Positions 1 through 64,000 of a stretch of 64,000 bases of DNA are shown here, one piece after another. Origin of the DNA: Gemmatimonadaceae bacterium (lineage in GTDB: Bacteria > Gemmatimonadota > Gemmatimonadetes > Gemmatimonadales > Gemmatimonadaceae); the NCBI GenBank assembly GCA_036504815.1, contig DASXUN010000025.1, positions 1 to 64,000 on the forward strand, given 5' to 3'. Under the pieces are notes generated by a model. It saw nothing but the letters and a program-made list of their open reading frames with translations, did no database searches and was not told the DNA's origin. The first letter of the stretch is position 1. Each line of letters starts with the position of its first letter. Position numbers and translations under genes: made by a program.

Positions 1-386
1 GCGAAGTCCTTGTCCTTGTTCGACGCGTTCACGACCATCATCACGTGGTCGTTGCTGCGATAGTACACCAGGCAGTCGTCCACGAAGGTGCCGTTCTCGT
101 AGAGGATGCCCGAGTAGTGCACCTGGCCGCTCACCAGCGAGGCCACGTTGTTGCTGGTGACGTAGTTCACGAACTCCATGGCCTGGGGCCCGGTGATCTT
201 GAACTCGCCCATGTGGCTCACGTCGAACAGGCCGCACTCGTTGCGGACGATGTTGTGTTCATTGGTGATGCCGGTCGGGTACTGCACCGGCATCTCGAAC
301 CCGGCAAAGGGGACCATCTTGGCGCCCAGCGCCACATGCATGGCGTGGAACGGGGTCTTCAGCAGGGTGGCGTTTTCGGCAGACAC
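1..386 (-). CDS. gcvT: Glycine cleavage system T protein (aminomethyltransferase), 5' part only
   Basis: T protein of the glycine cleavage complex: it moves the aminomethyl-derived C1 unit from lipoyl-H protein to tetrahydrofolate, releasing ammonia. The window holds about the first 128 residues; the rest lies beyond the left edge. The N-terminal signature is clear: KTPFHAMHVALGAKMVPFAG, then MPVQYPTGI, then GLFDVSHMGEF, the folate-binding start of the GcvT fold. I chose the GTG at 384-386 because it gives a normal family N-terminus; no strong Shine-Dalgarno precedes it, and the Met of HAMHV further in is too late. I looked for a glycine riboswitch in the 105-bp upstream gap and saw none. The identity is secure; the exact start is not. 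Confidence 0.93.
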   Translation of the reverse strand, partial: MSAENATLLKTPFHAMHVALGAKMVPFAGFEMPVQYPTGITNEHNIVRNECGLFDVSHMGEFKITGPQAMEFVNYVTSNNVASLVSGQVHYSGILYENGTFVDDCLVYYRSNDHVMMVVNASNKDKDF

Positions 387-491
387 GGCTGGTCGCTCGC
401 AGCAGGCGGAGAGCCCGCGGTATGGGTCGGAAAGGGCGCGAGGTTCGTCCCTCGCGCATCACTGCAATATGCCGAAGTGGCAGGAGGCCGG

Positions 492-1343
492 CTAGCGCAT
501 TGCGTCAATCGCCAGCACGGCGAAATCCTCACCGCCGTGGCCGGCCGCAATGAGCGCATCCATCCGCGCCGCGAGACTCGGCAGCGCCGCCAGCGGACGG
601 TCGCCCGCGGTCTCGATCATCAGTTTCACGTCCTTGCGCGCCATCGCGAGCTCGAAGCTCGGCGTGAAGTCGCCCTGCATCATGCTCACGCCGCGTGTCT
701 GCACGATGTTGGCGGGATCGAAGAAGTCGAACAGCGACATCGCCTGCTCGGCGCTCACGCCGGCGCTGCGCGCGATGCTCATGAAGTCGGCCATCACCGC
801 GCCGGTGCCAATGAGGTAGGCGTTGCCGATGAGCTTGATGACGGCGGCAAAGTCGGGGCGAGGGCCGTAGTACACCACCCGAGCAGCCTGTCGCTCCAGC
901 GCCGGCTTCACCGCGTCGAACAGCGCCTGCGGTCCCGAGACGAGGATATTGCCGCGCGCCTGCCGCGCCGCCGCCGGACCGATGAAGACGGGGCAATGCA
1001 GGTACTTCACGCCCTCGGCGTTCAACCGGGTGGCGCGTTCCGCCGTCAGCGCCGGCTGCGTCGTCGTGTGATCCAAAATGATCGCTTCTCTGCCCAAGCC
1101 GCTGCGGCAGTCGGCGATCACCTGCTCGACGGCGGCGTCATCCTTGAGCACGAGGTGCACCCGCACCGCGCCGCGTACGGCCTCGGCGGGGGTGGTCGCG
1201 ACGGTGGCGCCGAAGGAAGCCAGCGCCTGCGCCTTTTCCGGGGTGCGGTTCCAGACGGTCACACGGTCACCGCGGCCCAGCGCGGCTTCGACGAAGCCCG
1301 CGCCCAGGCGGCCCGTGCCGAGGAATGCGATCTGATCAGCCAT
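492..1343 (-). CDS. Beta-hydroxyacid dehydrogenase (3-hydroxyisobutyrate dehydrogenase-like)
   Basis: NAD(P)-dependent dehydrogenase of the 6-phosphogluconate/3-hydroxyisobutyrate dehydrogenase family, 283 aa, close to the usual length of about 290. The Rossmann motif GTGRLG is at residues 9-14. The substrate-site segment DHTTTQP is at 91-97, GN at 131-132, and the catalytic lysine is K170 in IKLIGN. Several relatives reduce succinic semialdehyde or glyoxylate rather than oxidise hydroxyisobutyrate, and the sequence does not settle the substrate. It lies upstream of gcvT on the same strand with a 105-bp gap and is divergent from the MATE gene. No strong ribosome site is visible before the ATG. 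Confidence 0.85.
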   Translation of the reverse strand: MADQIAFLGTGRLGAGFVEAALGRGDRVTVWNRTPEKAQALASFGATVATTPAEAVRGAVRVHLVLKDDAAVEQVIADCRSGLGREAIILDHTTTQPALTAERATRLNAEGVKYLHCPVFIGPAAARQARGNILVSGPQALFDAVKPALERQAARVVYYGPRPDFAAVIKLIGNAYLIGTGAVMADFMSIARSAGVSAEQAMSLFDFFDPANIVQTRGVSMMQGDFTPSFELAMARKDVKLMIETAGDRPLAALPSLAARMDALIAAGHGGEDFAVLAIDAMR

Positions 1344-1408
1344 ATGAATCTCGGAGAGGTCAAGGGATGGCTGAAATCTAGCGCCGGTGCGATAGTTCCC
1401 TACCCGCG

Positions 1409-2833
1409 ATGACGCAGAGTCCCCCCTCCGCTTCGAAGACGAAGCCTTTCGACCGCAGCATCGTCGAGGGTCCCATCGTGGCCGCCGTCTGGCTGGTGGC
1501 GTGGCCCAGCGTGCTGCAGAACCTCATTGGCGGAATGCAGGGCGTCATCGATCACGCCCTCGTCGGCCATCTCGTGGGGTACGCGGGGAACGCCGCCGTC
1601 GGCGTCGCGTTCCAGATCTTCCTCGTCGTCATCACGTTCATCATGTCCATCTTCACCGGGATGGGCGTGCTCGTGGCGCGGCATGCGGGAGCGGGCGACG
1701 CCGAAGCGGTGAATCACGTCTCGTACCAGGCCTTCCTCGCGTCGATGGGGATGGCGCTGTTCATCATCGCGCCGCTGGGCTGGGTGCTCGCTCCTTCGCT
1801 GCTCGAGCTGGTGCACGCCGCGCCCGAAGTGCGCGCGCAGGCGCTGCCGTACCTGCGCACGCTGTTCGTGGGCGGCTTCGGCATGATGATCTTCTTCATG
1901 CTGAATGGCGCGCTGCGCGCCGCGGGCGACGCCAAGACCGGCCTGCGGCTGGGCATCGTGCTGACCGTGCTGAACCTGGTGCTCAACATCACCTTCATCC
2001 GCGGGCTGGGTCCCATTCCCTCGTTCGGCACGATGGGGGCTGCGCTGGGGATGGTGATCGCCATGACCTGCGCGGCAGGGTATGGCTTCTTCCTGATGTC
2101 ACGCGGCGGGCTGGTGATCCACTGGCATGCCGACATGGACAAGTCCATCGACTGGCCGGTCATCCGGCAGCTCTTCAAGTTCGGCCTCCCCGCCGGCGTG
2201 CAGGGGATCGTGATGAATCTCGGCGGCGTGATGCTGCTGCGGTTCATGGGCTCGCTCCCCGAAGCCGGGCATGTGCAGGCCGTCTACGCCGTGGGCTACA
2301 GCGAGCTCTTCTCGTTCATCACGTGGACGTCGGTGGGGCTGATGGGCGCCGCCGCGGCGGTGGCCGGGCAGAACCTCGGGGCCGGCAAACCCGAGCGCAG
2401 CGTGCAGGCGGTGCACGCCGCCAATCGCCTGGGGCTCGGCATCGCGATCTTCGTCGGCACGCTCTTCCTCGTGATGCCGGAGTTCCTGTTCCGCATCTTC
2501 GGCATGCGCGACTACGCCAGCCTCGAGCGCGGCGTGGAGCTGCTGCGCTGGCTCGCGGTCAGCGGGCTCTTCATCACCACCGCGCTGACGTACACCGGCG
2601 GCCTGACGGGGACGGGCGACACCAAGGGGCCGCTCTACATCTCCATCATCTCGCAGGTCGTGCTCCCCATCGGCCTGCTCGAGATCCTCAGCGCCACCAC
2701 GACGCTGGCCCCGCACCACATCTGGATGGCGATCGTCATCGGGCACTTCACGCGCGCCGTGCTGAGCATCTGGCGCTTCCGGCTGGGGAAGTGGCGGGAG
2801 ATCAAGATCGAGCCGGCGGGGCAGCGGGCGTAG
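1409..2833 (+). CDS. MATE family multidrug efflux transporter
   Basis: Inner-membrane antiporter of the MATE/NorM (MatE) family, 474 aa with about 12 predicted membrane helices in two homologous halves. Typical features are the opening segment VWLVAWPSVLQNLIGGMQGV, an asparagine/glycine-rich helix (MLNGALRAAGDAKTGL) near residue 165, and the repeated half beginning around FGLPAGVQGIVMNL. Family members export cationic drugs, dyes or metabolites in exchange for sodium ions or protons; the substrate here cannot be told. It is a single gene, divergent from the dehydrogenase and convergent with the phosphatase gene. The start ATG follows a 65-bp divergent gap. Confidence 0.9.
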   Translation: MTQSPPSASKTKPFDRSIVEGPIVAAVWLVAWPSVLQNLIGGMQGVIDHALVGHLVGYAGNAAVGVAFQIFLVVITFIMSIFTGMGVLVARHAGAGDAEAVNHVSYQAFLASMGMALFIIAPLGWVLAPSLLELVHAAPEVRAQALPYLRTLFVGGFGMMIFFMLNGALRAAGDAKTGLRLGIVLTVLNLVLNITFIRGLGPIPSFGTMGAALGMVIAMTCAAGYGFFLMSRGGLVIHWHADMDKSIDWPVIRQLFKFGLPAGVQGIVMNLGGVMLLRFMGSLPEAGHVQAVYAVGYSELFSFITWTSVGLMGAAAAVAGQNLGAGKPERSVQAVHAANRLGLGIAIFVGTLFLVMPEFLFRIFGMRDYASLERGVELLRWLAVSGLFITTALTYTGGLTGTGDTKGPLYISIISQVVLPIGLLEILSATTTLAPHHIWMAIVIGHFTRAVLSIWRFRLGKWREIKIEPAGQRA

Positions 2834-2835
2834 GA

Positions 2836-2857
2836 GCGCGACGCTCCGGCGTCGCGC
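2836..2857. terminator. Hairpin between convergent MATE and phosphatase genes
   Basis: A perfect 9-bp inverted repeat, GCGCGACGC / GCGTCGCGC with loop TCCG, starts 3 bp after the MATE stop codon. It sits in the 48-bp gap between two convergent genes and could end transcription from both sides. No T-tract follows on either strand, so rho-independent function is uncertain. Confidence 0.4.
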
Positions 2858-2881
2858 CGTTGGATCCACACGCGTCAGGCC

Positions 2882-3751
2882 TTAGGCCTCCGCTGTCGGC
2901 ACGGTCCGCGCCACGAGGATGGTGATGTTGTCCGCCCCACCGCCGTCGAGGGCGTCCTGCAGCAACTGCTCCGCAGCCTGCCGTGAGTTGCTCATCGAGC
3001 CAAGCACCTCGGCAATCCGTTCATCGCTCACGTGCTTGGTGAGGCCGTCCGAACAGAGCAGGTGCACGTTGTCCCAGTGCGAGTCGTGCTTGGTGACGAC
3101 AGGGATGGTGGTGTCGGCGCCCAGGGCGCTGGAGAGCACGTGCGCCATGGGCGTGCGCGCGGCGACGTCGCGCGTCAGCGCCCCCTCGTCCACGAGGTCC
3201 TGCGCCATCGTCTGGTCGCGCGTCACCTGACGCAGCACGCCGTCGCGCCAGACGTAGTAGCGCGAGTCGCCCACCTGCAGCAGGTAATAGGTGGGCCAGA
3301 CGCCGAAGTAGAGCGTGAGCGTGGTGGCCATCGTGCCGCGCACGCCCTGCGACTCGCGGCGCGCGCGCACCGCCTCGTGCGCCTGCATGGCCGCGTGCTG
3401 CAGAAGTTCCGTGAACTCCGACTCGTCGGCCTTGGCGCCGTAGTACACGGTGACGCTCTCGTGCACGTAGCGCATCGCCGCTTCGAGCGCCGTGGCGCTC
3501 GCCTCGGCGCCGCCGACCCCGCCCCCGACGCCGTCGGCAACCATCGCGACGAACGCCACCCGGTGCGCGTCCGACGGCAGGCGGTGTTCCGGATCGTCGA
3601 GGTTGCTCGCGATGACCTGGATGTTCCGATGGAAGGTCGCCACCAGGAAGCGATCCTGGTTGTCCTTGCGCACCTTCCCCTGGTGCGAGACGCCATAGAC
3701 GTCGACTTCGTCGTCGCGGGGAGTGCGGGCGGGGGAGGTTGGCTTGGTCAT
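2882..3751 (-). CDS. PP2C-family Ser/Thr protein phosphatase (PrpC/Stp1 type)
   Basis: Metal-dependent phosphatase of 289 aa that would reverse the phosphorylations made by the kinases encoded directly upstream. The PP2C motifs appear in order: DNQD at about 30-33, ADGVGGGVGG at about 72-81, VGDSRYYVWRDG, LLCSDGLT, and GGADN near the C-terminus; the metal-binding aspartates are present. It has no signal peptide or membrane helix, so it should be cytoplasmic. The reading frame extends much further upstream, but the ATG at 3749-3751 overlaps the TGA of the preceding kinase as ATGA. This supports translational coupling and fixes the start. It is the last gene of a four-gene operon. Confidence 0.92.
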   Translation of the reverse strand: MTKPTSPARTPRDDEVDVYGVSHQGKVRKDNQDRFLVATFHRNIQVIASNLDDPEHRLPSDAHRVAFVAMVADGVGGGVGGAEASATALEAAMRYVHESVTVYYGAKADESEFTELLQHAAMQAHEAVRARRESQGVRGTMATTLTLYFGVWPTYYLLQVGDSRYYVWRDGVLRQVTRDQTMAQDLVDEGALTRDVAARTPMAHVLSSALGADTTIPVVTKHDSHWDNVHLLCSDGLTKHVSDERIAEVLGSMSNSRQAAEQLLQDALDGGGADNITILVARTVPTAEA

Positions 3752-6381
3752 GGCGTCGGCGCCGTATTTCGCAGGGCGCGACGGGCGAGCTCCGGCGCGT
3801 TCTGCAGGACGACGATCGTGTTCGCGGCGGCGCGGCGCGAGAAGACAAACCACGAACCGTCGGGCGAGACGTCGTAGTTCGCATGCGGCGTCGACGTGTC
3901 GAACTCCGAGACGTCGAACAGGCTCTGGCGCGCCGTAACGGTCGGCTCGGCTCCCATCGCAACCTTCGCCGCCACGAGTTCCCCGCCCTTGGCCGTGGGC
4001 CGGCGATAGAACAACTCGCCACCACTCCGCGACCACACGGGCTCCGTTCCCCCGTCCAGCGAGATCTGCAACTGCACGGTGCCGCCGGTCAGAGACCGCA
4101 CGTACACCTCGGGGCGACCGGATTGATCGGAGACGAAGGCGAACCAGCGGCGATCAGGCGAGGGAACCGGGTAGGTCTCGTCGGCCATGCTGTTGGCCAG
4201 CGTGTCCACGGTGGCCCGCCGTCCGGAGATGCGCGCAATGTCACCACCCCGCGTGCCCCGTCCAGGCACCGTGGTGAGGAAGGAGCCATCACCCAGCGGG
4301 ACTCCGGTGTACTCCGGAGCGATCGGAAAGCCCTCGGCCTTCGGTGGCGTCGTCGTGCCCGGCGCCGCATAGAAGACATCAAGCCGCCCGTTCGACCCGC
4401 CGAGGAAATAGAGGCCGCGTCCATCGCCGGACCAGACCGGGTCATGCGCATCCTTCTGGAATGTCGCCCGCGTCGCCTGCTTGGTGCCTACTGAGAGGAT
4501 GTAGACGTCCCGTCCGGCCGCCGTCGAGTTGTCGAAGGCGATCCGTTGACCGTCGGGGGCGATGCGCGGGCTGTGGTACCGACCCCGCTCCGCGTTCAAC
4601 ACCTGCACTGTGCCGTTGCGAGCGACGCGCACGAGATCGTTGTTGACGTCCGCGATGTAGGCCAGCGTTCCGTTTGCCGCCACGGCAAAGTGCGCGAAGC
4701 CCGCGCCGGCAACGCCGACGTCCTCGGCGAGCTCCACCGGCGTGCCCGTCACCCGGCGCGCATCGAGGTCGAGCGGAACGGCAATCAGCACGTTGTCGGG
4801 ACGCACGCAGAAGAGGAAGCCGCCGGCATAGCGCGCTTCGACGATAGTGATGTCGAGAAGCTGCGTTTTCGTCTTCGAACGCAGGTCGAGGAGCACGGGC
4901 GTGCCGCCGTTGTTCACCGTGCCGATCGCCACGCCAAGCGCCAGCCGGCCCCCAGGCAGCAGCTGCCCGAACGTCACCCTGTCTACGAGCAGCGAATCGC
5001 CCTTACCCGGTATGCCGTGGTGCAGGCCGTTCGCCAACCCGTCGCTCCAGTAGAAGCTCCCGTCGTCACCGAATCCGAGGAACGCAGTCGGTGGCAGCCC
5101 ATCGATCATCTCGGCGGCGCCGCCTGCGAGCGACATCCGCGCCATGCTGCCACCACCGCCGGAGTGATAGAGCGTCTTGCCATCAGGCGTGAGACGCGGA
5201 TTGCCCGCGGTGAGCGTGCCCGGAATCGGCGTCGCCTTGGCGCCGTCGAGGCGGCGCAGGAACAGTTGCGACACGCCGAGTTCCCGGTTTCCACTGAAGA
5301 TCAGCGTCTGCCCATCGGCCGACAGTTCGATCATGCGCACGGTGCCGCTGAACGTAGGCCGGATGTCCTTCTCGACGAGTGCGAGGCGCGAGGGCGGTGC
5401 GTCGGCCGGCCTCGAGCGCGTCGAGATCAGCCAGCCCGCCGCGCCGCTGAGCACGCCTACACCGACTGCCAGCGCAGCAACGCGGGTTCCCGTGCGCGCG
5501 CCGCGCGCATGCGCCGACCGACGTGCCCCGCGGCCGGCAGCGGTGGCAACGCCCTCGCCCTGCAGCGCCGACACGAATTCCGCCGCGCTGCCAAAGCGGT
5601 CGGCCGGCAGTTTCTCCAGCGCCGTGAGGATCGCCTCCTCCACCTCGGCGGCAACGCGCTCGCGGCGCGCGCGAATCGGCGCGGGCCGTTCGGTCAGCAC
5701 CTTGGCGACGATCGCCTGGGCCGTCGAACCGGTGAACGGCGCGTCGCCGGTGAGCATCTCGTAGAGCACACACCCCAGCGCGTACACGTCGGTGCGCGCA
5801 TCGAGGGTGCGTTCGCCCATCGCCTGTTCCGGGCTCATGTACGTCGGGGTCCCGAGCGACATCCCCGTCTCGGTCATCCGCGATCCACCGGTGCGCGCCG
5901 CCGCCAGCGCGATGCCAAAATCGGCGACCAACGCATGCCCACCCTGCAGCAGGATGTTCTCCGGCTTGATGTCACGATGGATCACGTCATGCGAGTGGGC
6001 GTGCTGCAAGGCGTCACCCACCTCGCGCGCGATGCGCAGTGCCTCGTCGACGGGCAGCTGCTTCTCGCGGGCGAGCCGATCGCGCAGCGTCTCGCCCTCC
6101 ACGTAGGGCATGACGTAGTAGACCGCCCCCCCGACCTCTCCCGAATCGAACAGCGCGAGGATGTGCGGATGCTGCAGGTTCGCCGTCAGCTTGATCTCGG
6201 CAAGGAACCGCTCGGCCCCGAGCACGGCAGCGAGTTCGGGCTTCAGCACCTTGAGCGCCACCTTGCGGTCGTGCTTCACATCGTGCGCCAGGTACACGGT
6301 GGCCATCCCGCCCGCCCCGAGCTCGCGCTCGATGCGGTAGCGGTCGGCGAGCGCCGCGGTCAAACGGTCCAACACGCTCAT
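3748..6381 (-). CDS. Membrane Ser/Thr protein kinase with C-terminal TolB-like beta-propeller (kinase 3 of operon)
   Basis: PknB-like Hanks kinase of 877 aa. The cytoplasmic kinase domain covers about residues 15-275: glycine loop GAGGMATVY at 22-30, ATP lysine K44, glutamate E62, HRDIKPEN with catalytic D137, DFG at 154-156 and SPEQ at the end of the activation segment, so it should be active. A single membrane helix spans about 301-320. The remaining 550 residues are extracytoplasmic and carry repeats like LSADGQTLIFSG and PDGKTLYHS, as in TolB/WD40-type propellers. The layout suggests a sensor reading a signal outside the inner membrane. It overlaps its neighbours by 4 bp on both sides. 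The ligand is unknown. Confidence 0.92.
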   Translation of the reverse strand: MSVLDRLTAALADRYRIERELGAGGMATVYLAHDVKHDRKVALKVLKPELAAVLGAERFLAEIKLTANLQHPHILALFDSGEVGGAVYYVMPYVEGETLRDRLAREKQLPVDEALRIAREVGDALQHAHSHDVIHRDIKPENILLQGGHALVADFGIALAAARTGGSRMTETGMSLGTPTYMSPEQAMGERTLDARTDVYALGCVLYEMLTGDAPFTGSTAQAIVAKVLTERPAPIRARRERVAAEVEEAILTALEKLPADRFGSAAEFVSALQGEGVATAAGRGARRSAHARGARTGTRVAALAVGVGVLSGAAGWLISTRSRPADAPPSRLALVEKDIRPTFSGTVRMIELSADGQTLIFSGNRELGVSQLFLRRLDGAKATPIPGTLTAGNPRLTPDGKTLYHSGGGGSMARMSLAGGAAEMIDGLPPTAFLGFGDDGSFYWSDGLANGLHHGIPGKGDSLLVDRVTFGQLLPGGRLALGVAIGTVNNGGTPVLLDLRSKTKTQLLDITIVEARYAGGFLFCVRPDNVLIAVPLDLDARRVTGTPVELAEDVGVAGAGFAHFAVAANGTLAYIADVNNDLVRVARNGTVQVLNAERGRYHSPRIAPDGQRIAFDNSTAAGRDVYILSVGTKQATRATFQKDAHDPVWSGDGRGLYFLGGSNGRLDVFYAAPGTTTPPKAEGFPIAPEYTGVPLGDGSFLTTVPGRGTRGGDIARISGRRATVDTLANSMADETYPVPSPDRRWFAFVSDQSGRPEVYVRSLTGGTVQLQISLDGGTEPVWSRSGGELFYRRPTAKGGELVAAKVAMGAEPTVTARQSLFDVSEFDTSTPHANYDVSPDGSWFVFSRRAAANTIVVLQNAPELARRALRNTAPTP

Positions 6382-8999
6382 GGCTTCACCTTCGTCTTGA
6401 GTTCGTCGAGCCAGTTGAGCACGACCGTGGTCGGCAGCGCGTCGGGACGATCAATCGGCACGACCACCAGGAAGCGCGACCCGTCGGGGAGCGCGTCATA
6501 ACCCGTGCTGCGCCCGCCGCTCAGGCGGCCAACGTCCTTGCGGCGGAACAGCACTGTGGGGGTTCCGACGTCGCCGGTGGACGAGTTGAAGGACGCGGCA
6601 AGCACGTCGGCGCCGTTGCGGAAGACGATCTCGCGCCCGCCGCGCGTAAAGCGCGGCTGGCTGCCGCCGCCCGTGGACACCTGGCGCCGCCCGCCCTCGC
6701 CATCGAACGCCTTCAGGTACACCTCGCTCGCCCCCTGCGGGTTCTGCGATTCATACGCCACCCAGCCGCCGTCCGGGGAGATGGAGGCACTGACCTGCGA
6801 TGACTCGCTCGGATCAAAGGGCGTGGCCGCTCCGGGGCCAAGCGGCGCACGCATGAGCACGTTGCGATCTCGCGACTCGGTGTACAGCATCGTCCGTCCG
6901 TCCGGTGAAACGGCAGTCGGCATCTTGTCATACTTCGAGACGCGCAGCGTATCCGCCTTGCCCCCATCAACCGGCAGGCGGCGCAGATCATAAACCGGCG
7001 TCTCCACGGAGTGGATCAGCGAGCGTCCGTCGGGCATCCAGACCGGGCTGAACGCGACGCCCTTGTCGTTGGTCAGCTGCGACAGCGCGCTGCGCGTGCG
7101 ATCATAGAGCCAGATTTGCCATCCCGGCTCAATCTTGGTGACGGCGATCCAGCGACCGTCCGGCGAGAGCCGCGGCTCGGCCCACTGCCCAGCCTCCGGC
7201 AACGCGGACTGCTCGTTGCCGGCGCGATCCACCCAGAGGACGCGACGATTGACCGTAGACTCGGAGGCCTTGAGATAGACGAGCGTGCCGGTCTGGGACA
7301 CTGCATATGCGGCCGATCCGTTCGTCGCCGACCAGACGACATCGGAGAGCACCGGCACTTCGGGACCCGTGACGCGGAGCGCCTTCGGGTCAAAGGGGAC
7401 CGCGAACACCGCGCCCTCGCGTGTATACAGCAGGTGGCCACTGGCCACGTACCGTGCGTAGATCGCGCCTTCCACCAGCACGGTGCGCTTGCCGCTGCCG
7501 TACTCTACCGCTTCGATGCGCGAGCGGCTGAGCGGCGTGGAGAAGGCGTTGAACAGGATCGCCTTCCCTCCCGGCAGTTCCTGCGGATTCCAGTGCGCGA
7601 ACTCGCGGCGCAGCGTGTCGAGCGAGGTGAGGCGCTCTGTCTTGCCGCCCGAGGCGCTTACGCGCCACAACCCGAGGCCCGGTTTCAGGAAGACGATCGT
7701 GCCGTTGGCACACCAGGCCACGCTGGCGTTGGACGAGTCGGCGACCAGCGTGGCCGGCCCCCCTGCCGTTGGCACCTTCCACAACTTGCCGCGCGCCCCG
7801 AAGGCGATCCACTGACCATCCAGCGAGAACTCGGGGGTGCCCGCGCCCTCGGTCCCCTCCACGACGGCAACGGCGGATGACGCGAGGTCGCGCACGACCA
7901 CGTGATCGACGCCAGCCGAGTCGGCGGCGATCTGGGCGATCTTCCGCCCGTCGGGCGAGATGGCGACCACTGCCGTCTGCAACCCGCCCGGCGCAAGTCG
8001 CAAGCTGAACTCGACTCGTCCAGTGCCGATGGACTGCGGCCTGCTTAGCGCCCACGCCGCGACCACCGCAAACACGACGGCGGCGGCTACGCCCGCGATT
8101 GCCACGCGACGCCACATGTTGGTCGGTGTGGCGCGGCCCGCAGCCGGTGCCGCGAGCCGCGCGTCGCCGCGCCCGTCGAGCGCCTCAGCGAATGCGGCCG
8201 CCGACGCGAAGCGATCGGCCGGCAGCTTGGCCAGCGCCGTCATCACCGCCGCTTCCACGTGCAACGGGATCGTCTTGCGCATCATCGACGGACGCTCGGC
8301 GTCGGCGTTCAGCACCTTCGCCACGATCGCCTGTACCGTCGAGCCCGTGAACGGCGCGTCGCCGGTGAGCATCTCATACGCCACGGCGCCGAGCGCGTAC
8401 ACGTCGCTGCGCGCGTCGATGGTCTTCTCACCCATCGCCTGCTCGGGACTCATGTACGACGGCGTGCCGAGGCTGAGCCCCGTCTGCGTCATCCGCTGGC
8501 CGCCGGCGGTCTGCACGGCGAGCGCGATGCCGAAGTCGGCCACGAGCGCGCTGCTGTCATGCAGCAGGATGTTCTCGGGTTTGATGTCGCGATGCACCAC
8601 GCCCTGGCGGTGCGCATAGTCGAGCGCGCTCGCTACCTCGCGCGCAATGCGCACGGCGTCGGCAATGGGGAGTTGATGCTCACGCTCAAGGCGTGCACGC
8701 AGCGTCTCGCCCGTGACCACCGGCATCACGTAGTAGAGAAGCCCATCCGCCTCGCCGCTGTCGAGGAGCGGGAGGATATGAGGGTGCTGCAGCCGCGCCG
8801 TCGTGCGGATCTCGCTCAGGAATCGTTCGCCGCCGAGCGCCGCGCCAAGATCGGGATGCAGCACCTTGATGGCGACATCGCGGTCGTGCTTGCGGTCGTG
8901 CGCCAGATAGACGGTGGCCATGCCGCCCGCACCGAGCTCGCGCTCGATGCGGTAGCGGTCGGCGAGGGCCGCTGAGAGTCGCGGCATCACCTCCGTCAT
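6378..8999 (-). CDS. Membrane Ser/Thr protein kinase with C-terminal TolB-like beta-propeller (kinase 2 of operon)
   Basis: Second paralogue, 873 aa, same architecture. Kinase domain at about 16-276 with GAGGMATVY, ATP lysine K45, HRDIKPEN with D138, DFG at 155-157 and the activation-segment end TPSYMSPEQ. A membrane helix lies at about 299-318, followed by a propeller-like region with repeats such as LSPDGRWIAV and SPDGRTMLYT. Kinase domains of the three genes are alike while the propellers differ clearly, suggesting duplication followed by divergence of the sensing part. Start and stop each overlap the adjoining kinase gene by ATGA, so the three products are probably made in coordinated amounts. 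Confidence 0.92.
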   Translation of the reverse strand: MTEVMPRLSAALADRYRIERELGAGGMATVYLAHDRKHDRDVAIKVLHPDLGAALGGERFLSEIRTTARLQHPHILPLLDSGEADGLLYYVMPVVTGETLRARLEREHQLPIADAVRIAREVASALDYAHRQGVVHRDIKPENILLHDSSALVADFGIALAVQTAGGQRMTQTGLSLGTPSYMSPEQAMGEKTIDARSDVYALGAVAYEMLTGDAPFTGSTVQAIVAKVLNADAERPSMMRKTIPLHVEAAVMTALAKLPADRFASAAAFAEALDGRGDARLAAPAAGRATPTNMWRRVAIAGVAAAVVFAVVAAWALSRPQSIGTGRVEFSLRLAPGGLQTAVVAISPDGRKIAQIAADSAGVDHVVVRDLASSAVAVVEGTEGAGTPEFSLDGQWIAFGARGKLWKVPTAGGPATLVADSSNASVAWCANGTIVFLKPGLGLWRVSASGGKTERLTSLDTLRREFAHWNPQELPGGKAILFNAFSTPLSRSRIEAVEYGSGKRTVLVEGAIYARYVASGHLLYTREGAVFAVPFDPKALRVTGPEVPVLSDVVWSATNGSAAYAVSQTGTLVYLKASESTVNRRVLWVDRAGNEQSALPEAGQWAEPRLSPDGRWIAVTKIEPGWQIWLYDRTRSALSQLTNDKGVAFSPVWMPDGRSLIHSVETPVYDLRRLPVDGGKADTLRVSKYDKMPTAVSPDGRTMLYTESRDRNVLMRAPLGPGAATPFDPSESSQVSASISPDGGWVAYESQNPQGASEVYLKAFDGEGGRRQVSTGGGSQPRFTRGGREIVFRNGADVLAASFNSSTGDVGTPTVLFRRKDVGRLSGGRSTGYDALPDGSRFLVVVPIDRPDALPTTVVLNWLDELKTKVKP

Positions 9000-11668
9000 T
9001 TCGACCTCGGCGACGTCAGCCGGCGCAGCTCGCTGAACCAGTTGTCCAGGATCAGGTATCGCGAGGGCTTTGCGCTCGAAGCGGTCGGCGCCGCTCCTCC
9101 GCCAGCCACCGCCACGATGAACCGCCGTCCATCGGGGTGGAGGTCCCAGTTATTGGTGCCGTCAGCATCCATCACGGCCACCACTTCCGGTGCGTGCACA
9201 ACCACGGTTGGCGTGCGGTCAATGCGCGACCGGAAGAGCGTGTCGAGCGGGGCGCCACTCCGCCAGAAGTAGACAAACTTGCCGTCCGGTGACCAGCGTG
9301 GTGTCCGCGCATCGCCGCGCGAGATGTTCCATTTCCCCTGCGGCACGGGAAAGTCCCGCATCCACACCTGCTGACCGCCGCTTTCGTCCGACGTGAAGGC
9401 GATCATCTTGCGGTCGGGAGAGAGATGCGGTTCCATCTCGTTGAAGGGCGACTTCAGGTACGGGACGGGAACGCTGCCGGCATCCGCGCCGATCGTGAAC
9501 GCGTCGTACCCACGATCTGGGGTGATGGCATCGAACAGCAGGGTCTTGTCATCAATCCACTGTTGCGCCCCGATTTCTCTCGAACCAAGAGTGGTCAGAC
9601 GTCGCTCGGGACCGCTGTTGTCGGCCGGCTTGATGTAGAGATCCTCCGACGAATTAGTGGAGCGCTTGTCGAACAGGATGTGCTTGCCATCCGGCGACCA
9701 GGCCGGCTCGTCGTTGTCTCCGTCGAACGTGAGCTGGGTGTACGTGCTCGTCACCAGGTCAAGCGTGTAGATGTCCGTCTCCCCACTGCGGGCGTCGGCA
9801 AACACCTCCGTCGCGATTGAGCGGCCGTCGCGGGAGAATCGCGGTTTCGCACGCCGTCCGGGCGGCAGCCGCACGGTGTCGGCCCCCTTCCCGGGATCGA
9901 CGATGACGAGGCGATTGACGGACGAGTTGCCCGTTCCCTCCGCGTCGTGCTGCACGAGCACGCCGGCGGCAGACACCGAGTACCCGCGTACATTGACGGT
10001 TCCTCCCACCCGCTCCAGCACGCGCACCGGCGCGCCGTCGACGCGGTGCTTCGCCAGGTCGAACTTGACCGCGAAGGTTCCGCCATCGGTGGTGTTGTAC
10101 AGGAGGTGTCCGGTCGGTACGTAGGCGGCCCCCGATCCACTCGGGATCAGCATCACCGACGAGTCGGTCTTGAAATCGTACAGCGAGACCTCACCGGAGA
10201 CCGAGTGCAGCACGCCGCTGCCGTCGGGCAACAGGAAGATCCTTCGGCTTTGCACCTTCGGCATGGGGACGGGCGCGCCGCCCGACGCCGAGACGCGCTG
10301 CGCGCCGGTAGGCCCGACGAAGACGATCTGGTCGGCCGTGCCCCAGTGCGGCCAGAAGGGATCGAACTTGCCCCCCGGCACCAGCGTGACCGCGCCACCG
10401 CCGCCCACGGAGATCTTCACCAGCGAACGATCGCTGTTCCTGCGAAAGACGATCCACTGGTTGTCCGGCGAGAAGGACGGCGCAACTCCAGTTTCTGTGC
10501 CGGCGATCTTGCGGAACTCCGGATCGCCGTCGAGATGACGCAGGTAGATCGCGCGCTCACCGCCGAGGTCGCCGGACAGCGCGATCATCGTCCCGTTCGG
10601 AGAGACCACGACTTCGCTGTTCGGATTCGGCGTGAGGGCGCCGAGATCGAGATCGAAGCGCCGTGCTGGCGGTTCCGGCGCGCGGCGCAGCCATCCCGCG
10701 GCTGCTCCGACGACCGCCACGGCCGCCACGGCCCAGGCCGCGAGCATCATCCGTCGTCCGCCCCAGCGCCCAACCGCAGTTCCTGCAGGCGTCGCCGACG
10801 TGACTCCCGCCGCCGCGATCGCGTACGAGTAGCCTTCGGTCCCCAGCGCATCGCGAAACGCCTTGGCGCTCTCGAACCGGTCGGCCGGCAGCTTCTCGAG
10901 CGCGCGCGCCACCGCTCCCACCACGTGGGGAGGCACCGTCTTCCGGTATTTCGTCACCGGCTCAACAGCCTCGGTGATGATCTTCATGATGATCTGCTGC
11001 ACCGTCGCGCCCGTATGCGGCGGATTGCCGGTCAGCATTTCGTAGAGCACCGTCGCCAGCGAGTACACGTCGGCCCGCGGCGTCAGGTCCTTCTCGGCTG
11101 TCGCCTGCTCGGGGCTCATGTAGTGCGGCGTGCCGAGGCTGAGGCCCGTCTCGGTCATGCGCCCGCCGGCCGCCGCGCTCACCGCCAGCGCGATGCCGAA
11201 GTCCATCACCATCGCGCGCCCGTCGTGCAGCAGGATGTTCTCGGGCTTGATGTCGCGGTGGATCACGCCGTGCCGGTGCGCGTAGTCGAGCGCGTCAGCC
11301 ACCTCGCGCGCGATGCGCACCGCTTCATCCACGCCGCACTGTGTCTCGCGGTTCAGCTTCTCGCGAATCGTCTCGCCCTCGATATAGGGCATGACATAGA
11401 ACAGGAAGCCGTCCGCGGTACCGCTGTCAAACAGCGGCAGGATATGCGGATGCTGCAGGCTCGCGGTCGTCTTGATCTCGACCACGAACCGCTCGGCGCC
11501 GAGCACCGCGGCCAGTTCGGGCTTCAGGACCTTCAAGGCGACCTTGCGATCGTGCTTGAGGTCGTCGGCGAGGAAGACGGTGGCCATGCCACCGGTGCCT
11601 AACTCTCGCTCGATGCAATAACGACCGGCGAGCGCGGCGGTGAGCCGATGCGCGAGGTCTGTAGTCAC
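8996..11668 (-). CDS. Membrane Ser/Thr protein kinase with C-terminal TolB-like beta-propeller (kinase 1, first gene of operon)
   Basis: First gene of the kinase-phosphatase operon, 890 aa from a GTG at 11666-11668. This start is chosen because GGAGG (11676-11680) sits 7 nt before it; an upstream in-frame ATG would add 39 unconserved residues. Kinase domain: GTGGMATVF near 24-32, K46, HRDIKPEN with D139, DFG at 156-158, SPEQ after the activation loop. A membrane helix follows near residue 310 (MMLAAWAVAAVAVVGAAAGW). The outer part has propeller repeats such as FSPDNQWIVF, WSPDGKHILF and LSPDRKMIAF. The glycine loop has Thr where its two paralogues have Ala. Confidence 0.92.
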   Translation of the reverse strand: MTTDLAHRLTAALAGRYCIERELGTGGMATVFLADDLKHDRKVALKVLKPELAAVLGAERFVVEIKTTASLQHPHILPLFDSGTADGFLFYVMPYIEGETIREKLNRETQCGVDEAVRIAREVADALDYAHRHGVIHRDIKPENILLHDGRAMVMDFGIALAVSAAAGGRMTETGLSLGTPHYMSPEQATAEKDLTPRADVYSLATVLYEMLTGNPPHTGATVQQIIMKIITEAVEPVTKYRKTVPPHVVGAVARALEKLPADRFESAKAFRDALGTEGYSYAIAAAGVTSATPAGTAVGRWGGRRMMLAAWAVAAVAVVGAAAGWLRRAPEPPARRFDLDLGALTPNPNSEVVVSPNGTMIALSGDLGGERAIYLRHLDGDPEFRKIAGTETGVAPSFSPDNQWIVFRRNSDRSLVKISVGGGGAVTLVPGGKFDPFWPHWGTADQIVFVGPTGAQRVSASGGAPVPMPKVQSRRIFLLPDGSGVLHSVSGEVSLYDFKTDSSVMLIPSGSGAAYVPTGHLLYNTTDGGTFAVKFDLAKHRVDGAPVRVLERVGGTVNVRGYSVSAAGVLVQHDAEGTGNSSVNRLVIVDPGKGADTVRLPPGRRAKPRFSRDGRSIATEVFADARSGETDIYTLDLVTSTYTQLTFDGDNDEPAWSPDGKHILFDKRSTNSSEDLYIKPADNSGPERRLTTLGSREIGAQQWIDDKTLLFDAITPDRGYDAFTIGADAGSVPVPYLKSPFNEMEPHLSPDRKMIAFTSDESGGQQVWMRDFPVPQGKWNISRGDARTPRWSPDGKFVYFWRSGAPLDTLFRSRIDRTPTVVVHAPEVVAVMDADGTNNWDLHPDGRRFIVAVAGGGAAPTASSAKPSRYLILDNWFSELRRLTSPRSK

Positions 11669-11747
11669 GACTGATCCTCCAGCAGCGCCATCTCCGGCGC
11701 GGGGGGTGCTGGCAACTAAGGGGGGGGCCTCGGTCGCGGAAGGCTCT

Positions 11748-11753
11748 ATTGTA
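11748..11753 (-). promoter_or_regulatory. Candidate -10 box for the kinase operon
   Basis: TACAAT on the minus strand, about 80 bp before the GTG of the first kinase gene, in the 209-bp gap shared with the divergent AarF-like gene. The expected -35 position holds only a poor match (TGGCAT, 17 bp away), so this is a moderate candidate. Confidence 0.35.
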
Positions 11754-11865
11754 AGGACCGGGGACCCCGCATGCCAGCACGGCACCCTCCGGCGGAGCCT
11801 CGGGCACGCCCTCAGCTCCGCGCGTTGAGGCCGCTCGACCCGAACTTCTGCCGCACCGGACGCGT

Positions 11866-11871
11866 TAGGTT
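11866..11871 (+). promoter_or_regulatory. TAGGTT box 6 nt before the AarF-like start (leaderless-type promoter)
   Basis: TAGGTT, spacer GGGAGT, then ATG at 11878. A transcript started 6-7 nt after this box would begin at the start codon itself. The spacer GGGAG could instead act as a Shine-Dalgarno site, so this example is ambiguous on its own. Confidence 0.4.
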
Positions 11872-11877
11872 GGGAGT

Positions 11878-13266
11878 ATGCGCTCCCTCCGCATCATCCT
11901 CACCCTGCTCCCGTGGACGGTCTCGCTGCTGCGCGACCGCCGGCGCTGGGTGTTCTGGGGCGCCCCGCTGCAGCGGCCGCTCGAGTTCCACCGGCGGCGC
12001 GCCGAGGGGATCGTGGCGGCCATTGCCTCGCTCGGCCCCACCTTCGTGAAGCTGGCCCAGGTCTTTGCGGCGCGCGCCGACCTGATCGGCGAGCCCTACA
12101 TCAGCGTGCTCAGCACGCTGCACGACCAGGTGCCGCCGGTCCCGACCACGGAGATCGACCGCGAGATCATCGCCGCCTACGGCAAGCCGCCCGAGGCCAT
12201 CTTCGAACGGTTCGACCGCACGCCCGTGGCCGCGGCGTCGCTGGGCCAGGTGCACCGCGCCTTGTACAAGGGACGTGACGTGGCCGTGAAAGTGTTGCGC
12301 CCCGGGGTCGAGCACCTGATCGACCAGGATCTCGCCATCGCGCGGCGCATCATGGCGTGGGTGGAGTGGCAGTGGCCCAACCCGCACGTGCGCGGCGTGG
12401 TGGCGGTCATCGACGAGTTCTCGGCGCGCATCGCCGAGGAGATGGACTTTCGCCTCGAGGCGGAGTACGCCACGGAGATCCGTCACAACTTCGCGGGCGA
12501 GGAGGACGTGATCGTTCCCGAGATCGTGCACGACCTCACGCGACAGCGCGTGCTGGTGCTCGATTTCGTGGAGGGTCGCCGCATCGACCGGCTGGAGGTG
12601 AGCGAGGACGAGGCCAAGCGCATCACCGCCGTGCTGATCGAGATGTACATCCAGATGATGCTGATCGACGGGCTGTTCCACGCCGATCCGCATCCCGGCA
12701 ACCTGCTCGTCACCACCGACGGCAAGCTGGTGCTGCTCGACTTCGGCATGGTGGTGCGCGTCGCGCCGGAGACCCGGCTGCAGCTCATTCGCACGGTGCT
12801 CGCCGCGGTGCGGCAGGATGCCGACGGCATCGTCGGCGGCTTCAACGCGATGGGACTGATCGCGCCGAACGCCGACATGGACGAGATCAACCGGCTGGTC
12901 AACCTCCTGCTCGACACGGCCTATCGGCAGGACACGACGACGCAGGATCGCATCAAGATGATGCTGGCTGACCGCGTGATGCACGCGCTCTACGATTTCC
13001 CCATCGTGTTGCCGCGCGACATGGTCTACTTCGCGCGCACGGCGTCATTGATCGAAGGGCTCGGCACGCGCTACGACCCGTACTTCCAGGCGATTCCGGT
13101 GGCGTCGCCGATCGTGCTGCGCATGCGCTCGCGCATCCTGCGTTCGCTGGGCGAGACTCCGGCGCCGAGCGTCGCGGAAATCGCGACGATTGCGGGGTTC
13201 GCGGCGGGGCGGCTGTGGAAGCGGGTGCGGCGCATTGCGCGGCAGGGGGCGCTTGCCCTCAGCTAG
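11878..13266 (+). CDS. ABC1/AarF/UbiB-family atypical kinase
   Basis: Atypical kinase-like ATPase of 462 aa. In bacteria UbiB supports ubiquinone synthesis, but many relatives act in lipid or quinone homeostasis without a known substrate. Visible motifs: KLAQ at about 58-61 in place of the usual KxGQ, the alanine-rich nucleotide loop AAASLGQVH, the lysine of VAVKVLRPG, HADPHPGN (catalytic loop) and DFGM. A proline-alanine rich C-terminus with a hydrophobic segment may contact the membrane. It is a lone gene divergent from the kinase operon and followed by a secreted-protein gene. No other quinone genes are nearby, so I give no symbol. Confidence 0.85.
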   Translation: MRSLRIILTLLPWTVSLLRDRRRWVFWGAPLQRPLEFHRRRAEGIVAAIASLGPTFVKLAQVFAARADLIGEPYISVLSTLHDQVPPVPTTEIDREIIAAYGKPPEAIFERFDRTPVAAASLGQVHRALYKGRDVAVKVLRPGVEHLIDQDLAIARRIMAWVEWQWPNPHVRGVVAVIDEFSARIAEEMDFRLEAEYATEIRHNFAGEEDVIVPEIVHDLTRQRVLVLDFVEGRRIDRLEVSEDEAKRITAVLIEMYIQMMLIDGLFHADPHPGNLLVTTDGKLVLLDFGMVVRVAPETRLQLIRTVLAAVRQDADGIVGGFNAMGLIAPNADMDEINRLVNLLLDTAYRQDTTTQDRIKMMLADRVMHALYDFPIVLPRDMVYFARTASLIEGLGTRYDPYFQAIPVASPIVLRMRSRILRSLGETPAPSVAEIATIAGFAAGRLWKRVRRIARQGALALS

Positions 13267-13307
13267 GGCGACTGGTATCGTGTTCGCTCCCCCCTACAGG
13301 ACGAACG

Positions 13308-13880
13308 ATGCGCCCCCTGGTTCTGATTGCGTTGACTGCCGCCGCCGCTGGCGCGCAGACGCCCGTTCCGCCCGCCGCCCAGCAGATCGCGGCCGCCGTG
13401 CTCCCCCTCCCCGCCGAAATGCGTGACGGCGCCATGGTGATGGGCTACAAGGAGCCGGGCAAGCTCGTCGTGCTGCGCGAGGGGAAGAACGCGATGCACT
13501 GCCTCGCGCTCTACGTGACGCGCCCCGACTTCCACGTCGCGTGCTATCACAAGAGCCTCGAACCGTTCATGGCCCGCGGGCGTGAACTGCGTGCCCAGGG
13601 CGTGACGGGGGCGAAGGTGGACAGTGTGCGCTTTTCGGAGATCAAGCGTGGCAAGCTCAAGATGCCGGTGCAGGGCTCGCTCTACACCGTGACCGCGAAG
13701 AAAGCCGACTTCGATCCCGCGACCGATGCCGTGAAGGATGCCGGGCTGCTGACGGTGCTGTACATGCCATACGCGACACCGGAGAGCATCGGCATCACGG
13801 CGACGCCGCGGGACTCCGGGCCGTGGCTGATGTTTCCGGGAACTCCGAAAGCGCACGTGATGATGAGCGGAAAGATGTAG
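13308..13880 (+). CDS. Secreted protein of unknown function
   Basis: 190 aa from the ATG at 13308, preceded by AGGA. The N-terminus MRPLVLIALTAAAAGAQTP looks like a Sec signal peptide ending in AxA before QTP. The frame is open further upstream, but that would bury the signal and overlap the end of the AarF-like gene. The mature part has two cysteines (MHCLALYV and HVACYH) about 20 residues apart that could form a disulphide. It has no family motif that I recognise. It is separated from the next gene by a strong hairpin. Confidence 0.75.
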   Translation: MRPLVLIALTAAAAGAQTPVPPAAQQIAAAVLPLPAEMRDGAMVMGYKEPGKLVVLREGKNAMHCLALYVTRPDFHVACYHKSLEPFMARGRELRAQGVTGAKVDSVRFSEIKRGKLKMPVQGSLYTVTAKKADFDPATDAVKDAGLLTVLYMPYATPESIGITATPRDSGPWLMFPGTPKAHVMMSGKM

Positions 13881-13915
13881 AGAGAGAAACAACGGAGAGA
13901 CAACAGAGAAACACC

Positions 13916-13943
13916 AGAGGGGCCCGGATTTCCGGGCCCCTCT
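13916..13943. terminator. Strong hairpin between convergent genes
   Basis: A perfect 13-bp inverted repeat, AGAGGGGCCCGGA / TCCGGGCCCCTCT, separated by TT and followed on the plus strand by TTCCTT. It lies 36 bp after the stop of the secreted-protein gene and 15 bp before the stop of the convergent fusion gene. It is probably a bidirectional terminator. Confidence 0.75.
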
Positions 13944-13957
13944 TTCCTTGCTGACGT

Positions 13958-15781
13958 CTATTTCTTGGCGGCGGGTTTCCGCGCGGCTTTCCGGGCCGGC
14001 TTCCTGGTCGGCTTCTTCACCGGCCTTCTCGCCGACTTCTTCGCAACTCGCTTTGCGACCTTCTTGGCCGGCTTTCTGGTCACCGTCTTCGCCGGCTTCT
14101 TTGCGACCTTCTTCTTCGCGGGCTTCGTCGCGGGCTTCTTGGTCGCCTTCTTCGCCGGCCTCTTGGTCACCTTCTTCGCCGGTTTCTTCGCAACGTTCTT
14201 CTTCACGGGCGTCTTTGCCGCGGGCGCGGCGACCTTGGCCACCGCCGCCTGCTGCCTGGCCGCGGCATCAAACGCGGCACGCGCGGCCTGCGCCGCCTCG
14301 ACCCCACCCTGCAGGAAGGCCATCACTTCTTCGGCGTGGCCGGCCGGGTTCACCTTCTCGAAGACGTGCTGCACGGCGCCGTCGGCGCCGATGATGTACG
14401 TGGTGCGCTGCACCCCCATGTACTTCTGCCCGTACAGCTGCTTCTCCACCCAGATGCCGAGCTGCTCGGCGAGCGCGTGCTGCTCGTCGACGAGCAGCGT
14501 GAAGGGCAGGTTGTACTTGGCCTTGAACTTCTGGTGGGACGCCACGCCGTCGGGCGAAATGCCGAGGATGACCGCGTCACCCGCGCTGAACCGGGGGAAG
14601 AGGTCGCGGAACTCGCACGATTCCATCGTGCAGCCGCTGGTGTCGTCCTTGGGGTAAAAGTACAAGATGACCGTCTTGCCGCGAAGCGACGAGAGGGTCA
14701 GCAGGTCGCCGGTGTCGGTCTGCAGCGTGAAGTCGATGACTGGCATGGGATGCTCGGGTCGAACGGTGAGCGGGAGGCTGCTGGGATCAACGCGATGCGC
14801 TATCGATTGGTACCACCGGACGACGCCGTCCGCCACCCGCTCGTCGCACGGACCGGGCCAGCCGAAGGTGGCCATCGGGTCGGTGCCCGCCGGCACCCGC
14901 TTGAACATGTGGCTCAGCCCGTCGAGGACCAGCAGGGTGCTCGGGCGAGCCGCGCGCGCCGCGTGCAGCCGCTCGGCGTCCTGCACCGTCACGTTCGCGT
15001 CGTCGCTCCCCTGCACGATGAGAACGGGCACGCCGACATCGGCGATTGTCGCGCAGGGATCGGTGGCGTCACTGTCGGCGAGATACTTGAGCCCTTCGGC
15101 GGGCATCATCGCGAGGCCGCCAACCCCGTACGGCTCCCTCGGATTCTTGTACCGCTCCGGAATGGCTTGGCCCGCGCGAATGGCCGCGATGACGGTGTCC
15201 ATTGCCTCGAGCCGAGCCTCGCGCTGATCGGCCGGCGCCTCACGCTCGATGCGCTCGCGCATCACGCCGAGGATGCCGACCGCCGGACCGGCCAGCAGTG
15301 CCAGGCCGGCGGCGCGCGCCTCGTCGGGATGCTCCGCGACCAGTCGGCTTGCGACCACCGCGCCCTCGCTGTGCCCGCTCACGATCACCGGCACATCGAG
15401 CCCGCCGTCATCCAGCACGGACCGCAGCAGCGTCAGGGCCGCGCGGGCGATCGTCACGCGACCGTCCCACGTGCGGTGCCGGTCCCACTCGCCCTGGTCC
15501 TCGACCACGCTCCCCGTCCCCGGTCCGGCCTTGGCGTATCGCAGGACGGCGATGCCTCGCTCGGCCAGCTGATGCGCGAGGTAGGCGTTCGTCCCCGGAT
15601 ACGAATTCCACGAGGGGAAGTCACCGTTGACGTCGCAGAACAGCGAGCCCGGGATGAGCAGCAGCGCCGCCGTCGCTGGACGCGCCGTTGGTGTGGTGAA
15701 CGCCGCGGGGATCGCCAACCCGCTGGCGCGCAACACCAATGAGCGCTCGGCGACGCCGTGCGGAAGTGGATACTCCGCCAT
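13958..15781 (-). CDS. Three-part fusion: alpha/beta-hydrolase, BCP-type peroxiredoxin, histone-H1-like basic tail
   Basis: 607 aa in one uninterrupted frame. Residues 1-335 form an alpha/beta-hydrolase: nucleophile motif GHSEG (S138), acid region GSDD (about 259-262), histidine in LSHMF (H291). Residues 346-500 form a BCP/PrxQ peroxiredoxin reducing hydroperoxides: SGCTMESCEF gives peroxidatic C384 and resolving C389 five residues apart, as in BCP. Residues 523-607 contain about 40 Lys/Arg, no Asp/Glu, and PAKK-like repeats resembling histone-H1 tails. The start ATG at 15779-15781 follows AGGGGG and lies 10 bp behind argF. The peroxiredoxin begins with Met346 (ATG at 14744-14746), so internal initiation could also make it alone. 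The linkage is seen; DNA or RNA binding by the tail is inference. Confidence 0.85.
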   Translation of the reverse strand: MAEYPLPHGVAERSLVLRASGLAIPAAFTTPTARPATAALLLIPGSLFCDVNGDFPSWNSYPGTNAYLAHQLAERGIAVLRYAKAGPGTGSVVEDQGEWDRHRTWDGRVTIARAALTLLRSVLDDGGLDVPVIVSGHSEGAVVASRLVAEHPDEARAAGLALLAGPAVGILGVMRERIEREAPADQREARLEAMDTVIAAIRAGQAIPERYKNPREPYGVGGLAMMPAEGLKYLADSDATDPCATIADVGVPVLIVQGSDDANVTVQDAERLHAARAARPSTLLVLDGLSHMFKRVPAGTDPMATFGWPGPCDERVADGVVRWYQSIAHRVDPSSLPLTVRPEHPMPVIDFTLQTDTGDLLTLSSLRGKTVILYFYPKDDTSGCTMESCEFRDLFPRFSAGDAVILGISPDGVASHQKFKAKYNLPFTLLVDEQHALAEQLGIWVEKQLYGQKYMGVQRTTYIIGADGAVQHVFEKVNPAGHAEEVMAFLQGGVEAAQAARAAFDAAARQQAAVAKVAAPAAKTPVKKNVAKKPAKKVTKRPAKKATKKPATKPAKKKVAKKPAKTVTRKPAKKVAKRVAKKSARRPVKKPTRKPARKAARKPAAKK

Positions 15782-15791
15782 GTGCCGCCCC

Positions 15792-16850
<1,059 letters not shown>

Positions 16851-16915
16851 GGGGGTCTCGCAGAGGGGACTGCAATTTGCCGCATTGCGGGGGAGGAGAT
16901 AAGGGGGATGAGGGG

Positions 16916-17056
16916 TGGAACGGGGAGGGGGTAGAGGCCAGGCGAGGGGCGAGGCGATGCGGAACGAGGAGGGAGACCACTGGTGCGCCAGCGATCTCCC
17001 TCCTCGTTCCGACTCCTGTCCCTCCTCGCTGAGCCTCTATCTCCTCCCCGTTCCGT
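16916..17056. repeat. Palindromic intergenic element, family 1, copy 1 (141 bp)
   Basis: Long imperfect inverted repeat. The outer arm reads GGAACGGGGAGGGGGTAGAG and its partner near the right end is CTCTATCTCCTCCCCGTTCC. An inner pair GGAACGAGGAGGG (16961-16973) / CCCTCCTCGTTCC (16998-17010) surrounds a centre containing CACTGG. It begins at the hslU stop codon and ends 65 bp before argF. A second copy is at 19992-20135. It could act as a terminator or REP-like element. Confidence 0.85.
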
Positions 17057-18492
17057 CAAAGAATGTACTTTCTCAAGTCTTCATCCTCCGCAATCGCCTT
17101 CAACCGCTCCCGTACCACCTTCCCATCGACCTTGACCGGATCGGTCCCCCGCTCGGGCAGGTCGTACAGCACGTCCTCGAGCAGGGTGGTCATCACGGTG
17201 TGCAGGCGGCGCGCACCGATGTTCTCCATCCGGGCGTTCACGTGCGCGGCGGTGCGCGCCACCTCGGCGATTCCATCCTCGGTGAAGGAGAGTTCCGTCC
17301 CCTCTGCCGCGACGAGCGCCGCGTACTGCTTGGTGAGCGCGTTCTCGGGCTCGGTCATGATGCGCACGAAGTCGGCCTCGGTGAGCGACTTCAGCTCCAC
17401 CCGGATCGGGAAGCGCCCCTGCAGTTCCGGAATCAGGTCGCTCGGCTTGCTCACGTGGAACGCGCCGGCGGCGATGAAGAGCACGTGGTCGGTCTTCACC
17501 ATTCCGTACTTGGTCTGCACGTTCGACCCCTCGACGATCGGCAGCAGGTCGCGCTGGACGCCTTCGCGCGACACGTCGGGGCCGCCCATCTCGCCCTTGG
17601 CGCCGGCAATCTTGTCGATCTCGTCGAGGAAGATGATGCCGAGCTTCTCCACGCGATCGAGCGCGTCGGCCACGACGTCATCGTGGTTGATGAGCTTGTC
17701 GAACTCCTCGTCGAGGAGGATGCGGCGCGCCTCCGCCACCGTCACCGTGCGCTTCTTCTTGCGCTTCGGCATGAACTGCTCGAGCATCTCGGTGAAGTTC
17801 CCCATGCCTTCGGGGACGCCGCCCTGCGCCATGTCGAAGGTCGGCATCGAGGCCGCGGCGACCTCGATCTCGATCTCCCGCGTCTCCAGCTGGCCGTCGA
17901 GCAGCAGTTGCTTGAGCTTGTCGCGGGTGCGCTTGTGCCGTTCGCGCGCCAGGTCGTGCTCCTGCGTCACGCCCCCCGACGCGGAGACCACGAAAACGCT
18001 CGATGCCTCGTCACTCGGCGCGGGCGCGGCCGGCTCCGTCGGCGCGGGCAGGAGCAGATCGAGGATCCGCTCGTCCACCTTGTCGTTGGCGAGGTCCTCC
18101 ACGTCGTGCTCGCGCTCGTGCCGCACCATGTCGATGGCGCTTTCGGCGAGGTCGCGCACCATCCCCTCGACGTCGCGCCCGACGTACCCCACCTCGGTGA
18201 ACTTCGACGCCTCCACCTTGATGAACGGCGCGCCCGTCAGCTTGGCGAGGCGGCGCGCGATCTCCGTCTTGCCGACGCCGGTGGGGCCGATGAGAATGAT
18301 GTTATTGGGCGCGATCTCCTCGCGAATTCCCTCGGGGGCGCGCTGGCGGCGCCACCGGTTGCGGAGCGCGATGGCCACGGCCTTCTTGGCGTCCCCCTGC
18401 CCCACGATGTAGCGGTCGAGCTCGGCGACGATCTTGCGCGGCGTGAGGTCGGCGAGGCGGGCGAGAACCTGTTCGGTGCGATTGGCGGGCAT
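17056..18492 (-). CDS. hslU: ATP-dependent protease ATPase subunit HslU (ClpY)
   Basis: AAA+ unfoldase of the HslUV protease: it recognises substrates, unfolds them with ATP and threads them into HslV. 478 aa. Walker A GPTGVGKT is at 69-76, preceded by the HslU-typical AIALRNRWRRQ. A charged insertion domain (about 130-240) is followed by Walker B IIFLDEIDK and the sensor region. The C-terminus EDLRKYIL fits the tail that docks into HslV and activates it. TACAAT with a 6-nt spacer TGAAGG stands directly before the ATG. HslV is encoded 936 bp upstream on the same strand, separated by a gene on the opposite strand, which is unusual for this pair. Confidence 0.96.
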   Translation of the reverse strand: MPANRTEQVLARLADLTPRKIVAELDRYIVGQGDAKKAVAIALRNRWRRQRAPEGIREEIAPNNIILIGPTGVGKTEIARRLAKLTGAPFIKVEASKFTEVGYVGRDVEGMVRDLAESAIDMVRHEREHDVEDLANDKVDERILDLLLPAPTEPAAPAPSDEASSVFVVSASGGVTQEHDLARERHKRTRDKLKQLLLDGQLETREIEIEVAAASMPTFDMAQGGVPEGMGNFTEMLEQFMPKRKKKRTVTVAEARRILLDEEFDKLINHDDVVADALDRVEKLGIIFLDEIDKIAGAKGEMGGPDVSREGVQRDLLPIVEGSNVQTKYGMVKTDHVLFIAAGAFHVSKPSDLIPELQGRFPIRVELKSLTEADFVRIMTEPENALTKQYAALVAAEGTELSFTEDGIAEVARTAAHVNARMENIGARRLHTVMTTLLEDVLYDLPERGTDPVKVDGKVVRERLKAIAEDEDLRKYIL

Positions 18493-18498
18493 CCTTCA

Positions 18499-18504
18499 AT
18501 TGTA
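18499..18504 (-). promoter_or_regulatory. TACAAT box 6 nt before hslU ATG (leaderless-type promoter)
   Basis: On the minus strand the order is TACAAT, TGAAGG, ATG. A start site 6-7 nt after the box coincides with the hslU start codon. GAAGG lies too close to the ATG to be an ordinary Shine-Dalgarno site. No good -35 match is visible 17-18 bp further up. Confidence 0.5.
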
Positions 18505-18574
18505 GCAGGTGGAGGCGAAACTGCCGCCCCGCCACGCGCGTAAAGGGGGAGACCGATCCCCCGTGGAGCTTCGC

Positions 18575-19393
18575 ATGCGCCCCAACGTCGCGCTGGTGCT
18601 GGCCCTGTCACTGACCGCGGCTGGCGGCCGGACCCCGCTCAGCGCCCAGGCGCCCCGCACCTACTCCTACGACTTCCTGCTCGATCCCGGCGACGAGAAA
18701 TCGCATCGCGTGATTCACGGGACGGTCCGGGTTTCGGGCACCCGCGCGCGCCTGGACACCGACGAGGAAAAGCCGCGCGGGGAGAAGTCGTATCTCCTGA
18801 TCGGCAATGAAGGACGCACGGTCTACGTCGTGCGCCCCGATCGCCAGATGTACGAGGCGCACGACGCCGATGAGTTCGTGCATGTCGTGGGAACGGCGAT
18901 GCGCGCGGCGGGTCCGGTGATGAAGATCGACGTGCGTGATGTGCGGCTGGGCACGGCGCGGCTTGGCGCCGGCGAGCCGGTGGCGGGTCGGCCAACGCAG
19001 CGGATGCAACTGCGGCAGCGCTGGACCATGAGCATGCGTGTCCTCGGATTCGTGAAGGAAGACATGACGGGATCGTCGGTGGCCGAGTATTGGAGCGATC
19101 CGTCCATGCCCCTCATGCGCAATCCGCTCTTCGAGCTCGTCAGCGCCGCGCACCTGGCGCTGGCGAGCGCCGACGCCGATTTCATGGCGCAGGCTGAAGG
19201 CGCCCGCGCCGCCTTCTTCCGCGGCTCACCCCTGAAGGCCGACATTCGCCTGCGCATGAGCGGCAAGGACAGTGACGACGCGACGCACCTGCGGTACGAG
19301 GTCACGAAGATCACCGTCGGCGGCGTCGATGAGAGCGCGCTCGCCCTCCCCAACGGGTACAAGCGCACGAACAGCCGCGAAGTGAGCTTCTAA
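18575..19393 (+). CDS. Secreted protein of unknown function inserted between hslU and hslV
   Basis: 272 aa from the ATG at 18575 (GGAG precedes it). The N-terminus MRPNVALVLALSLTAAGG followed by PLSAQAP looks like a signal peptide with cleavage after SAQA or nearby. The mature part is mainly predicted beta-strand, with segments such as YSYDFLLDP, SYLLIGNEGRTVYVVRPDRQ and LRYEVTKITVGG. The pattern loosely recalls periplasmic DUF4412-like proteins, but I cannot confirm a family. It is transcribed against both hsl genes and separates them. A hairpin follows its stop codon. Confidence 0.75.
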   Translation: MRPNVALVLALSLTAAGGRTPLSAQAPRTYSYDFLLDPGDEKSHRVIHGTVRVSGTRARLDTDEEKPRGEKSYLLIGNEGRTVYVVRPDRQMYEAHDADEFVHVVGTAMRAAGPVMKIDVRDVRLGTARLGAGEPVAGRPTQRMQLRQRWTMSMRVLGFVKEDMTGSSVAEYWSDPSMPLMRNPLFELVSAAHLALASADADFMAQAEGARAAFFRGSPLKADIRLRMSGKDSDDATHLRYEVTKITVGGVDESALALPNGYKRTNSREVSF

Positions 19394-19398
19394 CGACT

Positions 19399-19422
19399 GC
19401 GGGGCGCCGACTGGCGCCCCGC
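19399..19422. terminator. Bidirectional hairpin between the secreted-protein gene and hslV
   Basis: A perfect 10-bp inverted repeat, GCGGGGCGCC / GGCGCCCCGC with loop GACT, in the 34-bp gap between two convergent genes. There is no clear T-tract. Confidence 0.55.
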
Positions 19423-19427
19423 GTCGC

Positions 19428-19970
19428 TCACTCCGGCTCGATGACCGTGATGTTCTGGTTGGTAAAGATGCAGATCTCGCCGGCAATGGAGAGCGCCTTG
19501 CGCACGATCTCCGACGCGGTGAGCGAGGTCTCGGCCAGCATCGCCCGCGCCGCGGCCAGGGCATAGGGCCCGCCCGACCCGATGGCGAGAATACCGTCGT
19601 CCGGCTCAATCAGCTCGCCGTTCCCCGAGATCACGAAGCCGTGGTCACGGTCGCAGACGGCCAGCAGGGCTTCGAGGCGACGCAGCACCCGGTCGCTGCG
19701 CCATTCCTTGGCGAGCTCCACCGCCGCGCGGGGGAGGTTGCCCGGGTGCCGCTCGAGCTTTTCCTCGAACTTCTCGAAGAGGGTGAACGCATCGGCCGCG
19801 GCCCCGGCAAAACCGGCCAGCACGCGACCGCCGCGCAGCGCGCGGACCTTCACGGCACGCGCCTTCATCACCGTCTCGCCGACGGACACCTGACCGTCGC
19901 CGCCGATGGCAACCTTCCCGTCGCGACGCACGGCAAGGATGGTAGTCGAGTGGATGGGAAGCAGAGTCAT
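19428..19970 (-). CDS. hslV: ATP-dependent protease proteolytic subunit HslV (ClpQ)
   Basis: Proteasome-like threonine peptidase; two hexameric rings form the HslUV chamber. 180 aa from the ATG at 19968-19970. The processed N-terminus is visible: MTLLPIHS is removed before [20 protein letters not shown], making Thr9 the nucleophile. [15 protein letters not shown] is the typical C-terminal helix motif. The frame opens further upstream, but a TATCTT box 6 nt before this ATG and family lengths argue for the short start. HslU lies downstream on the same strand behind one opposing gene. Confidence 0.96.
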
Positions 19971-19976
19971 AGAGTG

Positions 19977-19982
19977 AAGATA
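19977..19982 (-). promoter_or_regulatory. TATCTT box 6 nt before hslV ATG (leaderless-type promoter)
   Basis: On the minus strand: TATCTT, CACTCT, ATG. The spacer contains no purine-rich ribosome site, so this is one of the clearer leaderless-type starts in the window. Confidence 0.5.
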
Positions 19983-19991
19983 GTGTCCTAG

Positions 19992-20135
19992 ACGGAACAG
20001 GGAGGGGGTAGAGGCCCGGCGAGGGGGAATGAGATTCGGAACGAGGAGGGCGTTCACTGGGACGCCGGGCGGTCTCCCTCCTCGTTCCGACTCCCGCTCC
20101 CCCCTCGCCGAGCCTCTACCCCCTCCCCGTTCCGT
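19992..20135. repeat. Palindromic intergenic element, family 1, copy 2 (144 bp)
   Basis: Aligns along its whole length with the element at 16916-17056. Outer arms: GGAACAGGGAGGGGGTAGAG and CTCTACCCCCTCCCCGTTCC. Inner arms: GGAACGAGGAGGG (20038-20050) and CCCTCCTCGTTCC. The centre again contains CACTGG. It fills the gap between hslV and the SRPBCC gene, so the two copies stand on either side of the hslU-hslV block. Confidence 0.85.
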
Positions 20136-20142
20136 GCATCGT

Positions 20143-20682
20143 CTATCCGCGTGTCTCCACCGTCACATGCTCCGGGGTCACCTGCTCCCCGAACTTCGCG
20201 CCCAGGTGCTTGAGCACGCCATCCATGGTCGCGTGCGATCCGCGCATCTTCATCAGCACCCGGAAGAACGGCGACTTCACCCACCCTTCCTCCGTGATGG
20301 TGACCTCCGTGCCGGTGCCGTTGGCGGCGAGATCGTACGTCCAGATGCCTCCCCACTGCGACTTCTCGTCGGTAATGATCTCGGTGACGAGATTCGCCGG
20401 CGGATGGATCTCGAGAAACTCGACGCTCATCGTCATCCCGCCGACGTCCTGTACCCACACTTCATGACCGTTGACCCGCTCGCCTTTCACCGACGACTTG
20501 AAATCGGGATGCCACTTGGGGTAGTCGCCGAAGGCGCGCAGCACCGCCCAGACGGAGTCGCGAGGGGCCGTGAGCTGGACGCGGCTGGACACCTTGTGCT
20601 CGCGCGGCATCGACAGGCCGGCGCCGTAGACGCAGGCCACCAGCACGACCACGACAATGAGGAGTTTCTTCACGATTCCCAT
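20143..20682 (-). CDS. Membrane-anchored SRPBCC (polyketide cyclase/START-like) domain protein
   Basis: 179 aa from the ATG at 20680-20682, with GGAG 9 nt upstream; a start 14 codons earlier is less likely. One N-terminal membrane helix, [20 protein letters not shown], is followed by a domain with the SRPBCC pattern: [20 protein letters not shown], then alternating strands and a C-terminal helix around [20 protein letters not shown]. Such domains bind hydrophobic ligands, but no substrate can be named. It is separated from hslV by the 144-bp repeat and divergent from the threonine dehydratase gene. Confidence 0.8.
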
Positions 20683-20748
20683 GGGCCGGCTCCGGAGAAT
20701 GGGGGCCTGAAGAATGTGCATCCGGCGCCGCCCGCTGCCAATGATGGC

Positions 20749-20754
20749 TAGATT
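20749..20754 (+). promoter_or_regulatory. TAGATT box 6 nt before the dehydratase ATG (leaderless-type promoter)
   Basis: TAGATT, TCGCGC, ATG. The spacer is pyrimidine-rich without any Shine-Dalgarno match, which favours leaderless initiation at 20761. Confidence 0.5.
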
Positions 20755-20760
20755 TCGCGC

Positions 20761-21738
20761 ATGACCTCCCCCTGGCCGATCACTTTCGACGATGTCCTCG
20801 CCGCGCGTGAGCGCCTGCGTCCGTACCTCTCGCCGTCACCGCTGCGCCGGTACCCGCAACTGGACCAGTTGGTGGGACATGGCATCCAGGTGTTCGTGAA
20901 ACACGAGAACCACCTGCCCGTGCAGACGTTCAAGGTGCGCAACGGCCTTTCCGCCGTCACCGCGCTCGACGCCGCGGCCCGCCAGCGCGGCATCATCGGC
21001 GCGAGCACCGGGAATCACGGCCAGGGCATGGCGTACGCCGCGCAGCTGCTGGGCATTCCTTGCACCATCGTCGTGCCCGAGGGCAACAACCCCGACAAGA
21101 ACGCCGCCATTCGCGCCCTCGGCGCCGAACTCATCGAGCATGGCGCCACCTACGACGAGTCGGCCCGGCGGTGCGCCGAACTCTCCGCCGAGCGTGGACT
21201 GTGGCTCGTGCATGGCATCAACGACCGCACGGTGATCGCCGGCGCGGCGACCATGACGCTCGAGATCCTCGAGCAGCAGCCCGACCTCGACGTCATCTTC
21301 ATCGCGCTCGGCGGCGGTTCGCAGGCGGTGGGGGCGATGACGGTCACGCGCGCGCTCCGGCCGTCGGTGAAGGTCGTGGCGGTGCAGAGCGAGGCGGCGC
21401 CGGCACAGTACCAGAGCTGGAAACGCGGCGAGATGGTGCGGGGCGCTCCGGTGCGCACCTTCGCCGAGGGAATCGCCACCGGTCAGGCGTATGAGATGAC
21501 GTTCCCCGCGCTCAAGGAAGGCCTGGCCGACTTCATCACCGTCAGCGAAGCCGAACTCGCCGATTCGCTGCGCGAGTTGATTCGCACCACGCACAACTTG
21601 CCCGAAGGGGCGGCCGCCGGTGGCCTGGCCGGGCTGCGCAAGGTCGCCGCGAGTTACGCGGGCCAGAAGGCCGCAATCGTGATGTGCGGCGGAAATATCG
21701 GCGTTGAGGCGCTCGCGAGGATATTGGCGGCGGATTGA
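20761..21738 (+). CDS. PLP-dependent threonine/serine dehydratase family protein
   Basis: Fold-type II PLP enzyme, 325 aa, expected to deaminate threonine or serine to the 2-oxo acid. The PLP lysine is K58 in VQTFKVRNG, after KHENHLPV. STGNHGQGMAYAA matches the substrate loop S-x-G-N-H-x-Q. The phosphate-binding loop is GGGSQAVG, normally GGGGLxxG, a mild departure. There is no ACT regulatory domain, so it looks like the catabolic (TdcB-like) or racemase-related type rather than IlvA. A hydroxyectoine-utilisation dehydratase role is also possible. Its stop codon lies inside the left arm of a 135-bp palindromic repeat. Confidence 0.85.
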   Translation: MTSPWPITFDDVLAARERLRPYLSPSPLRRYPQLDQLVGHGIQVFVKHENHLPVQTFKVRNGLSAVTALDAAARQRGIIGASTGNHGQGMAYAAQLLGIPCTIVVPEGNNPDKNAAIRALGAELIEHGATYDESARRCAELSAERGLWLVHGINDRTVIAGAATMTLEILEQQPDLDVIFIALGGGSQAVGAMTVTRALRPSVKVVAVQSEAAPAQYQSWKRGEMVRGAPVRTFAEGIATGQAYEMTFPALKEGLADFITVSEAELADSLRELIRTTHNLPEGAAAGGLAGLRKVAASYAGQKAAIVMCGGNIGVEALARILAAD

Positions 21739-21867
21739 GGGTATGGAATCCGGAATTCGTTCACGGATCGCGATTCTGGACAGCGATTAGCGATCGCCCC
21801 GGTCAATCGTCAGTCGCGGTCCTACGTCGAGGTCATCAATCCAATTCCGAATTCCATATCCTCAATC
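21733..21867. repeat. Palindromic intergenic element, family 2, copy A (135 bp)
   Basis: The left arm, 21733-21753, begins GATTGAGGGTATGGAATCC and contains the stop codon of the dehydratase gene. The right arm, 21847-21867, is its near-perfect reverse complement (19 of 21 positions). A second element of identical length lies at 23812-23946, on the other side of the HAD-glycosyltransferase pair. It could be a terminator/REP or a MITE-like element. Confidence 0.8.
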
Positions 21868-21912
21868 GTTCGTTTGAAGGAACCCCAGCCCGACCGTCGT
21901 GTATAGCGCTGG

Positions 21913-22701
21913 ATGCGCCTTCCGTCCGTCTATACCGACGTTGACGGCACGCTACTGGACGACGATGGCCGGTTGGCGTTCGCCGTCACTACGCTTCGCG
22001 AGGTCGCGACGCGTGTCCATCTGGTGCTCACGTCCAGTCGCACACTCGACGAACTGGCGGCGTTCACGGCCGCCTGGAACATCTCCGCAGACCTGATCGC
22101 GGAGAACGGCGCGTGGATCGGGCGCACCGCGCCGACCCCTCGGAGCGAGTCTGTGTGCCTGGCGGGGCGCGCCTGGTGGATTCGGCGCGTCGGAGCGCCG
22201 CGCCGTGAGGTGCGACAAGCCGTGCTCGATGTGGCGACGGCGCACGGCGTGACCGTCGACTTCACCGATGAGTGGTCGCATACCACCTGGATTGCCGAGA
22301 CCGGCCAGACACTGGAGGAGGCAAAGCGGGCACGACTCCGGCGCGGCAGCGTGCTGTTGCGCGATGCCTCGCCCGCAGTCGTCCGGGCGTTGCGGCAATC
22401 CGGACTCGACGCGGAGCCGGGCGGGCGCTGGACGTGCGTCACGCTGGGCGCCGGCAAGGGAGCGGCCGCTCGCCTGCTCGCCACGCTCTCTTCGCGCTCC
22501 GGTGCAATGATCGGCGTCGGCGACGCCGCCAACGACCGGAGCCTGCTGGAGACCGCCGACCGCGCGTTCATCGTGCGCCATCGCAACGGCACGGTTGACC
22601 CTGCCCTCTCCCGCCTGGCGCCACCGGCCACCATCCTCGCTTCACCCGGCCCGCAAGCGTGGCCTGAATTGCTGGAGCACCTCCCGCCCGCCGTGAGGTA
22701 A
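21913..22701 (+). CDS. HAD-IIB phosphatase, mannosyl-3-phosphoglycerate phosphatase-like
   Basis: 262 aa. The HAD motif DVDGTLLD (nucleophile D9, acid/base D11) opens the protein. Motif II is LTSSRT (about 39-44), a lysine lies in LGAGKGAAARLL, and the last motif is GVGDAANDRSLL. The start YTDVDGTLLDDDG, the TSSRT segment and IAENGAWIG match the MpgP/YedP branch, which removes phosphate from glycosyl-3-phosphoglycerate. The glycosyltransferase gene starts 2 bp after its stop, suggesting a two-enzyme pathway for a small glycoside such as a compatible solute. This pathway is inference. The pair is bracketed by family 2 repeats. Confidence 0.8.
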   Translation: MRLPSVYTDVDGTLLDDDGRLAFAVTTLREVATRVHLVLTSSRTLDELAAFTAAWNISADLIAENGAWIGRTAPTPRSESVCLAGRAWWIRRVGAPRREVRQAVLDVATAHGVTVDFTDEWSHTTWIAETGQTLEEAKRARLRRGSVLLRDASPAVVRALRQSGLDAEPGGRWTCVTLGAGKGAAARLLATLSSRSGAMIGVGDAANDRSLLETADRAFIVRHRNGTVDPALSRLAPPATILASPGPQAWPELLEHLPPAVR

Positions 22702-22703
22702 CC

Positions 22704-23813
22704 ATGCCACCCGCTCCCATCTGGACGATCACCGCGCTGACGATTCCCGACCGCGAGCGATACCTGCGTGAACTGCTGCGCTCTCTCCAGGAAATGCCGG
22801 GGGCGGAGCGCGCCGAGATCGTGATCATCTACAACCACGACGCGCGCGGCGACCGGCACGCCATCGAGACGCACATCACGCGCTACTCCCCGCGCGTCCC
22901 GATCTCCGTGGTCTTCAACGGCCACGACCCGACGATCGCGGGCGGGCGCGCCATGCAGCTGGGCGTCTGCAAGACGCCCCTCATCTGTTTCGTGGACGAC
23001 GACACGACCGTGCACGGCGACCTGCTCGGGACGCTCGAGTCGGCTATGCGCACCGTCCCGCTCGGCCTCGTGGGCGTCCCGTCGCTGGTCGAAGACACCG
23101 ACGTGCGATTCAAGCCGCGTGATGAGACGCCATCCGTGACGGCGGACGGCGTGCGCTACATGCCGGTGCAGGGGATGCTGGCGGCGAGCTACACGAACCT
23201 GCTCCGCCAGGCGGGCGGATTCAATCCGCGCCGCCGCTTCTGGGGAGAGTGGACCGAGTTGAACACCCGCCTCTGGCGGCTGGGCTATCCGACCGGCTTC
23301 GTGATGGACGGCGCGTTCCTGCGCCACTGGGAATCCGCGCCCTCGTCACCGACGCGCAACATGTGCGGGCGCGAGCGGCACGTGGTCTGGGGACTGCTTT
23401 GCACGGCCATGGAGTATGATGCGGTGGACCTCAACGAGGCGACGTCCACCTTCTGGCGGCTCGTCGAGGAACGGTATCTCGCGTACTCCTACGGGGACGA
23501 ACTGAGCTACCGCAACCTGATGCGCACCACGCTCGAGCTGATGCCGCTGCTCGGCGACGAGTGGGGACGCATCCAGGAGTTTCGGGCGACCACGCGCGGG
23601 CACCCTTTTGCCTTCAAGCCGTTCCACCGGTTCACCGAGGCGGACGTGCGCGACGTGAAGCACAAGGCCGAGCGCGACATCCGCCAGTTCCGGTCGCAGG
23701 CCGGCTGGGGGCGTCCGTCGCTTGCCGACCGCCCCGGCGTGCGGGGCATCGCGCGGCGCCTGCACCAGACCGCGGCGACGCTGCGGCGGTGGGCGCGCGT
23801 GCCAACCGCTTGA
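22704..23813 (+). CDS. GT-A fold family 2-like glycosyltransferase
   Basis: 369 aa, cytoplasmic, no membrane helix. The N-terminal half has the GT-A pattern: MPPAPIWTITALTIPDRERY, a beta-strand EIVIIYNHD, and the metal-binding motif FVDDDTTV at about 94-101. The acceptor-side region contains QGMLAASYTNLLRQAGGFN and FWGEWTELNTRLWRLGY, typical of GT2 enzymes. The last 70 residues are basic and helical. It starts 2 bp after the HAD phosphatase gene, so donor transfer followed by dephosphorylation is a fair guess. I do not see the hallmark sequence of GT55 mannosyl-3-phosphoglycerate synthase, so sugar and acceptor are open. Confidence 0.82.
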   Translation: MPPAPIWTITALTIPDRERYLRELLRSLQEMPGAERAEIVIIYNHDARGDRHAIETHITRYSPRVPISVVFNGHDPTIAGGRAMQLGVCKTPLICFVDDDTTVHGDLLGTLESAMRTVPLGLVGVPSLVEDTDVRFKPRDETPSVTADGVRYMPVQGMLAASYTNLLRQAGGFNPRRRFWGEWTELNTRLWRLGYPTGFVMDGAFLRHWESAPSSPTRNMCGRERHVVWGLLCTAMEYDAVDLNEATSTFWRLVEERYLAYSYGDELSYRNLMRTTLELMPLLGDEWGRIQEFRATTRGHPFAFKPFHRFTEADVRDVKHKAERDIRQFRSQAGWGRPSLADRPGVRGIARRLHQTAATLRRWARVPTA

Positions 23814-23946
23814 TTGAGGACTTGGAATTCGGAAATGGAACGCGGGTTGCGAACCAGGACGGCGATTCGCGACGGTCGACACCCGTCGCGGGTCGCGGTC
23901 CGCGATCAAAATCCCTGATCCCGTTCCGGATTCCCGATCCTGAGTC
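23812..23946. repeat. Palindromic intergenic element, family 2, copy B (135 bp)
   Basis: The left arm, 23812-23832, starts GATTGAGGACTTGGAATTC and overlaps the glycosyltransferase stop codon. The right arm, 23926-23946, is an imperfect reverse complement (about 15 of 21) and ends 1 bp before the stop codon of the convergent methylase gene. Same length and same terminal sequence as copy A. Confidence 0.8.
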
Positions 23947-23947
23947 G

Positions 23948-25003
23948 TCAGGAAGCCTTCCGCGCCCTCTCCGTCACCCGCGCGACCGTCGCCTCCGATC
24001 CGCACACGAAGACGTACTCGCAGTTGCGGAGGTGGCTGACCTCGCCGACGCGTTCGCCGCGCGGGCTGTAGATGCCGATCTGCGCGCCGACGTAGCGCTT
24101 GTACGGCCGCTCGATGGTCGCCACCGCCCCGCGCTCGGCGAGCCGTGCCTCCAGCCACTGGCGCGTGACAAACCCCTCGTCGCTGAACGACACCACCATC
24201 GTGCGGGCGCGCACGGCCCGGAGCACGCCGGCCAGCGCCTCTTCGAACTGGCGCTTGCTGTTGAAGCGGCTCGTCCGGTCGCGCACATCTTCGCGCTTGC
24301 AGGCCACGCCGTAGCAGGCGGGCTTGTCCCACCGCACCAGCGACTCCCAGATGTGGTAGTTGCCGAGGTACGAGTGCTGGTTGTACGGCGGATCGAGATA
24401 GGCGACGTCGGTCTCGACACCGCGCGCGGCGTCGAGCGCGTCGAGCGCGAGGGCGCGCCCCTTCCCCGCGCGGGCGCGCGGGAGGACCGCCGGGAGGCGC
24501 AGCTCGAGGTCGTTGTGCGCCCGCGGCGCCCATTGCTTGAGATACGCCATCTGCACGCCGGTGGTGCTGTCCACGCGGTCGGCCGCCTCCATCAGCGAGA
24601 CGAGCAGCACCGCCTCGAGCTCGGGCGGCAGGGCGAGCGCCGCAATGCGCTCGCGGATGGCGTCCACGCGCGCGCCGTTCTTCGGATGGAAGAAGCGTGA
24701 GCGCTCGCAGAACGTCTCGGTGAAGTAGCCGGGCCGTCCCGGCATCGCGTTGAACTCGCCGATCAGCACCTCGGCGTCGCGCACCACGTCGTCGTAGTCG
24801 GCCTCGACGTAGCAGCGCGACAGCGTATGCGCGTAGGCGTTGTGGTCGTTGGAGACGACGCGGTAGCCCGCGAGCTTCAGGGCGTGACCCACGCGCGCGG
24901 TGCCGCTGAAGAGGTCGAGCACGGACCGCGCACGCGCATCAGCCCGCACGGCATCGACGATGAGCGGCAGCAGGGTGCGCTTGGAGCCGAGGTATTTGAT
25001 CAC
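23948..25003 (-). CDS. D12-class DNA adenine-N6 methyltransferase, solitary
   Basis: 351 aa from a GTG at 25001-25003. This gives the family N-terminus (V/M)IKYLGSKRTLLP; a TTG two codons earlier is possible. AdoMet-binding motif I is LDLFSGTARVGHAL and the catalytic motif IV is DPPYNQHSYLGNYH. The enzyme should methylate adenine at N6 in a short DNA site. No restriction endonuclease or specificity subunit is adjacent, so it is either an orphan regulatory methylase or the relic of a restriction system. The two flanking genes on its strand, SRPBCC and xerC, are unrelated. The target site cannot be read from sequence. Confidence 0.88.
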   Translation of the reverse strand: MIKYLGSKRTLLPLIVDAVRADARARSVLDLFSGTARVGHALKLAGYRVVSNDHNAYAHTLSRCYVEADYDDVVRDAEVLIGEFNAMPGRPGYFTETFCERSRFFHPKNGARVDAIRERIAALALPPELEAVLLVSLMEAADRVDSTTGVQMAYLKQWAPRAHNDLELRLPAVLPRARAGKGRALALDALDAARGVETDVAYLDPPYNQHSYLGNYHIWESLVRWDKPACYGVACKREDVRDRTSRFNSKRQFEEALAGVLRAVRARTMVVSFSDEGFVTRQWLEARLAERGAVATIERPYKRYVGAQIGIYSPRGERVGEVSHLRNCEYVFVCGSEATVARVTERARKAS

Positions 25004-25117
25004 GCCCAAGAGACGAGCGCGCGAATTCCGCGCAACCTGCGATTTGCGGCGTGTTGCGAACGCTGAATTCGGTCGTCAGCCGGACCGCACGATGGCGGCC
25101 GGCGCTCGGCGCTCGCG

Positions 25118-26035
25118 CTAGGCGCGCGGGTGCGCCTGCCGGTGCACCTGCTTGAGTCGCTCGACGCTCGTGTGCGTGTAGATCTGCGTCGTGCTCACCG
25201 AGGCGTGCCCCAGAAGCTCCTGCACGGCACGCAGGTCGGCGCCGGCATCCAGCAGGTGCGTCGCGAAGGTATGGCGCAACGAATGCGTGCTGAGCCCCGC
25301 CCCTTCATCCACCTGGGCGAGCCATCCGGTGATCGCCTTCTGGATCGTGGACAGGCTCGCGCGCCTGCCCCGATCGGAGAGGAAGAAGGCCTGGCGATCG
25401 GCAGCGGGACCGACCCGCGCGATCACCTCGTCGCGCTTGCGCTCGAACTCGCGCAGGGCGCGCTGCGCGTGCGTTCCCACGGGGATGATGCGCTCCTTGC
25501 GCCCCTTGCCGCGCACCTTCACCTGCCCGGCGAGGAGGTCGAGGTCCGACCGGTTGATGCCGCGGAGCTCGCTGAGGCGGAGGCCGCAGGAGTAGAGCAG
25601 CTCGATCATCGCCAGCGCCATGACGTCGCGGTGGCGGCCTTCTTGTGCCCGCGTCTGCAGCGCCTGCAGCAGCGTGTCCACCTGCCGTCGGTCGAGATGC
25701 CCCGGCAGGTACTTCTCGATCTTCGGTGAGCCAACGGCGCGCGCCGGATTGCTGGCGACGAGGTCGTTGGCGTGCAGAAAGCGGTAGAAGGTGCGAGCCG
25801 CGCTGAGCGCGCGGGCGATGGAGCGCTTGGCGAGTCCGCGGCGCGCGAGGTGCGCCATCCAGGCGCGCAGGGCGAGCCGGTCGACCTGCCCCCATGTCCA
25901 GTCGGGATCGCCGTAGTGCCGCCCCAGGAATTCGCGCAGTTCGCCGAGGTCGCGCTCGTAGGCCGCGACCGTATGGGGCGAGACGTCGCGCTCCTTGGCG
26001 AGATGGGTGAGGAAGTCGGCGAGCAGGTCGGCCAT
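25118..26035 (-). CDS. xerC: Tyrosine recombinase XerC/XerD
   Basis: 305 aa, the usual Xer length. An N-terminal SAM-like DNA-binding domain (LLADFLTHLAKERDVSPHTV) is followed by the catalytic domain with Arg in SCGLRLSELRG, HSLRHTFATHLLDAGADL, LLGHASVSTTQIYTH and the nucleophile Tyr in that last motif. Xer recombinases resolve chromosome dimers at dif. The symbol xerC rather than xerD rests on synteny: topA, trmFO, xerC, hslV and hslU occur here in the order known from other phyla. The ATG at 26033-26035 is preceded by TATTGT with a 5-nt spacer; a TTG three codons upstream is less likely. No att sites or phage genes are near. Confidence 0.9.
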   Translation of the reverse strand: MADLLADFLTHLAKERDVSPHTVAAYERDLGELREFLGRHYGDPDWTWGQVDRLALRAWMAHLARRGLAKRSIARALSAARTFYRFLHANDLVASNPARAVGSPKIEKYLPGHLDRRQVDTLLQALQTRAQEGRHRDVMALAMIELLYSCGLRLSELRGINRSDLDLLAGQVKVRGKGRKERIIPVGTHAQRALREFERKRDEVIARVGPAADRQAFFLSDRGRRASLSTIQKAITGWLAQVDEGAGLSTHSLRHTFATHLLDAGADLRAVQELLGHASVSTTQIYTHTSVERLKQVHRQAHPRA

Positions 26036-26040
26036 GGCGA

Positions 26041-26046
26041 ACAATA
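26041..26046 (-). promoter_or_regulatory. TATTGT box 5 nt before xerC ATG (leaderless-type promoter)
   Basis: On the minus strand: TATTGT, TCGCC, ATG at 26033-26035. No ribosome-binding site is present in the spacer. Confidence 0.45.
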
Positions 26047-26080
26047 GACGAACGGGAGCCGAGGTGCGGCACGGCGATGA

Positions 26081-26117
26081 GAGACGGCAGACGGGAGACG
26101 GAGGACGGAAGACGGTC
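26081..26117. repeat. GACGGnA repeat tract, left member of an inverted pair
   Basis: Purine-rich tandem variants of a 7-bp unit, GACGGNA, between xerC and a membrane-protein gene. The 15-bp word GCAGACGGGAGACGG (26087-26101) recurs as its exact reverse complement at 26654-26668, on the other side of that gene. Confidence 0.65.
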
Positions 26118-26203
26118 GCTCAATCCCTTCGCTTGCGCATTCTACAAGTACTTTGTATCATAAAGTGTCTTTCGACGACGCCTCCCCTTCTCGAGAACCG
26201 GCT

Positions 26204-26614
26204 ATGCCCGACGCGCACTGGCGGCCCCGCATCCGCAAGTTCCCACGGCCGTACGACGACGTCTACGGGCCCGACGATGACGTCGGCTCGTGGCGCGTGG
26301 CGGCGCGATGGTGGGAGCCGCGGCGCGTGGCCTACAACGCGATCCTTCTCGCCGTCTTCGTGGCCCTCCTCCTGCGCACGTGGGCTCGCATCGCGCCGGA
26401 ACTCACCCCGGGGAACATCCTTCGCCTCGGCGCGCTCGCCCTGCTCGCCAATCTCTGCTACTCCACGGCCTATCCCGCCGACCTCGCCCTGCAGACCGTG
26501 CGCGCGCCAGGCGCGCGGACCGGTTGGCGCTGGACCATCTGGATTGCCGGCACGCTGTTCGCGGTCCTCCTCGAGACCTACTGGTATCTCGACGAAATCC
26601 TCCCGCCACCCTGA
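26204..26614 (+). CDS. Small membrane protein of unknown function
   Basis: 136 aa from the ATG at 26204; a start 17 codons earlier is possible. The first 50 residues are polar (WRPRIRKFPRPYDDVYGPDD). Three likely membrane helices follow: AYNAILLAVFVALLLRTW, LRLGALALLANLCYSTAYP and WTIWIAGTLFAVLLETYWYL. It belongs to no family I recognise. It is flanked by the inverted GACGGnA repeats and followed 58 bp later by another small membrane-protein gene on the same strand. Confidence 0.65.
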   Translation: MPDAHWRPRIRKFPRPYDDVYGPDDDVGSWRVAARWWEPRRVAYNAILLAVFVALLLRTWARIAPELTPGNILRLGALALLANLCYSTAYPADLALQTVRAPGARTGWRWTIWIAGTLFAVLLETYWYLDEILPPP

Positions 26615-26649
26615 CCGGCCCCCGCTCAGCACCCATTGCCAGCCTCCCC

Positions 26650-26672
26650 TCTTCCGTCTCCCGTCTGCCCTC
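26650..26672. repeat. TCCGTC repeat tract, right member of the inverted pair
   Basis: CTTCCGTCTCCCGTCTGC (26651-26668) is the reverse complement of the tract at 26081-26117, with 15 bp identical. It stands directly before the next start codon at 26673, so it may overlap that gene's promoter or leader. Confidence 0.6.
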
Positions 26673-26909
26673 ATGCCCTGGTTCCGTCGCGTTGGCTGGA
26701 TTCATCTCCCGGTGTCCCTCGCCGGCTTCGTCATCGCGGGTGGCGCGCTCGCGTTCTGCGTGCAGGTCTTCGCCGCCGTGGACCGGCGGTCTCATTCCGT
26801 CTCGGACACGCTCTATGGCGTCTTCCCATACATCGTCCCCACCCTGTTGCTGCTCGAGTGGGTGGCCTCCCGTACGAACGGCACGAACGGCAGCCATGAC
26901 CGACGCTGA
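26673..26909 (+). CDS. Small two-helix membrane protein of unknown function
   Basis: 78 aa from the ATG at 26673. Two membrane helices: IHLPVSLAGFVIAGGALAFC and GVFPYIVPTLLLLEWVA, with a short polar loop between and a hydrophilic end. It follows the other small membrane gene on the same strand. No family recognised; coding is supported by the clean helix pattern and the start position. Confidence 0.55.
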   Translation: MPWFRRVGWIHLPVSLAGFVIAGGALAFCVQVFAAVDRRSHSVSDTLYGVFPYIVPTLLLLEWVASRTNGTNGSHDRR

Positions 26910-27066
26910 ATGGGCGGTGGCGCTCGTCCTCAGCGCGGCCGCGCTGCGCGTCGCGCCGCCCACGGCCCGTGTGGACCGCGGCGGCGCCCCGGCCGACACC
27001 AACGTCCGCCGCCCCGTCGAGGGCGGCGGAGCGGAATCGACTCGCGCTCAGGCCGTGGCCCGGTAG
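26896..27066 (+). CDS. Possible small ORF overlapping the POT transporter 3' end
   Basis: 56 codons starting MTDAEWAVALVLSAAALR, overlapping the previous gene by 14 bp and the convergent POT gene by 19 bp. One hydrophobic stretch is visible. It could be a real small membrane peptide or chance in high-GC DNA; I lean towards chance. Confidence 0.2.
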   Translation: MTDAEWAVALVLSAAALRVAPPTARVDRGGAPADTNVRRPVEGGGAESTRAQAVAR

Positions 27067-28604
27067 TGGTCGACCACCTTGTACGAGCGGGCGCGCAGAC
27101 CGAAGACCAGCGCCGCCGCAAACGCGAACGCGGCGAAGAAGAACATCTGGAAGGCCGTGACGCCGAAGCCGGTGGAGGCGATGAGGTTCGTGACCGTCGC
27201 ATTCTTGACGCCGGCATTCACGACCAGCACCCACAGGTTGCCAACCGTCACCGCGAGCAGCCAGAAGCTCATCAGCGTCCCCTTCATTGACTGCGGCGCC
27301 TGGCTGTACGCGAACTCCAGTCCGGTGGCCGACACCAGCACCTCGCCGAGGGTGAGCAGCGCGTACGGCAGCACCTGCCACGCAATCGAGAATGCCGTGC
27401 CGCCGTCGAGCACCACCTGCATGAAGCCCACGACCACCCACGAGAGGCCGGATGAGACGATGCCGATGGTCATGCGCCGCAGCGCCGTCATCTCGTAGCC
27501 GAAGCGCTTGAACGCGGGAAAGAGCACCAGGTTGTTGAACGGGATCAGTAGCATCACGAGCGCCGGATTCAGCGCCTGCATCTGCGACGACTGGAACCAG
27601 CTCGGCTTGCTCATCAGGTCCGCCTGCAGCACCCATGTCGACGCCTTCTGGTCGAAGAGCGACCAGAAGGGAGTCACCAGCGCGAACAGCACCAGGACGC
27701 GCAGCACCGCGCGCACGCCCTCCACGGCTTCGTCCGGGTGCTGTCCGCGCGCGCGCTCGAGCTGCCACTGCACGCCGAGCCCGCCAAAGGCGATGACGGC
27801 GACGAGTGCCGCGCAGAGCGAGATCACCACACCAAACGTCGGAATGAGGATCAGCGCCCCGACGGCGAGCAGCCCGCCGAAGACCGCCAGCGCGAGGCCC
27901 GTTCCACCCGATGCGAGCGCGGTCCGCGACACGCGCAGGAATGAGTGCGGATCCGGCGGCGCCGGGGGGACCATCACGTAGTGCCTGCGCCCCAGCCACA
28001 GCACGACGGTGGAAATGAACATCAGCAGCCCGGGGACACCGAAGGCGATGGCCGGCCCGAGTTGCTTGAGGAAGATGGGCATCAGCAGCGACGCGAAGAA
28101 CGAGCCGAAGTTGATGATCCAGTAGAACGCGTCGAACACCACCTTGGCGCGGTGCTTGTTCGTCTGGTCGAACTGATCGCCCACGAAGGACGACACGCAC
28201 GGCTTGATGCCGCCCGAGCCGAGCGCAATCAGGCCGAGCCCCGTGTAGAATCCCGCCTTGTTGTCCACGAACAGCGCAAGGCAGAGCTGTCCGACGCAGT
28301 AGACGAGGCTCAGCCAGAGAATCGTGTTGTACTTCCCCCACAGGCGGTCGGCGATCCAGCCGCCGAGGAGCGGGAAGAAGTAGACGCCGATGACGAAGGT
28401 GTGGAACACGTCCTTGGCCGCGCCGGCGCGGTCCGCCTCGGGCAGGTACGCCAGGAGCGACGACACGAGGAAGACGGTCAGGATGTTGCGCATTCCGTAG
28501 AAGGAGAAGCGCTCGCATCCCTCGTTGCCGATGATGTACCGGATCTGGAACGGGATCGGCACCTGCGCGGCGGCGGCGCCGGCGCTCGGGGACTGGTTGC
28601 TCAT
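27048..28604 (-). CDS. POT/PTR2 family proton-coupled peptide transporter
   Basis: 518 aa from the ATG at 28602-28604, with about 12-14 membrane helices. The POT signature is in helix 1, NEGCERFSFYGMRNIL (ExxERFxYYG-like), whose Glu/Arg pair couples protons. A second signature lies around FFPLLGGWIADRLWGKY and FYWIINFGSFFASLLMP. These transporters import di- and tripeptides with protons; some take other substrates. The frame is open about 94 codons further upstream, but that part is Arg-rich and unlike the family. It lies between the xerC and trmFO genes on the same strand. Confidence 0.92.
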   Translation of the reverse strand: MSNQSPSAGAAAAQVPIPFQIRYIIGNEGCERFSFYGMRNILTVFLVSSLLAYLPEADRAGAAKDVFHTFVIGVYFFPLLGGWIADRLWGKYNTILWLSLVYCVGQLCLALFVDNKAGFYTGLGLIALGSGGIKPCVSSFVGDQFDQTNKHRAKVVFDAFYWIINFGSFFASLLMPIFLKQLGPAIAFGVPGLLMFISTVVLWLGRRHYVMVPPAPPDPHSFLRVSRTALASGGTGLALAVFGGLLAVGALILIPTFGVVISLCAALVAVIAFGGLGVQWQLERARGQHPDEAVEGVRAVLRVLVLFALVTPFWSLFDQKASTWVLQADLMSKPSWFQSSQMQALNPALVMLLIPFNNLVLFPAFKRFGYEMTALRRMTIGIVSSGLSWVVVGFMQVVLDGGTAFSIAWQVLPYALLTLGEVLVSATGLEFAYSQAPQSMKGTLMSFWLLAVTVGNLWVLVVNAGVKNATVTNLIASTGFGVTAFQMFFFAAFAFAAALVFGLRARSYKVVDHYRATA

Positions 28605-28795
28605 GTCGGGCCTGGCGGCGAAGGGTCTGATCGCACGATCTGGACGACCAAAGATGTCCCGCTCCCTGCTCCGCGGCCACCAGCGCGGGAGTCGCCATCG
28701 CGTGGCGCATCGTAGCGGTGCGCGCACGGGAGTGGGATTGGCAAGCACGGCCACGGCGGCGAGATTCCGGCGAAACCCGCCTGGAGCGCTCCCCG

Positions 28796-29302
28796 ATGCC
28801 TGACGCAGCCCTGCTGCACGAGATTCGTCGCTGGTACGCCTACGCCGACTGGGCCAACGCCCACATGCTCGACGCCTGCGACACACTCGACCCGGCCGCG
28901 CTGACGCGCGAGATGGGAACGAGCTTCGGTTCGGTGCTCGGCACGCTCCAGCACCTCTACGGCGCCGACTGGGTCTGGTCGGAGCGGTTTCTGGGCCGTT
29001 CGCCCACCGCGGGGCCCGCGCTGGACGCGCTCACCTCCGTGCCGGCATTGCGCGAGGCCTGGGGCCGGCTCGCCGCCGAGCGCTCGCGCATGCTCGACAC
29101 GATCGACCCGGCGCAAACGGCGGCTCCTCTCGCCTACCGCAACCTGAAGGGCGAAGCGTTCGCGTGGCCGCTGGGCGACCTGCTCTTCCACGTCTCGAAC
29201 CACGCGACGTACCACCGGGGCCAGGTGATGCAGATGGTCCGACAGCTCGGTGGGACCGCGCGGAGCACGGACTTCGTCCTCTGGCTCGCCGCCGCGCGCT
29301 GA
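28796..29302 (+). CDS. DinB/YfiT-family metal-binding protein
   Basis: 168 aa from the ATG at 28796 (GGAG upstream). It is a four-helix bundle of the DinB superfamily. The metal-site histidines are visible: one in LGTLQHLYGADW and two in HVSNHATYHRGQV near the C-terminus. Such proteins are often thiol transferases (bacillithiol, mycothiol) or stress-induced proteins of unclear role. A damage-response function should not be assumed from the name. It is divergent from the POT gene. Confidence 0.82.
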   Translation: MPDAALLHEIRRWYAYADWANAHMLDACDTLDPAALTREMGTSFGSVLGTLQHLYGADWVWSERFLGRSPTAGPALDALTSVPALREAWGRLAAERSRMLDTIDPAQTAAPLAYRNLKGEAFAWPLGDLLFHVSNHATYHRGQVMQMVRQLGGTARSTDFVLWLAAAR

Positions 29303-29400
29303 GCGCGCCGGCGTCGCATAGCAAATTCGCGCGGCGCTGTCCAGAGGGGGACGGCGCCGCGTTTGCTTGCCCTCACGCTTACCTCATCGCGGCGGCACGC

Positions 29401-29406
29401 TACAAT
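29401..29406 (+). promoter_or_regulatory. TACAAT box 6 nt before the nucleoside kinase ATG (leaderless-type promoter)
   Basis: TACAAT, TGGCGT, ATG at 29413. No Shine-Dalgarno site fits between box and start codon. The -35 region is poor. Confidence 0.5.
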
Positions 29407-29412
29407 TGGCGT

Positions 29413-30102
29413 ATGCTTCTTGGTGTCGCCGGCATGATTGGCTGCGGGAAATCGACGCTCGCCAACGCCCTCGCAAAACGCTTCGGTCTCCAGCTCGCGC
29501 TGGAAAGCGTCGACGCGGAGAATCCCTGGCTCGACCTGTTCTACGACGGCGAGCAGGGGATGCGCACGTTCGGGCTGCACCTGCAGCTCCACTTCCTGGC
29601 GACGCGCTTTGAGAGCCTGCGCAAGATGCGCGCGATGGGCGGCAGTTGGGTGCTCGACCGCACGTGGTACGAGGACGCGGAGATCTTCGCGCGCGGGCTG
29701 TACGAGCAGGGGTACATGAACTCCAACGACTGGGAGCTGTACCAGCGCCTGTACGCCGAACTGCTGCACGCGCCGGCGGCGCGGCCGCCGCGGCTGCTCG
29801 TTTACCTCTACGGTCCGTTCGACACCATCATGGACCGGATCCTGACGCGCGGCCGGCCCAAGGAGAAGGACACCGATCCGGAGTACTTCGCCTCGCTGCA
29901 CACCCGCTACGACCGGTGGATCGAGGGATTCCGCCGCTGCAAGGTGCTGCGCATCGACGTCCGCGACTACGACCTCTTCGCCGACCCGGGCGCCGTGGAT
30001 GACATCGCGACCCGCGTGCGCCTCGAGCTCGAGAAGGAACTCCCGCAGACCGAGCTGTGGCCGGCGCTGAAGCGCCGCAAGGAACCGTTCGCTCCGGGAT
30101 GA
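29413..30102 (+). CDS. Deoxyribonucleoside kinase family protein
   Basis: 229 aa. The P-loop GMIGCGKST is at about 7-15. ESVDAENPWLDLFYDG matches the substrate-site Glu region, DRTWYEDAEIFA replaces the usual DRS-Y-D--IFA motif, and RILTRGRPKEKD is the arginine-rich lid. It phosphorylates deoxynucleosides in nucleotide salvage; the preferred base cannot be read. The frame opens 83 codons upstream, but the TACAAT box at 6 nt and the P-loop position support the ATG at 29413. The pdxB start overlaps its stop codon by 4 bp. Confidence 0.87.
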   Translation: MLLGVAGMIGCGKSTLANALAKRFGLQLALESVDAENPWLDLFYDGEQGMRTFGLHLQLHFLATRFESLRKMRAMGGSWVLDRTWYEDAEIFARGLYEQGYMNSNDWELYQRLYAELLHAPAARPPRLLVYLYGPFDTIMDRILTRGRPKEKDTDPEYFASLHTRYDRWIEGFRRCKVLRIDVRDYDLFADPGAVDDIATRVRLELEKELPQTELWPALKRRKEPFAPG

Positions 30103-31253
30103 CCACCCCGCGCGCACTCACGATCGTCGTCGACGACAAGATTCCGTTCCTGCGGGGCGTGCTCGAGCCGTACGCGACGGTGGTCTACCGCGACGGACGT
30201 CGCATCGCTCCCGACGACGTCCGCGACGCGGATGCGCTGATCGTCCGCACCCGCACCGTTTGCGGGCCGGCCCTGCTGGCCGACTCGCGCGTCCGGTTCA
30301 TCGCCAGCGCGACCATCGGGCACGATCACATCGACACCGCCTTCTGCGCCGCGCGCGGCATTGCGTGGACCAACGCGGCCGGCTGCAACGCCGCCTCCGT
30401 CCAGCAATACATGGGATCGGTGCTGGCACACCGGCATCGCGCGCACGGGCTCCGGTTGCGCGGACGGACCATGGGCATTGTCGGCGTCGGGCACGTCGGC
30501 CGTCGGGTGGAGCAACTGGCCCGCGCGCTTGGCATGCGCGTGCTGCGCAACGATCCGCCGCGCGAGCGCGACGAAGGCGACGAGGGCTTCGTCTCCCTCG
30601 ATGAACTGTGGGAGACGGCGGACGTCATCACCCTGCATGTGCCGCTGACCCGCACCGGCCGCGATGCCACCGTGCACCTCGCCGACGCCGCGCGGCTCGG
30701 GCAGCTTCGGCCGGACCAGGTGCTCATCAACACGTCGCGCGGCGAGGTCGTCGACACCACCGCGCTCGCGGCGACCCTGAAGCGGCGTCCGCTCGCCGCC
30801 ATCGTCCTGGACGTTTGGGAAAACGAGCCCGCTATAGACCGGGAGCTGATGCGACTCGTCTCCCTCGCCACACCGCACATCGCCGGATATTCCGCCGACG
30901 GCAAGGCCAACGGCACGGCGATGAGCGTGCAGGCGATCAGCCGCGCCTTTGGCCTCCCGCTGAACGCATGGACGCCGCCGGACCTGCCCGCCCCTCCCTC
31001 GCTCGCCTTGCACGAGGACTGCCGCGGGCGGGAGCCGGAAGACGTGCTCTGCAGCCTGATGCTCGCGACCTATGATCCGCTGGGGGATGACCGGGCGCTG
31101 CGCGCGTCACCCGAGACGTTCGAAGAGCAGCGCACGGCGCATCCGCTGCGGCGCGACTGGCCTGTCTGGGCCGTCACACTCACCGCGCCTCCGAGCGAAC
31201 TGATCGAACGCGTGTCGAGCCTCGGCTTCCGCTCCGTGACCAGCGCTCCCTGA
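30099..31253 (+). CDS. pdxB: Erythronate-4-phosphate dehydrogenase
   Basis: Second step of the DXP-dependent pyridoxal phosphate pathway: NAD-dependent oxidation of 4-phosphoerythronate. 384 aa. The N-terminus LTIVVDDKIPFLRGVLEPYA and the segment ATIGHDHIDTAFCAARGIAWTN, then GCNAASVQQYMGS, are characteristic of PdxB among D-2-hydroxyacid dehydrogenases. The NAD motif is GIVGVGHVGRRV, and the active site has LINTSRGEVVD, DVWENEP and the histidine of ATPHIAGYS. A C-terminal dimerisation region is present. The start codon overlaps the kinase TGA as ATGA, so the two are translationally coupled though their pathways are unrelated. Confidence 0.9.
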   Translation: MTTPRALTIVVDDKIPFLRGVLEPYATVVYRDGRRIAPDDVRDADALIVRTRTVCGPALLADSRVRFIASATIGHDHIDTAFCAARGIAWTNAAGCNAASVQQYMGSVLAHRHRAHGLRLRGRTMGIVGVGHVGRRVEQLARALGMRVLRNDPPRERDEGDEGFVSLDELWETADVITLHVPLTRTGRDATVHLADAARLGQLRPDQVLINTSRGEVVDTTALAATLKRRPLAAIVLDVWENEPAIDRELMRLVSLATPHIAGYSADGKANGTAMSVQAISRAFGLPLNAWTPPDLPAPPSLALHEDCRGREPEDVLCSLMLATYDPLGDDRALRASPETFEEQRTAHPLRRDWPVWAVTLTAPPSELIERVSSLGFRSVTSAP

Positions 31254-31355
31254 ACGGATGTTCGTTGCTCGTGCACGGCAGTGCACCCGTCGCGGTCCGT
31301 GCGCGGCGGCACCTGCATCGCGAACCGGAGTGAGCCTCGCGGGGTAGCAGTCCCA

Positions 31356-31658
31356 ATGCGCGCCCTCTCGCCTCCGTCCTTGTACAAGTGGACCCCGCCG
31401 TCGCCCGAAGCGCGCGCCGCGGAACTTCAGCGGGCCGAGCGCGAAGCGCGGCACGGCGAATGGAAATTGTGGGGCTTCGCCCTCCTGCAGTGCTTCACGG
31501 CAACGCTCATTGGCTGCATCATCGCGGGCGCCGGATTTGCCGTCACCGATCCGGAGCTTGGCGAGATCCTCCTCCTCAGCGGGATGATCGTCAGCTGGAG
31601 CGGCAACCTGTTCGCGCTCGGCCGGCTCGCGGTGCGCGTCGACCGCGGCGACGTCTAG
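31356..31658 (+). CDS. Small two-helix membrane protein of unknown function
   Basis: 100 aa from the ATG at 31356. The first 40 residues are polar with a charged helix (PEARAAELQRAEREARHGEW). Two membrane helices follow: LWGFALLQCFTATLIGCIIAGAGFAV and EILLLSGMIVSWSGNLFALGRL. It is convergent with trmFO, 19 bp apart. No family recognised. Confidence 0.55.
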   Translation: MRALSPPSLYKWTPPSPEARAAELQRAEREARHGEWKLWGFALLQCFTATLIGCIIAGAGFAVTDPELGEILLLSGMIVSWSGNLFALGRLAVRVDRGDV

Positions 31659-31677
31659 CGACCCACGCGCGCGTGCG

Positions 31678-33096
31678 CTACGCCAGCCCGTGCTCCGTCA
31701 TCCACGTCTGCATCGCCGCCAGCGACCGCTCCGCGTACAACGCGCGCTTCTTCTGCTTGTCGCGCGGCGGATCGGCGAGCTCTTCGAGAAGACCGAAGTT
31801 CGCGTTCATCGGCTGGAAGTGCGCAGCGTCGGCCTCACGCAGGTGGCGATACAACGCCCCCAGCATCGTGACCGGCGGCGGAATAACGGGCTCCTCCCCC
31901 GTCAGCATACGTGACAGGTTGATGGCCGCCAGCAGTCCGGTCGCGGTGCTCTCGGTGTAGCCCTCGACGCCGGTGAGCTGCCCCGCGAACAGCACCTGCG
32001 GGTCGTCGCGCAGCGAGAGGTGCGGCGTGAGCGCGGCCGGGGCGTTGAGATATGTGTTGCGATGAATCGAGCCGAAGCGCAGGAACTCCGCGTGCTCGAG
32101 CCCGGGGATCATCCGGAAGACGCGCTGCTGTTCGGGAATGCGAAGCCGCGTCTGGCACCCGACGATGTTCCACATCCGCCCGGCCCGGTCCTCCGCGCGC
32201 AGCTGCACCACCGCCCACGGGCGCTTACCCGTGCGCGGGTCGCGCAGTCCCACCGGCTTCATCGGCCCGAACCGCAGCGACTCCCGCCCGCGCCGCGCCA
32301 TCTCCTCGACGGGCATGCACCCCTCGAAGTACGGCACCTTGTCGAACTCGTGGGCGGTGAATTGATCGGCTTCCGCGAGCGCATCCATGAATGCCTCATA
32401 CTGCCCCTTGTCCATCGGGCAGTTGAGGTACGCCCCCTCCGGCGCCGGGATCGCCGGTGCGCCGTCCCCTTCCCCGGCACTCCCCTGTGCCTGTGCCCCT
32501 GCACCCCACTGTGCCTGTGCCCCTGCCTCGGACTCAGGCATTGTTTCCTTATTCCACCGCGCCGCCCGAAACGCCACTGTCGTGTCGATCGACTCGATGG
32601 CGATGATCGGCGCGATGGCATCGTAGAATGCCAGCGACTGTAGCCCGAGCCGCGCCGCAATGCTCTGGGCCAGCGCGTCGCTGGTGAGCGGCCCCGTGGC
32701 CACCAGGCACGGCGCCGCGGGCAGCGCGGTCACCTCCTCGCGCGTCACGGTGATGCGAGGATGCGAGACGACGCGATCGTGCACGGCCGCCGAGAAGAGG
32801 TCGCGGTCCACCGCCAGCGCGCTCCCCGCCGCCACGCGCGCCGTGTCGGCCGCCGCGAGGACGATCGAACCGAGCAGCCGCATCTCCGCCTTCAGCAGGC
32901 CGTGCGCGTTGGTCAGCTCGGTGCTCTTGAAGGTGTTGCTGCACACCAGCTCGGCCAGGCGATCGGTCTGGTGCGCAGGCGTGCCGCGCACGCCGCGCAT
33001 CTCGTGAAGCACCACGCGATGCCCGCGCTCCGCCAACTGAAAGGCGGCCTCGCTGCCGGCGAGGCCGCCTCCAACCACATGGACGTCTCGCGTCAC
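31678..33096 (-). CDS. trmFO: Folate/FAD-dependent tRNA(U54) C5-methyltransferase TrmFO, with low-complexity insert
   Basis: Makes 5-methyluridine at tRNA position 54 using methylenetetrahydrofolate and FADH2. 472 aa from a GTG at 33094-33096 that overlaps the topA TGA as GTGA. The FAD motif VVGGGLAGSEAAFQLAERG opens the protein. The two functional cysteines of the family are present in ELVCSNTFKS and in YLNCPMDKGQYEAF. SIHRNTYLNAPAAL and GQLTGVEGYTESTATGL are typical. Between WNKETMP and EGAYLNCPM about 35 residues rich in Ala, Gln and Gly have been added, encoded by a 24-bp repeat; relatives usually have a shorter loop here. Confidence 0.95.
   Translation of the reverse strand: MTRDVHVVGGGLAGSEAAFQLAERGHRVVLHEMRGVRGTPAHQTDRLAELVCSNTFKSTELTNAHGLLKAEMRLLGSIVLAAADTARVAAGSALAVDRDLFSAAVHDRVVSHPRITVTREEVTALPAAPCLVATGPLTSDALAQSIAARLGLQSLAFYDAIAPIIAIESIDTTVAFRAARWNKETMPESEAGAQAQWGAGAQAQGSAGEGDGAPAIPAPEGAYLNCPMDKGQYEAFMDALAEADQFTAHEFDKVPYFEGCMPVEEMARRGRESLRFGPMKPVGLRDPRTGKRPWAVVQLRAEDRAGRMWNIVGCQTRLRIPEQQRVFRMIPGLEHAEFLRFGSIHRNTYLNAPAALTPHLSLRDDPQVLFAGQLTGVEGYTESTATGLLAAINLSRMLTGEEPVIPPPVTMLGALYRHLREADAAHFQPMNANFGLLEELADPPRDKQKKRALYAERSLAAMQTWMTEHGLA
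32485..32526. repeat. 24-bp-period repeat inside trmFO
   Basis: The 18-bp word CTGTGCCTGTGCCCCTGC occurs at 32485-32502 and again at 32509-32526, a period of 24 bp, so the frame is kept. On the coding strand it gives GAQAQ repeats just before the YLNCPM segment of TrmFO. Confidence 0.85.
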
Positions 33097-35486
33097 GCCG
33101 CTCCCACGGCCTCGCCCTCGGCGTCCTGCGGCGCCTCGACGGCCCATTCGTTGGCGCACTTGAGGCACTTCCGGAAGTGGCCGCGCGTCTTGTTGCTCTT
33201 CGCCTCGGCGCCGGTGAAGCCGCACTCCGGGCAGACCTCGAGCACCGGCTTGTCCCAGCAGACAAAGTCGCACGTGGGATAGTTCTCGCACCCGTAGAAC
33301 GCCTTGCCGCGCTTCTTGCTGCGCCGCGCGGCAATGTCGCCGCCGTCCTTGGGGCACTTCACTCCGGTCGGCATGGAACGCGTGCCGCGGCACTTGGGAA
33401 ACGTCGAGCAGCCGAGGAACTCCCCCGACCGGCCGCGCCGAATGACCATCGGCTTGCTGCAGAGCGGACACGGGTAGTCGGTCATGACCGGCGCCACGCG
33501 TTCGCCCTTGAGCGGACGCGTGTACTTGCACGTCTTGGGATGATTCTCGCAGGCGACGAACGGCCCGAAGAATCCGCCCTTCGGCAGGAGCTTGCCGCCG
33601 CACTGCGGACACTTCTCCGACTCGAGCGCGCCGAGGTCGTGCGCCTCGCGGATGAGCGCCTCGACGTTCACGTCGTTGAGCGACTGCTCGAAGGGGCCGT
33701 AGAAATCGCGGAGCACCTCGTGCCACTCGAGGTTGCCCTCTTCCACCTTGTCGAGTTCGCCCTCCATCTCCGACGTGAAGCCCACGTTAAAGACGTCGGG
33801 GAACTGCTTCACCATCACCTTCTCCACGCTCTCGCCGAGCGGCGTGGGGAAGAAGCGGCGCTGCTCGAGCTCGGCGTAGTGCCGGTCGGTGAGCGTCGAG
33901 ATGATGCTCGCGTACGTGGACGGCCGCCCGATGCCGAGCTTCTCGAGCTCCTTCACCAGCGACGCCTCGGAGTAGCGCGGCGGCGGCTCGGTGAAGTGCT
34001 GGCTGGGAACGATCTCGCGCACCGGCGCGTGCTCGCCCGGCTCGATGGCGGGCAGGGCCTGCTCGTCCTCGAGCGCCTTCCCCTCGCCCTCCTCGCGGGC
34101 CTCCTTGTAGAGCGACAGGAAGCCCTTGAACTTGATGACCGACCCGGTGGCGCGGAACAGGTACCGCCCAAGATCGAAGTCCACCGTCGTCGTGTCGAAG
34201 ATCGCCGGCGACATCTGCGACGCCATGAAGCGCTGCCAGACGAGCGTGTAGAGCTTGAGCTGGTCGGGCGTCAGGTGCTTGGCCACGTGCTCGGGCGTGC
34301 GCGACGGATCCGTCGGCCGGATGCCTTCGTGCGCGTCCTGCGCGTTGCTGTCCTTCCCCGCCCCGTACAGCTGCGGTCCCTTGGCGAGGAACTCCTCGGC
34401 GTAGTGCTGGCGCAGGTAGTCGCGCGCCGCCAGCGCCGCGCTCTCTGCCACGCGGCTCGAGTCGGTGCGCATGTACGTGATCATGCCCACCGCGCCCTCG
34501 GCCTTTCCGAGCTCGATGCCCTCGTAGAGGTTCTGCGCCAGGCGCATGGTGCGCTTGGAGCCGAAGCCGAGCTTCTTGGCCGCTTCCTGCTGCAGCGTGG
34601 ACGTGGTGAACGGCGCCGCCGGATTCTTGCGGCGCTCGCGCCGCTTGATGTCGGTGACGTCGAACGTCTTGCGGCCGGCGAGGTCGCGCAGGATCGCCTG
34701 CGCGGCCGCCTCGGTGGCGATCTCCGGCTTGTGGCCGTCGATGTGATGCAGCTTGGCGGTGAATGCCTGGCCGTCATGCTCGAGCGTGGCGGCAATCGTC
34801 CAGTATTCCGTCGGCCGGAACGCGCGAATCTCCCGCTCACGCTCCACGAGCATGCGCAGCGCCACGGTTTGCACGCGCCCCGCGGAGAGCCCCTTCTTGA
34901 CGGTCTTCCACAGGAGCGGGCTCGCCTTGTAGCCGACCAGGCGGTCGAGGACGCGGCGCGCCTGCTGCGCGTCCACCTTGCGCTGGTCGATCTCGCCGGC
35001 CGAGTCGATGGCCTTGGTCACCGCCTCCTTGGTGATCTCGTGGAACAGCACGCGCCGGATCGGCGGGCCGTTCCGGCGGGCCACCTGCCCGCGCACATGC
35101 CAGGCAATCGCCTCGCCCTCGCGGTCAGGGTCGGTCGCGATGAAGACGGAGCGCGCATTCTTCGCGGCACTCTTGAGTTCGGCGAGCGTCTTCTCCTTGC
35201 CGGGGATCGTCACGTATTCCGGCTCGAAGCCGCGTTCGACGTCGATGCCGAGGGTGCGTTCGGGGAGGTCGCGGACGTGGCCCACCGTGGCCTTCACGGC
35301 ATACGCGCTGCCGAGATACTTGCCAATGGTCTTGGCCTTGGCGGGCGACTCGACGATGACGAGCGCCCGACCGGCGGCGTGCGCCTCGCTCTCCGCGTCG
35401 TGGAGCTCTTCGCTCGCGGCAGAGCGCGGCGCGCTCTTGCGCGCGGCGGTCTTCTTGCGGGTGGTGGTCTTCTTCTTGGCGGCCAT
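33093..35486 (-). CDS. topA: DNA topoisomerase I (type IA)
   Basis: Relaxes negative supercoils. 797 aa. A basic N-terminal extension (MAAKKKTTTRKKTAARK, about 25 residues) precedes the TOPRIM domain, marked by VIVESPAKAKTIGKYLG and ATDPDREGEAIAWH. The catalytic tyrosine is in GMITYMRTDSSR. The C-terminus carries four cysteine pairs/ribbons: CPQCGG...C...C, CPLCSK...C...C, CPKDGG...C...C (one Cys missing in the first pair) and CPECG...C...C. Encoded 4 bp after the Smg-like gene and overlapping trmFO by 4 bp, so the three form an operon. Confidence 0.97.
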   Translation of the reverse strand: MAAKKKTTTRKKTAARKSAPRSAASEELHDAESEAHAAGRALVIVESPAKAKTIGKYLGSAYAVKATVGHVRDLPERTLGIDVERGFEPEYVTIPGKEKTLAELKSAAKNARSVFIATDPDREGEAIAWHVRGQVARRNGPPIRRVLFHEITKEAVTKAIDSAGEIDQRKVDAQQARRVLDRLVGYKASPLLWKTVKKGLSAGRVQTVALRMLVEREREIRAFRPTEYWTIAATLEHDGQAFTAKLHHIDGHKPEIATEAAAQAILRDLAGRKTFDVTDIKRRERRKNPAAPFTTSTLQQEAAKKLGFGSKRTMRLAQNLYEGIELGKAEGAVGMITYMRTDSSRVAESAALAARDYLRQHYAEEFLAKGPQLYGAGKDSNAQDAHEGIRPTDPSRTPEHVAKHLTPDQLKLYTLVWQRFMASQMSPAIFDTTTVDFDLGRYLFRATGSVIKFKGFLSLYKEAREEGEGKALEDEQALPAIEPGEHAPVREIVPSQHFTEPPPRYSEASLVKELEKLGIGRPSTYASIISTLTDRHYAELEQRRFFPTPLGESVEKVMVKQFPDVFNVGFTSEMEGELDKVEEGNLEWHEVLRDFYGPFEQSLNDVNVEALIREAHDLGALESEKCPQCGGKLLPKGGFFGPFVACENHPKTCKYTRPLKGERVAPVMTDYPCPLCSKPMVIRRGRSGEFLGCSTFPKCRGTRSMPTGVKCPKDGGDIAARRSKKRGKAFYGCENYPTCDFVCWDKPVLEVCPECGFTGAEAKSNKTRGHFRKCLKCANEWAVEAPQDAEGEAVGAA

Positions 35487-35490
35487 CGGT

Positions 35491-35727
35491 CTAGTGCAAG
35501 GTCCCGGGTTCCGGGAGTGTACCTGAATCAGCGAGCCCGGCGCTCTCCATCAGGGCGCGCAGGTCGTCGAGGGCGATGCGTCCTTCGAGTTGCAGCAGGG
35601 CGCGCTCGATCACCTGCTCGAGCTCCGCCGCATTGAGAATCCCCGCTCCACTGAGGGCGAGCAGGTGGCCCCACGCTTCAGGCGCGAAGCGGCCGCGTTC
35701 GTGCGGACCAAGGACGCGAAAGGTCAT
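35491..35727 (-). CDS. Short Smg/DUF494-like protein upstream of topA
   Basis: 78 aa. The segment RVLGPHERGRFAPEAWGHLL followed by ALSGAGILNAAELEQVIERA and IALDDLRALM resembles the C-terminal half of Smg/DUF494 proteins, which are about 150 aa. The position fits: smg lies next to dprA and topA in proteobacteria, and here the gene is 4 bp before topA. The N-terminal half of the family is missing. Function is unknown. TACCAT stands 5 nt before the ATG. Family assignment is by recalled pattern, not a search. Confidence 0.6.
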   Translation of the reverse strand: MTFRVLGPHERGRFAPEAWGHLLALSGAGILNAAELEQVIERALLQLEGRIALDDLRALMESAGLADSGTLPEPGTLH

Positions 35728-35732
35728 CGTTT

Positions 35733-35738
35733 ATGGTA
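35733..35738 (-). promoter_or_regulatory. TACCAT box 5 nt before the Smg-like ATG (leaderless-type promoter)
   Basis: On the minus strand: TACCAT, AAACG, ATG at 35725-35727. It would drive the smg-topA-trmFO operon. The surrounding 60 bp are AT-richer than the window average. Confidence 0.4.
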
Positions 35739-35803
35739 GTAGACAACTATAGAGGTCGTTCCGACAGTCTACCGACCGTCGGGCCTCAATCCTAGTGTCG
35801 TCC

Positions 35804-36322
35804 TCAACGGCCGGCAAGCGCCAATATCGCCTCGGCCGCCTCCGCTGGCGTCATCGATTCGACGCTAAGCGTATGATCTGCTTGCAGATAGTAGGCCTCA
35901 CGCGCTGTCAATAACGTAGTCAGCGCGGCCAGCGCATCGTCCCCCGCAAGCAACGGACGATGCTTGATCCCGGCCCCGAGGCGCTCCAGCGCGCGAGCCG
36001 GAGAAAGCTGCAGCCAGATGAGCTGCGAGGGGGGGCGGACCAGTTCAACGAGCCCGGACACGGTGATCCAGCCGCCGCCGGGCGCGACCACCGCGGGCGT
36101 TTCGGTCCGCGCGAGACGTTCCGTCGCCGCGCGCTCCAGCGCACGGAATTGCGTCTCGCCGTGGCGAGTGAAGATCTCGCGCACGCTCATCCCCGCCTGC
36201 CTCGTGATCTCGTCGTCGAGGTCAACGAATGGCCACCGCAGCCGGCGGGCCAGCTCGCGGCCGACCGTGGACTTCCCCGCCCCCGGAATGCCGACGAGAA
36301 CGAGATGTGCGGCCGTCGCCAC
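35804..36322 (-). CDS. aroK: Shikimate kinase
   Basis: Phosphorylates shikimate at the 3-hydroxyl, fifth step of the shikimate pathway. 172 aa from a GTG at 36320-36322, one base after the aroC stop. Walker A GIPGAGKSTVG, the shikimate-binding FVDLDDEI, the glycine triplet in VVAPGGGW, and the lid region IKHRPLL are in order. The frame is open upstream inside aroC, but the family N-terminus HLVLVGIPGAGKS fixes the start. It is coupled to aroC and downstream of the pil operon, echoing the pilMNOPQ-aroK linkage of proteobacteria. Confidence 0.93.
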   Translation of the reverse strand: MATAAHLVLVGIPGAGKSTVGRELARRLRWPFVDLDDEITRQAGMSVREIFTRHGETQFRALERAATERLARTETPAVVAPGGGWITVSGLVELVRPPSQLIWLQLSPARALERLGAGIKHRPLLAGDDALAALTTLLTAREAYYLQADHTLSVESMTPAEAAEAILALAGR

Positions 36323-36323
36323 G

Positions 36324-37517
36324 TCAGCCCAGCCGGCTTGCCACGTGCGCCAGGTACGTCTCGAGATTGCGCCGCAATTCGGCCATCGAGTCGCCGCCGA
36401 ACTTCTCGACCATCGCGTCCGCGAGCACAAGCGCGGCCATCGCCTCGGCAATCACGCCCATCGCCGGGACGGCCGTGACGTCGCTGCGCTCGGCCACCGC
36501 CTCGGCGCTCGCGCCCGTCGTCGTGTCGACCGTGCCGAGGGGACGCATCAGCGTGCTGATCGGCTTCATGGCGACCCGAATGACGAGGGGTTCGCCAGTC
36601 GTCATGCCGCCCTCGGTGCCGCCGGCCCGGTTGGTCTTGCGCCGCACGTTGCCGCTGCGCGTGCGCCCCGGGGCCATCTCGATCTCGTCGTGCACCTCGG
36701 CGCCGGTACGACGCGCCGTTTCGAAGCCCAGCCCGAGCTCCACGCCCTTCACCGCGGGGATCGAAAGCATGGCCTGCCCCAACCGGCCGTCGAGGCGCCG
36801 ATCCCAGCTCACGTGCGACCCTAGCCCCACCGGGAGCCCGTCCACCACCACTTCGCAGATGCCGCCCAGGGTGTTCCCGTCCTTCTTGGCCGCATCGATG
36901 CGCGCAATCATCTGCTGCTCGGCCTGCGGGTCGAGCGTGCGCAGGGGCGAGGCATCGGCGGCGGCGTTCAGGTCGACGGGGAGAACGTCGGGGCGCTGGG
37001 CATCGATGCCGCCGAGATGCACCAGGTGCGAGCCGACGGTGACGTCGCATTCGGCGAGCAGGCGGCGCGCGATGGCGCCCGCGGCGACGCGCGCGGTCGT
37101 CTCGCGCGCGGACGCGCGCTCCAGGATGTCACGCGCGTCGTCGCGGTCGTACTTCAGCAGGCCGGACAGGTCGGCGTGCCCGGGGCGCGGGCGGTGCACG
37201 GCGCGCTTGCGCGCGCCGGCCGAGTCCTCGTCACGCGGCGCCGGGTCCATGATCTCCTGCCAGTTCTTCCAGTCGCGATTGCGAATGAGCATGGCGACGG
37301 GTGAACCCAGCGTTTCACCGGCCCGCACGCCCGAGAGGAATTCGACCTCGTCGCGCTCGATCTGCATGCGGCGCCCGCGGCCGTAGCCTTGCTGCCGTCG
37401 CGCAAGATCGATGTTGACCTGCTCGGCGAGGAGGGAGAGGCCGGCGGGAACGCCTTCAACAATCGAGACCAGCGCGGGGCCGTGGGATTCGCCGGCTGTG
37501 GTGAAGCGGATTGTCAC
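36324..37517 (-). CDS. aroC: Chorismate synthase
   Basis: Converts 5-enolpyruvylshikimate-3-phosphate to chorismate with reduced FMN. 397 aa from a GTG at 37515-37517, which begins VTIRFTTAGESHGPALVSIV, the conserved family start; an upstream ATG would add 19 codons of repeat-derived sequence. Other motifs: RRQQGYGRGRRMQIERDEVE, GSPVAMLIRNRDWKNW, and RPGHADLSG. The last 150 residues hold GGTEGGMTTGEPLVIRVAMK and PISTLMRPLGTVD. It is followed after 1 bp by aroK. Confidence 0.95.
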   Translation of the reverse strand: MTIRFTTAGESHGPALVSIVEGVPAGLSLLAEQVNIDLARRQQGYGRGRRMQIERDEVEFLSGVRAGETLGSPVAMLIRNRDWKNWQEIMDPAPRDEDSAGARKRAVHRPRPGHADLSGLLKYDRDDARDILERASARETTARVAAGAIARRLLAECDVTVGSHLVHLGGIDAQRPDVLPVDLNAAADASPLRTLDPQAEQQMIARIDAAKKDGNTLGGICEVVVDGLPVGLGSHVSWDRRLDGRLGQAMLSIPAVKGVELGLGFETARRTGAEVHDEIEMAPGRTRSGNVRRKTNRAGGTEGGMTTGEPLVIRVAMKPISTLMRPLGTVDTTTGASAEAVAERSDVTAVPAMGVIAEAMAALVLADAMVEKFGGDSMAELRRNLETYLAHVASRLG

Positions 37518-37522
37518 GGTAG

Positions 37523-37556
37523 GGATGGCGGATGGCGGATGGCGGATGGCCGATGG
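37523..37556. repeat. GATGGCG heptamer array upstream of aroC
   Basis: About four to five tandem copies of the 7-bp unit GATGGCG (with one GATGGCC) between the aroC start and the hairpin that follows pilQ. Confidence 0.7.
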
Positions 37557-37558
37557 CA

Positions 37559-37589
37559 GAGCGGGGGCGGCCACCGGCCGCCCCCGCTC
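37559..37589. terminator. Strong hairpin after pilQ
   Basis: A perfect 14-bp GC-rich stem, GAGCGGGGGCGGCC / GGCCGCCCCCGCTC with loop ACC, 26 bp after the pilQ stop. No T-tract follows on the minus strand, so it may only slow transcription into aroC. Confidence 0.55.
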
Positions 37590-37615
37590 AAACTAACAAC
37601 CCAGACCCGATCCCG

Positions 37616-39538
37616 TTACGGCTTCCTGGTGTCCCGTTGGGGCCGGACGATCTCGCCGTCATCGAGGATGTGCGGCGTGATCAGGATGATGAGGTCCTGC
37701 TTGCGCTCGACCGTGTCAGTCTCGCTGAACAGCCGGCCGATCAGCGGGAGCGAGCTGAGGATCGGAATGCCGGTGCGGTTCTTGGAGACCGACGTCTGGG
37801 TCAGGCCACCGATCACCGCGGTCTCGCCGTCGCCGACGAGCACCTCATTCTTCGAGTTGCGCTTGTTCGTGTTTGGCCCCGCCGACGTGATCTGGACAAG
37901 CTGCTCCTGCGACGCCGTCACGATCAGGTTGAGCTGGCGGTTGGCGGTGACGCGCGGCGTCACCGTCAGGGTGATGCCGATCTCCTTCGTCTGGATCTGC
38001 GGCGCCACCGAGTTGATCTGTCCGGCCGGCACCGGCGGCGTGAGCAGGTACGACAGGGTCGAGCCGGAGAAGAGCGTCGCCTCGGTGTTGTCGAGGGTCG
38101 TGATGCTCGGCTCCGCCTGGATGTCGGAGAGCTGCTCCTGCGACAGTGCGTCGAGGAAGGACGTCAGGTTGAACCCGCCGATCGCCATGTTGTAGATGAG
38201 GCTGACGGCGGCGTCGGTCTTGTACTGGCGCCCGGCGTTGGCGATGCCGGTGAACGCGTCACCGGTGAGGTCCACGCGGAAGTCGCCGGGGACCACGGTG
38301 TTGTTCACGATGCGCGGAACGAGCTTGTTCTGGAACGTGGTGCTCGTGCCGAGGTCGTAGCTGATGCCGAGCTTCTCCGTCCCCGTGCGGTCCACCGCGA
38401 TGATCTTCGCCTTGATGGCGACGAGCGGCGTGCGGACATCGAGGTCCTTGATGAAGCCCATGACGTCACTGAGGCGCGCCTGGGTCTCGGTGATGATCAG
38501 CGAGTTGGTCTTCTCGTCGGTGGTCACCGAACCGCGGCCGCAGCCAGCGGTGGAGATGGACGTCGCGCCCGGAGCGGCACCGGCGGCACCCGCCGCCGCG
38601 GCATCGGCACCCGCCGCGGCCGGCGCCGGCGCCGGCGCGCCGCCCTTGCTGCACCCTGCATTCAGCAGGCCCATGATGGTCGTGGCCAGCGTTCCCGCCT
38701 TGGCATAGTTCACCTGGACGATCTGGCTGACCAGCGGTTCCTGCCCCTGACGGTCGGAAATGTTCTTGTAGCTGTCGACCGTGATGATGCCCGACGTGTC
38801 TTCGATGGCGGTCAGGCCGGCCGACGAGAGGATGGCGGCGAGCGCCACATCCCACGGCTTGTCCTTGATCTCCATGAAACCGATTTTCGTGTTGGCCACG
38901 CCGGCGCCAGCGACGATCGTCTTGTTGGCAAAGGTCGCGAACGATCCAATGACGTCGCGGATTTCGGTGTCCTTCTCGTACGTCACCGTGATGCGCGGCT
39001 GCTCGTACGCCGACGACGCGGCGGGCGCCGCGGGCTTCACCGGCCCGGCCTGCGGCTGGGCCTCGACCGCGCGCGGCGCGGCGGCCGGCGCTGGCGTGGC
39101 CGCGTTGCCGCCCAGGTGCCACGCGGCAAACTGGTCCGGCCCGCTGACCGCGATGCGCACGTCGTGCTCGCCGCGGATCACCGAGTAGTCGCGTGGCCCG
39201 TCGATGTCGAGCACGAGCCGCACGACGTCCGGCTTGGTCTGGGCCACGCGGACGTTGATGATGCCGCCGCGCGAGACCTTGTCGTAGAAGCGCGCGGGGG
39301 CGGTCAGCGTGGCGCCGCGGAAGTCGACGACGATGCGCCGCGGGTTATTGAGCGTGAAGTCGACGACGTCCACCGCTCCCTCGATGGCCACCACCACTTC
39401 GGCGCGCCCGGCGGCAGGCACGACGCTGAGCGCCGTCACCGACGAAGGTGCACGCGGCGTCTCCGACGCGGCGGTGGCGCTTCGCGCGCCGACGGTCAGC
39501 GCGGCCGCGATCGCGGCCAGCTGGAAGACTCGCCTCAT
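37616..39538 (-). CDS. pilQ: Type IV pilus secretin PilQ
   Basis: Outer-membrane channel through which the pilus passes. 640 aa. A signal peptide (MRRVFQLAAIAAALTVGARSATA) is followed by one AMIN domain (about 35-130, with VVDFTLNNPRRIVVDF) that binds peptidoglycan, then N0/N1 domains and the secretin barrel near the end: EVLVGDGETAVIGGL, then GIPILSSLPLIGRLFSE and LIILITPHIL. A Gly/Ala-rich linker interrupts the N1 part around residues 295-325. Only one AMIN domain is clear. Last gene of pilMNOPQ; its ATG overlaps the pilP stop as ATGA. Confidence 0.95.
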   Translation of the reverse strand: MRRVFQLAAIAAALTVGARSATAASETPRAPSSVTALSVVPAAGRAEVVVAIEGAVDVVDFTLNNPRRIVVDFRGATLTAPARFYDKVSRGGIINVRVAQTKPDVVRLVLDIDGPRDYSVIRGEHDVRIAVSGPDQFAAWHLGGNAATPAPAAAPRAVEAQPQAGPVKPAAPAASSAYEQPRITVTYEKDTEIRDVIGSFATFANKTIVAGAGVANTKIGFMEIKDKPWDVALAAILSSAGLTAIEDTSGIITVDSYKNISDRQGQEPLVSQIVQVNYAKAGTLATTIMGLLNAGCSKGGAPAPAPAAAGADAAAAGAAGAAPGATSISTAGCGRGSVTTDEKTNSLIITETQARLSDVMGFIKDLDVRTPLVAIKAKIIAVDRTGTEKLGISYDLGTSTTFQNKLVPRIVNNTVVPGDFRVDLTGDAFTGIANAGRQYKTDAAVSLIYNMAIGGFNLTSFLDALSQEQLSDIQAEPSITTLDNTEATLFSGSTLSYLLTPPVPAGQINSVAPQIQTKEIGITLTVTPRVTANRQLNLIVTASQEQLVQITSAGPNTNKRNSKNEVLVGDGETAVIGGLTQTSVSKNRTGIPILSSLPLIGRLFSETDTVERKQDLIILITPHILDDGEIVRPQRDTRKP

Positions 39539-40140
39539 GGCTTCCCCTTGGTCTGCTGGGTCTGCTGCGTAGTGTTCAGCTTCAGGACTTCCTGACGGCT
39601 GAACCCATACTCTTCGATGGTCAGTACGACTTCCTGCGGCCGGATCTGCGACACCCGCGCCCGGCCGAGCTTCTGCCCGGGCTTGGCGCGATACTGCTGA
39701 CTGGTGGTGACGTCCCGCATCACCGCCACCGAGTTGCGCCCCGCCGGATCATAGATGACGCCGACGAGCTTGAGGTCGGCGACCAGCGGCCGGATCTCGC
39801 CGGTTTCGATGGGCGACGAGAATGGATCGCGCCGCCCTTCGCTCACGTAGGCGAAGACCTCGCGCTCGAAAGTGATGCGGTTGGAGTCCTTGGCGGCCGC
39901 GACCGGCCCCACCGAGCCGGGCGTCGGCTTCGCGGGCGCCTTGACCGCCGGCTTGGCCGCCGGCTTGGCCGCCGGCTTGGCCGCTTGCGTCCCCGGGCTG
40001 GCCGCGGCCGTCTGCGCGTTGGTCGCCGCGACGTTCTTCCGGGCCTGCTCAATGGGCTTCTTGATGGACGGCGGCAGCTGCGCCGACGCGATGGACGCGC
40101 CGGCCAGCACCGCGAGGAACACGCTCGCGCGTCGCATCAT
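39535..40140 (-). CDS. pilP: Type IV pilus assembly protein PilP-like
   Basis: 201 aa. PilP links the inner-membrane PilMNO complex to the secretin. It has an N-terminal signal (MMRRASVFLAVLAGASIASAQ) without a lipobox cysteine, so it may not be a lipoprotein as in Pseudomonas. The linker (about 50-75) is AKPAAKPAAKPAV-type, encoded by a 12-bp DNA repeat near 39950-39985. The PilP domain follows: GRRDPFSSP, then LKLVGVIYDPAGRNSVAVM and KPGQKLGRARVSQIRPQEV. It overlaps pilO and pilQ by 4 bp each. Confidence 0.88.
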   Translation of the reverse strand: MMRRASVFLAVLAGASIASAQLPPSIKKPIEQARKNVAATNAQTAAASPGTQAAKPAAKPAAKPAVKAPAKPTPGSVGPVAAAKDSNRITFEREVFAYVSEGRRDPFSSPIETGEIRPLVADLKLVGVIYDPAGRNSVAVMRDVTTSQQYRAKPGQKLGRARVSQIRPQEVVLTIEEYGFSRQEVLKLNTTQQTQQTKGKP

Positions 40141-40781
40141 CCCTTCCTCCCCGGTTTGGGAGGAGCGCCGTTGCCGTTGTCGTCCGTCAGCGACGTCTTC
40201 ACCGCGTACGCCTGGATGATGAAGTTCGCCTGCAGCGGCACGCGGTCGGGCGACGCCTGCATCTTGGCCCCGGCGCCGCCGGCAACCCCCGAGATCTGCA
40301 GCGTCAGGCCGAGCGGCGCGACGATCCGCGTCATGGACGCGATGCTCGTGAGCAGCTCGCCGATTTCGTGGTAGTCGCCGATGGCGCGCAGCTTGTAGCG
40401 ATAGGTGTCGAACTGCTCGCCCTGGATCACGGGCTCCGGCTCGATGTAGCCAATCTCGAGACCGACGCGGCGCGCCGCCGTCGAGACCTGCTCGAGCAGG
40501 GCCGGCACTTCGTTGCCCGCCGGCACCAGCGTGCGCATCAGCTCGAGGTTGGCGCGGAGGCGCTGCGATTCGGCGCGAATGGTCGCGACCGAGCCGCGCG
40601 CGAGCTGCGCCTTGGCGCGCTGGTTGCCCGCGTCGAGCGAATCGACGTGCGTGGCGATCGTCGCGAGCGACTCCTGCTTGGGCGAAAAGACAAAATACCA
40701 GTACGCGCCCGCCCCGATCACGCCGAGGAAGGCGAGGAGGAAGAGCAGCTGGTCGCGTTGGTTCGTTGGGAGTCCGGCCAT
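40137..40781 (-). CDS. pilO: Type IV pilus assembly protein PilO
   Basis: 214 aa inner-membrane protein. A short cytoplasmic start (MAGLPTNQRDQLLF) is followed by one membrane helix (LLAFLGVIGAGAYWYFVF), a periplasmic coiled coil (residues 35-85), then the ferredoxin-like domain with LVPAGNEVPALLEQVSTAA and YRYKLRAIGDYHEIGELLTSI, characteristic of PilO. It forms a heterodimer with PilN. Overlaps pilP by 4 bp and follows pilN after 3 bp. Confidence 0.93.
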   Translation of the reverse strand: MAGLPTNQRDQLLFLLAFLGVIGAGAYWYFVFSPKQESLATIATHVDSLDAGNQRAKAQLARGSVATIRAESQRLRANLELMRTLVPAGNEVPALLEQVSTAARRVGLEIGYIEPEPVIQGEQFDTYRYKLRAIGDYHEIGELLTSIASMTRIVAPLGLTLQISGVAGGAGAKMQASPDRVPLQANFIIQAYAVKTSLTDDNGNGAPPKPGRKG

Positions 40782-40784
40782 GGG

Positions 40785-41537
40785 CTACCTCACCGACACG
40801 GTGAACGGCACCGTACGCAGCACCGTGGGATCGGGCTTCTCGTACTGCAGGTCGAGGCGGAACTCGGTCGCTTCCTTGCCCTGCTGCATGATCACGTCGC
40901 TGCGCACGAGCGTCACGTTCATCAGGAACGGCGACGCCTCGAGCGCCTTCATGAACCGCGTCAGCGCCTGGATGTCGACCGTGTTGCCGACCACCTGCAG
41001 CCGCAGCACGTTGTCGTCCTCCGACGCCGGCACCGGCGCGCCGCCGGGCCCCTTCTTGGGCGCGGCCTTCGACACGCCGGCCTGCACCTCGGGCGGATCG
41101 GTCGACACGGTGCTGGTCTGCACGACCGAGCGCAGCCACACGTACGGCGGCATGGCCCGGCTGATTTCGTCGAGGATGTGCGGCCAGATGAGGCGCGTGC
41201 CGTCGATCGCCGAGATGACGGCGATCTGGCGCTGCACCGAGTCACGCTGCGCCTCGGCCTTCGACCGTTCGGCGATGACCGACGCATAGCGCGTGGAGTC
41301 CTGCACCGCCTTCTGCTCACGCTCGGTGAGCGACGACTCGCGGTTGGACTGGTAGAACCACATGGCGCCGATGGCGAGGAGGCCCACCGCCACGCCGCCG
41401 ATGGCGGCCATGAGCCACGGATCGCGCACGCGCGACGAGAAATCCTTGAACACCTCGCCGACGCTGCCGAGGTTGAACGAGGAACCCCCGCTCCGCGTCT
41501 TCTTGCGCGCGCCGGGTAGGAGATTGATTTCAATCAT
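40785..41537 (-). CDS. pilN: Type IV pilus assembly protein PilN
   Basis: 250 aa. The cytoplasmic N-terminus starts MIEINLLPGARKK, the conserved PilN motif that binds PilM. A membrane helix (PWLMAAIGGVAVGLLAIGAM) near residue 45 and a periplasmic coiled coil follow, then the globular domain. A Pro/Gly-rich stretch around residues 165-185 makes it longer than the common 180-200 aa. It lies 19 bp after pilM and 3 bp before pilO. Confidence 0.92.
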   Translation of the reverse strand: MIEINLLPGARKKTRSGGSSFNLGSVGEVFKDFSSRVRDPWLMAAIGGVAVGLLAIGAMWFYQSNRESSLTEREQKAVQDSTRYASVIAERSKAEAQRDSVQRQIAVISAIDGTRLIWPHILDEISRAMPPYVWLRSVVQTSTVSTDPPEVQAGVSKAAPKKGPGGAPVPASEDDNVLRLQVVGNTVDIQALTRFMKALEASPFLMNVTLVRSDVIMQQGKEATEFRLDLQYEKPDPTVLRTVPFTVSVR

Positions 41538-41556
41538 GATGCGCTCTGGGCCCGGG

Positions 41557-42600
41557 TCAGGCGGGCTGGCGCAGCGCCAGACCGATAGGGAGCATCAGCA
41601 GGGGCGCTACTTCGTCCGTGACGAGGGGATCAAAGGCCCCGTCGCGGACCCGCAGGTTGGCCAGAGGATTGGCGTGCTCGACTTGCACGCGCAGGCGCGC
41701 CGCAAGCACGTCGGAGAGCCCAGGAATGCGCGAACCGCCGCCGCACATGTAGACCGCGCGCATCGGCGCGGCATTGCGCGACGACGACGCCAGGAAGGCG
41801 GCGGCGCGCTCGATGCCGACGGCGATTTCCTCGCCGCGCCCTTCGAGCACCGCGTCGAGGTGCGGCGAGCGGTCGTAGCCCTCGAGGAGTTGCGACGCCT
41901 CATCCGCCCCCAGTCCGCGCTCGCGCTGCAGGTCCTCGCGGAACCGGCGCGTGCCGACCGACAGGTCACGGGTGAGGATCGGCACGCCCTCGTCGAGGAT
42001 GTTGATGTTCGTGACTTCGTGCCCGATGTTGACCAGGCCGACGACCCCCTGCATCGCGTCGGGATAGCTCAGCTCGAACGCGTTGTGCAGCGCGAAGGCG
42101 TCGACGTCCACGACCGCCGGGTTGAGCCCCGCATCGGCGAGCAGCCGCAGCTTGGCCTCGACCAGCTCGCGCTTGGCGGCCACCAGCAGCACGCTCATCT
42201 CGGGGCCGTCGCCGGCCGGATCGAGGATCTGGAAGTCCAGTTCCACCGATTCCATGTCGAACGGCACGTGCTGTTCCGCCTCCCAGCGCATCAGCTCGCG
42301 CGCCTGCTGCTCCTTCACGCGTTCGATCTGGATCTTCTTGATGATGACGTCGCGGCCGCCCACGGCGGCGACGACGTCCTTGGCCGTGACGCCGGCCGCC
42401 TGCATCGTGGCCTGAATCGCGTCGGCGACGATCTGGGGATCCATCACCTCTCCCTCGACGATCGCGTCGGCGAGGAGGGGAGTGATGGCCACCTTCATCA
42501 GCTCAGGCTCGGTGCGGGAATGGTCAATCACGGCCACCTTGACGAGGCCGGATCCGACATCGAGCCCTACTGAGGTCTTCTTGCGACCGAAGAGCGCCAT
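41557..42600 (-). CDS. pilM: Type IV pilus assembly protein PilM (actin-like ATPase)
   Basis: 347 aa from the ATG at 42598-42600. Actin-like cytoplasmic protein that binds the PilN N-terminus at the base of the machine. The phosphate-1 motif VGLDVGSGLVKVAVID and the phosphate-2/adenosine region VVGLVNIGHEVTNINIL and VYMCGGGSRIPGL are present. The first residues MALFGRKK are typical. First gene of the operon; the 280 bp upstream contain its promoter. Confidence 0.95.
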   Translation of the reverse strand: MALFGRKKTSVGLDVGSGLVKVAVIDHSRTEPELMKVAITPLLADAIVEGEVMDPQIVADAIQATMQAAGVTAKDVVAAVGGRDVIIKKIQIERVKEQQARELMRWEAEQHVPFDMESVELDFQILDPAGDGPEMSVLLVAAKRELVEAKLRLLADAGLNPAVVDVDAFALHNAFELSYPDAMQGVVGLVNIGHEVTNINILDEGVPILTRDLSVGTRRFREDLQRERGLGADEASQLLEGYDRSPHLDAVLEGRGEEIAVGIERAAAFLASSSRNAAPMRAVYMCGGGSRIPGLSDVLAARLRVQVEHANPLANLRVRDGAFDPLVTDEVAPLLMLPIGLALRQPA

Positions 42601-42880
42601 CTGCGAACCGGCCCTCAGGCGAGGAGTGCGATCAGGCAACCGCGCACCGCGCGGCATCCCGACGATGGACCACGTGTTCGCGTGCTGGAACCGCAAAGTT
42701 GCAGACGGTTACCGCACGCGGTCAATAGTTGTAACACGCGCAAATTGCTGGCTTGGCTTGCAGTTACGCCAACTCAGCAATCCGCGGCATCACCCCCAAC
42801 CCCTGACCTGACAGTCGGGTACGGCGAGGGTTCCGCCCCATTATCACGAGCGGGGGTGGATATAGGTAACAGCCCGGGCG
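42601..42880. other. Intergenic region upstream of pilM
   Basis: 280 bp between the pilM start and the last minor-pilin-like gene. The middle, about 42700-42790, is AT-richer than its surroundings and contains TTGACC and other box-like words on the minus strand, but no pair with correct spacing convinced me. It probably holds the pilMNOPQ promoter. No ORF, RNA or clear repeat is seen. Confidence 0.5.
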
Positions 42881-43330
42881 TCACCTTGATGGCAACCGGA
42901 TCCATCCGGCCGCCGTGGCGGAGGCCCAGCGACCGCGGCCGACCGAGTCGGGAATCCACCTCACGAGCAGCCGATACGACGCACGTGCGGTCCCCTGGAC
43001 CAGCGGTGCCCCCGCCTCCAATTCGACAAGGGCGTAGGGCGCCGCCGCGCCGATCAGGCGCCACGACGCCTGCGCTCGCCCGGCGCGGCTGGTCCCGCTT
43101 CCAATGAGCGCACCCGGAATCATCCCGTCGCAGCAGGTGCTGTCCGGTGCGAACGCCAGCGCCGCGGCGCCGCCGCTCGCCGCCGCCACCGCCAACTCGG
43201 CGCGCGCGACGTCCAGCGCCGCTTGGCGGGTGGCCAGCAGGGCGCGCTGGGCGCTGACGGCCACAGACATCGCCATGACGAGCAGGGCGGCCAGCACCAC
43301 GGGGAGCGCAAACCCGTGGGCGCGGCTCAC
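42881..43330 (-). CDS. Pilus-assembly (PilX-like) small membrane-anchored protein
   Basis: 149 aa from a GTG at 43328-43330 overlapping the preceding gene as GTGA. It starts VSRAHGFALPVVLAALLVMA, a hydrophobic N-terminus after a short basic leader as in PilX/GspK-type minor pilins, though the usual Glu at +5 of the mature protein is absent. Two adjacent cysteines (STCCDG) follow. It is last of three minor-pilin-like genes below pilA. The assignment rests on context and the N-terminus. Confidence 0.65.
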   Translation of the reverse strand: MSRAHGFALPVVLAALLVMAMSVAVSAQRALLATRQAALDVARAELAVAAASGGAAALAFAPDSTCCDGMIPGALIGSGTSRAGRAQASWRLIGAAAPYALVELEAGAPLVQGTARASYRLLVRWIPDSVGRGRWASATAAGWIRLPSR

Positions 43331-44082
43331 GGCGCGGGGCCCACGGGAAGGCGTGCCGCGCGCTCCGATTTCCGCCCGGCCACGCTGGTCCGAACGGCGA
43401 CGTCCACGGCGAGTGTTCGTCCATCGGCGCGCGGGACGATGCGGAGTTCCAGGCCGCGCTGCACGGGCGGGGCGAGCGGCCCGGCGATGGGTTGCGCCGC
43501 CCCGCAGGTGGGCGTGCACGAGCGCTCCCCGAACCACCAGGTTCCGTCGCCCGCCCGGTACTGCGTGTACCGGACCACGCGCCAGACGCGCACGGGAACC
43601 GCAAGCGCCGGGACGGTCGTCGGGACCACGGCGCCTAGCAGGAGCCGCGTCCCACCGGCCGGGCAGGAGGCCGAGGCCTGCTGGGTGCCCACGGCCGCGA
43701 TCGTGGCGCGCCACTCCGCGTGCAGGCTGGTATCCACCAGCGCGAGGGAATCACCGGCCCGGGCGGGACTCCACCATGCCTCCGACGCCGACACAATCAG
43801 GCGCGCGGCATCGTGATCGCACGCGCGGGCGAACAGGCGCAGCGACGCCAGGTCCAGCGCGGTGTCGCCCAGCACCGCGACGGTCCCCGCGGCATGGTTC
43901 ACCTCGGCACGCAGCACCTCGTGGACCTCCCGGACGATCTCGTCGGCCCGCGCCTGCGCTGTGCGGTCACGCTGCAGACGAACCTGCTGCACGAGGCCGC
44001 GCGTCACGGCCGCCAAAATCACGGCTCCCAGCGCGAGGGAGACCAGCAGCTCCGCAAGTCCCATCCCCCGTCGTGATCTCAT
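43327..44082 (-). CDS. Minor pilin, PilW-like
   Basis: 251 aa from the ATG at 44080-44082, overlapping the previous gene as ATGA. The prepilin leader MRSRRGMG is followed by LAELLVSLALGAVILAAV, with the Glu of the mature N-terminus, so it should be cleaved by the prepilin peptidase and enter the pilus or its initiation complex. Later parts contain cysteine pairs (ACDHD, ASCPAGG, RSCTPTCG). Length and position suit PilW. No PilB, PilC, PilD or PilT gene lies in the window. Confidence 0.78.
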   Translation of the reverse strand: MRSRRGMGLAELLVSLALGAVILAAVTRGLVQQVRLQRDRTAQARADEIVREVHEVLRAEVNHAAGTVAVLGDTALDLASLRLFARACDHDAARLIVSASEAWWSPARAGDSLALVDTSLHAEWRATIAAVGTQQASASCPAGGTRLLLGAVVPTTVPALAVPVRVWRVVRYTQYRAGDGTWWFGERSCTPTCGAAQPIAGPLAPPVQRGLELRIVPRADGRTLAVDVAVRTSVAGRKSERAARLPVGPAP

Positions 44083-44423
44083 GGTTCGCAGCCGATGGTC
44101 GCCTGCAGGCCGCGCGCGAGCGCGGGGCGCGCCGGGACTTCGATCGTGTCGCGAAACGCGAACTGCCCATTGGCCGTCGCCACGGTCCACCGCTCCCGGA
44201 TCCCGTCCCCCTGCGCCACCCCGGACAGGGCGGCGCCGCAGGATCGGCCCTGCAGCGAATCGAGACGCGCGATGATGGCGGCCGCCACGCGATGTCGCAG
44301 GCGTGCGTCCCCTTCGAGCCGCGCCAGCGCGCCGGCGGCGCGCACGTAGGCGGCGAGTCCGACGGTGAGGAGCACGAGCGCCGTGAGGAGCTCAACGACG
44401 GAGAAGGCTCGGCGATTGGTCAT
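44079..44423 (-). CDS. Minor pilin, PilV/PilI-like
   Basis: 114 aa with a type IV prepilin N-terminus: leader MTNRRA, then FSVVELLTALVLLTVGLAAY with Glu at position 5 of the mature form. Two cysteines (GRSCGAAL and TIGCEP) may form a disulphide. It starts the three-gene minor-pilin set and overlaps the PilW-like gene by 4 bp. Probably transcribed separately from pilA because a strong hairpin lies between. Confidence 0.78.
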   Translation of the reverse strand: MTNRRAFSVVELLTALVLLTVGLAAYVRAAGALARLEGDARLRHRVAAAIIARLDSLQGRSCGAALSGVAQGDGIRERWTVATANGQFAFRDTIEVPARPALARGLQATIGCEP

Positions 44424-44506
44424 GCGCCCAGCGTACCGTGCCTTCGCGGCGGAGCATCACCGTTCCATCACGCCGCGCATCGAATGCGCCCGCGGGGCCC
44501 GCAACG

Positions 44507-44538
44507 ACGATGGGCCGGGATCGCTCCCGGCCCATCGT
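44507..44538. terminator. Strong hairpin after pilA copy 1
   Basis: A perfect 14-bp stem, ACGATGGGCCGGGA / TCCCGGCCCATCGT with loop TCGC, 19 bp after the stop of the first pilA copy. No T-tract follows on the minus strand. It could limit read-through so that major pilin is made in excess over the minor pilins downstream. Confidence 0.6.
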
Positions 44539-44557
44539 GCCCCACAGCGCAATCAGG

Positions 44558-44932
44558 TCAGTTGCAGACCGGCTCGCCTTCGTTGGTGGCGGTGCCGCCC
44601 ACCGAGATGGCGCACGTGCGTGCGGTCGACGCGTGGCCGGCCGTCGCGCTCCAGCCCGTCGCCGTCACGGCGCCCATGGTGACCGTCACGCCGCTCGACG
44701 CCTTGTAGTTGGTGCCCATGGCGGTGATCGACGAGGCATAGCTGCTGTTGTTGTCCGAGAAGTATGCCTCCTGCGCGGTGACGAGATTGCGGAGGTCCGA
44801 CTTCATCGAGGCCACATAGGCCTTTTCCTTCGTGTTCGCGAACTTCGGAATCGCGATCGCGGCCAGGATGCCGATGATCACAACCACGATCAGGAGTTCA
44901 ATGAGCGTGAAGCCCTTGCGATGTGACAACAT
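44558..44932 (-). CDS. pilA: Type IV major pilin (pilA copy 1)
   Basis: 124 aa from the ATG at 44930-44932, GGAG 8 nt upstream. Short leader MLSHRKG, then FTLIELLIVVVIIGILAAIA: cleavage after Gly7, N-methylated Phe, Glu5 of the mature form. Two cysteines near the end (C107 and C123) would close the D-loop. It differs from copy 2 at only 7 of 124 residues (4, 5, 64, 67, 88, 104, 105), mostly conservative. The promoter region is weaker than that of copy 2. The pilin is short, like those of Myxococcus and Geobacter relatives. Confidence 0.95.
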   Translation of the reverse strand: MLSHRKGFTLIELLIVVVIIGILAAIAIPKFANTKEKAYVASMKSDLRNLVTAQEAYFSDNNSSYASSITAMGTNYKASSGVTVTMGAVTATGWSATAGHASTARTCAISVGGTATNEGEPVCN

Positions 44933-44953
44933 GTGCAGCTCCGGAAAAAGTGA

Positions 44954-45012
44954 CGCCGCGTGGCGCGGGTGCAGGCGATGCCGTGCATCGTCTGGCACCA
45001 CGCCACGCGGCG
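44954..45012. repeat. Long hairpin in the leader of pilA copy 1
   Basis: CGCCGCGTGGCG (44954-44965) and its exact reverse complement CGCCACGCGGCG (45001-45012) flank an inner stem GATGC/GCATC. If transcription starts about 12 nt below the sigma-54-like box, this structure covers most of the 5' leader of pilA copy 1, ending 21 nt before its start codon. Confidence 0.65.
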
Positions 45013-45018
45013 GTGCTT

Positions 45019-45034
45019 CGCAACTGTCGTGCTG
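45019..45034 (-). promoter_or_regulatory. Degenerate sigma-54-like site before pilA copy 1
   Basis: CAGCACGACAGTTGCG on the minus strand: the -12 part TTGC is intact, the -24 part is AGCAC instead of GGCAC. The -12 C is 88 nt from the start codon, exactly the distance found for copy 2. Confidence 0.35.
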
Positions 45035-45141
45035 CGGTGCTGGCTGCGGAGGAGTGACAGGTAACCCCTCCTAAAGAACACCGGCGCGCCGGGAGGCCCC
45101 AGCGCGCCAGGTCAAGCTACGTTACGCTCGCTGCAGCGAAA

Positions 45142-45516
45142 TCAGTTGCAGACCGGCTCGCCTTCGTTCGTCGCCGTGCCGCCCACCGAGATGGCGCAGG
45201 TCTTCGTCGTCGACGCATGGCCGGCCGTCGCGGACCAGCCCGTCGCCGTCACCGTGCCCATCGTGACCGTCACGCCGCTCGAGGCCTTGTAGTTCGTGCC
45301 CATGGCGGTGATCGACGCCGCGTACGTGCTGTTGTTGTCCGAGAAGTACGCTTCCTGAGCCGTCACGAGGTTACGAAGGTCCGACTTCATCGAGGCCACA
45401 TAGGCCTTTTCCTTCGTGTTCGCAAACTTCGGGATCGCGATGGCGGCCAGAATGCCGATGATCACGACGACGATCAGGAGCTCAATCAGGGTGAAGCCTT
45501 TCTTGTTCGAAAGCAT
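45142..45516 (-). CDS. pilA: Type IV major pilin (pilA copy 2)
   Basis: 124 aa from the ATG at 45514-45516. Leader MLSNKKG, then FTLIELLIVVVIIGILAAIA. Same disulphide cysteines and 94% identity to copy 1, 209 bp downstream. The 298 bp upstream contain a good sigma-54 promoter and an AT-rich stretch, so this is probably the main pilin gene. The frame extends upstream of the ATG, but prepilin leaders of this type are 6-7 residues. Confidence 0.95.
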   Translation of the reverse strand: MLSNKKGFTLIELLIVVVIIGILAAIAIPKFANTKEKAYVASMKSDLRNLVTAQEAYFSDNNSTYAASITAMGTNYKASSGVTVTMGTVTATGWSATAGHASTTKTCAISVGGTATNEGEPVCN

Positions 45517-45602
45517 TCGTTTGGTCTCCAACGCGTGTGGGGTGAGGTTCGGCGCCTGAAACAGCGCATCGAACGGACGTTCGGATTCGCGTGCCGTAAC
45601 AA

Positions 45603-45618
45603 TGCAATTGCCTTGCCA
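45603..45618 (-). promoter_or_regulatory. Sigma-54 promoter of pilA copy 2
   Basis: TGGCAAGGCAATTGCA on the minus strand: TGGCA and TTGCA with the correct 10-bp GG-to-GC spacing; the only departure from the core consensus TGGCAC-N5-TTGCA is A for C at the sixth base. A start site near 45592 gives a leader of about 75 nt. A PilR-like activator is encoded at 51474-52847. Confidence 0.8.
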
Positions 45619-45764
45619 GAGCGATTCTATGTGCATAAGATAATGATATATAACAAGTTACACATCATCAACTGATTCCGTTACCGTTTGCACTCGGCGC
45701 GCTTTGCCTCTCGAAAACGCAGATCGCCAGAGGGATGAAAGATCCTGTTCGTCGTGTTTTTTTA

Positions 45765-45789
45765 CAGTTGTCTCGTTGTCACACAACTG
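45765..45789. promoter_or_regulatory. Dyad that may be the activator site for pilA copy 2
   Basis: CAGTTGT and ACAACTG (7-bp arms, 11-bp spacer) lie about 150 bp upstream of the sigma-54 site. NtrC-type activators commonly bind such enhancers 100-200 bp away. An AT-rich segment at 45628-45672 between them could bend DNA. This role is inference. Confidence 0.4.
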
Positions 45790-45814
45790 CACAGCTCGCT
45801 TGCACCTGAGCCAG

Positions 45815-47575
45815 CTAGCGTGCACCGGAGCCCCGCCGAGCCAGCCATTTGGCCCCGATGGTGGGGTCCAGGCTGTCATTGGCAACCAACGCGCTGTCCG
45901 CCCGCTCAATGATGTACTGAAACGCCCGCCGGTACATCCCGTCCGCGATGGCCACGCGTGACGTCGTGCGGGCACGCCGCCACTGCGCCAGTTCAAGCTG
46001 GCAGGCGGCAATCGAGACCGTCGCCAGGGCCAGTTCGGGCTCGAGCGACAGCGCCTTCCGGTACAGCGGAATGGCCGCCTCGCAGAGGTGGGCCTGCCGA
46101 TACCGGTGCGCAAGATCCATGTACGGCGCGTGGTAGTCCGGCATCAGTGCGATGGCCATCTGCCACTCGCGTTCGCCGTCGCGGTACCTGTTCTTCAGGA
46201 AATACTGGCCACCCAGCGCGTAGTGCGCCTTGAAGTTGAGCGGCGACTCGGCGGCCATCAGCTCGAACGCCGAGTCGGTGTCGTGCCAGAACGGATTCCG
46301 CTGCGTGCTGCGCGTCACGCCGAACACGAGGGCCGCAACGCACGCCGCCGGCACCAGCGGACGCAGCGGCGAGCGCAGGGCGCGCAACCGCTCACGCACC
46401 GCGTCCACGCCGCAGGCCACCACAAGCATCGCCCCCGCGCTCGGCAGATAGAGCGTGCGCTCGGCCAGCAAGATGCCCGTCGCAAGCAACACGTTGCTCA
46501 CCGGGGCCACGAGGAGCACAAACCAGGCGATGCCGAAGGCCACCGCCGGCCGGCGCCGCATGGTGAGGAGGAACAGCGCCGTGGTGCTCACCAACAGGAG
46601 GATGCCGCCCAGATGCGACGCGTCGAGGGTGTGGTGCACCTCGAGCTGGCGTGGCGAGTAGTCCGCGTACAGGCGCAGCGGCGCGAGCATGAGCCGCCCG
46701 TACTCGGGCAGGACGTTGAGCATGATGAACGCGCGCTCGATCACGCCCTGATGCAGCAGCGACGGATGCGGCACGTCGCCCCCGATGGCGCCCAGCACGC
46801 GCACGCGCACGACGAGGAAGGCGCCCGCAATGATCACCATCGGCCAGAGCAGCAGGCGCAATCGACGAAGGCGCGGCATGACAGGCGCGTCGCGATAGAG
46901 CAGCAGCTCGGCCGCGATCAGCAGCGCGGGGAGGACAATGACGTGTTCCTTGGTGAAGATGCCGCCGAGGAAGAGGGCGATGATTCCCAGGCCGGTTTCA
47001 CGTCGCAGCGGTCCCGTGCGGCGGTCGCGCGCGTAGCAGCCGACGGCCCCGAGGATGAACAGGGCGGCCCAGAGCTCGGCCTGGCCCACGACGTTCGCGA
47101 CCGCCTCGACGTGCACGGGATGCACCGCGAACAGTGCCGCCGCGAGCCACGCCACGCGCGTCGGGACGAGGAAGCCGAGCGTCCAGAACAGTGCCACCGC
47201 GCCGGCGGCCGACAGCACCACGTTGACGAGATGGAAGACGAACGGCGATCCGCCGCCGATGGCCCATTGCAGCGAGTAGGCGAAGATGACGAAGGGACGG
47301 TAGAGCCCCGCTCCGTTCTGCATGGGCCAGTACGACTCCTCGAAGTACCGCCAGAGCGGACGGAGGGCGTGCACCCGGCCGTTCTCGGCGATGATCCAAC
47401 GGTCGTCGTACGTGAAGCCGTTGCGCAGGCTCGTCGCCGCGGCCGCGAGCGCGAGCACCGCCACCAGCAGCGCCAGCAGTCCCCATCGTGGATCCGGGAG
47501 TGGCGCGGGTCGGGTGGGACCCGCGCCGGCGCGTGCCGCGCCGCTCGCGGACGCGTTCGCCGACGGTGCCGTCAC
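45815..47575 (-). CDS. TMTC-like membrane glycosyltransferase with TPR region
   Basis: 586 aa. About ten or more membrane helices in the first 410 residues, with the acidic motif TYDDRWII in the first outer loop, as in GT-C enzymes that use lipid-linked sugars, and TKEH later in the fold ([11 protein letters not shown]). The last 170 residues contain TPR-like helices ([20 protein letters not shown] and [19 protein letters not shown]), the arrangement of TMTC/DUF1736 proteins that O-mannosylate proteins. It overlaps the preceding GT2 gene by 4 bp. Pilin or another surface protein could be the target, but that is inference. Confidence 0.82.
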
Positions 47576-48330
47576 GAGAAGAAGTTGAAGCGCACGATGT
47601 GCCAGAACGCCGCCACGCCGTCACGCCAGCCGATCTTCTTGCCCTCGGCGTAGGTGCGTCCCGAATAGCTGATCGGCACCTCGAAGATGCGGACGTTGGC
47701 CTGCGCGAGGCGCGCCGTCACCTCGGGCTCGAACCCGAACCGGTCGCTCGTGAGGCGCAGCGAGCGCGCCAGGTCGCCACGGATCGCCTTGTAGCACGTC
47801 TCCATGTCGGTGAGGTTCAGGTTCGTCGCCATGTTGCTGAGGAGGGTGAGCAGCCAGTTGCCCACCGAATGCCAGTAGTAGAGCACGCGATGCGGGCCGC
47901 TGAGGAACCGCGAGCCGAAGACCGCGTCGGCGCGCCCGTCGACGATCGGGCCGAGCAGCGTCGGCCAGTCGGCCGGGTCGTACTCCAGGTCGGCGTCCTG
48001 CACGATGACCACGTTGCCCGTGCTCGCGGCCAGCGCCGTCCGGATCGCCGCCCCTTTCCCCCGGTTGACCTCGTGGCGGAGGAGCACGTCGATGCGTCCC
48101 GCCTCCTTGAGCTCCCCGAGCTTCGCCCACGTGCCATCGGTCGAGCAGTCATCCACGCACACCACCTGCTTGCGGACGCTGACGGCATGCACCTGATCGA
48201 GGATGAGCTCGATGGTTGACTGCTCGTTGTAGACCGGGATGAGGACCGACAGGACGAGGTCGCCTTCATTGATCGGCGTGCGGCCTCGCATGCGGGGAAT
48301 GGAGGGAACGTGGGTCGGGGTGGCAGGCAT
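47572..48330 (-). CDS. GT2 family polyprenyl-phosphate glycosyltransferase (DPM1-like)
   Basis: 252 aa, soluble or peripheral. [44 protein letters not shown] and [12 protein letters not shown] (DxD) are the hallmark motifs of dolichol-phosphate mannosyl/glucosyltransferases, as are [17 protein letters not shown] and [11 protein letters not shown]. It should make a polyprenyl-phosphate sugar, the donor for GT-C enzymes such as those encoded on both sides. No C-terminal membrane helices, unlike ArnC. Start chosen at the first ATG; a second (residue 14) is possible. Confidence 0.9.
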
Positions 48331-48364
48331 GGGTTGTCGAAGGCGGTGGGCGGGCCGACAGGTC

Positions 48365-49900
48365 CTAGCGGACTACATCATACACTATCACACCCGACGT
48401 GTCGGCGGCGACGAGCTTCAGGCGGCCGCGCTGCACCAGTTGATGGGCGGCGCGGAGCGACTCACGCTCCGCCACGAGCACCCAGCGGGGGTGATACGCA
48501 TCCAGCACACTCTGCATCTGTGCCGCCACCTCGGCATCGGTCCGTTCGCGCACGTGCTGCACGGCGGTGAGGGCGAGGAGCGGAACCGCCGGACGTCCCG
48601 CATACAGGTGCACCATCGCGTCCTGATCGGAGGCGACGAGACCATCGCGCGGCAGGGCCGCGGCCACCTTGGCCGCCGACACGCCCATGTGCGCATTGGC
48701 CTGTTCGCCTGATTCCCACATGCGCGTGGGCCAGGTGCGAACGTGCCAGACAACGAACAGCAGCGAGAGCGCGGCGGTGGTGGCGCGTCCGATGTGGCGG
48801 ACCGAGGCGGAACGGTCGCCACTGCTCACGTGGCCAGCCCCAGCGGCGACGGCGATCAGGACGATGGGCCACAGCGGCCAGAGGAAGCGATCCGGCGGGA
48901 ACGGCCAGACGAGGAGCAGCGCCCCGTACGGAATCAGGAGAAGCAGTGTCGCGGATGCGCGCGGCCAGAGGCGGCGCGCGCCAACACGCGCCAGCGCGAC
49001 GAGCACGACGATCGCAGTGGCCTGCACCAGCCAGTGGCTGCCGGACAGGCCGAAGAGCGTGAGCGGGATCAGCAGGCCGCGCAGGTTCACGGCGATCACC
49101 TCGCGCACGAACGCTACGCCGCCGGTGCGCCACGCATCGCCCAGCCAGGGCCCGTACGCGCCGTAGGCACCGGCCACGGCATCCGGAACGGCGCGTGCAT
49201 GCGCGGAGGCCCAGAGCTGCCACGGGACGAGGACGATGAGCGCGCCCGCGAGCAGCAGCGCCGCGTCGCGCCAGCGACGGCGGAGGCCGAGCATCACGAG
49301 TGCCGCGGGCAGCAGGGCGATGCCGACCGTGCGCAGCAGGGCGAGCGCGCCCGTGGCGAGCCCCAGCGAGAGGAGCAGACGCGGCGAAGGGCGCGCGTTG
49401 GCCTCGAGCGAACGATCAACGACGGGCAGCAGCCCGAACAGCGCCGCCATGAAGGCCGTCTCCGAAAAGAGCAGGCCGTTGAGGAAGAGCACCGGGACAC
49501 TCGCGACGCTCGCGATGGCCACGACCGACGCGGCAATCGGACCGAGCCCGCCGGAGCGACGCCCGAGGGCGCGGATCGCGAGCGCGACCACTGGCAGAAG
49601 GACGATGTTGACGAGCTTGAAGTACACGACATTGGCCGGGAAGCTCGGCGCCATCCACCAGATCGGTGCAAGCAGCAGGGGGTATCCGGGCGGGAAATGC
49701 GCGGCGGCCGGTGCCCCCGGCAGGTTCATGTACCGGTAGCCATCGCCGTGCGCGAGGGCCCGTGCGAGGATCAGGTAGTGGCCATCGTCCTGAAAGAAGC
49801 CGACCGGCAGCGCATTCATCGCAAAGAGGCCGAGCAGCAGGGCGATGGCCGCCGTGGCCATCGCGGCGCGGCGCTCGAGGGCGAGGGGGTCGTCGTTCAT
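48365..49900 (-). CDS. GT-C fold membrane glycosyltransferase (ArnT/PMT-like)
   Basis: 511 aa, about ten membrane helices. The acidic pair in [20 protein letters not shown], the conserved first outer loop of ArnT/PMT relatives, is followed by [20 protein letters not shown]. The C-terminal region is soluble ([18 protein letters not shown]). Its sequence shares the loop pattern with the next gene upstream (526 aa), so they are paralogues. It overlaps that gene by 4 bp. Sugar and acceptor unknown. Confidence 0.85.
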
Positions 49901-51473
49901 GGGCGCTCCCGCAGGGCGAAGGCCGATCCGCCGCCCGGAACCGCCGGCAGTGCGGTGACCGCCGGCGCATCGGAACGCGCGGCCCAGAGCGGCACGGCGT
50001 CAATTTCCGCCGTGCCGCGCGACAGCACGAGCAGGTGGGGGTGAAAGCGCGCCGCGAGCGCGCCGAACTCGCGCGCGTACTGCGGCAACGGCTTGTCCCG
50101 CACATGCTCGGCGGGAGTCAGCATCGACACCGGCATCGTTCGGCGTCCGGTGTAAAGCGCAATCATCACGTGGCCATCGCTGGCCACGAGGTCGGTTGGC
50201 GCCGCATGCGTGGCGGTCCACTCGACGAGCGGCCAGAGGCGGCGGGTCATCTCCGCCTGCGGCGCTCCCGCCCATCCGCGCGCCAGTCCGCGCAGTGCGT
50301 AACCGCCCTGTCCAACGAGCAGCAGGGCGACCACGAGCACCGCCGCCCTTGGAGCGACCGGCCATCGCCCCGCGAACGCGTGGCCCACGGCACGCGCGCC
50401 CGCGACGAGCACGATGCCGGCCATCGGCCAGACGGCCCACACGAAGCGCTCGGGATTGTACGGCCAGAGCAAGACGACCGCACCGTACGCCAGCAGGAAC
50501 GCGGCGATGACGCTCGCTCGACGCGACAGCGCCGCGAGCCCCGCGCCAAGCGTCAGGACGACCGTCGAGGCAGCGAGCCATTGCACCAGGCGGGGAAGAC
50601 CGGGCGCGAAGACCAGCCCAAACGCGCGCCAGAGATCGCTCGCGTTGCGCACGAGGACGTCCCAGGCGAGCGCCGGCTCCCGTTGGTAGCCGGCAATCAC
50701 CCACTCGAGGTACGGGCCGTAGCTGCCACGCAGCTCATCCGGAAAGCCCCGCGACGCCTGCCATACCCACCATTGCCATGGCGCGAGCGCGACGACGGCG
50801 CAGGCGGCCACGACCGCAGCTTCGCGGCGTCGGTGTCGCCACCAGAGGGCGAGCAGCGTTGCGGGGAGCAGGACGCCGCCCAGCGTGCGCACCAGCGTGA
50901 GCGCGGCGATCGCGAGGCCGGCGAGGATGGCCGGCTGCGTGCCACCGCGTTCCACGGCATCCTCGGCAAGCCACAGGCTGCCCACGAGGACCGCGAGGAA
51001 GAACGGCTCGCTCAGCAATACATTGGACAGCACCAGCACGGGCGCGGTCAGCGCGCAGATGGCCACCGCGAGCGCGGCGGGGCCGGCGCCGTTTGACAGG
51101 TACCGCGTCGCGAGGCGCGCCGCGCCGTACACCCCGGCCGCGAGGAAGACCGGGTTCAGCAGCTTCAGGATCGCGACGTTCGCGGGAAACTCGGGCGTCA
51201 CCTTGAGCAGCGCCGCGAGCACCAGCGGGAAGAGCGGCGGGTAGTGAATGGCCGGCGGCGCGCCCGGCAGGTACGTGTAGCGATAACCGTCACCCGCCGC
51301 GATCGCCTTGGCAGACAGCAGGTAGACGCCGTCGTCCCAGAAGACGCCGATGGGGCTGGGCGTGACGTTCGCGATCGCACACGCGAGCACCACGAGCGCG
51401 GCGATTCCCGCCGCCAGCCATGGCGGACGAACGGACGCCCACTGCGGCGCGCCGCGGCGCGCCGCGGTGTCCG

Positions 51474-51477
<4 letters not shown>
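49897..51477 (-). CDS. GT-C fold membrane glycosyltransferase (ArnT/PMT-like), paralogue
   Basis: 526 aa from a GTG at 51475-51477 overlapping the pilR-like stop as GTGA, which decides the start over an ATG 35 codons earlier. Eleven or so membrane helices; outer loop VFWDDGVYLLSAKAIAAGDG with paired aspartates, then GAPPAIHYPPLFPLVLAALL. The C-terminal periplasmic part is YAREFGALAARFHPHLLVLS. The overlap ties this and the following glycosyltransferases to the two-component system genes. Confidence 0.85.
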
Positions 51478-52843
<1,366 letters not shown>

Positions 52844-52847
<4 letters not shown>

Positions 52848-54526
52848 GCGGAATCTCCAGATGAGTGGGGCGTGCGCGGCAGCAGCACCGAGAAGCGCGT
52901 GCCGGCGGCGGCCGTGTCGACGAGCACGTAGCCCTTGTGCGCCTCGACGGCGCGATGCGTCACGGCGAGGCCGAGGCCGGTGCCGCCGACCTTGGTGGTG
53001 CTGAACGGTTCGAACAGCCGCTCGGCGATCTCGGGGGCGATCCCAGGCCCCTCGTCGGTGACGGCGATTTCGAAGGCGCCGCCGTCGAACGAAACTCCCG
53101 ACGGCAGTTGGCGGCGTTCCACCGCGCGGGCCGTGACACGCACGGTGCTGCCCGCGGGCGACGCCTGGAGCGCGTTGAGGATGAGGTTGAAGATGGCGCG
53201 GTGCAGGAGGTCCTCATCCCCGAGGAAGGAGAGCGCGTCGCCATCGACCTCGACGTCGAGCCGGACGTTCTCGGCGTGATGCGGATGGGCGAGCGCCAGC
53301 GTGGCCGCACCGCGCGCGATCTGGCCCAGGTCGACGTTTTCCATGCGCGTCACGCGCACGCGCGCGAAGTCGAGGAACTCGGTCAGGACGCGCGAGAGCC
53401 GTCCGGACTCGCGGACGATCAGGTTGCCGAGAATGCGTTCGTCCTCGGTGGCCGCGGGCCGGCGCGACATCTGCTCGACCGCGCTCTGGATCGACGCGAG
53501 CGGGTTGCGGATCTCGTGGGCCAGCGAGGCCGACAATTCGGCCACCGCCTCGAGCCGCTGCGCGCGCAGGTTGAGCTGTTCGAGCCGCTTCTGGTCGCTG
53601 ATGTCCTGGAAGATGGCCGTTGCCGAGCGCGGCACGTGCTGTCCGTCGCCCGCATCGGAGGTCGTCGTCACGCCCACCGGGAAGACCGCGCCGCCGCGCG
53701 TGAGGAATCCCTCGGCCCGGCTGAGATGCACGTGGTCGCGCAGCGCGTGGTCGAGGGCGTTCCCCACCACCGGCGCCACCCGGCGCAGGTCGGCGAGCAC
53801 CGGACGGCCGATGGCCAGGTCGAGCGGGAGTCCCAGCAGCTCGTTGGCCATCGGGTTGGCGTACTGGAGCGCGCCGAACTCATCGACGGTCAGGATGCCG
53901 GAGCGGATGTTTGCGAGGATGTCGGCGGCGCGCAGCCGGGCACTGGCGAGTTCCGCCTCCAGCCGCTCCGTCCCCTGCCCGCGTTCGCGCAGCCGCGCGG
54001 CGATGGAACTGGTGCCGAACGCCACGGTGACGAAGACCACCAGTTGCAGCGTGAGGGCGAGCGAAAGCGGACCTGCCCCGACGACGATGACGTCGGCGAC
54101 ATAGAACGTGCTTCCAAGCCCGGCGACGAGCAGCGCACCGCGAGTGGGAAGGAGCAGCGCGGCGGCGGCATTCACGAGGATGTAGAGCGCGGCAAATCCG
54201 GAGGCCAAGCCGCCAGTCACGTGCACGACCGACGTCACGATCAGCACGTCGAAGACGAACTGGCCGTACATGAAGGCGATCGTCGGCGACTTGCGCTGGA
54301 CGCCGGTCCAGATGGCCGACGGGACCGTCACCACCATCGTCAGCGCAAAGGCCAGCGACGCGACGAGCGTGTTCTCCGGATCCGTGATCTGCCAGACCCG
54401 AATGGCTGCCACATAGATGGACGTGGCCAGCGTGAAGCGCGCCAGATAGAGCCAACGCACCACCCGGCGAGGATCGAGCAGTCCCCGAACCTTGTCGTCA
54501 GCGGTCTGGAAGAAATTCGCGCGCAT
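52844..54526 (-). CDS. pilS: PilS-like sensor histidine kinase with six membrane helices
   Basis: 560 aa. Six membrane helices in the first 175 residues without a large periplasmic loop, as in PilS. A PAS domain (about 195-310, ILANIRSGILTVDEFG), the HisKA dimerisation domain with phospho-acceptor H337 (LAHEIRNPLASIQSAVEQMS, typical of PilS/NtrB), and an HATPase with DEGPGIAPE and TKVGGTGLGLAVTHRAVEAH. Its stop overlaps the regulator start by 4 bp. It probably senses pilin in the membrane, as known for PilS of Pseudomonas; that is inference. Confidence 0.85.
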
Positions 54527-54674
54527 CGTCCTCCGGGCCGGGGACTGTTGCAGGATGCAAGAAATTCAGGATGGGGAAGCTCGACGCATTATGCAAGAAC
54601 AGTCTCGGTCGCGCCACTATTAGATTACGTGGCTGGGCGACGCCGCCCCCTCTCTCCCGCCCTGAGTCGCCGTC

Positions 54675-55109
54675 ATGGCACCTGACGACCCGCTCGCCGT
54701 GAATGAAACCGTGGCCATACCGCGCACGGAGTTGGACGTGCGCGCCTCGCGAGCGGGCGGCCCGGGGGGACAGCACGTGAACACCTCATCGACGCGGATC
54801 GAGGTCACGTGGAACGTCCGAACCACGGCCGCACTCGGCGACGAACAGAAGGCGCGCGTGCTGGTGGCGCTCGCCACGCGCCTCGACGCCAGCGGCGCGC
54901 TGCGCGTGGTGGCGAGCGACACCAGGAGCCAGCGGCAGAACCGCGAGCTGGCCGAAGAGCGCCTCGCCGCGCTCGTGCGACGCGCACTGGTCGTGAAGCG
55001 CGCCCGCAAGAAGACGCGTCCGACGCGTTCCTCGGTGGAACGCCGGCTTACCACCAAGCGGATCGCGGGCGCGAAGAAGCGCGACCGGCGTTACCGCGGC
55101 GACGACTGA
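54675..55109 (+). CDS. arfB: Alternative ribosome-rescue factor ArfB (ICT1-like peptidyl-tRNA hydrolase)
   Basis: 144 aa. Releases peptides from stalled ribosomes lacking a stop codon. The GGQ motif is at 31-33 within SRAGGPGGQHVNTSSTRIEV, and the basic C-terminal tail (KRARKKTRPTRSSVERRL, then GAKKRDRRY) would enter the empty mRNA channel. It lacks the codon-recognition domains of RF1/RF2, as expected. The next gene starts within its stop codon (TGATG), so SulP is coupled to it. Confidence 0.93.
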   Translation: MAPDDPLAVNETVAIPRTELDVRASRAGGPGGQHVNTSSTRIEVTWNVRTTAALGDEQKARVLVALATRLDASGALRVVASDTRSQRQNRELAEERLAALVRRALVVKRARKKTRPTRSSVERRLTTKRIAGAKKRDRRYRGDD

Positions 55110-56773
55110 TGATACTTCCGAAGCTGGTCACCACCCTGCGCGGCTATGATCGTGCGCAATTCTCCAAGGATCTCGCCGCCGGCGTGATTGTCGGCATCGT
55201 GGCGCTGCCGCTCGCCATCGCCTTTGCCATCGCCAGCGGCGTCGGCCCGCAAGCGGGGCTTTACACGGCCATCATCGCGGGCTTCCTGATCTCCGCGTTC
55301 GGCGGTTCCCGCGTGCAGATCGGCGGTCCCACCGGCGCCTTCATCGTCATCGTCTACGGCATCGTGCAGCAGCACGGCGTCGGCGGCCTGACGGTGGCGA
55401 CGATCATGGCCGGGGTGATCCTGATCGCGCTGGGCCTGGCGAAGATGGGGGGCGTCATCAAGTACATCCCCCATCCGGTGACGGTCGGCTTCACGAGCGG
55501 CATCGCCGTCGTGATCGCCAGCGGACAGGTCCGCGATTTCTTCGGGCTGGCGCTCGAGCGGGTGCCGGCGGAGTTCGTGCTCAAGATCGAGGCGCTCGCC
55601 GAGCATGCGTCGACGGCGAACGTCACTGCCGTGGCGCTCGCGGTGGTCACCGTGGCCATCGTGCAGACGGCGCACCGGTTCACGACGCGCATCCCGTCGC
55701 CGTTCATCGCGCTGGTGCTCACGACGGCCGCCGCCCAGCTGCTGCCGCTGGACGTCGCGACGATCGGCAGCCGGTTCGGGACCATCGACGCGTCCTTCCC
55801 CGCGCCGCACATCCCGTCGGTCTCGCTGTCGACGATCCTGTCGCTCGTTGGTGCGGCCTTCGCCATCGCCGCCCTTGGCGGCATCGAGTCGCTCCTCTCC
55901 GCCGTCGTGGCCGACGGCATGATCGGCAGCCGGCATCGCTCGAACATGGAACTCGTCGCCCAAGGCGTGGCGAACGTCGTCACGCCGTTCTTCGGCGGCA
56001 TCCCGGCGACCGGCGCCATCGCGCGCACCGCCACGAACATTCGCGCTGGCGGACGGACGCCGGTGGCGGGGATCGTGCATTCCGTCACCCTACTGCTCAT
56101 CACGCTCTTCGCGGGGAAGTGGGCGGCCTACATCCCGATGCCGACGCTCGCGGGCATCCTGATGGTCGTCGCGTACAACATGAGCGAGTGGCGGACCTTC
56201 CGCGGCCTGCTGAACGCGCCGCGCGGCGACGTGGCGGTGCTGCTGACCACGTTCTTCCTGACGGTCTTCGTCGACCTCACGGTGGCGCTCGGCGTGGGCA
56301 TGGTGCTCGCGTCGTTCCTGTTCATCCGCCAGATGGGCGAGGCCACCACCGTGCGGTCGGTGACGGACGATGACGCCGATCGCGCCCTGCGAGCCCTCGA
56401 CGTGCCGCCCGGCGTGCTGATCTACGAGATCGACGGACCGTTCTTCTTCGGCGCGGCCGAGAAGTTCCGCGACACGATGGCGGAGATCGAACGGGCGCCC
56501 AAGGTGCTGGTGCTCGACGTGGCGCGGGTGAACGTGCTCGACGCGACGGGGCTGGGCGTCATCCGCGACCTCGTCAAGAAGGGGCGGCACGACCGGACGT
56601 CGCTCATCCTGAGCGGGGTGCATTCGCAGCCGATGATCGCGCTCGGCAAGAGCGACCTGCTCGACGAGATCGGCGACGACAACCTGGTGCCGACCGTCGA
56701 AGCCGCCGTGCGGCGCGCGCGCGAGATGATCGCGATGCGCACCACCGGCGGCCACGCCATCCCCAAGGCCTGA
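55109..56773 (+). CDS. SulP family anion transporter with STAS domain
   Basis: 554 aa from the ATG at 55109, sharing one base with the arfB TGA. About 12-14 membrane helices: GVIVGIVALPLAIAFAIASG is the SulP signature near the start, and GGPTGAFIVIVYGIVQQHG follows. The C-terminal STAS domain (about 430-535) has IYEIDGPFFFGAAEKF and VLDVARVNVLDATGL. SulP proteins carry sulfate, bicarbonate (BicA) or dicarboxylates; no partner such as carbonic anhydrase is adjacent, so substrate is open. Confidence 0.92.
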   Translation: MILPKLVTTLRGYDRAQFSKDLAAGVIVGIVALPLAIAFAIASGVGPQAGLYTAIIAGFLISAFGGSRVQIGGPTGAFIVIVYGIVQQHGVGGLTVATIMAGVILIALGLAKMGGVIKYIPHPVTVGFTSGIAVVIASGQVRDFFGLALERVPAEFVLKIEALAEHASTANVTAVALAVVTVAIVQTAHRFTTRIPSPFIALVLTTAAAQLLPLDVATIGSRFGTIDASFPAPHIPSVSLSTILSLVGAAFAIAALGGIESLLSAVVADGMIGSRHRSNMELVAQGVANVVTPFFGGIPATGAIARTATNIRAGGRTPVAGIVHSVTLLLITLFAGKWAAYIPMPTLAGILMVVAYNMSEWRTFRGLLNAPRGDVAVLLTTFFLTVFVDLTVALGVGMVLASFLFIRQMGEATTVRSVTDDDADRALRALDVPPGVLIYEIDGPFFFGAAEKFRDTMAEIERAPKVLVLDVARVNVLDATGLGVIRDLVKKGRHDRTSLILSGVHSQPMIALGKSDLLDEIGDDNLVPTVEAAVRRAREMIAMRTTGGHAIPKA

Positions 56774-56782
56774 CGCGACGCG

Positions 56783-57493
56783 CTAACGCCGCTTGTAAGC
56801 GATCCCCACCTGCACGGTGAGCAGGTCGGCCCGCGAGGAGCGCGGCATCATCACCGGATTGTTGTTCGCGTCAAACGTGATGTCGCGCTCCGTGAGGTAA
56901 CGCGCCTCGCCGTTCCAGTGATACCGAACGCCTATGTCCACGGCGAGGCCGTTGGAGCCGACGGGAATGTAGAGCCCCCCGTACAGCGTCTTCGCGAACG
57001 TCGCGTCGTGATAGTTGGTTGAAGAGGCGAAGGCCTCGCTGTGGTACTGGTCCGACCCCGACACGCTCGATCCGGTGACGAAGGAGGCGAACCCGATGCT
57101 GCCGCCGACTTAGGGGGTGACCGTTCCCTTCGGCGCTCCGGCCTGAAGGCCGACGCCGCCCGTGAAGATGTTGTTGGTGGTGTTGACGTCCACGTTGATC
57201 AGGCCGAGCGGCCCGCTGCCGAGCGGGACGCGCCGTGTGCGCGAGCCGTAGATGTCATAGCCGAGATCGGCGCGCACGAAGAGCGGTGAGCGCCCGATCT
57301 GCCAGCCCACGAAGCCGTTGGCCCCGAAGGCGGCGTTGACGTTGCTGGCGAACTCTCCCTGTGGCGAACCGTAGTGCAGCGTCCCGCCGAGGACGACGGA
57401 CCGCGGCAGCTGCTGCGATGGCGGTTCCATGTACTGGGCGCCGAGCGGCGCGCCGGCCGTGGTGAGGAGGGCGAGAAAGACGATCGATTTCAT
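56783..57493 (-). pseudogene. Outer-membrane beta-barrel protein gene interrupted by one in-frame TAA
   Basis: One reading frame of 235 sense codons is cut by TAA at 57110-57112. The first part (127 aa) has a signal peptide (MKSIVFLALLTTAGAPLGAQ, GGAG before the ATG at 57491-57493) and beta-strands ending GGVGLQAGAPKGTVTP. After the stop the frame continues without shift: VGGSIGFASFVTGS, then GLYIPVGSNGLAVDIGVRYH and the terminal strand LLTVQVGIAYKRR. In this family the interrupted position is typically Tyr (TPYVGG), one base from TAA. It could be a true nonsense mutation, read-through or a base-call error. Nothing else is damaged. Confidence 0.8.
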
Positions 57494-57597
57494 GACGGCG
57501 CTCCGACGCGACCGTGCCGGCTTGACGATGGACGATGGCGCGAGACGCATCCACCGCGTCCCGCGCCACTCCCTACTCTTGCATCAACCTGCGAGTT

Positions 57598-60045
57598 TCA
57601 GGGCCAGAAGGTCAACGACCAGTCGTCGCCGAACGGGTCGCCCGGAGGCGGCCGGAGTGCGGGGGTGAGCGCCGGCACCTCACCCTTGTCCTGGTAGCGG
57701 GCAATCAATTGCGCGATCGCCAGCCAGTGCGCCTTGGCCCCGTCGTTCGTCGCGGCGGCAGCGCGCGCCGCGGCCGCTTCGCGCAAGCGGCCTAGCTCGA
57801 ACTCCACGATGGCGCGCACCGGCGGCGCGGCCTCCTTGTCGGCGGCCAGCGTCACCAGGCGATCGGCGACGGTGCGCTGCGTGACCCGCTGCAGTGCCAC
57901 GAGCTTGCCGCTCGCGGGCGCGGGCGCGTCCCACGTTCCCTTCACGAGCGCACCGATCGCCTCGTGCAACGAGTATCCGTCGGCCGTGCGCGCCGCATAC
58001 TGCACGATGCGCGCCGCGCGTTCGCGCTGAAGTATGCCGTCCACGATCATGCCGGCGAGCGTGCGGGCGGCGCCGAATTCATCGAAGGCGGGATAGGTGC
58101 GCGAGCCGGGCAACTCGACGTTGCTGTTGGCATCGAGCCGCGGCGTGAAGAGCGTCAGCACGGTGTCCGGAATCGCGAGTTCCTGCGGCTCGAGGGCGCC
58201 GAGCAGCTGCTGCATGGCCTCGCGTTGGCGCGCCGCGGTGATGATGCGGGTGGCCTGCTGACCGTCGCCCTTGACCGGATTCGCGTACTCGAGCCCGCCC
58301 AGCGTCTTCGTGACGCTGTTCAGCGCGAAGCGATGGAAGAAGTAGAGCAGCGGGAAGCGGTCCTGCAGGATCTCCAGCGGCTCGCCGTCGCGAACATTGC
58401 GCAGGCCGAAGCGCTGCATCGCGAGACGGCGCGCCGCCATCTGGTGCTGCAGGAACTCGCCGGCGGTGGCGGCGTCGTCCCACAGGTTGGTGCGCGGATC
58501 GGCCGCGTTCTCGGGGCGCGCGTCGCCGTCGCTCAGGTAGAGGTAGCCCTTCTTCAGGCCGTCAGCGACGATCGCCCTCAGCGAGTCGGCTTCGCTGGCC
58601 GGCGGGAAGACGCCGTATCCCCAGTGAATGGCCCAGATGTCGTACGCGCCGGGGCCTTTCGCGTACGCGGCGCTGATGTCGATCTGCCCGTTCCGCACGC
58701 GGATGCGCGGGGCCGGATAATCCATCACCGAGCCGCGCTCGTAGGTGCTCGCGATGTAGTTGTGGCCAAGGCCGAGGGTGTGTCCCACCTCGTGCGCGCT
58801 CACCTGCCGGATGCGCGAGAGCACGAAGGCGGTGTCGGCGGCAGCCACGTCGGCACCGAGGAAGGCGGCGTAGATGTTGTAGTCGGTCCGGTTCCGGTGC
58901 GAGTCCATGCGCGCCATCCCCTTCAGCATCTCGCCCGTGCGCGGATCGGTGAGCGCGCCGCCCACCGACCAGCCCCGCTCGTTGCGGTTGATCCACTGCA
59001 CCACGTTGTAGCGCGCGTCCATCGGGTCCGCGCCTTCCGGCAGGAGCTCCACCTTGAAGCCGCCCTTGAGGCCGGCGCGGTCGAACGCCTCGGTCCAGAA
59101 GGCCACGCCCTCGAGGGTGGCGGTGCGCAGCGGTTCGGGGATGCCGCGATCGACGTAGTAGACGATCGGATTCCTGATCGGGCTCTTCGGGTCGTTCGGA
59201 TTCACGCGCTCCAGCCGATGGCGCGAGGCCCACGTCTTCTCGAGCTGGCCCTGCATCGGCGTCGCGTAATCCTTGAACGTGACGCCGAAATAGCCGACGC
59301 GCGGGTCGGCCTCGCGCGGCCGGAACGCGCCGTCCGGAAGCCGCAGGAGCGTGAGGTGCTGGCGGAAGTCGAGCGCGCGCGCGTCGGGGACGAAGCGGCG
59401 CAGGGCGCCGCCCGGCTCGCCCGACGCGGCCAGTGTGAGCGCGACGTCGATTTCGGTGTTGTCGGGGAAGGCCTTCGTGTACGGCTTGTAGACGTGTGAG
59501 CGGTCGCGCGCCACCGCATAGCTCCCCTGCCGGTTCCGCGAGAGGGTGGCGGCGATGTCGTTCCAGTCGCGCAGCACGAGCTCCGTGGCATCGACGAGCA
59601 GGCGGCCGCCCTCCTCCGCGAGCAGCGGGAGTGCCGCCACCGTGCTGCTGGCAAAGCCCTCGGCGACGGTGCGCTGATGGTCGGCGCCGGCGCTGGAGCG
59701 ATACTGCGTGTTCTCAAAAGTGAGGAGCACGCGCTCCCCCGTGCGCTCGAAGCGCGCGACGCGCACGCCGCCGCCTGATCCGCGGTCGAGGCCGAGGTCA
59801 TTGGAGCCGAGCCCCGTGGCGAGCGTCGTCATGAAGAGTGCACGCGTGGCATCGCCCGGGAGCTCGAGCCAGACGGCGCCGGTGCGGTCGTTCAGGTAGA
59901 CCGGGATGAATCCGTCGCGTCGTTCGAGGCCGGCGGTGCGCGCGGCGATGGAGGTGGCAACCGGCGTCGGTTGCTGGGCCGGGGCGGCGGACGCGGCGAG
60001 CGCGGCAGCCGCGACGGCGGCGAGCGACAGGCGGGAGGCGGTCAT
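57598..60045 (-). CDS. Secreted zinc-dependent metalloprotease (DUF5117/DUF4953 family)
   Basis: 815 aa. A signal peptide (MTASRLSLAAVAAAALAASA) is followed by DUF5117-like sequence (FIPVYLNDRTGAVWLELPG, LGSNDLGLDRGSGGGVRVAR). The metzincin-like zinc site HEVGHTLGLGHN is at 418-429, followed by GSVMDYPAPRI with the Met-turn. The remaining 350 residues resemble DUF4953. Such proteins are common in Bacteroidota and Gemmatimonadota; their substrates are unknown. It follows a terminator and stands alone. Family naming is from pattern recall. Confidence 0.87.
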   Translation of the reverse strand: MTASRLSLAAVAAAALAASAAPAQQPTPVATSIAARTAGLERRDGFIPVYLNDRTGAVWLELPGDATRALFMTTLATGLGSNDLGLDRGSGGGVRVARFERTGERVLLTFENTQYRSSAGADHQRTVAEGFASSTVAALPLLAEEGGRLLVDATELVLRDWNDIAATLSRNRQGSYAVARDRSHVYKPYTKAFPDNTEIDVALTLAASGEPGGALRRFVPDARALDFRQHLTLLRLPDGAFRPREADPRVGYFGVTFKDYATPMQGQLEKTWASRHRLERVNPNDPKSPIRNPIVYYVDRGIPEPLRTATLEGVAFWTEAFDRAGLKGGFKVELLPEGADPMDARYNVVQWINRNERGWSVGGALTDPRTGEMLKGMARMDSHRNRTDYNIYAAFLGADVAAADTAFVLSRIRQVSAHEVGHTLGLGHNYIASTYERGSVMDYPAPRIRVRNGQIDISAAYAKGPGAYDIWAIHWGYGVFPPASEADSLRAIVADGLKKGYLYLSDGDARPENAADPRTNLWDDAATAGEFLQHQMAARRLAMQRFGLRNVRDGEPLEILQDRFPLLYFFHRFALNSVTKTLGGLEYANPVKGDGQQATRIITAARQREAMQQLLGALEPQELAIPDTVLTLFTPRLDANSNVELPGSRTYPAFDEFGAARTLAGMIVDGILQRERAARIVQYAARTADGYSLHEAIGALVKGTWDAPAPASGKLVALQRVTQRTVADRLVTLAADKEAAPPVRAIVEFELGRLREAAAARAAAATNDGAKAHWLAIAQLIARYQDKGEVPALTPALRPPPGDPFGDDWSLTFWP

Positions 60046-60120
60046 TGGAGGCTCGGTGGACGGAGGACGCGCTCAACCTCGCCACGGCGGCAAATCGCCG
60101 CAAGCGTCGCGCGCGCAAAA

Positions 60121-60147
60121 GGGCCGCCGGCAGTCTGCCGGCGGCCC
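60121..60147 (-). terminator. Intrinsic terminator of the LolA-like gene
   Basis: GGGCCGCCGGCAG / CTGCCGGCGGCCC form a near-perfect palindrome, a stem of about 10-11 bp with a short loop. On the minus strand it is followed by TTTTGCG. It lies 26 bp after the stop of the gene at 60173. Confidence 0.8.
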
Positions 60148-60172
60148 TCGGCGCGCCCGGGGTTCGCCCGGC

Positions 60173-60925
60173 TTACGGCTTGACCATCGACTTCACGGCA
60201 TCCGGCAGGGCGAAGACCTTGGCATCCACCGCGTCCCACTCGTACGAAGTGAAGGTCAGCACCACGTCACCCTGCGGCGTGCGCTGCGTGATCTTGCCCG
60301 GCAGCTTCACGCCGCCCTGATCCTTGTAGTCGGACATCACGACGGTGATGTCGATCTTGCCCATCTGCGGGTTCTCCATCGTCCGCGTCATGCCGGCCGC
60401 GAGCCCCGTTTCGACGTCGAAGTACTGCATCGACTCGCCGGTGCCGTCGCCCCGCACGAGCTTCACCTTGTAGCACTTGCGTCCCTCGAAGTCCTCGGCG
60501 GCAACCGTCTCGATGGTCGTGTACTTGCTGAGGTCGGGGAAATCGGAGAAGAAATCGGCCTGCTGCTTCATCTGCGATGCCTGATCACCTGACATCACGC
60601 TCGCGCCCGCCATCGGGTTGATGGTCCACGCGGTGGTGCCGTCGAAGCCGCTCGTCATCTCGCCGAACTGGCCGAGGGTGATCTGCTGCAGGTAGAGCGC
60701 CGGCTTGGCGCGATACATGTGCAGGGCGCCGTCGACGCCCATCGCGGCCATCGAGAAGGTGCCCGTGATGTGCACGGAGGTGTGCTTGTCCATCGCATCC
60801 CGGCCGCCGATCGCGGCGATGTGCTTGCCAAGGACCGTTTTGCCATCCGGCAACGCCTGCGCGGAGGCGACCGCGGGAATCAGGCTGGTCACGAGCAGCG
60901 CGGAAAGCGTGCGGCGAAAATTCAT
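60173..60925 (-). CDS. Secreted LolA-like outer membrane lipoprotein-sorting family protein
   Basis: 250 aa from the ATG at 60923-60925. Signal peptide MNFRRTLSALLVTSLIPAVA with cleavage at ASA-QAL. The mature start LPDGKTVLGKHIAAIGGRDAM and the long run of beta-strands (VHITGTFSM, ALYLQQITLGQFGEMTSGFD, TAWTINPMAG) fit the half-barrel LolA/LppX fold of proteins that bind lipids. A real lipoprotein-carrier role is not shown. It is a single gene ending in an intrinsic terminator, with 203 bp before it in which I see no clear promoter. Confidence 0.75.
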   Translation of the reverse strand: MNFRRTLSALLVTSLIPAVASAQALPDGKTVLGKHIAAIGGRDAMDKHTSVHITGTFSMAAMGVDGALHMYRAKPALYLQQITLGQFGEMTSGFDGTTAWTINPMAGASVMSGDQASQMKQQADFFSDFPDLSKYTTIETVAAEDFEGRKCYKVKLVRGDGTGESMQYFDVETGLAAGMTRTMENPQMGKIDITVVMSDYKDQGGVKLPGKITQRTPQGDVVLTFTSYEWDAVDAKVFALPDAVKSMVKP

Positions 60926-61128
60926 GGTGGACCTCGAGATTGACTGGTCCGGCCGTCGGTGGCCGGTCGCCATCGTGAAATCTGGTGGAGCGCCACGGAG
61001 CGGCGCCATACGCGCCGTGCGGTGCGTGCCGCCTGTACGGCCGTTGGGCCGTCAGAAGTTTCGCGCGGGGTCCGGCGCGGAAACTGGCACGGCGATAGGC
61101 GCGCGCACCGACGCGGGTTCCGGCCGCT

Positions 61129-61641
61129 CTACCGGGGCGCCGGGAGGCCGGCCTCGATCGCCAGGCGCACGCGCTCTCGCTGACGGTCGCTGCCGCCGAC
61201 GAGGATGGCGATCAGGTTGTTCTGCACCAGGAACATCGGCGGTTCGGCGAAGGGATTCGGCTGTCCCTTGGGAATCGCCGAGAGGGTATCTATGGTCGCG
61301 CTGACCTTCTGGCGGGACAGGCTGTCGGCGAAGATCCAGGCGAGGAGGTGCGCCTTGCCGACACGCAGCCCCACGGGGGGCACCGGCAGTTTCGGATGCG
61401 ACGGCAGCGAGTCGTCGGTCCGTGGCGCGAGGCCCGCATTCACCAGGCGCTCGGTGAGCTGCACCTTGTCCCAGCGTCCCGTGGCAGGCGTGTGCGGCGC
61501 GACGCGCACCTCCTGCGCCACCGCCTCCACGTCGCGCCGCGCCTTCGCGGCTCGCACGATGCGCGGGTCCTCGCCGCAGGCGGCGAGGAGGAGGAGCGCC
61601 GTGAGCGCCGTCGCGCGGCGTGCGGAGGTGTGCGGCAGCAT
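61129..61641 (-). CDS. Predicted lipoprotein of unknown function
   Basis: 170 aa from the ATG at 61639-61641. The N-terminus ATALTALLLLAACGEDPR has a lipobox LAAC, with Cys as the lipidated residue, so it should be anchored in a membrane facing the periplasm. The rest (VGLRVGKAHLLAWIFADSLS, PMFLVQNNLIAILVGGS) shows no family I know. It starts only 10 bp from the divergent S4-domain gene. Confidence 0.75.
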   Translation of the reverse strand: MLPHTSARRATALTALLLLAACGEDPRIVRAAKARRDVEAVAQEVRVAPHTPATGRWDKVQLTERLVNAGLAPRTDDSLPSHPKLPVPPVGLRVGKAHLLAWIFADSLSRQKVSATIDTLSAIPKGQPNPFAEPPMFLVQNNLIAILVGGSDRQRERVRLAIEAGLPAPR

Positions 61642-61646
61642 ATTTT
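61641..61646 (+). promoter_or_regulatory. TATTTT box 5 nt before the S4-protein ATG (leaderless-type promoter)
   Basis: TATTTT, GGAAT, ATG at 61652. The box overlaps the first codon of the divergent lipoprotein gene, so the two promoters must overlap. Confidence 0.5.
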
Positions 61647-61651
61647 GGAAT

Positions 61652-62068
61652 ATGGCACAGAAGCGCGACGACGACACGGACGATGCCGCCGAGCCCGTCC
61701 GGCTGGACAAGTGGCTGTGGGCCGCGCGGTTCTTCAAGACGCGGGCCATCGCGGTGGACGCGATCGCGGGCGGCAAGGTGATGTACAAGGGGGAGCGGAC
61801 GAAGCCCGCGCACGTCGTGCACCTTGGCGACGAGTTGCGCATTCGGCTGGGGCCGTACGAGCACGTGGTACATGTGCGCGCGCTCACGCCGCGCCGCGGG
61901 CCCGCGAAGCAGGCGCAACTGATGTACGAGGAGACGCCGGAGTCGGTGGCCGCCCGCGCGCGGCTGGCGGAGCAGTTCCGGGCCGCGAGCGCCTTCAACC
62001 CGCAGGCCGGCTGGACCGATTCGAAGAAGGACCGGCGGGAACTTCGGCGGGTCCGCGGCAAGGAGTAG
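61652..62068 (+). CDS. hslR: S4-domain RNA-binding protein, Hsp15 (HslR)-like
   Basis: 138 aa. The S4 domain starts at about residue 17: VRLDKWLWAARFFKTRAIA, then IAGGKVMYKGERTKPAHVVH and LGDELRIRLG, the signature of Hsp15, which binds free 50S subunits carrying nascent chains. A charged start (MAQKRDDDTDDAAE) and a helical, basic C-terminus (KKDRRELRRVRGKE) complete it. The ATG at 61652 is supported by a TATTTT box 5 nt before. The symbol hslR is by similarity to E. coli. Confidence 0.88.
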   Translation: MAQKRDDDTDDAAEPVRLDKWLWAARFFKTRAIAVDAIAGGKVMYKGERTKPAHVVHLGDELRIRLGPYEHVVHVRALTPRRGPAKQAQLMYEETPESVAARARLAEQFRAASAFNPQAGWTDSKKDRRELRRVRGKE

Positions 62069-62079
62069 GAGCGGACGCG

Positions 62080-62109
62080 TTGCGCGGACCGGCTGGGGGC
62101 CGCTACAAT
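62080..62109 (+). promoter_or_regulatory. Sigma-70-like promoter of the 52-aa membrane protein gene
   Basis: TTGCGC (62080-62085) and TACAAT (62104-62109) with an 18-bp spacer. The ATG is 26 bp after the -10 box and has GGGAG 9 nt upstream, so this gene has an ordinary leader. Confidence 0.5.
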
Positions 62110-62135
62110 TCGCGGACTGAACGGGAGCCCATCGA

Positions 62136-62294
62136 ATGACCAACCAGCACAACGTGTCGCCGTCGTCTCAGGGATGGGGCGTGGCCGCCTTCATCATCAT
62201 CCTGGCCATCGTGGCCAACACGGTGGTGTACCGGATCCACAAGGCGACCTACCTGCAGCCGGACGCACCGGCGACCGCGGCGGCTGAGCATTAG
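62136..62294 (+). CDS. Small single-helix membrane protein
   Basis: 52 aa: MTNQHNVSPSSQGWGVAAF begins it, then IIILAIVANTVVYRI forms one membrane helix, and KATYLQPDAPATAAAEH ends it. A sigma-70-like promoter, a ribosome site and a terminator flank it, which together support a real small gene. No family recognised. Confidence 0.7.
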   Translation: MTNQHNVSPSSQGWGVAAFIIILAIVANTVVYRIHKATYLQPDAPATAAAEH

Positions 62295-62323
62295 CGGGGC
62301 GAGTCTGCCCGGGTGCGAACTGA

Positions 62324-62354
62324 AGCGGCGGAGGCCATCGAGGCCTCCGCCGCT
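62324..62354. terminator. Hairpin between the small membrane gene and infA
   Basis: A perfect 13-bp stem AGCGGCGGAGGCC / GGCCTCCGCCGCT, loop ATCGA, followed on the plus strand by CTGATTTCC. It lies between two convergent genes and may serve both. Confidence 0.7.
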
Positions 62355-62378
62355 CTGATTTCCCCGTTCGACTGCCGG

Positions 62379-62600
62379 TCAGGTCTTGTGCCGGAAGGTG
62401 ATCCGGCCGCGACTCAAGTCGTAGGGTGAGACCTCCACCGAGACCCGGTCGCCGGCCAGCACGCGGATGCGATGTCGCCGCATCTTGCCGGCCATCGTGG
62501 CCAGCACATCGTGCCCATTGGTGAGGTGCACGCGGAACGTGGCACTGGGAAGCACTTCGGTGACGGTGCCCTCGAGTTCGATCGCTTCTTCCTTCGCCAT
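62379..62600 (-). CDS. infA: Translation initiation factor IF-1
   Basis: 73 aa from the ATG at 62598-62600, the standard IF-1 length. [20 protein letters not shown], then [40 protein letters not shown] and GRITFRH cover the OB fold. It blocks the A site during initiation. In-frame codons upstream are not part of the family. It stands alone, without rpmJ or rpsM behind it, unlike the usual spc-operon context. Confidence 0.96.
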
Positions 62601-62680
62601 ATATCCGGGTAGTCGTGAGGCGGCCTTTTCACCTGCGCCCCAGCCGCGGGGGAAACGGCGTAATTTAGCCAAAGAGACGG

Positions 62681-62750
62681 GAATAAGACAGAGTACGACG
62701 GAATACGATAGAATCCGACAGAATCCGACAGAATCCGACAGAATGGGACA
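62681..62750. repeat. Decamer array 1: seven tandem copies of GAATCCGACA-type units
   Basis: Seven consecutive 10-bp units starting at 62681, consensus GAATNCGACA; three central units are exactly GAATCCGACA. The phase is constant. Array 2 at 62851-62920 carries the reverse complement of this type of unit. Confidence 0.9.
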
Positions 62751-62850
62751 GGGGGTGGGACCTTCGGACTGGTCTCGGGGGATTCAAGCCACCCTCCGAC
62801 TTCCATACGATTCCAGCGGGGCCCAGCCACCCCAAGGCGTCATACTGCCT

Positions 62851-62920
62851 TGCTCTGTATTGCTCTGTCGTACTCTGTCGTACTCTGTCGTACTCTGTCG
62901 TACTCTGTCGTAGTCTGTCG
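62851..62920. repeat. Decamer array 2: seven tandem copies of TACTCTGTCG-type units, inverted to array 1
   Basis: Seven 10-bp units from 62851; four are exactly TACTCTGTCG and the others differ by one or two bases. Read on the minus strand, and shifted by a few bases, the unit is GAGTACGACA, matching array 1 (62691-62699 is GAGTACGAC). The arrays are 100 bp apart. The last unit ends 48 bp before the M20 start codon. Confidence 0.9.
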
Positions 62921-62968
62921 TTCTCTTTCCCCGCCTGTTACCGTCCACGTTCCCCCTCAGCCCCAGCC

Positions 62969-64000
62969 ATGCGCCGTCACCTCGCCCTCGCCCTATTTGC
63001 CGCTGTTGTGGCCGCGCCCGCGGCCGTCGCCCAGGCTCCGTCCTCCTTCGAGGCCGAAATCAAGCAGCGAACGCAGGCGGTGCTGCCCCAGGTCGTCGCC
63101 TGGCGCCGGGACCTGCACGAGCACCCGGAACTGGGCAACCGCGAGACGCGCACGGCCGGCATCGTCGCGGCGCAGCTGCGCAAGCTGGGCCTCGAAGTGC
63201 GCACCAATGTCGCAACCACGGGGGTCGTCGGTGTGCTGCGCGGCGGCAAGCCGGGCCCGGCCGTCGCCTTGCGCGCCGACATGGACGCCCTGCCCGTGAC
63301 GGAGGAAGTCGACCTGCCGTTCCGGTCGCGCGTCCGCGCCGAGTACAACGGGCAGCAGGTCGGGGTGATGCACGCCTGCGGCCACGACAATCATGTCGCG
63401 ATGCTGCTCGGTGCCGCGACGGTGCTCGCCGGCATGAAGGACAAGCTGCCGGGAACGGTCACGTTCCTGTTCCAGCCAGCGGAAGAAGGCGCGCCGGCGG
63501 GCGAACGCGGCGGCGCGGCGGTGATGATGGAAGAGGGCGCGCTGGACAACCCGAAGGTCGAAGCGGTCTTCGGGATGCACGTGCGTCCCGGCCGCTTGGG
63601 TGAGATCGGCTATCACGCCGGCGGGGCGATGGCGAGCAGCGACCAGCTCAACATCGTCATCAAGGGGCGCCAGACGCACGGCGCCGTGCCGTGGGGCGGC
63701 ATCGATCCGATCGTCGTCTCGGCGCAGGTCATCAATGCGCTGCAGCCCATCGTGTCGCGGCAGATGAATCTCGCGCTCGCCCCTGCCGTGCTGACCATCG
63801 CGACCATTCACGGCGGCGTGCGGCACAACATCATCCCCGACAGCGTGGTGATGACCGGCACGCTGCGCATGTTCGATCCCGAGATGCAGCGGGACATCCA
63901 CGCGCGCATCAAGCGCACCGCGGCGGACGTGGCCGCGGCGTGGGGGGCCACGGCCAGCGTCACGATCACGACGGGGACGCCGGTGCTGGTGAACGACCCG
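62969..64000 (+). CDS. M20 family amidohydrolase (N-acyl-amino-acid hydrolase/hippurate hydrolase-like), 3' end cut
   Basis: 344 codons to the window edge. Signal peptide MRRHLALALFAAVVAAPAAVAQ, so the enzyme is exported, unlike most hippurate hydrolases. M20D motifs: WRRDLHEHPELGNRETRTA, LRADMDALPVTEE, MHACGHDNHVAMLLGAA, FQPAEEGAPAGERGG, then the dimerisation domain with KGRQTHGAVPWGGIDP. Metal ligands (Cys, His, Glu) of the peptidase M20D group are present. It would release amino acids from N-acylated forms. The preceding intergenic region carries the decamer arrays. Confidence 0.92.
   Translation, partial: MRRHLALALFAAVVAAPAAVAQAPSSFEAEIKQRTQAVLPQVVAWRRDLHEHPELGNRETRTAGIVAAQLRKLGLEVRTNVATTGVVGVLRGGKPGPAVALRADMDALPVTEEVDLPFRSRVRAEYNGQQVGVMHACGHDNHVAMLLGAATVLAGMKDKLPGTVTFLFQPAEEGAPAGERGGAAVMMEEGALDNPKVEAVFGMHVRPGRLGEIGYHAGGAMASSDQLNIVIKGRQTHGAVPWGGIDPIVVSAQVINALQPIVSRQMNLALAPAVLTIATIHGGVRHNIIPDSVVMTGTLRMFDPEMQRDIHARIKRTAADVAAAWGATASVTITTGTPVLVNDP

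Follow-up and report, generated by a model that had tools for sequence, protein, structure and literature searches.

A PrxQ-type peroxiredoxin with a conserved histone-H1-like tail, joined to a hydrolase in one Gemmatimonadaceae genome

Results

Organization of the locus

The window analyzed here is a stretch of 64,000 nucleotides from a Gemmatimonadaceae bacterium (GCA_036504815.1, contig DASXUN010000025.1), whose genome is designated G000 in a comparison that took in 11 genomes of the genus. On the minus strand, a single frame of 607 codons plus a stop runs from an ATG at 15781 to a stop codon at 13958–13960 (13958–15781) and, as a preliminary description of this DNA had proposed, joins an α/β-hydrolase, a PrxQ/BCP peroxiredoxin, and a basic tail. 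Both enzyme domains were recognized when Pfam profiles were run on the fusion (Hydrolase_4, E = 3e-10; AhpC-TSA, E = 1e-34).

The minus-strand gene order is hslU, argF, and the fusion, and the convergent plus strand carries a gene for a small unknown protein (ending at 13880) and a UbiB/ABC1-like gene. The order hslU-argF-prxQ-unknown-ubiB was conserved in the genus (11 genomes), and argF lay beside prxQ in much of the family; the G001 assembly is without argF and prxQ. The argF product (15792–16850, minus strand) is an ornithine carbamoyltransferase (OTC) that matched TIGR00658 over its cut-off, at 386.8 bits. Only 10 nt separate the end of argF from the hydrolase start codon, and the stretch GGGGGCGG directly after the argF stop is likely to be a ribosome site for the hydrolase. 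Past the peroxiredoxin stop, reading by eye revealed a terminator-like GC-rich hairpin and T run (13915–13950, no strand assigned), and such an element also follows most peroxiredoxin orthologues in the genus. Elsewhere in the window, three tandem protein-kinase genes with WD/TolB-like C-terminal halves, ~40% identical, occupy 3844–11785 on the minus strand.

The peroxiredoxin core

Profiles, PDB matches, and alignment identified residues 346–491 (14309–14746, minus strand) as a PrxQ/BCP core. The AhpC-TSA profile PF00578 scored 119 bits against a cut-off of 26, the closest PDB matches were BCPs with E-values down to 4e-36, and the core was confident in an AlphaFold model of the peroxiredoxin plus tail, which was modeled separately from the hydrolase half. 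The segment SGCTMESC at residues 382–389 contains the peroxidatic Cys384 and, five residues later, the resolving Cys389, both conserved in the genus, and the PxxxTxxC motif and a conserved arginine (Pro32, Thr36, Cys39, and Arg114 in the numbering of the peroxiredoxin piece) were invariant among 35 homologues. The BCP domain thus looks intact, as first described, and we infer peroxidase activity. The NCBIfam equivalog PRK09437 (thioredoxin-dependent thiol peroxidase; cut-off 140 bits) was missed by both the fusion (132.1 bits) and the peroxiredoxin piece (135.7 bits); membership in the PrxQ family, as assigned here, rests on fold and motif, and the equivalog is not claimed. The AhpC-TSA fold, the PxxxTxxC motif, and the cysteine spacing are shared with E. 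coli Bcp, Deinococcus DR0846, and the structures 5enu and 3gkn. DR0846 is a mainly monomeric PrxQ with two cysteines that acts as both peroxidase and chaperone (PMC6590489). Most PrxQ enzymes stop directly after the core, whereas the present protein adds a helix and an H1-like tail behind it and a hydrolase in front. The sole other peroxiredoxin-like match in this genome showed 28% identity, and the tailed protein is, as judged by sequence, the only close PrxQ-type peroxidase that the genome encodes.

Basic tails of the peroxiredoxin and its neighbor

An Ala-rich helix, kept across the genus in our alignment, spans residues 494–518 (14228–14302, minus strand; helix 149–173 of the modeled peroxiredoxin-plus-tail piece) and lies between the core and the tail. 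The last 85 residues (13961–14215, minus strand) comprise 32 Lys, 8 Arg, and no Asp or Glu, as previously reported, and form the long K/A/P-rich, acid-free repeats by which H1-like tails are recognized; AlphaFold modeled them with low confidence and without structure. This tail is not a chance open frame, because the runner-up Lys-rich, stop-free stretch of 85 residues in any of the six frames of the whole 64-kb window has just 11 Lys. The encoding DNA contains tandem repeats with periods of about 12 and 24 nt, and its GC content is 63%; Lys codons are kept even though the remainder of the gene has 69% GC. The Hc2 profile PF07382 produced no match to the tail and only two matches below threshold at other places in the genome, and assignment of the tail to Hc2 was dropped.

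All nine of the complete peroxiredoxins in the genus (G000, G002, G003, G004, and G006–G010) have a basic C-terminal region. Measured from the end of the core and including the linker, these regions are 91–127 residues long and contain 33–49 Lys or Arg and 1–4 Asp or Glu; they vary in their pattern of PAKK, VVKK, and AAKK elements, not in composition, and share a -KK end. By these comparisons, the tail is real and conserved throughout the genus. In G005, the peroxiredoxin gene is broken after 34 codons (contig L098, about 4950–5050, C60) at a point where GC content changes from ~0.68 to 0.56, reflecting either inserted foreign DNA or a chimeric contig.

Comparison of OTC sequences showed that the neighboring enzyme also carries a basic tail (about residues 309–352; 15795–15926, minus strand), which is specific to the genus. 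K/R-rich extensions past the ordinary enzyme end were present in 10 of 10 OTCs from the genus, reaching about 70 residues in G002, and were missing from 19 of 20 OTCs from outside it, the exception (L251, G046) having a short basic end. If the OTC and peroxiredoxin tails were recent copies of each other, then tails from one genome should resemble each other most, an expectation unsupported by the fractions of shared 10-mers (0.044 within genomes and 0.059 between genomes). This result favors a shared selection for composition over recent copying.

We also estimated the frequency of basic tails on about 1.14 Mb of the genome, roughly a third of the total. About seven likely genes with such segments were present in this sample, which rules out basic tails as a general feature of the proteome. 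Among the tailed genes are SWIB-domain-like, TfoX-N-like, and phasin-like members, named by inspection of their sequences and not by a family match above cut-off. The SWIB-domain-like protein (L256:18097–18729; G000, C21) has its histone-like AAKKPAKK segment at the N terminus. The TfoX-N-like gene and an SRPBCC/AHSA1-like gene, both with basic tails, lie 2–3 kb apart (L291:10321–10776 and L291:13056–13730; G000, C30), so that tailed genes are again close together, as with argF and prxQ. A bipolar protein, very acidic in its first half and followed by a long half of KPAA/AKKA repeats, was found in two genera (L109:6792–7538 in G000, C21; L131:17749–18822 in G031) and had no NCBIfam match.

The tandem repeats in the tail DNA, together with the proximity of argF to prxQ and of the two L291 genes to each other, all tailed as if the tails had arisen locally, are what one would expect if the tail were a near-neutral, low-complexity addition generated by slippage of 12- and 24-nt repeats and affecting only charge or solubility. 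We regard this explanation as quite unlikely. Nine species keep a K/R-rich and nearly acid-free composition despite differing repeats, the OTC and peroxiredoxin tails are not more alike within genomes than between them, and, as described below, basic extensions of PrxQ also occur in unrelated lineages.

The hydrolase and its junction with the peroxiredoxin

Residues 1–325 (14807–15781, minus strand) form an S33-like α/β-hydrolase of the Hydrolase_4 family, with a GxSxG elbow and a Ser-Asp-His triad on the predicted fold (AlphaFold pLDDT 93.5). The elbow is GHSEG at residues 136–140, and Ser138, Asp261, and His291 were invariant among 16 homologues, in keeping with the intact domain originally proposed. 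A structure search with the hydrolase model retrieved feruloyl and further acyl esterases, along with related hydrolases, at identities of 14–20%, and the esterase EstD model NF041096 scored 56–59 bits against a cut-off of 600. A further suggestion, that the hydrolase acts on oxidized or peroxidized esters, gained no specific support from this generic set of acyl and feruloyl esterases.

A linker of 22 codons (residues 324–345; 14747–14812, minus strand) connects the two enzymes, as defined by the junction sequence and its likeness to the leader between the OTC and peroxiredoxin genes. Met346, which opens the sequence MPVIDFTL, coincides in the genus comparison with the codon at which most sister genomes begin a stand-alone peroxiredoxin gene and is, on this evidence, the ancestral peroxiredoxin start codon rather than an accidental internal methionine. 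The linker probably represents what was once the peroxiredoxin leader, now read as protein. When it was compared with intergenic OTC-peroxiredoxin leaders, p was ≤0.001 for G005, 0.011 for G004, and 0.07 for G008, so homology is clear with G005 alone and suggestive with G004 and G008. On inspection by eye, a sigma-54-like appearance of the leader was discounted, as the spacing is wrong.

Multiple observations bear on whether the three-part protein is a conserved design. First, G007 has a 72%-identical hydrolase at this position, encoded by a gene of its own that ends in TGA, with the peroxiredoxin starting farther on; the preliminary description had held that homologues encoded by separate genes would point to a local fusion or an assembly artefact, and for the hydrolase that is the arrangement found. 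Second, the hydrolase is absent from the locus in 8 other genomes of the genus in which the locus is present. Third, the hydrolase-peroxiredoxin order was not found among 60 relatives, 11 genus genomes, and 55 contigs from related genomes. Finally, both alternative frames of the linker reach stops at the fourth and eighth codons past the conserved end of the hydrolase, and the G007 hydrolase stops 9 residues past that end, near these alternative-frame stops. A single indel, biological or technical, could therefore make or break the fusion. We treat the fusion as private to this genome, the product of a recent event or an error rather than a conserved design. Read-through is its likely origin, and the union of hydrolase and peroxiredoxin may be accidental.

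The same frames also allow an assembly or sequencing error, in which case the true genes would be separate as in G007; this possibility concerns the hydrolase only and is compatible with the explanation of the tail that we favor. A single indel would yield two genes, given the stops in both other linker frames, and the fusion is confined to one assembly, but the frame is otherwise clean with both domains in register, and the 31 contigs of the assembly reach 99.4% completeness. We consider an error improbable. Far less credible is the view that selection has favored the whole protein as a multifunctional enzyme whose hydrolase and peroxidase would act together on oxidized esters at membranes or DNA. 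In its favor, no stop interrupts the 22-residue linker, both domains are intact, and the ribosome-site-like stretch stands at the hydrolase start beside the OTC stop; against this, no other genome has the fusion, G007 has two adjacent genes, 8 genomes of the genus have no hydrolase at the locus, and the esterase-like fold offers no pointer to a specific substrate. G000 and G007, the bearers of the hydrolase, do not group as sisters in the locus tree, which speaks against a single gain followed by plain descent and implies either loss of the hydrolase in several species or two gains.

Basic extensions in other PrxQ proteins

We searched 298 Gemmatimonadota genomes, of which 170 had a close match, and fetched and read part of these matches. 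Alignments that reached the end of the tail with zero or one stop came essentially from this genus only. Among the fetched Gemmatimonadota sequences from outside the genus, one had a C-terminal tail (G300, 48 residues; L162) and one had an N-terminal basic extension (G027; L014), and nearly all other PrxQ proteins sampled from the phylum are, by sequence, without a tail. N-terminal H1-like extensions of PrxQ were also present on a Bdellovibrionales contig (L050), in short form in a deltaproteobacterium (L063), and on alphaproteobacterial and Marinimicrobia-labeled contigs (L054, L057, L059, and L176). In a tree of 107 PrxQ cores, where the peroxiredoxins of the genus formed a clade with SH-aLRT support of 98, parsimony required at least six state changes for basic extensions at either end. 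This count speaks against one common origin of the extended forms. Strong support is confined to a few of the deep forks, however, and fewer origins would be compatible with the starred branches alone. The sample is uneven, and frequencies in the alphaproteobacterial set are biased because an extended query was used to find it; the tree shows that basic extensions recur, not how often.

Discussion

The tail probably fastens the enzyme to a negatively charged polymer, whether DNA or another. We lean toward a model in which PrxQ is held on the nucleoid by a disordered tail that anchors it to a polyanion, and in which the hydrolase is a separate gene after argF that became fused by read-through here only. 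The functional unit would be the tailed peroxiredoxin, residues 346–607: an atypical 2-Cys PrxQ with peroxidatic Cys384 and resolving Cys389, presumably reduced by thioredoxin, whose core would lead through the Ala-rich helix into a disordered, H1-like tail with a charge of roughly +40. Most likely, this tail would bind nucleic acid without sequence specificity and place PrxQ on the nucleoid, where it would lower H2O2 and organic peroxides beside DNA and its bound iron. In this genome only, the hydrolase gene after argF would have lost its stop, so that reading continues in frame through the old peroxiredoxin leader. In the fused protein, whose expression we infer, the hydrolase would be a covalent passenger esterase, and a shorter peroxiredoxin, as the preliminary description envisaged, may still be started at Met346.

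Tails of the same kind, with AKKA/PAKK repeats, occur in HbhA and HupB of Mycobacterium, in AlgP of Pseudomonas, and in Hc2-like proteins. The bodies of those proteins are structural or regulatory, whereas the present body is a predicted peroxidase and its tail is unseen by the HC2 model. The K/P/A tail of HbhA is necessary and sufficient for DNA binding, the HupB extension is reported to act in a similar way, and tails of the HbhA type also associate with sulfated glycans (PMC10665949). The H1-like tail protein AlgP binds DNA and associates with polyphosphate granules (PMC9239181). The earlier proposal of a peroxidase fixed to DNA or RNA fares reasonably well in this light. The tail is present throughout the genus, basic extensions recur in other lineages, and a tail of similar composition suffices for DNA binding in HbhA, making nucleic-acid anchoring the most plausible reading. 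Nucleic acid is not the sole candidate partner, given the association of similar tails with polyphosphate granules in AlgP and with sulfated glycans in HbhA.

The neighboring OTC counts against DNA protection, because such a role leaves the tail of this biosynthetic enzyme unexplained. The strongest rival model, which also suits a tailed OTC, is that the tails fix both OTC and the peroxiredoxin on polyphosphate granules, or at an interface between polyphosphate and nucleoid, and not on DNA as such. Gemmatimonas aurantiaca accumulates polyphosphate. AlgP, with its KPAA-rich H1-like tail, sits with polyphosphate granules and needs the tail for granule positioning (PMC9239181), and anchoring of this kind fits a tailed metabolic enzyme better than DNA protection does. 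On the other side, our analysis found no sign of polyphosphate for this genus, and AlgP is itself described as DNA-binding. We judge polyphosphate anchoring to be unlikely, although it is the main rival to anchoring on the nucleoid.

Other enzymes remove peroxide near DNA. Yeast keeps a BCP-type peroxiredoxin, Dot5/nTpx, together with its DNA in the nucleus (PMC2688748). The structure of Dot5, PDB 2a4v, was detected by sequence (E = 3e-11), and this enzyme resembles the proposed arrangement in placing a PrxQ near DNA. To our knowledge, this eukaryotic enzyme depends on nuclear import rather than direct anchoring and has no long PAKK tail. Dps removes peroxide while bound to DNA, in many cases by way of a Lys-rich terminus. 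The likeness to a DNA-held PrxQ is one of concept, as fold and chemistry are unrelated (ferroxidase versus thiol peroxidase) and the tailed PrxQ is not a Dps member. The open-access literature that we searched, a scope outside which most subscription papers fall, yielded no account of a bacterial peroxiredoxin with an H1-like tail.

The comparison of genomes does not support a three-part design, and the idea of a DNA-anchored peroxidase gains support as a plausible one. A broader and more tentative proposal is that PrxQ has repeatedly become tethered to the nucleoid or another polyanion by an H1-like tail at either end and that, in this genus, argF and prxQ products were co-recruited to one shared polyanion phase. 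Should the tail act as an anchor, the genus would possess a catalytic peroxide scavenger on its chromosome, a counterpart of Dps that works through thiols. The tail on the adjacent and unrelated OTC suggests that such tails can bring metabolic enzymes to a polyanion phase, be it nucleoid or polyphosphate, and recurrence across lineages would make it testable that the position of a peroxidase, and not its rate alone, protects DNA.
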